A stretch of 33,501 bases of DNA, from assembly GCA_003697365.1 (NCBI GenBank), contig RFGP01000076.1, positions 1 to 33,501 on the forward strand, read 5' to 3'. The notes beneath the pieces were generated by a model. That model was given only the letters and a program-made list of their open reading frames with translations. It had not been told where the DNA came from and searched no databases. Shown here piece after piece: positions 1-33,501 of the stretch; within the stretch, counting starts at the first letter, position 1, and each line of letters starts with the position of its first letter. The DNA is from Chloroflexota bacterium. Lineage in GTDB: Bacteria > Chloroflexota > Anaerolineae > Aggregatilineales > J027. The position numbers and the translations under genes were made by a program.

Positions 1-2538
1 CAAATCGACAGAAACAATTGAGCCGGGCGGGAAATGACCCGCTAAGATACCATCTGAAAGTTTATCCTCAACCAAATTGGTGATGACACGACGCAATGGG
101 CGTGCACCATATTCAGGATCGTATCCTTCACGCCCTAGATAGGCACGCGCTGCTTCGCTCACTTCCAAATCTAAGTCGTGCTCTTTCATTAATTGACGCA
201 CTTCGTTAAGGCGTAGCTCGACAATTTGGTTGATCTCATCTTTCGTGAGCGCACGGAATACGATTGTGCCATCGAGTCGATTCAAAAACTCTGGGCGGAA
301 GTGTCGGCGCAATTCATCCATTACGCGCTTACGCATTTCATCATATTCTTCTTGTTGAGTTAGGGCTTCGTCTCGTTTAAATTCAAAACCCAAGCCTGCA
401 CCGCGTTTGATAGTATCCGCACCGACATTACTGGTCATCACAATAATTGCATTGCGGAAGTCCACTTGGCGGCCACGTGCATCAGACAAATGCCCTTCTT
501 CCATAATTTGAAGCAGCATATTCAATGCTTCAGGGTGTGCTTTTTCCACCTCATCGAAGACAACAATGCTATAAGGACGACGGCGCATTGCTTCGGTCAA
601 CTGGCCAGCATCTTCATAGCCTACATAGCCGGGAGGTGCTCCCGTTAGACGAGCGACTGTATGACGCTCCATAAATTCGCTCATGTCTAATTGGATAAGC
701 GCATCTTCACTGCCAAATAAGAATTCAGCAAGCGCTTTGGACAGTTCCGTCTTCCCAACGCCTGTAGGGCCAAGGAAGAGGAATGAACCAATCGGACGGC
801 GTGGGTCTTTAAGCCCTGCACGCGAACGACGTACTGCTTTACTGATGGCCACAATCGCTTCATCTTGCCCAATGATACGACGATGCAATTCTTCTTCCAT
901 TCGTAGCAATCGTTGAGATTCTTCTTCTGCGATTGTTGTCACCGGAATACCTGTTAGCATTCCTAGCACTTCGGCAATATCTTCGGCCACTAGGCGCGGT
1001 TTTTGCGTTTCTTGATTCCAACTTAGTTTGAAGCTCTCAAGACGCTGATCAATTTCCTCTAGGCGTTCTTTCAACTCAGCTACACGCGCGGTATATTCTT
1101 CTGTCTCAACAAAATCTTCTTCCTCGCGCTGAGCTTCAAGGTCTTCAAGCTCATCAATAATGTTGAATCGCTCAGATTCTAGTTGTCGATAACGAGTGCT
1201 GTCTGGGCTCTTGTACATACGTACACGGCTTGAAGCCTCATCAATGAGATCAATAGCTTTATCTGGCAAGAAGCGATCTGGCAAATAGCGGGCTGACAGG
1301 TTGGCTGCTGCTTCGATAGCCTCTTCTGTAATTTCTAGATCATGATGCTCTTCATATGCGGCTTTGATACCGCGCAGAATTTCGATGGTCTGCTCAATCG
1401 TTGGTTCTTCAACCAACACTTTTTGGAACCGACGCTCAAGCGCAGCATCGTTCTCAATATGCTTGCGGTACTCATCAAGCGTAGTAGCACCAATACATTG
1501 CAACTCGCCGCGTGCAAGTGCAGGTTTTAGGATATTTGCCGCATCGACACTGCTACCTGCAGAGCCAGCACCAACAAGCATGTGCACTTCATCAATGAAC
1601 AAAATACTGTCAGATTGTTTTAACTCTTCAACAACGCGCTTTAGGCGCTCTTCAAACTGGCCACGATACATTGTGCCAGCAACAAGGCTCCCGACATCCA
1701 GCTGTAGAACGCGCTTGTTTAACAGTGGCGCTGGAGCGTCACGGTTTACGATACGTTGTGCTAACCCTTCTACAATAGCTGTCTTACCTACGCCGGGTTC
1801 ACCAATAAGAGCAGGGTTGTTTTTGGTACGACGGCTCAAAATTTGGATAACGCGCTCAATTTCTAGCTCGCGTCCGATGACTGGGTCTAGCCGATGTTCT
1901 TCAGCGAGTTGAGTTAAGTCAGTTGCCAACTGATCAATGAGTGGCGTAGAGCTTTTCTTCTCAGCACGAGGAGAGCGTGATACTGATGCACTACTCGTGC
2001 GGCTTGAAGCAGAGCTTGGCGAGTCTGATTCCCGCGACTCGCTGCTTGGTCGACGATTACGATCAGGGTCTTCTTGTAAAATACGGCGTGTCTGCCGACG
2101 AATATCGTCAGGATTAATATTGAGTCGTTTCAACACTTCAATAGCAACACCATCATTTTGGCGTACTAGTCCTAAGAGAAGGTGTTCTGTTCCAATGTAA
2201 TGATGATTTAATCGGCGCGCTTCATCTACTGCTAACTCTAGCACTTTCTTTGTGCTAGGGGACAAGTCCATTTGTGTAGGCTCAGTGGTACGTTTAGAGC
2301 TGGTCATGCGTTCGATGAGTTCTTCGACACGACGCTGATCTAGACCAAGTTCGCTCAAAACGCGGCCCGCAACACCACCTTCTTCACGCATGAGACCGAG
2401 CAGAAGGTGTTCTGTCCCGATGTAGCTATGTTGCATACGTTCGGCTTCTTCTTGCGCCAAACTGAGCACACGACGTGCCCGTTGGGTGAAGCGCTCCATC
2501 TTATTACCACCTTGGCCTTGACTTCGCTGTTCTGGCAT
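1..2538 (-). CDS. clpC: ATP-dependent Clp protease ATP-binding subunit ClpC (C-terminus outside window)
   Basis: This is an AAA+ unfoldase of the ClpC/HSP100 family, which unfolds substrates and feeds them to ClpP in the cytoplasm. The reading frame is open from the ATG at 2538 to the left edge, giving 846 residues; a typical ClpC is 810-850, so only a short C-terminal tail is missing. In order I see two Clp N-terminal repeats (each with the GTEHLLLGL motif), a Ser/Arg-rich linker, AAA-1 with Walker A GEPGVGKT near residue 247, a Glu-rich UVR-like middle domain near 470-500, and AAA-2 with Walker A GPTGVGKT near residue 588 followed by the C-terminal D2-small domain. The start is backed by GGAAGG about 7 bases upstream; a second in-frame ATG lies 13 codons later. 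No CIRCE or CtsR-type repeat is visible upstream. ClpC rather than ClpB is favoured by the UVR-like linker and the absence of a long coiled-coil M domain. Confidence 0.95.
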
Positions 2539-3048
2539 TGTTTTTTCCTTCCAAAACACCGACCTAATAGAAGCATCCATGTCTATTTGATGGAGGAGAC
2601 ATTAGGTACGCTTTGCTTACGTTAAATTGCTTTGTGACATACTTTCTGTTCCATATGGCAACAGGAACTTTTAGCTCTAACATCAGCTTACACATAAAGT
2701 AAGCGATGAATGGCTAGGGTTGATGCCCCAACCCTTATTTTCCCTCAACAGCCTTACGCCTCCATAAAATGCTTCAGGTGTTATAGGTATTCTTTGATAA
2801 CGTACAATCTAAACCAATAACATCATACACTATTTATATTCAATAATTGTTAGAACAACATAACTCTTCATTAATTTTTCGTGAGCATTAATTTTGTAAA
2901 GAGCGCTTCGTCTAAATTTTCATATCAAAAAATAGCGCAGTACTCTTTAATTATGAATTATAAAGGAGATTGATAAACATAAGCAAGTCGACACTATGTT
3001 CATCAATGCTCCTCGTTTTTGCATTGTTTTTAAGTTGCGTTGTGATGA
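2539..3048. other. 510-bp intergenic region upstream of clpC
   Basis: No convincing gene is present. It separates the end of the S1 gene from clpC, both leftward, so it should hold the S1 transcript end and the clpC promoter and leader. A perfect 7-bp hairpin (AGGGTTG/CAACCCT, 2716-2735) lies mid-way and is followed on the plus strand by a T-rich stretch, but no plus-strand gene needs it. A 6-bp inverted repeat CAATGC/GCATTG (3004-3026) just past the S1 stop could be a weak transcript end; it has no T-run on the minus strand. Confidence 0.5.
2957..2986 (-). promoter_or_regulatory. Candidate sigma-70-type promoter for clpC
   Basis: On the minus strand TTGCTT (2986-2981) is followed after 18 bases by a perfect TATAAT (2962-2957). 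It would give a clpC leader of about 410 bases. The -35 matches consensus poorly. A second candidate -10, TATAAC at 2785-2780, with TTGTAC 16 bases before it, would give a leader of about 240 bases. Position alone suggests clpC as the target. Confidence 0.3.
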
Positions 3049-4395
3049 TTAGGCTCCACTATTGAAGTCCCAATCAAAGTCCATGTAATCAGGTGAGTCA
3101 ACCTGCTTTAAGCTCAACCCTAGACGGCGTTGATCGCGGTCTATCTTTATAATACGCAACGTAAGCACATCTCCCTTACTAACAACTTCTCTTGGATGAC
3201 GTACACGATGCTCAGATAGCTCACTCACGTGAATCAGCCCCTCAATTTCGGGATGATCGACCAGACGAGCAAATGCGCCAAATTTGGTAAGTTTAGTAAC
3301 CGTTGCTTGGATAAGTTGCCCCTTCTTGTACTGATCGACCACTTGTTCCCAAGGATCGTCACCCAAACGGCGCATACTTAAGCCAATGCGGCGGCCTTCG
3401 AGATCAACGCTGATCACCTCAACTTCTACTTCTTGGCCAACTTCTACTACTTCACTCGGATGTGTAACATGCGTCCAAGATAATTCAGTGAGATGAACCA
3501 AGCCGTCAGCACCGCCCAAATCCACAAATGCGCCGAAGTCGGTTAGGCTGGTAACAACGCCTTTGCGAACTTGGCCTTTTTGTAATTCATTCAATAGCTG
3601 GGTTTTGCGCTGTTCGCGAATTTCACGATTGGCAGCCTGCTCAGATAAGATAAGCCGATTACGAGAACGCTTGAGCTCTACCACCTTCACATAGATAGTT
3701 TCACCTAACATACTTCCCCAGCGCTCTTCGGGGCTTTCACCTTGCGCACGCTCACGGCGTTCTGCACTGATTTGGCTTGCGGGCACAAAACCACGCAAAC
3801 GACCAAACCGTACGATTAAACCGCCTTTGTTATAACCCGATACCTTACCCGTATAAACTTGTTGGCTTTCAAGGTATTCTTCTGCCTTGCGCCAATCGCT
3901 TTCTTCAAGTGCACGACTAATTGAAAGCACCGCTTTGCCGTCACTATTAGAGGGATTGAGCACATACACCAATATATTAGTCCCCTCTTTCAGGGTTTCT
4001 AATGTAGCGCTCGTCAAACGCTCTAATTCACGGCTATTAATGATACCTTCGCCATGCTCACCTAAGTCAACACGAATTTCTGTAGGCGATGTCGAAACAA
4101 TCGTGCCCTCAAGCAATAAACCGCGCTTTAAGCCTGTGGCGCTTTCAGTGTCACTCGCTTCATTGTCTTCTTCATCGTCATGCTCGTTTTCACTTGCGCC
4201 CACAACGTCTTCATCATCTTCTGTAAGTTCATCTTCAGAAGTTGTTGGTTGTTCTACAGCAACTGACGTATTTTGGCTTATTGCTTCTGATGGATTTTCT
4301 GCTTCAGAAGCAAGTGTTTCGACTTCCTCTACAGTTTCTGCTTCAGGTGTTACTGCTTCAGATAGGTTGTTGGATGGTTTTTCATGTTCAGCCAC
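3049..4395 (-). CDS. rpsA: S1 RNA-binding domain protein, likely 30S ribosomal protein S1
   Basis: The 448-residue product binds mRNA on the 30S subunit if it is the ribosomal protein S1, helping initiation on weakly led messages. The first ~90 residues are low-complexity and strongly acidic. Four S1 (OB-fold) domains follow, starting near residues 90, 175, 270 and 355; the last two carry the classical FGAFV/FGAFA and GLVHLTELSW/GLIHVSELSE signatures. Four domains is usual for S1 outside Proteobacteria, where six is the norm. The start is GTG: an in-frame TAG lies just upstream and AGGAGG sits 12 bases before it, slightly far. No neighbour is co-oriented upstream, so it is probably transcribed alone. 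The acidic extension is lineage-like rather than part of the conserved fold. A general S1-domain RNA-binding protein is the main alternative. Confidence 0.85.
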   Translation of the reverse strand: MAEHEKPSNNLSEAVTPEAETVEEVETLASEAENPSEAISQNTSVAVEQPTTSEDELTEDDEDVVGASENEHDDEEDNEASDTESATGLKRGLLLEGTIVSTSPTEIRVDLGEHGEGIINSRELERLTSATLETLKEGTNILVYVLNPSNSDGKAVLSISRALEESDWRKAEEYLESQQVYTGKVSGYNKGGLIVRFGRLRGFVPASQISAERRERAQGESPEERWGSMLGETIYVKVVELKRSRNRLILSEQAANREIREQRKTQLLNELQKGQVRKGVVTSLTDFGAFVDLGGADGLVHLTELSWTHVTHPSEVVEVGQEVEVEVISVDLEGRRIGLSMRRLGDDPWEQVVDQYKKGQLIQATVTKLTKFGAFARLVDHPEIEGLIHVSELSEHRVRHPREVVSKGDVLTLRIIKIDRDQRRLGLSLKQVDSPDYMDFDWDFNSGA

Positions 4396-4864
4396 AGGAC
4401 TTCTCGGCCTCCTCTAGTCGAGTTCTCTAGGTGTTACCAGCTTTATTGCCAGTAACTATCGGGAACGGCAAATAATTAATAGATTACCGAATACTTGTTA
4501 CATTTTACCACAAGCACATTAGGGTTGATTTGTTAGAACCGCGTATATTTTTCAGTCATTTTTACCAAATCTACAGCCAAGCACAATCAATTGTTCAATG
4601 ACAATGCAGAGGCACAATCTATTATTATTTGGTGAGAAAGTACGCGGAATTACACTAACACTATACCCTTGCTAATACATTATACATTGTGCACGTAGCG
4701 AATTAAAGCCCAAACCATAGCGCTCATCAAAATGTAATCTATGCCTCAGTAATATGGTTCTCAATGTTTTGTAGAAACTTTCTATACAAAATAAGACATC
4801 CTTAAAACAAGCAGATTAGGGTACAATGCCCAATACTAATGAAAATTCAAGTGTAGGATAACTT
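4396..4864. other. 469-bp divergent intergenic region
   Basis: It lies between the leftward S1 gene and the rightward membrane-protein operon, so it must hold both promoters. For the rightward operon a TACAAT -10 (4822-4827) sits about 40 bases before the ATG at 4865, but no good -35 lies 16-18 bases before it. I see no convincing paired hexamers for the leftward gene. A small inverted repeat (ATTGT/ACAAT) occurs near 4591-4606. No ORF with a ribosome-binding site, tRNA or riboswitch was recognised. Confidence 0.5.
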
Positions 4865-6421
4865 ATGCATCGTTTAATTCGTTCTTTGGTGCACAAAAAG
4901 CGTTTTCGACGCTGGCTTATACGCTTGTGGTTATTTCCGCTGCTATTAATGACACTTTCGCTTTCATTGGGGGTAGGTGTCGTAGAAGCAACGGATGGAA
5001 TGCGTGGGAATCGCTGTGTAGTGCGCGAAGACGAATATATCGAACATGACTTTTATTTTTATTGCTGGTCATTAGTTGTGCGTGGCACCATTGAAGGCGA
5101 CTTAGTCGGTGTTGCTTCCGAAGTTACCATTACCCAAGATGCCGTCGTAACAGGTGATATTTGGGTATTAGGTGGGCAACTACAAATACGCGGCGCAGTA
5201 GGGGATGATGTGCGTTTTGTGGGGGCAGATTTAGACATTGAAACCCCTTCAACTTTTGCCAACCCTCGCACCGATATTACCACCCTAGCAATTAGTGCAG
5301 AAATTTCTTCTGATGTCACTATTCCCGGTGATCTTCTAATGATTGGGTACCAAGCCTTAGTGTTTGGCAATGTTGGAGGAAACATCGATTTTCAAGGGCA
5401 ATCATTGTATCTTCAAGGGCGTGTTAATGGTGATGTCAATGCAATTGTGGGTGACGCACGCCAAGAAATAAGTATCCGCACAATCCCACTTCTTCCTTAC
5501 TCCATTCGTCTTAGAGATTATGGCTTGTATATAGATGAAACGGGTTTTATAGCTGGTGACTTACACTATGAAGCTGCACAAGCCGCTAACATTCCACGCG
5601 GTGTTATAGGAGGAACTACTCGCTATACTCAAATTCTTTCAGCCCAAGATATTACACGAGTACAAGAACCGCGTACGTTTATTAACATCTTTCGTAATTA
5701 CGTCATTGAGTCCTTAAAGGACATCATTCCATTAACTGTTGTGGGCTTATTGGCGCTACAGTTTTTCTCCCATACATTCGCAGAAGCAGCGCGTCGTATT
5801 CGGCGAGCGCCTCCCTCTGTTGTAAGCTGGGGGCTCATGTTGTCTATTTTATTTTTCCCCATTGCTCTTGGTCTTATCCTAGTGAGTCTTATCCTCGTAT
5901 TTTTAATCACAATTATCACACTAGGATCAATGACATTACTCATAAGCGTCACCTTGCTTATATTCAACCTTTTATTCATTTTTGGCTTTGGCTTTGTATT
6001 GCTTTATCTAAGTCGTGCCATTGCATGTTACTTGTTAGGAGTCGTGATCGTAAACCGTGTTCGCTTCTATCTAGCAAGGCGAAACCACGATCCGGATGAT
6101 CCGCCTATTTACTTACCTCCCATTGCCTCAGAAAAACGTTGGATGCTGCTAATTTTAGGCACATTCATTTATGGCGCTATCGTTAATGCTCCTCTACCTG
6201 CACCTGTTCCCCTCTTGATTTACGGGATAGAGTTTTTAGCAGTTTGCTCAGGGCTAGGTGCTGTTTTCATGCTTATTCGTGATGCATGGTATCAATATGA
6301 AATGCGTCATGGCTTGGCTCCCCGACGTAGTTTCAATCTTGATCCCGATATTATTGAAGATCGCGATACACCTCTCGGTATGGACAATTTACCAGAGGGT
6401 TTTACAGGATTTGATAGCTAA
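4865..6421 (+). CDS. Bactofilin-like beta-repeat protein with C-terminal membrane domain
   Basis: The 518-residue product begins with a basic stretch and one hydrophobic segment (residues ~19-40) that reads as a signal peptide or anchor. Residues ~70-235 are short, glycine-spaced hydrophobic repeats of the kind GxIxGDLxGVxxxVTI, typical of polymer-forming (bactofilin/DUF583) right-handed beta-helices. The C-terminal half has about five or six hydrophobic segments (near 285-301, 322-352, 354-382, 385-397, 426-443, 447-471), then a soluble acidic tail. The beta-helix would lie outside the membrane, unlike cytosolic bactofilins. The start has AGGAT about 6 bases upstream. It leads a rightward gene run; the next gene begins 2 bases after its stop. 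A scaffold or envelope-shaping role is inference from the fold. Confidence 0.7.
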   Translation: MHRLIRSLVHKKRFRRWLIRLWLFPLLLMTLSLSLGVGVVEATDGMRGNRCVVREDEYIEHDFYFYCWSLVVRGTIEGDLVGVASEVTITQDAVVTGDIWVLGGQLQIRGAVGDDVRFVGADLDIETPSTFANPRTDITTLAISAEISSDVTIPGDLLMIGYQALVFGNVGGNIDFQGQSLYLQGRVNGDVNAIVGDARQEISIRTIPLLPYSIRLRDYGLYIDETGFIAGDLHYEAAQAANIPRGVIGGTTRYTQILSAQDITRVQEPRTFINIFRNYVIESLKDIIPLTVVGLLALQFFSHTFAEAARRIRRAPPSVVSWGLMLSILFFPIALGLILVSLILVFLITIITLGSMTLLISVTLLIFNLLFIFGFGFVLLYLSRAIACYLLGVVIVNRVRFYLARRNHDPDDPPIYLPPIASEKRWMLLILGTFIYGAIVNAPLPAPVPLLIYGIEFLAVCSGLGAVFMLIRDAWYQYEMRHGLAPRRSFNLDPDIIEDRDTPLGMDNLPEGFTGFDS

Positions 6422-6423
6422 TT

Positions 6424-7395
6424 ATGCAAGCATTACTTGAACGCTGGCGTTCTCGATTACTTTTTGGCGTTTTACTGCTAACTTATGGCGAATTTGTGGG
6501 ATGGCAAACGCTCCCACAGAACAGTCTTCAAGATTGGGGAGCAATTCTTGTTATTTACATAGCAATCATGGGCGTGGTGCTAGATGTGTATGTACGATGG
6601 TATGTTGACGATACAATAAATACTTTATTGGCTGCTGGTATCTTTGGAATTTTGCATGGCACCATTATCTCTACTAACTTAGCGCGTAATCTGCCATTAA
6701 GCATTATCATTTTTGGTACGGCAACGCCTGCTCTTATGTTTTTACTAGCACACTATAGCTTTCGACTATTGTATAGTGCAGATAATCGATTTCGTTGGCT
6801 ATACTTTGTGCTTCCTTTCATTGGCTTAGTGCAGGGCATATGGACACGTTGGCTGCCCCAAACCAACACCGTAAATATTGATATACCTTCGTTATTCCAA
6901 ATACTCCTGCCTACACTATGCTTATTTATGTTTTGTGGAATTTTGCCCCTTTTACAACCAACACTACGCATCACACAGCTAGATTGGATGTTAACACCTT
7001 ATGAGGCCGCTCTATGCTTTGGAATATTAGGAGTAGCGATATTTTCACGCATAAATGAAGCGACATTAAATACATTTGCGCTTTTAGTTGGTGCGATATT
7101 GCTCCTAACTTTTGCTGGATTAGCACGCCTATATCAAACAACATTAACAACATCACTTAAATGGGAAATTCTTATCAAGCCTCAAAAGATATATATTGTA
7201 TATTGGTGGGTTGCATTTTTATTGTTTGGCATTGGTGCTGTTATAGGTTACAACTTGCCACAACATGGAACAGATTCTTTTCAAGCAACATTAATGGTAG
7301 GAGGACTGATCATTTTTGGTATGTTGTGGCCACCATTTGTATCTTTTTGGGTGAGTATGCAAGCCTTTATTGAACTAGGGAGACAGGAATTTTGA
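6424..7395 (+). CDS. Polytopic membrane protein of unknown function
   Basis: I do not recognise the family. The 323-residue product is strongly hydrophobic, with about nine or ten predicted membrane segments spread over its length and short charged loops (for example YVRWYVDD near residue 56). No transporter motif, metal-binding cluster or catalytic signature is visible. It starts 2 bases after the beta-repeat membrane protein and its last codons overlap the methyltransferase start, so the three genes are almost certainly co-transcribed and coupled. It may be a membrane partner of the upstream protein; that is inference from position only. Confidence 0.7.
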   Translation: MQALLERWRSRLLFGVLLLTYGEFVGWQTLPQNSLQDWGAILVIYIAIMGVVLDVYVRWYVDDTINTLLAAGIFGILHGTIISTNLARNLPLSIIIFGTATPALMFLLAHYSFRLLYSADNRFRWLYFVLPFIGLVQGIWTRWLPQTNTVNIDIPSLFQILLPTLCLFMFCGILPLLQPTLRITQLDWMLTPYEAALCFGILGVAIFSRINEATLNTFALLVGAILLLTFAGLARLYQTTLTTSLKWEILIKPQKIYIVYWWVAFLLFGIGAVIGYNLPQHGTDSFQATLMVGGLIIFGMLWPPFVSFWVSMQAFIELGRQEF

Positions 7396-8021
7396 GCGAA
7401 CTAGACGAATACTATCAAAAGATGCAAGCCAATCAGGGGTGGGTTATTATTTTAGAGAGTTTTGCACGTTTTATCGCTCCTCAACCTGAACAACTTGTAT
7501 TGGACATTGGCACTGGGCCGGGGGCGCTGGTTAATATCCTCGCCACTCAACATCAGGCACGAGTGTATGGTGTGGATTATAGTTTTCAATTGATGCGCTC
7601 TGCTCGATCCAACTATGCAAACTTGGGAACGGTTTTTGTAACAGGCGCATTGCCAACACTACCATTTGGCGATAACACTATTGACATAGCCACTGCTACA
7701 AACGTGCTGTACTTACTTGATGATCCACAATCTGCTGTGGTTGAAATTAGCCGTATTTTGAAACCTAATGGGCAATTAGTAATGCTTAATCCTTCTCCTA
7801 AAATGAGCGTTGCCTCAGCCACAGCTTTAGCAAACGAACGTAATTTGACAGGTTTTGAACGCGAAAATTTTATCGATTGGGGACAGATTGCTGAAGATCA
7901 TGTACGATGGTCTATAGAAGACATCAAAGCGCTTTTTGCTCCAGCAAATCTTGTGATTGACGAATGGCGTGAGCGCATTGGTGACGGTTTAGCATTATAT
8001 GTTCGCGGCATTAAACAATAA
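7392..8021 (+). CDS. Class I SAM-dependent methyltransferase
   Basis: The 209-residue product is a small UbiE/Methyltransf_11-type enzyme. Motif I, VLDIGTGPGAL (residues 36-46), is the SAM-binding glycine loop; the acidic residue ending strand 2 is in VYGVDYSF; motif IV-like residues are DIATATNVLYLL, and KPNGQLVMLNP forms the usual post-motif strand. The start is TTG, overlapping the previous stop by four bases, with GGAGACAGGA just upstream; an ATG choice would lose the N-terminal helix. The substrate cannot be read from sequence. Its place between membrane proteins and a GAF/kinase pair gives no metabolic clue. Confidence 0.85.
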   Translation: MSELDEYYQKMQANQGWVIILESFARFIAPQPEQLVLDIGTGPGALVNILATQHQARVYGVDYSFQLMRSARSNYANLGTVFVTGALPTLPFGDNTIDIATATNVLYLLDDPQSAVVEISRILKPNGQLVMLNPSPKMSVASATALANERNLTGFERENFIDWGQIAEDHVRWSIEDIKALFAPANLVIDEWRERIGDGLALYVRGIKQ

Positions 8022-8045
8022 TCATAAAATCACTGGGGGGCTTTT

Positions 8046-8642
8046 ATGTCACAAGATAAACGACTTCAAAATATTGACCGTATGATGAACGAAATTCGTG
8101 ATGCACTTTCTTGGACAAGCGAAGAGCGTGAAGTTAATGAATTAAAAGCATTGCAGTTGTTATTAGAAATTACACGTGAATTGCATGAACGCCATGAAAT
8201 TCATGAGCGCATTCAATTGATCTTAGATAGTGTGATTGCATTTGCAGATGCAGATCGTGCCTTCTTGATTCTCATAGATGATCAAGGTCAACAACGTTAT
8301 AAGATGGGGCGCGACAGTCAGGGGCAATTTATCAGCCATGAACAATTTACACCTTCACAGGGAGTTATCGAACGTACCTTAGAACGCAAAAGAACTTTGT
8401 TGGTTCCTGATGCTCAGATAGATAGCGAATTGAGCAAACGCCAAAGCATCCAAGAACTTCATTTGCGAACAATTATGTGTGCTCCCTTAAGCGTGCAAGA
8501 GAAAATTATTGGATTACTCTATGTCGATAGCCAGCATTCTCTAGGTCAATATTCTTCGGCACATGTTAACGTCATTGCGAGCTTAGCTGATCAAGCAGCT
8601 GTTGCAATACGCAACGCTGAGAAATTTGATACAAAGACATAA
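8046..8642 (+). CDS. GAF-domain sensor protein
   Basis: The 198-residue product has an N-terminal helical, probably coiled-coil segment (residues ~1-60) and one GAF domain (~50-192), with the conserved IMCAPLSVQEKIIGLLYVDS core near 143-162 and the closing helix ending in QAAVAIRNAE. GAF domains bind small ligands, or chromophores or iron, and control partner domains; no output domain is attached here. Cys145 lies in the core but no chromophore lyase motif is evident. A run of six G (8035-8040) is the likely ribosome-binding site. It lies 73 bases before the kinase-receiver fusion, so a sensor role for that kinase is a reasonable inference. Confidence 0.8.
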   Translation: MSQDKRLQNIDRMMNEIRDALSWTSEEREVNELKALQLLLEITRELHERHEIHERIQLILDSVIAFADADRAFLILIDDQGQQRYKMGRDSQGQFISHEQFTPSQGVIERTLERKRTLLVPDAQIDSELSKRQSIQELHLRTIMCAPLSVQEKIIGLLYVDSQHSLGQYSSAHVNVIASLADQAAVAIRNAEKFDTKT

Positions 8643-8644
8643 TT

Positions 8645-8701
8645 GGTTGCGATTATGCTCCATCGTTAGTATATTTGTTCTCAATATTAACAGCAGCAAC
8701 C
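8645..8701 (+). other. Intercistronic RNA stem structure between GAF and kinase genes
   Basis: The space between the two genes can fold: GGTTGC (8645-8650) pairs with GCAACC (8696-8701), and inside it GTTA-ATATT (8665-8675, with a 2-base bulge) pairs with AATATTAAC (8683-8691). It begins 2 bases after the GAF stop and ends 14 bases before the kinase ATG. It lacks a T-run, so it is more likely a processing or stability element than a terminator. Pairing was found by eye only. Confidence 0.35.
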
Positions 8702-8715
8702 TTCATGAGGATGAT

Positions 8716-10233
8716 ATGATCGGGCAAACACTAAGTGGGCGTTACCGTATTGAAGCGTTTATCGGTGAGGGCGCAACAGCTATTGTGTATCGCGCTGTCG
8801 ATCTCCGTTTACAACGCCCTGTAGCGGTCAAAATTCTATTACCGCACGTTTCTGAAACTACACGCAAGCGATTTGAGCGTGAAGCCCATGCCGCAGCACG
8901 CCTCAATCATCCTAATATCATGGCTATCTATGACTTCGCAGAGGATAATGGTACTGAATATTTAGTGGTTGAGCTTATTGAAGGACGACCACTTTATGAA
9001 TTTATCCCCGCTGATCCCGAATTAGTTATTGAAGTTGGCTATCAAATTTGTGTAGCACTTGAATATGCTCACCAAATAGGACTCATTCACCGCGACATTA
9101 AACCTGCAAACATCAATCTCACCGCTGATAATCAGATTAAGCTAATGGATTTTGGGCTCGCTATCCCTAAACAAGGCGATCAAAAACGCCTCACGGCGAG
9201 TGGTACAATCATTGGCACCCCCGCATATCTTTCGCCAGAACAAGCACAAGGTCTCCCGCTTGATCCGCGTACAGATATTTATTCACTGGGCATTGTTCTA
9301 TACGAGATGGTGACAGGCTTGTTGCCATTTGATGCTGATGATGTTGGCACAATTTTGTTACAACAGGTCAAAAAACCACCTGAGCCGCCAAGCAAGCATA
9401 CGCCTAATATGCCTAAAGCATTAGAAGAGGTCATCCTAAAGGCATTGCAAAAGAAACCCTCGCAGCGATTCCAATCTGCTAAAGAAATGGGAGATGCTTT
9501 ATACGACATCAAACGCGGGTTTACATCATCCAGTTCTGAGAGCATTCATTCTGCACGTCAAACAGAATCTGAAGAAGCGAAAGAGCTGCGCCTTGTTTTA
9601 GCTGATGATCATGTGTTAACACGACAAAGCCTCGCCTACTTTTTAGATGACTTAGAGGGCATTACTGTTGTAGGACAAGCCTCTAACGGAGATGAAGCCT
9701 TTGAACTTGTAGGCGAATTACATCCAAATGTATTATTGCTTGATCTCAACATGCCCGGAACAAATGGGCTCGTCATCTTACCTAAGATTCGTAAGGCATA
9801 CCCAGATGTTAAAGTTTTGGTGTTGACAGGTCGCGAAGAAAATTCGCTGATTATGAATGCGTTGAGAGCAGGAGCACATGGCTATATCCTTAAAACAAGC
9901 TCTGAAAATGAGCTAGAACAAGCAGTCCGTGATGTTGCCAGTGGGCGTTTAGTCTTAGGGCAAGGAGTTGCTGAGAGCCTTGTGGGTGGTATGGTTAACC
10001 CTGTAAGTCAATCTAATGAAGTGCTTGATGCCATCCAAAAAGATATTCTTACACTTGTAGCAGCAGGGTTATCTGATAGTGACATTGCCCATCACATTGG
10101 AATGCCCGAAGCTGACATGCAAGCAACCCTAATGCAAGCAATTGATGCATTAGGGGTTTCATCACGCACAGATGCTGCGCTTGTTGCGTTGCGCTCTGGT
10201 CTAATCAGCATTGACGATGTGCAAAGACTTTGA
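8716..10233 (+). CDS. Ser/Thr kinase fused to receiver and LuxR-type HTH
   Basis: The 505-residue soluble protein joins three modules. Residues 10-268 are a Hanks-type kinase with all key residues: Gly loop GEGATAIV (17-24), Lys39 in VAVK, HRDIKPAN (125-132, Asp127), Asp145 in DFG, and SPEQ in place of APE. Residues ~291-412 are a NarL-like receiver with acidic DD at 297-298, phospho-acceptor Asp343 in DLNMPG, Thr371 and Lys393. Residues ~435-497 match the LuxR/NarL helix-turn-helix (LVAAGLSDSDIAHHIGM, LGVSSRTDAALVA) but the recognition helix lacks the usual TVKxH. I start at 8716 (GAGG 6 bases upstream) rather than at 8602, which would add 38 unlikely residues and overlap the GAF gene. It has no membrane segment. 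It should be a one-protein kinase-regulator; the wiring is inference. Confidence 0.9.
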   Translation: MIGQTLSGRYRIEAFIGEGATAIVYRAVDLRLQRPVAVKILLPHVSETTRKRFEREAHAAARLNHPNIMAIYDFAEDNGTEYLVVELIEGRPLYEFIPADPELVIEVGYQICVALEYAHQIGLIHRDIKPANINLTADNQIKLMDFGLAIPKQGDQKRLTASGTIIGTPAYLSPEQAQGLPLDPRTDIYSLGIVLYEMVTGLLPFDADDVGTILLQQVKKPPEPPSKHTPNMPKALEEVILKALQKKPSQRFQSAKEMGDALYDIKRGFTSSSSESIHSARQTESEEAKELRLVLADDHVLTRQSLAYFLDDLEGITVVGQASNGDEAFELVGELHPNVLLLDLNMPGTNGLVILPKIRKAYPDVKVLVLTGREENSLIMNALRAGAHGYILKTSSENELEQAVRDVASGRLVLGQGVAESLVGGMVNPVSQSNEVLDAIQKDILTLVAAGLSDSDIAHHIGMPEADMQATLMQAIDALGVSSRTDAALVALRSGLISIDDVQRL

Positions 10234-10267
10234 GAAGTTGGCTGGCGAAATTTCGTCAGCCAACTTC
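10234..10267. terminator. Strong bidirectional hairpin between convergent genes
   Basis: GAAGTTGGCTG pairs perfectly with CAGCCAACTTC; the 12 bases between them can extend the stem with one G-T wobble. It starts directly after the kinase-fusion stop and lies 12 bases from the end of the leftward gene. No T-run follows on either strand, so termination may need help from Rho, or the hairpin may protect both 3' ends. Confidence 0.65.
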
Positions 10268-10279
10268 ATTGCAATCAAT

Positions 10280-11092
10280 TCAACTACTATAAATATCAAA
10301 ATACATATAAGTGCCAATGACGATGAGCAACAGCCAACTCGCTAATGTCGTTCGCATCCAGAGTTTAATGTTTTTCACTTTTGCGAACTCTGGCAGTTTT
10401 TTCTCAAACCACATCCGTAAAACCAAATAGCTCGCAAAAATACAAACTAATATGCCAAAAATCGCGTGAAGATATATTACGTCTTGGCTATAGGTAGGGG
10501 TTTTTGCCTCTAAATAACCTTCAACATTGCGCGTCATACGCCCTGTCACAGAAAACCAATTCACCAACACTAAAAATGTCATGATGTTGCGATGTGTTGT
10601 AAAGTCTTTACGAACGGCAAAAGCACCGCCAACCAATAGCCCTAAAAAGGCAAACCACTGAAACAATACATTAACATCTGCCCCTAATGGTGCTGGAAAA
10701 CTTTGGACGGTTGCTTCAGAATCCTTAGAGCGATCACTTTCCTGTGGCAAAGCATTTGACGTGTTGTCTTCAAGATTTAATTCTGAAAATGAATCTTCAT
10801 CCGTTCCTTCAGAGGTGGACTCATTCGGTTCAACTGTGGGCTCGGCTCTTTCAATAGGTTCTGACGTGGCTGAAGGTTCAGCAGTTGTATTTGGAACAAT
10901 AGTGGGTTCAGCGTTTTGAATAGGCACCTCTGTTGGTTCAGGGGTTGTTTGTGGTACCGTTGAAACTTCAAAATTCGCCAGCCCTAAAAACCCTTCTTCA
11001 TCATCTTGACGGACTAAATAAAAAAGACCACCACCAACAATCATTGCAAGAACAACAACAATTAGACCTTGTAGCGAAGTTTGTATTCTCAT
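10280..11092 (-). CDS. Membrane protein with Pro/Thr/Glu linker and DUF420-like domain
   Basis: The 270-residue product has one N-terminal hydrophobic segment (residues ~7-26), a disordered stretch rich in Pro, Thr, Glu and Ser (~45-125) with repeated EPT/EPS units, then four membrane helices. The C-terminal part carries THRNIMTFLVLVNW and YLHAIFGILV, an arrangement that resembles DUF420 (YozB/CtaM-like) proteins linked to cytochrome oxidase maturation; the third histidine usual there is not obvious. The start has GAGAGG 4 bases upstream. A perfect TATAAT (minus, 11112-11107) lies only 15 bases before the ATG. The DUF420 link is from memory and uncertain; the extracellular linker fused in front of it would be unusual. 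Confidence 0.6.
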   Translation of the reverse strand: MRIQTSLQGLIVVVLAMIVGGGLFYLVRQDDEEGFLGLANFEVSTVPQTTPEPTEVPIQNAEPTIVPNTTAEPSATSEPIERAEPTVEPNESTSEGTDEDSFSELNLEDNTSNALPQESDRSKDSEATVQSFPAPLGADVNVLFQWFAFLGLLVGGAFAVRKDFTTHRNIMTFLVLVNWFSVTGRMTRNVEGYLEAKTPTYSQDVIYLHAIFGILVCIFASYLVLRMWFEKKLPEFAKVKNIKLWMRTTLASWLLLIVIGTYMYFDIYSS

Positions 11093-11238
11093 GATGCCTC
11101 TCGATAATTATAAAAAACGTTAAGTTTTTTGTACTTGAAAAACTTTTTAAGAGCAAACGAATTGATTCGTTTAATGACATTGCTTGCGCTATAATAAAAA
11201 AGATATATATTTGGTGCTCGTATAGGAAAGGTTTTACT
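11093..11238. promoter_or_regulatory. Divergent promoter region
   Basis: Two perfect TATAAT -10 boxes point away from each other: minus strand 11112-11107 toward the DUF420-like gene and plus strand 11190-11195 toward the HEAT-repeat gene. Neither has a good -35 at 16-18 bases. Between them an A/T-rich inverted repeat (AAGTTTTT 11122-11129 / AAAAACTT 11138-11145) could be an operator or simply base composition. Confidence 0.35.
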
Positions 11239-12180
11239 GTGGTAGACCGTCGCCCGAACATCTGGAAGCTACAAGCAAACCAAGATATAGATGGACTTTG
11301 CCGAGCACTGGCTTATAGTGACCCTGATATTAGGAAAAGAGCAGCGGCAGCACTACGCGCATTAGGTGCAACCGAAGCAGTAGACTATCTCCGCCAAGCC
11401 TTACAGGCAGAACGTCAGCCAGATGTACGCGAGCATTTGATGGCTGCACTTACTCATCTTGACGGCTCTTTTTCTGAAGCAGTGGCTAAGGAAAAGAAGC
11501 GCGATGCGTTAATTCAAAAACTCTCCACAAGCCATGATGCAAAAGAACTCATTGAGGCTGCACAACAACTGGGAGAACTAGGTGATCAGCTTGCAACAGA
11601 AGCGCTTGTTACGCTCTTTCGCAACACCACACAACCAGATCGGGTAAGATTAGCCGCTGCGAAGGCGCTTTTAAACTTAAAAAGTGCCCCTTCAGTAGTA
11701 ACTTTGTTAGCTGGTCTTAAGAAAGATAATTGGCGTGTAAGACACAACGCCGCTGCAGTGTTAGGGCAGTTGCGCGCCACATGGGCTACGGAGCCTCTCA
11801 TCGAAGCACTAAGCGATCCACATCCAAATGTTCGCCTAGCAGCAGCGGCAGCATTGCATCGCTTCCAGACCCGTCAAGCGCTAGAAGCACTGGCGCTATA
11901 TCAAAAGCGGCGCACAGGGCAGACAAAACCATTACCGCATCGCCCTGATCTTGCACCACCAATTTCGAGCAAGCCTGAAAAAGACACTGCTCCATCAGAT
12001 AAACCGTCACCCCAACCCAACACGACCATGCCTCGTGTTGAACACACCAAGACGCGCGAGATACGAGTAGACCCCAAACGACAAACACAGCAAATCATGC
12101 CACGTTTGCCCATTTTACCTAAGACAGACGATGAAGAGGACGAAAACCCATCATCGCCTACTGCTCCAGAAAAGACTTAA
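11239..12180 (+). CDS. HEAT-repeat protein with proline-rich tail
   Basis: The 313-residue product has about five or six HEAT/PBS-lyase-like repeats over residues ~10-215, for example DPDIRKRAAAALRALG, QPDVREHLMAALTHL and NWRVRHNAAAVLGQL. These make an alpha-solenoid used for protein binding. Residues ~225-313 are charged, Pro-rich and probably disordered. It has no signal peptide or membrane segment. The start is GTG with GGAAAGG 7 bases upstream. It is a single gene between two leftward genes and ends at a clear terminator. The binding partner is unknown; phycobilin lyase activity is not implied by the repeats. Confidence 0.8.
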   Translation: MVDRRPNIWKLQANQDIDGLCRALAYSDPDIRKRAAAALRALGATEAVDYLRQALQAERQPDVREHLMAALTHLDGSFSEAVAKEKKRDALIQKLSTSHDAKELIEAAQQLGELGDQLATEALVTLFRNTTQPDRVRLAAAKALLNLKSAPSVVTLLAGLKKDNWRVRHNAAAVLGQLRATWATEPLIEALSDPHPNVRLAAAAALHRFQTRQALEALALYQKRRTGQTKPLPHRPDLAPPISSKPEKDTAPSDKPSPQPNTTMPRVEHTKTREIRVDPKRQTQQIMPRLPILPKTDDEEDENPSSPTAPEKT

Positions 12181-12184
12181 ACTA

Positions 12185-12213
12185 AAAACACCGTCAAATT
12201 GACGGCGTTTTTT
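12185..12213 (+). terminator. Rho-independent terminator after the HEAT-repeat gene
   Basis: CCGTCA and TGACGG pair around AAT, and flanking AAAAC/GTTTT lengthen the stem across one A-C mismatch. Six Ts follow on the plus strand. The A-rich other arm lets it also serve the convergent SPFH gene ending at 12235. Confidence 0.85.
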
Positions 12214-12234
12214 CTAGCTATCATTGCTATACAC

Positions 12235-13011
12235 TTATTGGCTAGGATTGCTCGGACGAGTAAGCCCGGGAATAAGGCCTTGCACAATATCAATAGGCAA
12301 GGGGAAGATAATAGTGGAGTTATTTTCAGCGGCAATTTCAGTCAAAGTTTGCAGATAACGTAGTTGTAAAGCAATAGGTTCTTGTGACATCTGAGCCGCT
12401 GCTTGACGTAACTGCATTGCTGCTTGCAATTCACCCTCAGCATGGATGACTTTCGCACGGCGCTCGCGGTCTGCTTCAGCCTGACGTGCCATCACGCGCT
12501 GCATGGATGTAGGCAGCTCAACATCTTTAATTTCCACTAAAGAGACTTTAACTCCCCATGGGTCTGTGGCTTCGTCAATAATATTTTGAAGTTCTTCATT
12601 GATGCGCTCTCGTTCAGCCAACAAATCGTCTAATTCAACTTGGCCAACAACACTACGTAAGGTTGTTTGAGCAAGCTGTGCTGTTGCAAGGTTGTAGTTC
12701 TTAATCTGAACAACAGAACGCTGTGGATCAACAACACGATAATACACAATTGCATTGACTCGAATAGTAACATTGTCGCGCGTAATACAGTCTTGTGGAG
12801 GAACGTCTAAAGTGACAGTGCGCATATCAATAACTTGCATTTGCTCAACAATCGGGATAATGAAGAAGAGACCGGGACCTCTTGCCCCCACAACACGCCC
12901 CAAACGAAAGATCACGCCTTTTTCATATTCAGTGACAATGCGTAATCCGCTAAGTAAGAATAATAGGCCGATAAATCCTATCGAGCCACAACAAACAAGC
13001 AAAAATTCCAT
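12235..13011 (-). CDS. SPFH/stomatin-like membrane protein (slipin family)
   Basis: The 258-residue product has one N-terminal membrane segment (~3-26) and then a complete SPFH/prohibitin domain, with the stomatin signatures EKGVIFRLGRVV, GPGLFFIIP, RTVTLDVPPQDCITRDNVTI and a coiled-coil segment rich in Ala and Glu (RQAEADRERRAKVIHAEGE). Such proteins oligomerise in membranes and organise microdomains, often with an NfeD-type partner; no NfeD gene is next to it here. The start is placed at 13011 because GAAAGGA sits 8 bases before that ATG; the upstream ATG at 13035 contains that ribosome-binding site in its coding sequence. It is transcribed alone. Confidence 0.9.
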   Translation of the reverse strand: MEFLLVCCGSIGFIGLLFLLSGLRIVTEYEKGVIFRLGRVVGARGPGLFFIIPIVEQMQVIDMRTVTLDVPPQDCITRDNVTIRVNAIVYYRVVDPQRSVVQIKNYNLATAQLAQTTLRSVVGQVELDDLLAERERINEELQNIIDEATDPWGVKVSLVEIKDVELPTSMQRVMARQAEADRERRAKVIHAEGELQAAMQLRQAAAQMSQEPIALQLRYLQTLTEIAAENNSTIIFPLPIDIVQGLIPGLTRPSNPSQ

Positions 13012-13225
13012 AGGTGGACATCCTTTCAAAATCAAAAACCATATGCATATTTAGTATAGACCACATTAGAATTTTGTACCGCATTCCCCCTAGAAATTAG
13101 TAGGCAAAAATACTGAGGCTTGCCAATTTGCAAATTCTCATCAAAAGTTAACGCAACATATCCTGCCATTATGTCTATTCTATATAGAGTGAATGGTGAA
13201 TAACTGTTGAGGAAAGTTAAAAATT

Positions 13226-15049
13226 ATGACAGCGTATAGCAGGCGACGCTCTCGTGAAAAAATGTCGTGGGCAGACCTACGACGTGGGATAGCCCAGTTA
13301 TCTGCTCAAAAATGGGTTACCATCGGTGCTTATATTAGCTTGTTGATTGGTACATTCAGCACGGCAGTGATTCCGCTTTTAGTTCGTTCTATCATAGATG
13401 AAGGGTTAAATCCCAACAACCCCACTCAAAGCGATGAGAATTTAGTAATTCGTCTCAGCGTATTGATGGTAGGTATCGCCATTGTGGGAGGTGTTTTCAC
13501 GTTTTTGCAGGGATATTTAGCTGAACGTGCGAGCCAATGGGTAGCATACGATTTACGTAATAACCTCTATCAAAAAATACAAACACTATCTTTTAGCTAT
13601 CATGATCGTGCTCAAACCGGCCAACTTATGACACGTGCGACTAGCGATGTTGAAGCCTTGCGCATGTTTATTGGACAAGGTTTGATATTTGCTTTGAATG
13701 CAATTCTGTTGTTGCTTGGCATCACTTTGATTTTACTGGCGCTTAATTGGCAACTGACAATGGTTGTGATCCCTGCGCTTATATTGATGGCGATAATCTT
13801 TGCCATTTTCGGAGTGCGTGCACGCCCACTCTTCCAAGCTGTGCAAGAAAGGCTAGGGGTTTTCAATACTATCTTGCAAGAAAATTTAGCAGGCATTCGT
13901 GTCGTAAAAGCATATAATCGAGAAGCGTATGAGCGTCAACGCTTTCAAGCGGCAAATTATGCATTACGTGATGCCAGCTTGCGTTCAACACGAGTTATTG
14001 CCACCATTTTCCCTTCAGCATTTGTTATTGCAACGCTCAGCTTAATTTTGGTCGTTTGGCTGGGCGGAAATTTTGTCATTGATAATCGGCTTGAACTGGG
14101 TGAACTAACAGCTTTTACCACATATCTTTCATTATTGTTGGTTCCTGTAGCTCAATTAGGCTTTATTATTGCATCAGCAAGCCAAGCCAGCGCCAGTGCT
14201 AGCCGTATTTTCAATATTTTAGATACCGAAAATGAGATCAAAGAAAAGCCAGATGCCATTGTCTTGCCGCCTATCAAAGGCAAAGTAGCATTTAATAACG
14301 TTTCGTTCCGTTACTTTAGCAACAGTGAATATGTACTCTCTAATGTAAGTTTTGTTGCACAACCCGGCCAAACAGTTGCCTTGTTGGGTGCTACTGGTAG
14401 CGGTAAAAGCACAATTATTAACCTTATTCCTCGTTTTTATGATCCTACTGAAGGAAGCATCACCATTGACGACATCGATATTCGAGATGTCACGCTGGAA
14501 AGTTTGCGCCGTCAAATAGGTATTGTCTTACAAGAAACACGTTTGTTTACAGGAACAATTCGCGATAATATCGCCTTTGGTCGCCCAGAAGCAAGTGAAG
14601 AGGAAATCATCGCTGCGGCAAAAGCTGCTGCCGCACACGATTTTATTATGGAGTTTCCACAGGGCTACGATACTCCTGTTGGCGAGCGCGGCGTAACACT
14701 ATCAGGTGGGCAAAAGCAACGTATCGCCATTGCGCGCGCTCTTATTCTTAATCCGCGAATACTCATTCTAGATGACAGTACTAGCAGCGTTGATGTCCAA
14801 ACGGAATACAAAATCCAGAAAGCGCTTGATCATTTGATGCATGGACGCACAAGTTTTGTGATTGCCCAGCGTATCAGTACTGTACTAAACGCTGACCTTA
14901 TTCTTGTGTTAGACAAAGGACGAATAGTTGCCTCTGGGACTCACCAAGAATTATTAGAAAATAGTCCGATCTATGCTGAAATCTATCATTCACAACTTGT
15001 CGAAGACAGCGCAGAAGCCGTATCCAGCTTGGAGGAAATTAACCCATGA
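13226..15049 (+). CDS. ABC exporter half-transporter, degenerate-site subunit
   Basis: The 607-residue protein has six membrane helices (residues ~30-320) and a nucleotide-binding domain, as in type IV (MsbA-like) exporters. Walker A is GATGSGKST (388-396), the signature is a good LSGGQ (492-496), but the Walker B glutamate is Asp (D516-D517) and the H-loop His is Gln (Q548 in IAQRIST). These changes mark the non-catalytic ATP site of heterodimeric exporters such as TM287/288, LmrCD and BmrCD. Its stop overlaps the start of the second subunit (ATGA), so translation is coupled. GAGGAAAG lies about 11 bases before the ATG. The substrate is unknown: drugs, lipids or peptides are all possible. 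Confidence 0.95.
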   Translation: MTAYSRRRSREKMSWADLRRGIAQLSAQKWVTIGAYISLLIGTFSTAVIPLLVRSIIDEGLNPNNPTQSDENLVIRLSVLMVGIAIVGGVFTFLQGYLAERASQWVAYDLRNNLYQKIQTLSFSYHDRAQTGQLMTRATSDVEALRMFIGQGLIFALNAILLLLGITLILLALNWQLTMVVIPALILMAIIFAIFGVRARPLFQAVQERLGVFNTILQENLAGIRVVKAYNREAYERQRFQAANYALRDASLRSTRVIATIFPSAFVIATLSLILVVWLGGNFVIDNRLELGELTAFTTYLSLLLVPVAQLGFIIASASQASASASRIFNILDTENEIKEKPDAIVLPPIKGKVAFNNVSFRYFSNSEYVLSNVSFVAQPGQTVALLGATGSGKSTIINLIPRFYDPTEGSITIDDIDIRDVTLESLRRQIGIVLQETRLFTGTIRDNIAFGRPEASEEEIIAAAKAAAAHDFIMEFPQGYDTPVGERGVTLSGGQKQRIAIARALILNPRILILDDSTSSVDVQTEYKIQKALDHLMHGRTSFVIAQRISTVLNADLILVLDKGRIVASGTHQELLENSPIYAEIYHSQLVEDSAEAVSSLEEINP

Positions 15050-16911
15050 TGCGTCGAGACTTATTAGAGCGTGAGTACCGTAAGCCAACCGCAGCGAATG
15101 TGACTTTGAAGCGCCTGCTTAATTATTTTAGGCCCTATCGACGGACGTTATCATATGTTGTAATTTTGATCATCATTACTACGCTCATTCAGCTTCTGAC
15201 TCCCTACCTGATAGGCCAAGCAATTGACTGTTTTGTGGCTCCTACTGCTGAAGAATCAAGTTGCCGACTGGTTGCTCAAGCCACAAAACCCAATGTCACA
15301 AACCTAACATTGGTTTCGGTTTTCCTTATTGCAATTAATATCGCTTCTGCTGTAGGAAATGGCTATTTATTCTATCTAATGGCATACGCAGGGCAACAAG
15401 TGCTCACAACATTAAGAAATCAGGTATTCGATCAAATTCATCGGCTCAGTTTGCGATTCTACGATCAAAATCCTGCAGGCGACATTATGAGCCGTCTAAC
15501 CAATGACGCTGATCAAATCGCAACTGCTGTGAACTTTGCCCTTGCCCGTGTCGGCAGTCAACTATTGGTCTTGTTTGGTAGCGTGGCCGTTATGTTCGTC
15601 ATTCATCCACCGTTGGCATTGCTATCAACAACAGTTGTACCTCTTATGCTCATTACCACAATGCTTTTTGCAAGATGGGCACGTTATGCTTTCCGCCAAA
15701 CACGCCAAGAAATGGGGGAAGTGAACGCAGACTTGCAAGAGAGCATTTCGGGTGTACGCGAAGCTCAAGCCTTTGGGCGAGAAGTAGAAAACATTGAGCG
15801 CTTTAAAGAGCGTAATGCCGCCAATCGTGACGCAAACATTCGTGCTGTTGCTATTACAAGCGCGTTACAGCCAACGCTCAATTTACTGAGCGTCATTGGA
15901 CAAGCTGCCATTATTGGCGTAGGAAGTTTATGGGCTATTCGTGGAACAGCTATTTTAGGGTATCCTGTCACTATTGGTGTGTTAGTTGCGTTTTTGGTGT
16001 ATTTACAACGCCTATACGAGCCTGTACGTGTCGTTGGACAACTGTGGGCACAAATTCAGGCAGCACTCGCAGGGGCTGAACGTATGTTTAATCTTTTGGA
16101 CATCCAACCTGATCTTACTGATGCGCCAAATGCAAAAGAGCTCCCGCCCATCAAAGGTGAGATCATTTTTGAAAATGTGCATTTTGCATATGTTCCTGAT
16201 GAGCCAGTTTTGCGGGGAATTGATTTAAAGATTGAGCCCGGCCAAACTGTTGCTATTGTTGGCCCCACAGGCGCAGGCAAAACAAGCATTATCAATTTAA
16301 TCGCGCGCTACTATGATGTTACTGAAGGACGAGTACTCATTGATGGCTATGATGTTCGTGAAGTGACACAAAGTAGCCTAAGACGACAAATTGGTGTGGT
16401 GCTACAAGATAATTTCTTGTGGTCAGACACCATTGAAAACAACATTCGTTATGGCAACTTAGAAGCTACTCATGAACAAATCATCGAAGCAGCAAAACTA
16501 GCACGTGCGCACGAATTTATTGAGCGCTCGCCTGACGGATACCAAACAGAATTGGGAGAACGCGGCGTTGGGTTGAGCTTAGGACAACGGCAGCTTATCG
16601 CCATTGCTAGAGCTGCCTTGAGCAATCCGCGAGTTCTGATTTTAGATGAAGCAACGAGCAATGTTGACACTCGTACTGAGCGACTTATTCAAGCTGCGCT
16701 AGATACACTCATGAAAGATCGCACCAGTGTTGTAATTGCTCATCGCTTGAGCACAATTCGGAATGCTGATTGTGTGTTTGTGTTGAAAGAAGGGCAGATC
16801 GTAGAACGCGGCACCCACGAAGAGCTCTTGGCTCTCAAAGGACATTACTACACACTTTATCAAAGCCAGTTTAGACGAGAAGCAGAAGCCAGTGAACAAC
16901 CCGCTCTCTAA
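15046..16911 (+). CDS. ABC exporter half-transporter, catalytic-site subunit
   Basis: The 621-residue partner has a membrane domain (residues ~30-335) and an ATPase domain with Walker A GPTGAGKTS (406-414), intact Walker B glutamate (D534-E535) and H-loop His566, but a changed signature, LSLGQ (510-514). In a heterodimer its Walker motifs pair with the good LSGGQ of the first subunit to make the hydrolytic site, while its poor signature pairs with the degenerate Walker B of the first subunit. The two sets of substitutions fit each other exactly. An insertion after the second helix (near residues 65-82) contains two cysteines (SSCRLV, DCF) and may be an outside loop. It overlaps the first subunit by four bases. 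Confidence 0.95.
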   Translation: MMRRDLLEREYRKPTAANVTLKRLLNYFRPYRRTLSYVVILIIITTLIQLLTPYLIGQAIDCFVAPTAEESSCRLVAQATKPNVTNLTLVSVFLIAINIASAVGNGYLFYLMAYAGQQVLTTLRNQVFDQIHRLSLRFYDQNPAGDIMSRLTNDADQIATAVNFALARVGSQLLVLFGSVAVMFVIHPPLALLSTTVVPLMLITTMLFARWARYAFRQTRQEMGEVNADLQESISGVREAQAFGREVENIERFKERNAANRDANIRAVAITSALQPTLNLLSVIGQAAIIGVGSLWAIRGTAILGYPVTIGVLVAFLVYLQRLYEPVRVVGQLWAQIQAALAGAERMFNLLDIQPDLTDAPNAKELPPIKGEIIFENVHFAYVPDEPVLRGIDLKIEPGQTVAIVGPTGAGKTSIINLIARYYDVTEGRVLIDGYDVREVTQSSLRRQIGVVLQDNFLWSDTIENNIRYGNLEATHEQIIEAAKLARAHEFIERSPDGYQTELGERGVGLSLGQRQLIAIARAALSNPRVLILDEATSNVDTRTERLIQAALDTLMKDRTSVVIAHRLSTIRNADCVFVLKEGQIVERGTHEELLALKGHYYTLYQSQFRREAEASEQPAL

Positions 16912-16942
16912 TTTTAGTAGTTGACGGGTTGTCTAAATCTGG
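16866..16942 (+). terminator. Bulged hairpin spanning the exporter stop codon
   Basis: ACAACCCG (16896-16903) pairs with CGGGTTGT (16925-16932). Outside it CCAG-TTTAGAC (16866-16876) pairs with GTCTAAA-t-CTGG (16931-16942), sharing two bases with the inner arm. The structure covers the end of the second exporter gene and its TAA. There is no T-run, so it may terminate weakly or shield the exporter message from the sortase message. It also contains a TTGACG that could be a -35 for the sortase. Confidence 0.4.
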
Positions 16943-16998
16943 CTAAATAGAAATATATATATCTGTATGAATCTTAGATACCAAAGGCTATTGTCCGT

Positions 16999-18063
16999 AT
17001 GAGAGACAAACGCCCAGTTGATGAACTTAGCATAGAGGAATTAGAGCGTATTTTGGCTTTGCGCAAACGTGAGCAACGCATTGCACGAGCGCAGCAAGCA
17101 CGCCATCGTGGGCGCACTATTTCTGATGCCCCTGAACCATTGCCACAGCCAAATGTCGCAACAGCTATTGAGATACCAACAGAAACGCAATCTCACATCG
17201 AAATTGCGCCAACTCCTAAACGCACGTATGATCCAGACACGGTTGTATTTGTCGATGAACTTGACGAAATTGACCAAGCCAAAACACCTGATCTAACCAA
17301 GCAACTGACCAATTGGGGGCTTTTAGCAATTGAAATAGTCGCCGTTTTGGGATTGCTTTTTGTGTTATATCAAGGATTTTTGGGTCTACAAAGTATTGAA
17401 AGTAGCAAACAAGCCTTACGAGAAGATTCTAATCGCATACAAGCAGCCAGACAAACCACCCCAACCCCATTGCCTGATCTTGCGCCTACTGCATTGGTTT
17501 TACCCGGTGGACATGTGTATCGTGAAGACGGCAATCACACCTATAATTTAGCAGAATATGAAGCTGTTTTTGAGCAGCAACGTATCCCCGAAAATTTGCG
17601 TCCTGCCTTACAACAACAAGCGAGCATTAGCCTCACCTTTACCGAACCACCTCAAGCGACTGATCCTATAGCTATAGAGATTCCACGACTAGGTATAGAT
17701 CGCGCTTCAGGTAAAGGCAATATCTCTCGTGGTGCAGACTGGGAAACTTTAACAAACGGTCTTGGCTGGTATAACAACGGGGCAAACTTAGCAAATGGTA
17801 AAAATATCGTCATTGTGGGGCATAACGATATTTATGGTGAAATATTCAAAAATCTAGGCGACCTAGAAGTGGGAGACGAGATCACTATTTACGGTAATAG
17901 TGGTCAGCGATATACTTATCGCGTAACAGATGAGCGTATTGTGTGGCCAAATGAAGTGAGTGTACTAGACCCAAATTCAGGGGCAGGATTAACGCTCATT
18001 ACTTGTTACCCTTATCGTGTGAATGATCGACGTTTAGTTGTTTTTGCAGAGCGTATCAATTAA
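16999..18063 (+). CDS. Sortase (class D/E-like transpeptidase)
   Basis: The 354-residue protein is a membrane-anchored cysteine transpeptidase that should attach surface proteins to the envelope or link pilin-like subunits. It has a cytoplasmic N-terminus with a charged helix (residues 9-38) and a Pro-rich stretch, one membrane segment (~107-129), an outside linker, and a sortase barrel at ~220-352. Catalytic residues are His275 in VGHND, Cys336 in LITCYPY and Arg344/345 in VNDRRLVV. A cytoplasmic tail of about 100 residues is longer than usual. The predicted ATG is used without a strong ribosome-binding site. No LPxTG-type substrate is encoded in this window. In many Gram-positive and some Chloroflexota genomes sortases sit away from their substrates. 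Confidence 0.9.
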   Translation: MRDKRPVDELSIEELERILALRKREQRIARAQQARHRGRTISDAPEPLPQPNVATAIEIPTETQSHIEIAPTPKRTYDPDTVVFVDELDEIDQAKTPDLTKQLTNWGLLAIEIVAVLGLLFVLYQGFLGLQSIESSKQALREDSNRIQAARQTTPTPLPDLAPTALVLPGGHVYREDGNHTYNLAEYEAVFEQQRIPENLRPALQQQASISLTFTEPPQATDPIAIEIPRLGIDRASGKGNISRGADWETLTNGLGWYNNGANLANGKNIVIVGHNDIYGEIFKNLGDLEVGDEITIYGNSGQRYTYRVTDERIVWPNEVSVLDPNSGAGLTLITCYPYRVNDRRLVVFAERIN

Positions 18064-18073
18064 GGATTTTTGA

Positions 18074-18382
18074 ATGTCAAAAAAGCGTACATCTACCCCC
18101 AATATCCCACAAGATGCTTTAGAGCGCGCTCGTCGTGAACTGCAACAAGGTACAAGTAGTACTGGCGCTTCTGCCACTCAAGGTGAAGTCGTGCGTTCTA
18201 CGCGGCCAGCAAAAAAAGAGCAAACTGAAGGTACAATCGTCTATTCCAGTAAAAAACAAATGATGACTCGTGAAGAGCTCGCTCAAGAATATAGCTATGT
18301 TCTAAAAGATTTAACTAGTATGGCGATATTAGCTGCTTTCCTATTTGTAGTTTTAATCGTTGTATCGCTAGTTGCAATTTAA
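18074..18382 (+). CDS. Small tail-anchored membrane protein
   Basis: I do not recognise a named family. The 102-residue product is soluble, basic and probably disordered over residues 1-60, has a short helix TREELAQEYSYVLKDL (65-80), and ends in one hydrophobic segment (~82-102). This is a C-terminal anchor with the bulk in the cytoplasm. It starts 10 bases after the sortase stop, so the two are probably co-transcribed. It lacks a sorting signal, so it is not a sortase substrate. A role with the sortase or in cell division is guesswork. Confidence 0.75.
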   Translation: MSKKRTSTPNIPQDALERARRELQQGTSSTGASATQGEVVRSTRPAKKEQTEGTIVYSSKKQMMTREELAQEYSYVLKDLTSMAILAAFLFVVLIVVSLVAI

Positions 18383-18389
18383 CTGGAGA

Positions 18390-18405
18390 GCTAGCTTTTG
18401 CTAGC
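18390..18405. terminator. Possible short hairpin between convergent genes
   Basis: GCTAGC, TTTT, GCTAGC form a 6-bp stem between the small membrane gene and the end of the PIN/TRAM gene. There is no following T-run, so confidence is low. Confidence 0.3.
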
Positions 18406-18415
18406 CCTTCATCTA

Positions 18416-19468
18416 TCACTTATTTGACATATTGGCAGGCTGGGCAAAATACATCTTTCCACCCGGACTAATGATATAACGAGTAATCACTGCAGGAATC
18501 GTCCGATCGCGATAGGCTTTACCACCTTCAACCACCACCATCGTGCCATCCACTAGATAACCAATTCCTTGATCGGCTTCTTTACCTTCTTGGATAATGT
18601 GTAGGTTAATAGTTTCACCGGGTAAATAAACCGGCCGCAGAGCCAAAGCCAAATCGTTAATGTTCAATACATCGACTCCGCGCAAACTTGCTATCTTATT
18701 GAGAGGCATATCGTGCGTCATGATAGGAACATGGCCACGCTCGCGTGCCAAAGCCACCAACATCTCATCAACATCAGTCCCCTCTGATGGTATATCGTCG
18801 ATCACTTCAACAACAACTTTGCTCTCTTGTCGAAGTCGATTAAGAACATCGAGGCCATGCCGCCCACGTTGTCTCAATAACATATCGCTAGAATCAGCCA
18901 ATTGTTGCAATTCGCGAATTACAAATTGAGGGATAATGAGCTTTTGTCTTATAAATCCTGTTTTTGCAATATCAAGGATGCGCCCATCAATAATGACGCT
19001 AGTATCTAAAAGAATTTCACCCGCAAGAATGCTTTCATAAGATTCACCACGTACCAAAGCGCGTATTAATGCAAAAATATCAGGCGCGCGCAAGCCAAAT
19101 AAAATCAGACCTCCATAGCCTGCCCCTAGCGCTACAAGAGCTGGCAGATATTGCCCACTGGGGTTTGGCAATAGCGATAGTGGATAAGCCATCAAAACAG
19201 CGAGAATTAACCCAAACAACACACCCAGTAACGATGCGACCAATTTTTCAGCGCTTGTGTCTACCATTAAATGCTGAAGGGCTCGGGCCGGGCGTGTGGT
19301 CACCCAAGGGGTAATAGTCAACCCAGCCACTGCGCCGATCGTGAAAAACAAGATTACACTAGCATCTGTCGGTAAATTAATGGCATTTGCCATGTCATCG
19401 CCAATAGCAGCACCAACTGCTGCTAAGAAAGTCATTCCAATGATGCGGAAAAAATATTCTAAAGACAT
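18416..19468 (-). CDS. YacL-like membrane PIN/TRAM-domain protein
   Basis: The 350-residue protein has four hydrophobic segments (near 8-25, 35-57, 78-100, 108-126), a PIN nuclease-fold domain (~150-275) and a C-terminal TRAM RNA-binding domain (~283-342). PIN acidic residues are present: Asp155 in LLDTSVIID, Glu186, Asp232/234 in GTDVDE and Asp253 in THD. This order matches Bacillus YacL, which is usually encoded near clpC and radA; here clpC is about 16 kb away. It is probably a membrane-bound RNase or RNA-binding protein. AGGAGG lies 11 bases upstream of the ATG. It is leftward and alone. Confidence 0.9.
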   Translation of the reverse strand: MSLEYFFRIIGMTFLAAVGAAIGDDMANAINLPTDASVILFFTIGAVAGLTITPWVTTRPARALQHLMVDTSAEKLVASLLGVLFGLILAVLMAYPLSLLPNPSGQYLPALVALGAGYGGLILFGLRAPDIFALIRALVRGESYESILAGEILLDTSVIIDGRILDIAKTGFIRQKLIIPQFVIRELQQLADSSDMLLRQRGRHGLDVLNRLRQESKVVVEVIDDIPSEGTDVDEMLVALARERGHVPIMTHDMPLNKIASLRGVDVLNINDLALALRPVYLPGETINLHIIQEGKEADQGIGYLVDGTMVVVEGGKAYRDRTIPAVITRYIISPGGKMYFAQPANMSNK

Positions 19469-19791
19469 GATGATTTTGGCCTCCTATTAAGGCCCTATAC
19501 GTTGCACCTGCTAGATAATAGAGTTCAGGGGTGTATATTCCATACTAAGCCTGTAATTTAGATGATAAGTTCAAGCAATGGCATAGTGATGCAAAGCTAT
19601 GGATTAACACATAACGAATAGGCCTATGTTTATGAAGCATATATTGGCATATATTGAACGTGTGCCTAATTATTTAACTACAATTAATCTATAAATGTGA
19701 GTATCGAGTATACTATTGTATGAAAAGAAAAGGCAAGTTAAGGACACTGTAACAAACTATATGTTAAGTAATAACAATAAGGAACGGCGAA
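19469..19791. other. 323-bp divergent intergenic region upstream of the two-component genes
   Basis: This should hold the promoters for the leftward PIN/TRAM gene and the rightward response-regulator gene. A TATACT -10-like box is at 19709-19714 on the plus strand, with no strong -35. It also holds the tandem 10-mer listed separately. No ORF or RNA gene was recognised. Confidence 0.5.
19637..19656 (+). repeat. Perfect tandem 10-mer, possible response-regulator binding site
   Basis: The decamer GCATATATTG occurs twice in direct succession, about 135 bases before the OmpR-type regulator and upstream of its likely -10. OmpR/PhoB regulators bind as head-to-tail dimers to direct repeats spaced about 10-11 bases, so an autoregulatory site is plausible. 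The A/T-rich sequence makes chance duplication possible. Confidence 0.45.
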
Positions 19792-20469
19792 ATGGCAGAA
19801 CAAATTTTAGTCATTGAAGATGAAGCAAATATCGCTCAATTCTTAGAGCGTGGGCTTATTTATGAAGGTTATCGTGTTGATGTTGCCTATGATGGGCAAA
19901 GTGGCTTATCAATGGCACGAGATAACCCGCCCGATCTCGTCATCTTAGATTGGATGTTACCGGGTATTGATGGCATTGAAGTATGCCGTCGCTTAAGAGC
20001 TGCCAGTGAAGTGCCAGTTCTGATGTTAACCGCTAAAGATGCAGTCACTGATCGCGTAAAAGGGCTTGATGCTGGCGCAGATGACTACCTCGTTAAACCT
20101 TTCTCTTTTGAAGAACTTCTTGCACGTGTGCGGGCTTTGCTACGCCGCAGCAACACCACATCACGTCCAGAAATTTTGCGCTTTGCTGATCTCTCTTTAG
20201 ATACTGGAACACATCGCGCCATCAGGGGAGAACGCGCCATTGATCTAACAGCAAAAGAATATGAATTGTTAGAGTTATTCATGCGCAACCCTCGCCAAGT
20301 GCTAACACGTGACATCATTTTTGATCGTGTCTGGGGGTATGACTTTGGCGGCGAAAGTAATATCATTGAAGTGTATGTGCGCTATTTACGCCAAAAAACA
20401 GAGGCTGAGAATGAGCCCCGCCTTATTCACACTGTAAGAGGCGTAGGATACGTATTACGGGAAGATTAG
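19792..20469 (+). CDS. OmpR/PhoB-family response regulator
   Basis: The 225-residue protein has a receiver (residues 4-117) with acidic pair near 10-12, phospho-acceptor Asp53 in [10 protein letters not shown], Thr81 and Lys102 in LVKPF, and a winged-helix DNA-binding domain (~130-223) with [16 protein letters not shown] and a C-terminal [11 protein letters not shown]. It should be phosphorylated by the HisKA kinase encoded 189 bases downstream and control transcription. GGAACGGCGA lies just before the ATG. The signal and regulon are not evident from neighbours. Confidence 0.95.
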
Positions 20470-20489
20470 AGCTTCTACTTGGTGATATT

Positions 20490-20540
20490 GACAGAGCGCC
20501 AACTTGGCTACCACTCCAATTTGGGGAAAGATGCTCTGTC
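20490..20540 (+). other. Predicted three-way RNA structure between regulator and kinase genes
   Basis: GACAGAGC (20490-20497) pairs perfectly with GCTCTGTC (20533-20540). The 35-base interior can form two small hairpins, GCCA-ACT-TGGC and CCA-ATT-TGG, giving a Y shape. It begins 20 bases after the regulator stop and is 118 bases before the kinase start. It lacks a T-run, so attenuation, processing or a partial terminator are all possible. Confidence 0.4.
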
Positions 20541-20658
20541 TTATGCACCCATATTTTATTGAGCATTTATGCCAAAACTTCTCATCATATGCTCAGAGTG
20601 ACGTGTTATATTCATGCCAGTTTATGCCCCTGCATAAGGATAGGCGAGCAACATTCAC

Positions 20659-22041
20659 ATGAGCATTCGTTTACGTCTAACTTTGCTATATTCCAGTTTG
20701 TTAATAGCTATGCTGATTTTATTCAGTGTGGCTGTTTTTGGCATACTAGGCCATCTTTTACATTCCCAGATTGATGACGATTTAGTGGAAACGCTCGATG
20801 ACATTGAACGCATTATTCTTGAAAACCGAGATGCTGAAGGGCATATTCAAACGGAAGACTTACCCTTACGTCTATTTCATCCTGCTGACAACATGTATAT
20901 TCAACTTTGGCTGCCCAAAGAACTTGAGTTAATTAATCTCTCAAAAAATCTAGAAAGTTATACTGAGCATCTCGATCCCAACGCTGTCGGGCACAATCGT
21001 ACAGTTTTTTCTAATGTACGTGCAAATGGCGTTGATCTCCGTGTTGCGACTCGTCCACTTGTTGTAGATGGCCAAACAATGGGCTATTTACAAGTAGCTA
21101 CTTCTACTGAACCTATCGAAAATGCTATTCATAAACTCGCCATTATCCTAACGTTATTAGGCACTATTGGCGGCATCATCGCCTTTTTTGTTGGAAGGTG
21201 GATGGCTTCAAAAGCGCTCACGCCGATTAATAGCATCAATCAAACCGCACAGCAAATTGTGGCTGCTGATGACCTTAAGCGGCGAGTCCCTTACACAGGA
21301 AACGACGAGCTAGGTGCACTAACAGAAACAATTAATCGTATGCTAGAGCGATTAGATCGGTTGTTCTCATCTCAACAGCAATTTGTATCAGATGTTTCGC
21401 ATGAACTGCGCACACCACTTGCGGCAATTCAAGGCCATGTCGAAATCATTCAGCGCTTTGGCTATGATGAAGAATCTATGGAAGCCATCGCTCGCTCTAC
21501 AGAACGCATGGTCTACCTTGTAGAAGACCTGATGTTCTTAGCAAACGCGGATATTGGCCGAGTGAACCTAATCTTAATGCCTGTAGACTTGGATACACTA
21601 CTGCTAGAAGTTTATAATCATGTGAAAGCATTTAATAAAGAACAAGTTGCTATCTACCTTCAAAATATTGAACATATTCAAGTAAATGCCGATCCGCATT
21701 TATTGAAAAAGTTATTAAAACACTTGCTAATGAATGCCATTGCTTATACGGATAAAACTGGTCAAATTACACTTGACTTACGACAACATGACCAATGGGT
21801 AGATGTGATTGTAAGTGATACAGGGATTGGCATAGCAGAAGAAGACCTTGCGCGCATTTTTTACCGATTCTATCGGGCCGATAAAGCACGTTCACGCCTT
21901 AGTGGTGGTAGCGGTCTAGGGCTTTCCATCGCATTATGGATTGCCAGAGCACATGGCGGCGATTTATTAGTGGAAAGCCAATTAGGGCATGGCACTACCT
22001 TTACAGTACGTTTGCCACACACTTCCTCTATGCGTTCCTAA
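20659..22041 (+). CDS. HisKA sensor histidine kinase
   Basis: The 460-residue membrane kinase has a first membrane segment (8-31), an outside sensor region (~32-158), a second segment (160-178), a HAMP linker (180-233), and a HisKA/HATPase core. Phospho-acceptor is His248 in VSHELRTPL; the N box holds Asn359, the G1 box DTGIGIA starts at Asp387, and the G2 box GSGLGLS is near 417-423. It should phosphorylate the upstream OmpR-type regulator. An in-frame TAG lies six codons before the ATG, which fixes the start to within a few codons; AAGGATAGGCGAG is the likely but distant ribosome-binding site. The sensor region has no recognisable ligand domain. Confidence 0.95.
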   Translation: MSIRLRLTLLYSSLLIAMLILFSVAVFGILGHLLHSQIDDDLVETLDDIERIILENRDAEGHIQTEDLPLRLFHPADNMYIQLWLPKELELINLSKNLESYTEHLDPNAVGHNRTVFSNVRANGVDLRVATRPLVVDGQTMGYLQVATSTEPIENAIHKLAIILTLLGTIGGIIAFFVGRWMASKALTPINSINQTAQQIVAADDLKRRVPYTGNDELGALTETINRMLERLDRLFSSQQQFVSDVSHELRTPLAAIQGHVEIIQRFGYDEESMEAIARSTERMVYLVEDLMFLANADIGRVNLILMPVDLDTLLLEVYNHVKAFNKEQVAIYLQNIEHIQVNADPHLLKKLLKHLLMNAIAYTDKTGQITLDLRQHDQWVDVIVSDTGIGIAEEDLARIFYRFYRADKARSRLSGGSGLGLSIALWIARAHGGDLLVESQLGHGTTFTVRLPHTSSMRS

Positions 22042-22048
22042 TCTAAAC

Positions 22049-22077
22049 TTGCTAGGCATATCTCCACTCGTTAGAAT
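22049..22077 (+). promoter_or_regulatory. Probable sigma-70-type promoter for asnS
   Basis: TTGCTA (22049-22054) and TAGAAT (22072-22077) are spaced by 17 bases and lie just after the kinase gene. The predicted leader before the asnS ATG is about 80 bases. No T-box motif is seen in it. Confidence 0.5.
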
Positions 22078-22166
22078 CGCGCTATTGTCGTAAGATGCGC
22101 AGTACTATATATTCACACTTATACTTCATCATCGATTTGAAAATAAATAATAAGAGGCTTCCACAG

Positions 22167-23507
22167 ATGTCTATACCTATTGTTACGATTGATCAAATTA
22201 GTCAATACCAAGGTCAAACGGTTACGCTACGTGGCTGGCTACAACACAAAACTGGGAAAGGCAAGTTGCATTTTTTGAGGTTGCGCGATGGAACTGGTGT
22301 TATTCAATGTGTCGCCTTCAAACCAGACTTGCCGCCAGAAGTTTTTGAAACAGCAAAAACCTTAAGCCAAGAATCTTCAATCATCGTTACAGGAACCGTA
22401 AAAGCCGATGAGCGCGCGCCGGGCTATCCGGGCGGATATGAGATTAATTTAACAGATATTCAGGTCGTTCAAATAGCGGAAGAATATCCTATCGGTAATA
22501 AAGAGCATGGCGTAGACTTTTTGATGAGCCAGCGTCATTTATGGATACGCTCACAACGCCAATGGGCCATCTTACGCATCCGTGCCACTATTATTCGCAC
22601 AATTCGTGAATGGCTAGATGATCATGGTTATTTGTTAGTAGATACTCCTATCCTATCAAGTTCAGCAGGTGAAAATTCAACTGATCTATTTTCGGTAGAT
22701 TATTTTGGGCAACCTGCCTATCTCGCCCAAACAGGACAGCTTTATAATGAAGCAAATATGGCAGCTTTTGGCAAAGTCTATTGCTTTGGGCCAACATTTC
22801 GGGCAGAAAAATCTAAAACTCGTCGCCATCTCATTGAGTTTTGGATGGTAGAGCCTGAGATGGCCTTCTTCAGCTTAGAAGACTTAATGGAGATGGAAGA
22901 GCAATTTGTCTCTGCGATTGTGCAAAAAGTGCTAGATAAACACCGCTATGAACTTGAATTGTTGGAACGCGACATCACACGACTAGAAAATGTGAAACCA
23001 CCCTTTGCACGCATCTCATATGATGAAGCGGTCGAACGTTTACAGAAATTAGCTGCTGAGACCGAAGACCCTGAACAAAAGGCATTATTGCACATTGAAT
23101 GGGGGACGGACTTCGGTAGCCCACATGAAACAGCAATTGCAGAAATGTTTGATCGTCCAGTATTTGTTTATCATTATCCAACTGCTGCCAAAGCATTTTA
23201 TATGCAGCCAGTAGAAGGTCGTCCTGAAGTTTGTCGCAGCGTTGATTTGTTGGCCCCAGAAGGATATGGCGAGATCACTGGTGGAAGCGAACGTATTTAT
23301 GATCTTGAACTCCTTCGCCAGCGCATTACTGAAATTGGTATTGATCCCGAAAACTATGATTGGTATCTCGACTTGCGCCGTTATGGCAGCGTGCCACATG
23401 CTGGGTTTGGCTTGGGTGTTGAGCGTACCGTCGCGTGGATATGCGGTTTGCACCATGTACGAGAAACTGTGCCTTATGCACGCTTGCTCAACCATTTACA
23501 CCCTTAG
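22167..23507 (+). CDS. asnS: Asparaginyl-tRNA synthetase
   Basis: The 446-residue class IIb enzyme charges tRNA-Asn with asparagine. It has an N-terminal OB-fold anticodon-binding domain (~1-105) and the catalytic core. Landmarks are [18 protein letters not shown] (112-129, with the RHLW motif), [10 protein letters not shown] (187-196), motif 2 [15 protein letters not shown] (211-225) and motif 3 GLGVER (415-420), ending in the AsnRS-type [10 protein letters not shown]. The TRRHL motif and GQLYNEA favour AsnRS over AspRS. I start at 22167, where AAGAGG lies about 10 bases upstream, not at 22095; the longer form would add 24 residues with no family support. It probably shares a message with the next two genes. 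Confidence 0.93.
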
Positions 23508-23518
23508 TGAGGGAATAT

Positions 23519-24247
23519 ATGACGGCAATAATGTCATTAAGCGAGCATCGCCGCTATGCACGGCAACTGCTCGATGATACAAGTCCGAAAGATGCGCCAA
23601 CCGCATATTATATGCTGTTCCATGATCCAAATCGTTCAACGTTATACACTTTTTTTGATGAACATGGACGTACAGAAGGTGCGGTTGGTGTCTTTCAAAC
23701 AGGGCAAGACCTTTTTCGACCGTTAGTAACGATGGTTTGTAGAAATGTTCAAATAGCACAGCGCTTACTACACAAGGCGCTAATTGTGGGTCGTCCCTAT
23801 ATTTTTTTCGCCAACATCAATCAATTACCGCTTGTCAGCGAAGATTTACAATTGACAGAACAGCGCATTTTGCAGATATACAATCTCGATAGCCGCCGTT
23901 TTCAGCCACAAATTAATGTGATGGTTGAACGTAAAACCAGTGCAAATGGTTCACCTCGTTGTGAAATTAACTTGGGCTCCTATCAGGCTGTGGCTGGCGT
24001 AAATTGGCAAAGTCCGGGCTTTGCTGAAGTGTATGTGTATACTGATCCAGAAGTGCGTGGGCGCGGTTGGGGGCGGCATGTGCTGGTCGCTCTAACAGAT
24101 GAAATCTTGCGAAGTGGACGACAGCCTATTTATCTTGTTGAAGCTGAAAATCATGCCTCGCGCCAATTAGCCGAAAGCGTCGGCTACATTGATACAGGCT
24201 ATCGGCAAGTTTATGCTGATGCCGTATTCGTTGGAGCTTCAACATAA
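23519..24247 (+). CDS. GNAT-family N-acetyltransferase
   Basis: The 242-residue product has a C-terminal GNAT fold (~140-235) with the acetyl-CoA pyrophosphate loop RGRGWG (180-185), VYVYTDPEVRG before it and ENHASRQLAESVGYIDTG after it. The first ~135 residues are a distinct alpha/beta region with no recognised motif. The start is placed at 23519 because GAGGGA lies 5 bases upstream; an upstream in-frame ATG at 23435 would overlap asnS by 73 bases. It begins 11 bases after asnS, so it is probably co-transcribed. The substrate is unknown. Confidence 0.85.
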   Translation: MTAIMSLSEHRRYARQLLDDTSPKDAPTAYYMLFHDPNRSTLYTFFDEHGRTEGAVGVFQTGQDLFRPLVTMVCRNVQIAQRLLHKALIVGRPYIFFANINQLPLVSEDLQLTEQRILQIYNLDSRRFQPQINVMVERKTSANGSPRCEINLGSYQAVAGVNWQSPGFAEVYVYTDPEVRGRGWGRHVLVALTDEILRSGRQPIYLVEAENHASRQLAESVGYIDTGYRQVYADAVFVGAST

Positions 24248-24276
24248 CAAAAGCCCACACAGAAAGGAAGAAATGA

Positions 24277-25731
24277 ATGGCCTTGCCCAAAATCTACGTG
24301 ATATTTGGTGTGCTAATTGCCTTGATCGTCATGGGGGGCATAGGGTATTTGATATTACAACCGCCTGTTCCTCTCGTACAAAATGTTGGCTTTTCGTCTG
24401 ATACGCTCACACCTAATGCTGATGGCGAGAGTGATATTGTTGTTTTTTCATATTCACTCGCTCGCAGTGCGACGATTTCTTTACAGTTCCAAAATGAAAA
24501 TGGTGAAATTTTCATTTTTCGTGATAAACAGCGCCGTGTTGGCGGTGATTATAATGTGAACTTTAGCGGCGTTGTGGATGGTTATATACGGGAAGGCGAT
24601 CTCAACTTTGATGCGCTTCCCTTTGAGGCAACCGTTGAACGCCGTCTTATGCCCGATGGTGTTTATCAATGGACATTCGTCGCAGAAAACGAAAGCGACG
24701 GAGTAAAAACTTTTCAAGGAACGCTTGTGATCAAAGATGGTGACCCCGAATTACCACTTATTACAGCATTTGAAGTCAGCTCAGAACTTTTTACACCTAA
24801 TCAAGATGGTATTCGCGATCGTATTCGCGTAAACGTTTTTCTTGAAAAAGAGGCTGATCTGGCCGTGTATCTTGAAGATGCAAATGGCGCGCGTACTTAC
24901 TTGCCAGAACGATTATTAGGGCGCGAGCCGGGCGAAGAAGGTAATCATGAATATGATTATGATGGTGGCGTAGATGATGGTTTTGAGCCTCCAGAAGATG
25001 GAACATATCAACTTGTTGCAGTAGCGCAAGACGATGAAGGACAGCGCGTCGTTGCAACTCGAACAATTAAGATTGAAGATGGCGGGCTGCCACAAGTAGA
25101 GATTTATCCGCAAAGTGTTGGGGCTACTGTTTGTTTTGGCACTTTGCCATGGGATGATCGTTATTATACTGATGCAGATACTATCGGTGAGAAAATCTCT
25201 CAACCAGAAGGCAGTTGTTCTTCATTGTCTCGTTTGCAAATTCAACAAGGTGATCTGCTCACCTTTCATTTAACTGTGCGTAATTATGGACGCACCCCCA
25301 TTCGTACACAGGGGCCTTTTAGCGGCACCGTCTATGAATTTGAGCAGCTACCTAATACACTTGGCTATCCTCAATCAGATGGCGCTTTTCGTATTGGTAT
25401 TTACTGCGATTCGGCGATCATCGATCATCCTTGGCGTTGGGGTTTAGGGACAGTAGATCAACTTACAGAAGTTTATGATCCACAACTCAACGATACTTTT
25501 TATTATCTAGAACCCGGTAAAAGTGTTGTTGTGTGGGGGGCAATACGAATGACAACGATTATTCCCGCCCAAAATCCTCAAGACTGCTCAGCATCGCTTA
25601 TTCATGAGGGAGTAAGCATCGATCCTTTCCAACTACGGATTGGAGTACGCTCTATTGAAATCATCCCAACCGAGATGAAGATAAACGATCAGCCAGAATC
25701 GCCTCCCGCACCTGAGCCTCCTTTTGGATAA
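24277..25731 (+). CDS. Secreted or anchored protein with FlgD-like Ig modules
   Basis: The 484-residue product has an N-terminal signal anchor (residues ~5-26) and then only extracytoplasmic sequence. Two modules start with the PNxDG motif typical of FlgD/CHU-C Ig-like domains: SDTLTPNADGESD (~46-58) and SELFTPNQDGIRDRI (~169-183), each followed by beta strands. The C-terminal ~200 residues contain four cysteines (CFGTLPW, GSCSSL, YCDSA, QDCSA) that may form disulfides, and the tail is Pro-rich. There is no LPxTG. GAAAGGAAG precedes the ATG. It should be a surface protein; its function is unknown. Its last 71 bases overlap the leftward transporter ATPase gene. Confidence 0.8.
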   Translation: MALPKIYVIFGVLIALIVMGGIGYLILQPPVPLVQNVGFSSDTLTPNADGESDIVVFSYSLARSATISLQFQNENGEIFIFRDKQRRVGGDYNVNFSGVVDGYIREGDLNFDALPFEATVERRLMPDGVYQWTFVAENESDGVKTFQGTLVIKDGDPELPLITAFEVSSELFTPNQDGIRDRIRVNVFLEKEADLAVYLEDANGARTYLPERLLGREPGEEGNHEYDYDGGVDDGFEPPEDGTYQLVAVAQDDEGQRVVATRTIKIEDGGLPQVEIYPQSVGATVCFGTLPWDDRYYTDADTIGEKISQPEGSCSSLSRLQIQQGDLLTFHLTVRNYGRTPIRTQGPFSGTVYEFEQLPNTLGYPQSDGAFRIGIYCDSAIIDHPWRWGLGTVDQLTEVYDPQLNDTFYYLEPGKSVVVWGAIRMTTIIPAQNPQDCSASLIHEGVSIDPFQLRIGVRSIEIIPTEMKINDQPESPPAPEPPFG

Positions 25732-26449
25732 AGATCGGGTCAGTGAGAAGGTCGAAGTGTCGCGGATAATCAAAAGGCACTTCGACCTCTTTAACGATAT
25801 GACCGGGGCGCGTACTCATCACCATCACCCGTTGCGATAAAAATATTGCTTCTCGAATATCGTGTGTAACCATTAAAACTGTGGCATGAGTGCGCCCCCA
25901 AATGAGCAGCAACTCACGCCATAATTGTTCACGAGTTAAAGCATCTAGAGCACCAAAAGGTTCATCCAAAAGTAATATATCTGGTTGAGTGATCAATCCA
26001 CGTGCAATATTGACACGCTGGATCATTCCTCCTGACAATTCTGTCGGAAAGGCATTTGCAAATTCAGATAACCCCATCAAGTCTAATAACTGATCGGCTT
26101 GCATAAACCTCTTTTTGCGGTCAACACCTGCAAGTTGTAATGGTAAAGCAACATTTTGTCGCACGGTTCGCCATGGCAACAAAGTATCACGTTGGAAGAC
26201 AAGACTAATACGCCGTTGTGGTTGCCTTAGCGGTTTACCGTTTAGCAATACTTGGCCACTTTTGGGGCGAATGAGACCGGCCATAATACGCAAAAGTGTT
26301 GTTTTGCCGCTTCCACTCGCGCCCACAAGACAAGTGAACGTTTTGGGTGATAGACATAGCGTTACCTCATGAAGCGCCTTCACAACTTGGCCATCTGTCG
26401 TTGTATATGTATGGCTAACGTTCTCAACCGCTAAGACAAACTGTGACAT
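25661..26449 (-). CDS. ABC transporter ATPase, probably for riboflavin or a precursor
   Basis: The 262-residue ATPase belongs to the SsuB/TauB/ThiZ group. It has Walker A GASGSGKTT (43-51), Q-loop Gln86, signature LSGGM (138-142, with Met replacing the usual Gln), Walker B ILLLDEPFGALD with D162-E163, and H-loop His196. Its ATG directly follows the stop of the binding-protein gene, so it is the last gene of the operon under the FMN riboswitch. Its final 71 bases overlap the end of the convergent surface-protein gene. The substrate is inferred from the riboswitch, not from the ATPase itself. Confidence 0.92.
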   Translation of the reverse strand: MSQFVLAVENVSHTYTTTDGQVVKALHEVTLCLSPKTFTCLVGASGSGKTTLLRIMAGLIRPKSGQVLLNGKPLRQPQRRISLVFQRDTLLPWRTVRQNVALPLQLAGVDRKKRFMQADQLLDLMGLSEFANAFPTELSGGMIQRVNIARGLITQPDILLLDEPFGALDALTREQLWRELLLIWGRTHATVLMVTHDIREAIFLSQRVMVMSTRPGHIVKEVEVPFDYPRHFDLLTDPIFIQKEAQVREAILADRLSSSRLG

Positions 26450-27469
26450 TTATTCCTCTTCTACAACTTCTTCTGGTAATTTCGGCAAAAATTCATATGT
26501 ATAAGCTGCTGAAAGATCGTCTAGAGGTTCGCGCAGAAGTTCGGTCTCAAGCAAAATTTGCTGGGTTGCCTCCCATGCTTCTTCGGATGTCCAGCCAAGC
26601 ACATCTGCACGCCATAACTCTACCGAGTTTAGCAAAACTTGATATTGTGTCTCGATTTGATCTTCAGGTAAATCAGCATAAGGAAGCGCTATCTCAAATG
26701 CTGCATCGGGGTCTTCAATAGTATCAGCAATGCCGCGCAGCAAAGCATCTACCATACCCGCAACGAGTTCAGGATTACTTTCTAGGGTCTCTTCGTTTGT
26801 CACAAGACCATTAGAAACTAGTGTGGCATACTCAGAAACGGGAATAACACGTACATCATAACATTGCGAAATCGTAAGTGGCTCATTAGCAATGTAAACA
26901 GTCGCAGCATCAACTTGTCGCTCGCACATCACTTCTGGAGCAGAAAACCCAATTGGTACTAATTGCAAATCGCGCTCTGTGAGTTCAGCACTGCCAAGTA
27001 AAGCCCTTAAACCAATATAGCTTGCCCCTTGAAAGCCGGGTAAGCTCACCATTTTTCCTTTGAGGTCTTCGGGTGTCTCAATATCTGAATCTGCTGGAAC
27101 CACTACTCCGACAGGGAAGTTTTGATACCATGCCATGACATACACTAATGGCTTTTCTGCACTGCGAGCTAGGATAACTTGTTCTCCGCTAATTATGCCA
27201 AATTGCAAATCATTAATGGCAAGACGATCAACGCCATTGGCTTCATCAAAGTTGTACTCAATCTCAACTTCTATCCCATTTTCCGCAAAATAACCCCGCT
27301 CAATAGCAACATAGATCGGGGCAAATTGGACACTGGGAATGTAGCTCAAAAATAAAGTAACTTTCGTCAGCTCATCATCTTGCGCTTGAACGTTATGTGC
27401 AGTTGGCATTGGGGCAATACCCAAAATAACAAGTATCACAAGTAGAAACAATCGAGCAAAATTTTTCAT
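26450..27469 (-). CDS. ribY: RibY-like substrate-binding protein (NMT1/THI5-like)
   Basis: The ~339-residue protein has a signal peptide (MKNFARLFLLVILVILG, then a polar cleavage region near AHNVQAQDDE) and an NMT1/THI5-like periplasmic binding fold, starting with VTLFLSYIPSVQFAPIYVA and ERGYFAENGIEVEI. Related proteins bind thiamine precursors, taurine or riboflavin. The FMN riboswitch upstream points to riboflavin or a flavin precursor, matching the RibXY systems described in Chloroflexota. I start at the ATG 27469; a TTG six codons upstream (27487) is the alternative, and neither has an ideal ribosome-binding site. It may be lipid-free and tethered only by the permease. Confidence 0.85.
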   Translation of the reverse strand: MKNFARLFLLVILVILGIAPMPTAHNVQAQDDELTKVTLFLSYIPSVQFAPIYVAIERGYFAENGIEVEIEYNFDEANGVDRLAINDLQFGIISGEQVILARSAEKPLVYVMAWYQNFPVGVVVPADSDIETPEDLKGKMVSLPGFQGASYIGLRALLGSAELTERDLQLVPIGFSAPEVMCERQVDAATVYIANEPLTISQCYDVRVIPVSEYATLVSNGLVTNEETLESNPELVAGMVDALLRGIADTIEDPDAAFEIALPYADLPEDQIETQYQVLLNSVELWRADVLGWTSEEAWEATQQILLETELLREPLDDLSAAYTYEFLPKLPEEVVEEE

Positions 27470-27517
27470 AGCCTTTACATACTCCAAAAGTTGTTAAGTG
27501 ATTAAAGGGTAAACTAT

Positions 27518-28360
27518 CTAGCTTCCTGCACGTTTCCAACGTAGCAAGAAGAGCTCAATAACAGCAACAATGATATAAAGTGTCAATGAAATTGCCGTTA
27601 GTATAATTACACCAAGAAAAACTGATGCAGGGTCTGATATACTACGTCCGACCACAATTAGATAACCAAGCCCTTCGCGCGAGCTAATAAACTCTCCAAC
27701 AGCCGCACCAATAACTGAAAGAGTGACAGCAATTTTGAACCCGCCTAATATTTCTGGCATTGCTGAAGGCAATTCTAAATGCCAAAAAACTTGCAACGGA
27801 TTCGCAACATTTGCACGCATCATCTCGCGAAGTTGTGGAGATACGTTACGAATACCAACAATAGTGGAAACCATAAGTGGAAACCAAGTGATCAACGCAG
27901 CGATAACAATTTTACTTTTAATATCTGGCCCCACCCAGATGATAATAATTGGTGCAATGGCCACGACTGGTATCGCTTGTAAAAAGATGAGATATGGTAT
28001 CAGGATATAATTCAAAATCCGAATACGTGCAATAACATAGCCCAAAACAAGCGCAATTACTGATGCAATCAATAAGCCAGATAGTGATTCGCGTAGCGTG
28101 ACTTTGAGATGAAGCAACAGTGACCCATCAGCATACATTTCTTGAAAACGAAGCCAAACAGTGTCTGGATGGGGAAGAATAAACTTAGGATAACGCCCTG
28201 ATTCTGCTGTATGCAACCAGTAACGATAAATGCCATAGGTAATCATTGGCGCAATGAAGAGTCGCCAATCCAAAATGCGCCAAATGATCTGCCACCCAAA
28301 GCGCCAAGTAGAAGATAATTTTGTGTTAATTCGCTTGAATTGTATTTCTAGACTTGTCAC
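27518..28360 (-). CDS. ribX: RibX-like ABC transporter permease
   Basis: The 280-residue permease has about six membrane helices and the SsuC/ThiX-type EAA loop in the region LPSAMPEILGGFKIAVTLSVIGAAVGEF. It should form the channel with the ATPase and binding protein encoded downstream. The start is GTG at 28360; the codon before it is TGA, so translation cannot begin further upstream. Its ribosome-binding site AGGGCAGG is covered by a predicted hairpin, which fits control by the riboswitch. Flavin specificity is inferred from the regulatory element and operon. Confidence 0.88.
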   Translation of the reverse strand: MTSLEIQFKRINTKLSSTWRFGWQIIWRILDWRLFIAPMITYGIYRYWLHTAESGRYPKFILPHPDTVWLRFQEMYADGSLLLHLKVTLRESLSGLLIASVIALVLGYVIARIRILNYILIPYLIFLQAIPVVAIAPIIIIWVGPDIKSKIVIAALITWFPLMVSTIVGIRNVSPQLREMMRANVANPLQVFWHLELPSAMPEILGGFKIAVTLSVIGAAVGEFISSREGLGYLIVVGRSISDPASVFLGVIILTAISLTLYIIVAVIELFLLRWKRAGS

Positions 28361-28361
28361 T

Positions 28362-28408
28362 CACCAGCCTGCCCTTCTGAGGGATAAGCGACAACGGGGC
28401 AGATGGTG
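28362..28408 (-). promoter_or_regulatory. Hairpin sequestering the ribX ribosome-binding site
   Basis: On the minus strand CACCA-T-CTGCCC (28408-28397) pairs with GGGCAG-GC-TGGTG (28374-28362), masking the AGGGCAGG ribosome-binding site and reaching to within one base of the GTG start. It lies about 115 bases after the aptamer. This suggests translational control of the operon by the FMN riboswitch. The anti-sequester pairing was not identified. Confidence 0.5.
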
Positions 28409-28522
28409 GCCAATAACACTCTACCGATACAAACCGTCAAGAGTTTTAGTCTACATAAACTAAAACCACACAAGAGGCCTGTCGGCTTATGCTTTAAAGA
28501 GGTTATGACACTGCAAACAGTA

Positions 28523-28664
28523 CTTCTCCCATCCGGACTTTCACCGTCGGCTTCGGCTTTTTACCGAATCCACCGCTACATTTTTCATCATGTAGACGGG
28601 TCACGGGCTAAGGATGTCACCATCCATCACCGTCGGTCTGGAATTTCACCATGCCCCGAAGTCT
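28523..28664 (-). ncRNA. FMN riboswitch (RFN element)
   Basis: Read on the minus strand, the element begins CTTCGGGGCATGGTGAAATT, continues through CCAGACCGACGGTGATGG, AGCCCGTGA, GATTCGGT and AGCCGAAGCCGACGGT, and ends AGTCCGGATGGGAGAAG. These are the conserved blocks of the RFN aptamer in the right order, with P1 closed by ACTTC and GAAGT. It binds FMN and switches off riboflavin synthesis or uptake genes. A short P3-like helix carries an extra variable stem (CTACATGATGAAAAATGTAG). It lies in the leader of the ribX-ribY-ATPase operon, so that operon should be repressed when FMN is plentiful. Confidence 0.97.
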
Positions 28665-28694
28665 GTTATCAGCTTTTTTCAAATATCTGTTTAC

Positions 28695-28723
28695 ATTATA
28701 CATTTTCATCAATCCCCTGTCAA
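28695..28723 (-). promoter_or_regulatory. Consensus sigma-70 promoter for the riboswitch operon
   Basis: On the minus strand TTGACA (28723-28718) and TATAAT (28700-28695) both match consensus exactly, with a 17-base spacer. Transcription should start near 28688, about 24 bases before the aptamer. This is the best promoter in the window. Confidence 0.88.
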
Positions 28724-28760
28724 AAGATATTAAGGTTTCGCTAACTCACAGATTGTGCTG

Positions 28761-28766
28761 TATAAT
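28761..28766 (+). promoter_or_regulatory. -10 box for the rightward signalling operon
   Basis: A perfect TATAAT lies about 50 bases before the ATG at 28818. The -35 region (around 28738) is poor (TTCGCT at 18 bases). The promoter diverges from that of the riboswitch operon. Confidence 0.4.
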
Positions 28767-28817
28767 GAGAAGCGTCTGAAAAACAGGGTAAATTGAATTT
28801 TTAGGTGAAATATCACT

Positions 28818-29945
28818 ATGAGTGGCATTCCTCGTATTCTAGTGGTCGATGCAAATAATCATCTTGGGCATGTTGTACGTGCTTCTATGTTTTTGCTTGA
28901 TCGTCAATATGTGTTAGTAGAAATTCCTACCGCCAAAGAGGCCTTATCCGAAGTCATAGATACAGCGATTAATCTTGCTGTTGTCACCTATGATCTGGAC
29001 GGTAGTATGAATGGTTTAGAGTGGGCTACTCGTGCCATTCGTCAGCGCGCAGGTGCACGAATTATCGTAGTTGCCGATGATCATGATCCAAAACCCGATG
29101 CCATGTTGCTAGAAAGCCAAAACTTCCAATATATCCCCTATTCTTCTGGGGAACAATTTTTGCGTGCCCTCCGCATTGGATTAGATGGCCCAGAAGTGGT
29201 TGCTGCTGAAGAAGCCTCGAAAGAATCTGCTGCTGCCCCGCTAGATTTAGGGCCTGTACCTAAGATTAATATTGATCGCTCACGTGCTATCTTACTAGGT
29301 GCTATTCGTGAAATCGGAGCTCTCGGTATAGGTGTGTTAGGGGGATTAATCGCAGATCGTGCAGGACGTATCATCGTCGACGAAGGGGCAACAAGTCAAA
29401 TAGACAAAGAACAAGTAACCCCCTTGCTGGGTCCCTCATTTGCACAAGCGATTCGTATGTCGCCGCACTTAGGCGGCAACAGCTGGCTTATGAAGTTCTA
29501 TGAAGGGGATGACTACCAGTTATTTGCGCTCTCAGCAGGCTATCATTATTTTATGATGTTGCTAGTGACACCTAGTCGCGGTGCATTAGGTGCAGTCATG
29601 CGTTATGGCCGCCAAGCTGCTCGTGATTTGTCAGAATTACTTGGCAATGAAGCATGGGAATATAAAGAAGCGCAAGCCACAGCAACCCAAACGATGATTG
29701 CAGCCCCCATAGCCGAGCCAGAGCCAGAACCTATTCCTACGCCCGAAGAAATTACATCTAAACTAATGGCCCCAACCTTAGAACCCGTTGGCGATCTTGA
29801 CATCGATGCATTATTTGCCACTGCTGAACAAGTTGAAGATTTTGACTTATTTGATGCAGAAGATAGCTCAGGAATAAGCGATCTTCTAGATGATGGCACT
29901 ATCAGTTTTGAAGAAGCGCGTAATATGGGGTTATTAGGCGACTAA
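28818..29945 (+). CDS. Pseudo-receiver fused to a roadblock/LC7-like domain
   Basis: The 375-residue protein starts with a receiver-like domain (residues 5-123): RILVVDANN holds one acidic residue, Asp59 sits at the phospho-acceptor place (AVVTYDLDG), but the conserved Lys is absent (YIPYSS near 105-110), so it is probably not a normal response regulator. Residues ~150-276 resemble a roadblock/LC7 (MglB-like) domain, with DRSRAILLGAIREIG, VLGGLIADRAGRII and YHYFMMLLVTPSRGALG. A Pro/Glu-rich linker and an acidic tail follow, ending FEEARNMGLLGD. Roadblock proteins often regulate small GTPases; no GTPase gene is in view. AGGTGA precedes the ATG. It is 43 bases before the membrane kinase, so co-expression is likely. 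Confidence 0.75.
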   Translation: MSGIPRILVVDANNHLGHVVRASMFLLDRQYVLVEIPTAKEALSEVIDTAINLAVVTYDLDGSMNGLEWATRAIRQRAGARIIVVADDHDPKPDAMLLESQNFQYIPYSSGEQFLRALRIGLDGPEVVAAEEASKESAAAPLDLGPVPKINIDRSRAILLGAIREIGALGIGVLGGLIADRAGRIIVDEGATSQIDKEQVTPLLGPSFAQAIRMSPHLGGNSWLMKFYEGDDYQLFALSAGYHYFMMLLVTPSRGALGAVMRYGRQAARDLSELLGNEAWEYKEAQATATQTMIAAPIAEPEPEPIPTPEEITSKLMAPTLEPVGDLDIDALFATAEQVEDFDLFDAEDSSGISDLLDDGTISFEEARNMGLLGD

Positions 29946-29988
29946 AATTAGTCTAGATTGAGCATAAAACACGCCGAGGTCAAATGGC

Positions 29989-31479
29989 ATGTCAGATCAT
30001 CATGATGATCCGATGATTGGTAAAGTAATCGGAAAAGGTTATCGCATAGAACGCCTTATTGGAAAAGGCGGAATGTCTTATGTCTATAAGGCCATAGATA
30101 CAAATGACGATCGAGAAGTTGCGGTAAAAGTAATTACTTTGCATCGTGATCGCGCAAAAGAACTTGAAAAGCGTTTTTATCGTGAAACTCGTATCATGCA
30201 AACGCTGCAGGGTCACGAAAATATCATTAGTATCTATGAATCAGGAGAGATAGATCGCGAGACCTATTACCTAGCAATGGAGCTTATTCGTGGCGAAACC
30301 CTCACCCAACGGATTAAGCGCTATAAAAATACCAACAGTTATATGCCGTTTGAAGAGATCATTCATGTGATGCGCCAAGTTGGTGCCGCACTTGATTATA
30401 TGCACGGCAAGAAAATTATTCATCGTGATCTCAAACCTTCTAACATCATGATTGAAAAAGGTACTGAGCGCGCCGTACTTATGGATTTCGGTTTAGTGAT
30501 GGAAGACTCCGAAAACAATAGCACAATGGGCACGGCTTTTGGTACCCCGCGCTACATCGCTCCAGAACAAGCTATCTCTTCACAACAAGCTGGGCCCCAA
30601 AGCGATCAATATTCGTTGGGCGTTATCATTTATGAATGCCTAACAAACCAAACCCCATTTGATGAAGAATCAGCTATGAGCATGGCATTAAGCCATATTA
30701 CCAATGAACCACCTGATTTACGCGACTTTCGCCCAGATTTACCAGAACCCGTTGTAAAGGTAGTGCTTAAAACACTTGAAAAATCCCCCAGTGATCGTTA
30801 CCCCAATATAAAGGCATTTATTGATGCCCTAGAAGCGAGTATGTTTGGCTGGGTCTCAGAGACTGTGGTTGTGTCTGGTGATGCGGAAGAAGATACACAA
30901 CGCCCTGAGCCTGCACAAGAATTGCCGGAAGACTGGCACGCTACCCCTTCTCAAGAAAGTCTTTTGACTGGAGAGCATCCAAAACTAACATCTTCTACTT
31001 CAACACGTAAAATGCCTCTCTATGTAGGTATAGGAGCAGTAGTGCTAATTCTAGGTATTGCGTTGTTTGCTATACTGGGAAGCAACAGCAACAGTCGTGC
31101 TGATAATGGAGCAGAGTTACACTTTTTCTACAATAATACCAATTTGACCATTTACAACGCCTCTGGGGGGCGGGTTGATCTAACCAACTACCAATTAACT
31201 ACCCTTGATGACGCTCATACTCTTGACATGAGTAAATTTGCTAATCCTATTATTGAAGATGGGGAATGTGTAGTTGTCTCTTTAGAAATGAACACTCCAC
31301 CATTAATAACAAACTGTGCCCGCACCTTTAACGAACGGCATACCCGAAAAGTCATTGAAAGTTATTATTGGGTGTGGGATAGTAGCATCAACACAAGTGG
31401 GCGGTTTTCAGTGGTGTATCGTGGACGCAAAGTTAAAAGTTGCAATATTACCGACGGAGAATGTCGGGCTGGGGGATAG
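29989..31479 (+). CDS. Membrane Ser/Thr protein kinase (Hanks type)
   Basis: The 496-residue protein has a complete kinase domain (residues 18-285): GKGGMSYV loop (25-32), Lys47 in VAVK, HRDLKPSN (145-152, Asp147), Asp166 in DFG and APEQ (191-194). A Pro/Ser/Thr-rich juxtamembrane segment (~295-340) and one membrane helix (343-364) follow. The C-terminal ~125 residues lie outside and resemble a small beta domain of the lamin-tail kind (LHFFYNNTNLTIYNASGG, DLTNYQLTT), with four cysteines. PASTA repeats are absent. It should sense something outside through that domain. The downstream GNAT gene begins one base after its stop. Confidence 0.93.
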   Translation: MSDHHDDPMIGKVIGKGYRIERLIGKGGMSYVYKAIDTNDDREVAVKVITLHRDRAKELEKRFYRETRIMQTLQGHENIISIYESGEIDRETYYLAMELIRGETLTQRIKRYKNTNSYMPFEEIIHVMRQVGAALDYMHGKKIIHRDLKPSNIMIEKGTERAVLMDFGLVMEDSENNSTMGTAFGTPRYIAPEQAISSQQAGPQSDQYSLGVIIYECLTNQTPFDEESAMSMALSHITNEPPDLRDFRPDLPEPVVKVVLKTLEKSPSDRYPNIKAFIDALEASMFGWVSETVVVSGDAEEDTQRPEPAQELPEDWHATPSQESLLTGEHPKLTSSTSTRKMPLYVGIGAVVLILGIALFAILGSNSNSRADNGAELHFFYNNTNLTIYNASGGRVDLTNYQLTTLDDAHTLDMSKFANPIIEDGECVVVSLEMNTPPLITNCARTFNERHTRKVIESYYWVWDSSINTSGRFSVVYRGRKVKSCNITDGECRAGG

Positions 31480-31480
31480 A

Positions 31481-32347
31481 ATGGCACCATTACTACCCCA
31501 ACCTCATATTATGCCCTATACTCCCGAACATCGTAGCGCCATTGAATTCTTGATGCATCACATGCATCGGGTACATTATCATTTAGATTGGTATGCGATG
31601 GAGGAATGGTTTTCTCAGACACACCCTCCTTCTGTTGTTGCTTATCGTGATGGAGAAATGATAGGCGCGTTATTGTTTACACCACCCCATGCTCACATTA
31701 CATGGCTACGCATGGTGGCATTACACAATCAAGCCACAAGTGCTGATTTTAATAGCTTAATGCAAGCGGCAATTGAAATCGCCACACAACATGACATTGA
31801 AGAAATTCTGTCTTTAGAAATGGATTCGTGGTTAGGAAACTTATTGCTTGCCAATCGTTATATACTTATTGATAAAATCATCCACTATAAACGCCCTGCA
31901 GGTCTTCCTATCCCTGAATGTTCTAGTCAATATCGCATTATCCATTTATTTTATTCTGAGCCTATTGATGTACTTGAAGCTAGGCTAGTTGATCACGCAG
32001 CCTTTGAGCCGCGCTGGCAAATGCAAGATGATGATTTTTATGCAATAGGTGAAGCATCCGATCTGTTTATAGCTGTTTTTTTTGAACAACAAATCATCGG
32101 CTATCTAATTGCTTCTTTATATGACGAGGACATGGTACATCTTTCCCGTATCGCTACTGATCCAAACTTTCAACATCGAGGTGTTGGCATGGCAATGATG
32201 CACCACTTGTTCTCAGCTTATCCGCAAAAAGCTGTGACAGTGAATACGCAACAAACTAATATTCGCTCACAACGATTTTACGAAAAGCTACAATTTCAGA
32301 AACTGCCTTATTATCACCCAGTTTGGCTTAGAAAGATTAATACATGA
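31481..32347 (+). CDS. GNAT acetyltransferase, probably tandem domains
   Basis: The 288-residue product has a C-terminal GNAT domain (~155-280) with VHLSRIATDPNFQHRGVG (219-236, acetyl-CoA loop QHRGVG) and NTQQTNIRSQRFYEKLQF. The first ~145 residues have a similar alpha/beta pattern (AYRDGEMIGALLFTPP, WLRMVAL) without the glycine loop, so it may be a tandem GNAT with one dead half. The start at 31481, preceded by GGGGGA, is preferred to an ATG at 31316 that would overlap the kinase by 164 bases. It overlaps the next gene by four bases. Confidence 0.82.
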   Translation: MAPLLPQPHIMPYTPEHRSAIEFLMHHMHRVHYHLDWYAMEEWFSQTHPPSVVAYRDGEMIGALLFTPPHAHITWLRMVALHNQATSADFNSLMQAAIEIATQHDIEEILSLEMDSWLGNLLLANRYILIDKIIHYKRPAGLPIPECSSQYRIIHLFYSEPIDVLEARLVDHAAFEPRWQMQDDDFYAIGEASDLFIAVFFEQQIIGYLIASLYDEDMVHLSRIATDPNFQHRGVGMAMMHHLFSAYPQKAVTVNTQQTNIRSQRFYEKLQFQKLPYYHPVWLRKINT

Positions 32348-33354
32348 CAGTTGTTTACCACGAGTCTGATGCAAATATCCAATTTTTACGAGAACATCGG
32401 ATCGCTATTTTAGGTTATGGAAATCTTGGCCGCTCTTTTGCGTTAAATTTACGAGATAGTGGATTAAAACTTGTTGTTGGTAACCAAGCAGATCGGTATG
32501 CATCATTAGCAGCAAGTGATGGCTTTCAAGTACTAAGCATTGAACAAGCTTCCAAAGAAGCAAATCTTATTTTCATGCTCTTGCCTGATGAAGTTATGCC
32601 ACACATTTACTTAGAGAATGTTGCTCCTCATTTGCGTACAAATGATATGCTGATTTTTGCTTCTAGTTATAGTGTTGCCTATGGGTTTATTGAGCCGCCA
32701 TCTTATGTTGATGCAGGCTTAATTGCCCCTCGACATTTAGGGGTAGCGGTACGCGATGGATTCGTGAGCGGACTGGGGTATCCTTGTTATGTGGCAGTGG
32801 CACAAGATTACACAGGGCAAGCGTGGAATCGTTTATTAGCTGCGGCCCTTGCTGTTGGCGCATTAAGGCAAGGGGCTATTGAAGTTTCCTTTAATCAAGA
32901 AGTTGAGCTTGATCTTTTTATGCAGCAGGCTGTTTTACCCGCGATTCATCATACTTTACTGGCTGCTGCTGAAGTATTAATTAATGAAGGATATTCGCCG
33001 GAAGTGGCTCTGACAGAGCTTTATCTTTCTGGAGAATTAGGGGCAATTTTAGCAAGAGCAGCAATTGCAGGATGGTCGCGCGCTTTACGCCGCATGTCAC
33101 CAACGGCTCAATACGGTATTTTGTCACGCACGCTTGATTTTCAAGAAATGAAAATGCGCCGTCAAATGGAAACCATACTTGATGACATTCGCAACGGAGA
33201 TTTTGCTCAAGAATGGAGCAGTGAATTCCGAGATGGCTATCCCCGTATGCAACAAATGCGCCGCCGCTTTGAGAGCTCCCCTATGTGGCGTTACGAAAAA
33301 GAAGTTCTTGAAATTTTGCGCGGACTTGAAATTTCTGCAGATGATGATTTCTAA
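32344..33354 (+). CDS. Ketol-acid reductoisomerase-like protein with altered active site
   Basis: The 336-residue product follows class I IlvC end to end: Rossmann loop GYGNLGRS (24-31), NLRDSGLKLVVG, EANLIFMLLPDEV, then the knotted helical domain. Canonical IlvC makes branched-chain amino acid precursors with NADPH and two Mg ions. Here the catalytic His of the AHGFN motif is Ser (near S107), the APKGPGH lysine is Arg (R130), and of four metal ligands two look kept (D190 in ELDLF, E231) and two changed (Q194, Y227). The phosphate-binding loop after the Rossmann glycine also differs. It is therefore unlikely to be a standard reductoisomerase. Its ATG overlaps the GNAT stop by four bases. It may be a repurposed oxidoreductase or a binding protein. 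Confidence 0.85.
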   Translation: MTVVYHESDANIQFLREHRIAILGYGNLGRSFALNLRDSGLKLVVGNQADRYASLAASDGFQVLSIEQASKEANLIFMLLPDEVMPHIYLENVAPHLRTNDMLIFASSYSVAYGFIEPPSYVDAGLIAPRHLGVAVRDGFVSGLGYPCYVAVAQDYTGQAWNRLLAAALAVGALRQGAIEVSFNQEVELDLFMQQAVLPAIHHTLLAAAEVLINEGYSPEVALTELYLSGELGAILARAAIAGWSRALRRMSPTAQYGILSRTLDFQEMKMRRQMETILDDIRNGDFAQEWSSEFRDGYPRMQQMRRRFESSPMWRYEKEVLEILRGLEISADDDF

Positions 33355-33501
33355 GCGAGTTTTGATTTTGAATACTGAACAAATTACTCGTGATAAGAAA
33401 CTTTATCACTGGGTAATTGACGGCAAGCTAAGGCAGCCGAAATGGTCAATTGCCTTGCCGAGTGAAGTCGGCAACTCGTCGCAGGCTAGAGCAGATGATA
33501 A
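33344..33501 (+). CDS. Start of an unidentified gene (cut by window end)
   Basis: From the ATG at 33344 the frame stays open for 52 codons to the right edge and overlaps the KARI-like gene by 11 bases. The product starts MISKRVLILNTEQITRDKK and continues with YHWVIDGKLRQPKWSIALP. I do not recognise it. No clear ribosome-binding site precedes the ATG, so it would depend on coupling. Inverted repeats occur in the same stretch (GTGATAA/TTATCAC 33391-33410 and crossing pairs near 33414-33469), so an RNA element is the alternative. Sequence beyond the edge is needed. Confidence 0.4.
   Translation, partial: MISKRVLILNTEQITRDKKLYHWVIDGKLRQPKWSIALPSEVGNSSQARADD

Follow-up and report, generated by a model that had tools for sequence, protein, structure and literature searches.

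The window, the 33,501-nucleotide stretch of contig RFGP01000076.1 (assembly GCA_003697365.1, Chloroflexota bacterium) analysed here, carries a gene in which a Hanks-type Ser/Thr kinase, a receiver and a NarL-type helix-turn-helix (HTH) fold follow one another in a single protein (Table 1). The frame is open throughout from the ATG at 8716 to the TGA at 10233 and encodes 505 amino acids, a GAGG at 8708-8711 just 5' of the ATG is the likely ribosome-binding site, and the start MIGxxLxxRY is common to most orthologues. An earlier note, made from the sequence alone, had described kinase, receiver and HTH in one frame; the uninterrupted reading frame and the Pfam domains agree with it, and all six residues that it singled out (K39, D127, D145, D343, T371 and K393) are correctly placed. 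No transmembrane segment or signal sequence was evident by eye in the 505-aa protein, and a full-length model predicted from the single sequence was not confident (pLDDT 41.7).

Table 1. Features of the kinase-receiver-HTH gene and its upstream neighbour (window coordinates; residues are those of the 505-aa protein)
Feature	Coordinates	Strand	Remarks
GAF-domain protein	8046..8642	+	directly upstream of the fusion gene, 73 bp gap
Kinase-receiver-HTH gene	8716..10233	+	505 aa, ATG start
Hanks-type Ser/Thr kinase domain, residues 10-254	8743..9477	+	Pfam PF00069, E 3.6e-49
T160, activation-loop Thr	9193..9195	+	invariant in 33-row alignment; aligns with PknB activation-loop Thr
Hypervariable kinase-receiver linker, residues 263-290	9502..9585	+	13% mean pairwise identity
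Receiver (REC), residues 294-405	9595..9930	+	Pfam PF00072, E 2.1e-26; D297, D298, D343, T371, K393
D343, predicted phosphoacceptor Asp	9742..9744	+	invariant in 41/41
T394, candidate Ser/Thr phosphosite	9895..9897	+	directly after K393; conservation; equals VraR T106
NarL/GerE-type HTH fold and C-terminal helix, residues 437-505	10024..10230	+	acidic, without TVKxH

Upstream of the fusion gene (6424-8642) lie genes for a membrane protein, a methyltransferase and the GAF protein, and this four-gene cluster is conserved in seven loci, all of family f1. The GAF protein is a possible input partner, kept beside the fusion gene only in those seven f1 loci, and no conserved operon partner was found across the order. 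A canonical two-component pair would have an adjacent histidine kinase gene, and none was found next to the fusion gene at any of 41 loci; histidine kinase-like ORFs occur within 8 kb at seven of them, none adjacent, two further matches being the GAF protein itself. The nearest histidine kinase gene of the window (20659-22041) comes after an OmpR-type regulator of its own. The protein of this family is an orphan response regulator.

Exactly one copy of the gene (E<=1e-100) is present in 93 of the 154 genomes of the order, most matches covering residues 1-503 in one frame and with no stops, and matches at E<=1e-80 occur in 42 of 61 close genomes, never more than one in each. Within these 61 none of the f3, f6 and f7 genomes gave a match, and neither did some f2 genomes with few kinase or receiver candidates overall. 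A class-wide search (298 genomes) returned matches only within the order, apart from one locus at 40% identity (L096 in genome G062), while in its own genome no other protein matching both halves was found, the contig scan giving only kinase or receiver relatives. In the kinase tree and in the receiver-HTH tree alike the family groups as a single clade (SH-aLRT 99 and 98, respectively), and its major subdivisions agree between the two trees. Judged from these sequence comparisons, the fusion gene is real, old, single-copy and vertically inherited, with both catalytic centres kept.

The kinase domain has its nearest solved relative in PknB of Mycobacterium tuberculosis (best PDB match, E 2.8e-59), and it carries the VAIK Lys (K39), HRD Asp (D127), DFG Asp (D145) and PF00069 profile score of a Hanks-type kinase. 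These three residues are invariant in all 41 aligned copies, in line with the intact kinase reported by the earlier note, and T168 is likewise invariant where aligned (41 copies). With a mean pairwise identity of 0.64, the kinase is the best-conserved domain of the protein. The PknB residue matching T160 is, we take it, Thr171. A PASTA kinase is not indicated, as the PknB/Stk1 equivalog NF033483 reached 331.8 bits, from the kinase half only, against more than 450 for the whole protein, and PASTA repeats gave no Pfam match in the 505-aa protein.

The receiver possesses the acidic pair, the phosphoacceptor Asp, the Thr/Ser and the Lys that characterize such domains, and its mean pairwise identity is 0.59. 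Like D343, D298 and K393 are invariant where aligned (41 copies), and T371 is replaced once, by Ser, which bears out the description of this domain as intact. Outside the kinase, only T371 and T394 are Ser/Thr positions conserved in more than 80% of copies. T371 is catalytic and present in every receiver compared, whereas Ser or Thr at 394 occurs in 28 of 29 non-redundant copies versus 2 of 21 non-redundant stand-alone NarL regulators from the same order (Fisher value 1e-10, which overstates the enrichment because the sequences compared are related). In a HMMER alignment with 7ve6, K393-T394 pairs with VraR residues 105-106, and a review (PMC4601284) names VraR T106 among the sites phosphorylated by Stk1. 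The conservation of T394 may instead reflect descent or receiver mechanics, with the enrichment going back to a single ancestral event. In addition, the independent fusions described below read KD, KG and KS here, with no Thr, which counts against T394 as a phosphosite.

It had been proposed that the kinase might phosphorylate its own receiver or linker. For the receiver this is plausible, since T394 is the sole non-catalytic conserved Ser/Thr and aligns with VraR T106. The linker does not hold up as a conserved phosphosite, as its mean identity is 13% and no conserved Ser/Thr was found in residues 263-290 among the aligned copies. We know of no precedent for phosphotransfer from a Hanks kinase to Asp, as would be needed at Asp343, and it would be contrary to known Hanks chemistry. 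The linker and direct phosphorylation of Asp343 are, accordingly, poor candidates for the kinase target. A DosR-type site was rejected as well: T485, which from the 3c3w alignment we take to be the equivalent of DosR T198, is Ser or Thr in only 22 of 41 copies, and Thr is also frequent there in controls.

The GerE match in the C-terminal domain (residues 441-491, E 0.086) scores 12.9 bits against a curated cut-off of 23.5, so the 505-aa protein stays below the profile threshold of the NarL/FixJ class, although GerE is found at E<=0.1 in all 33 family members (best 2.1e-11). The other mark of that class, a receiver followed by a GerE-type four-helix HTH fold, is present by three lines of evidence. 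First, NarL (1a04) aligns with both domains of the receiver-HTH half at E 3.7e-29, and the match of this half to VraR lies at about 1e-24. Second, AlphaFold2, run on this half with a small homologue alignment, predicted five beta-alpha units and NarL-type helices at a mean pLDDT of 89.8. Third, Foldseek matched the predicted model to LiaR (E 9.5e-20), ChrA, VraR and RcsB.

However, a TV[KR]-type recognition helix is absent from all 40 copies that reach the HTH, as the earlier note had seen for TVKxH in one: the Thr and the basic residue are missing, their positions often being taken by Asp, Glu, Ala or Ile. By contrast, T(V/I)(K/R/D) is present in 28 of 28 comparison HTHs (TVD in a few), namely 26 stand-alone proteins and the independent fusions L096 and L098; most were drawn from top GerE matches and so lean canonical, but the five from the same genome are its full set over the GerE cut-off. 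The mean net charge of the HTH is -2.05 in the family versus +2.77 in the 26 controls, and among pairs whose receivers are 0.5-0.6 identical, HTH identity amounts to 0.43 in the family versus 0.66 in controls (ordinary NarL regulators). Between copies the HTH has a mean pairwise identity of 0.47, which falls to 0.32 in the recognition helix. Nevertheless, omega of the HTH between close relatives is 0-0.13, similar to that of kinase and receiver, and such strong purifying selection means that the domain still does something and rejects a decaying relic. The HTH looks repurposed, not decayed, and is kept for a role differing between lineages. The divergence, acidity and missing canonical contacts point away from canonical NarL-type DNA reading. 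The earlier suggestion that DNA binding may have been lost is too strong: the domain, though acidic and stripped of the canonical contacts, remains under strong purifying selection.

Further fusions were sought by a profile search over the phylum and by a plasmid search, so that their count is a lower bound. Three other proteins have the same kinase-receiver-GerE order and are 31-40% identical to the family protein: L096, from the same class but outside the order; WP_341472197.1 of Candidatus Chlorohelix allophototropha (L098, L213); and the plasmid-borne WP_241031924.1 of Rhodococcus koreensis (NZ_CP070611.1, L214 2995-5681). One common origin of the family, L096 and the Chlorohelix protein was rejected (AU p 0.017, from a quick tree), and L096 clusters, by its receiver-HTH half, with a stand-alone regulator. 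The match to the Chlorohelix protein also assigns the window to the phylum Chloroflexota. Either half of the Rhodococcus protein has its own stand-alone relatives on other plasmids of actinobacteria (roughly 53-67% identity), so this fusion looks recent; its HRD motif reads PRD. The kinase-receiver-GerE fusion arose separately at least three more times, at least four in all. The exact N-terminus of L096 is uncertain, as the stretch ahead of its glycine loop, which includes a run of C, showed no in-frame ATG, GTG or TTG.

The three proteins also differ from the family in recognition helix and gene neighbours. Their recognition helices contain EGTVKNH, PKTVRNQ and TVDTVNAY and are of TV type, and a same-strand gene with a histidine kinase-type ATPase domain adjoins each of them: a HisKA_3/HATPase gene immediately precedes L096 and the Chlorohelix gene, and a gene for a HATPase_c protein immediately follows the Rhodococcus fusion. 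In Chlorohelix (L213 1-5599, on the 241-kb replicon NZ_CP128402.1), this neighbour is a large PD40-repeat histidine kinase lying about 45 bp upstream. The receiver of such fusions is thus plausibly under histidine kinase control, and the bypass of a histidine kinase that the earlier note envisaged is not implied. The same note's premise that Ser/Thr kinases and response regulators are normally separate proteins holds as a rule, but such fusions recur.

Another Chloroflexota family joins an N-terminal Hanks kinase to a receiver of a different subtype, with an HD-GYP-like output in place of the HTH (L099, L102 and others). Its HD-GYP-type members L099, L100, L102, L103, L105, L106, L107, L108 and L118 have about 615 aa and belong to family f79, in another class. 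Possibly, they place cyclic-di-GMP breakdown under Hanks-kinase control.

Cross-talk in trans between Hanks kinases and two-component systems is on record for a few regulators, and it is often debated whether such contacts are physiologically wired or incidental. A close likeness is the action of Stk1/PknB on VraR in Staphylococcus aureus, where a Hanks kinase modifies a NarL-type regulator at the residue aligned with T394; there, however, two separate proteins act in trans, and VraR keeps TVKTH and binds DNA, whereas the Thr residues of this motif are absent here. In M. tuberculosis, the NarL-type regulator DosR/DevR receives both Ser/Thr phosphorylation, by PknH, and Asp phosphorylation (PMC4601284), but again the proteins are separate and the action is in trans. 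HstK-type proteins of cyanobacteria (cited in PMC1262709) combine a Ser/Thr kinase and a histidine kinase, so that a single chain unites a Hanks kinase with a two-component module, although the partner is a sensor kinase and not a response regulator. Besides the KdpD tandem kinase, a 2025 review (PMC12471899) lists only kinases that are separate from the regulators on which they act. Our literature search, which reached few subscription papers, found no characterised fusion of a Hanks kinase with a response regulator. The parts and their in-trans relation are already known.

We tentatively favour, at somewhat less than even chances, a dual-input orphan response regulator in which the kinase modifies its own receiver and the HTH gives a non-canonical output. 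The protein would dimerise, and the kinase would activate itself by phosphorylating T160, as PknB-type kinases do. It would then phosphorylate T394, in the beta5-alpha5 loop of the receiver, either within the same chain or across the dimer, and the phosphate might alter receiver dimerisation or the response to phosphorylation of Asp343. The phosphate on Asp343 would have a source of its own, either a small phosphodonor or a histidine kinase whose gene lies elsewhere. For its output the protein would use the HTH fold as a protein-protein or dimerisation module, or would touch DNA with it in a non-standard way; canonical NarL-type reading would play no part. If so, the fusion fixes in one chain a contact known in trans for VraR/Stk1 and DosR/PknH. 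A bolder claim, that the family is a new, order-wide class of response regulators with a Hanks kinase acting in cis on its own receiver and an HTH fold switched to protein-level output, appears doubtful.

Nearly as good an explanation is that the kinase is the output, although we consider it rather unlikely in itself. A histidine kinase or acetyl phosphate would charge Asp343, the receiver would dimerise, and the kinases thus paired would phosphorylate other proteins, the HTH aiding dimerisation only. The conservation of the kinase above all other domains fits this, as does an acidic HTH without canonical DNA contacts, and the kinase-receiver-HD-GYP proteins show that the receivers fused to kinases can carry outputs of very different kinds. 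However, an N-terminal position is the usual place of an input domain, and the three independent fusions, with their TV-type helices and adjacent histidine kinase or histidine kinase-type ATPase genes, fit a DNA-binding output.

It is improbable that the protein is still a transcription factor with lineage-specific DNA binding, its recognition helix co-evolving with the operators while kinase and receiver tune the binding. Such a factor would explain why the HTH fold is retained and why the independent fusions keep helices of the TVKNH, TVRNQ and TVDTV type, and purifying selection in close pairs, together with divergence of the recognition helix between genera (0.32), resembles rewiring; the replaced Thr and Lys/Arg positions, often now Asp, Glu, Ala or Ile, and the net acidic domain speak against it. 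An accidental fusion, in which two signalling modules are co-translated without functional cross-talk, could account for the hypervariable linker (0.13 identity), but the gene is retained in single copy across the order, its two halves show congruent conservation and independent fusions recur in the same domain order, which makes an accident very unlikely. The frameshift or assembly error near 9560 that the earlier note had named as a danger to its reading is refuted to the point of being negligible, because orthologues from dozens of independent assemblies cross the same junction in one frame with no stops, and nothing was found in its favour.

Retention as a single copy across the order, together with at least four origins, argues that the contact between kinase and regulator is selected for. 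If the bolder claim above is true, Ser/Thr and His-Asp signalling would be integrated within a single protein. The fusion is a stoichiometric in-cis system whose kinase-regulator contact is open to measurement through point mutations at just two residues, K39 and D343, which makes the family a natural place to test the wiring between the two main bacterial signalling systems, and its HTH offers a DNA-binding fold held under selection after the loss of canonical DNA contacts.

Finally, at 28818-31479 the window also encodes a 375-aa protein without a Pfam match, whose N-terminus resembles a diverged receiver. Directly behind it lies the gene of a second Hanks kinase (29989-31479), in which a hydrophobic stretch follows the kinase domain.
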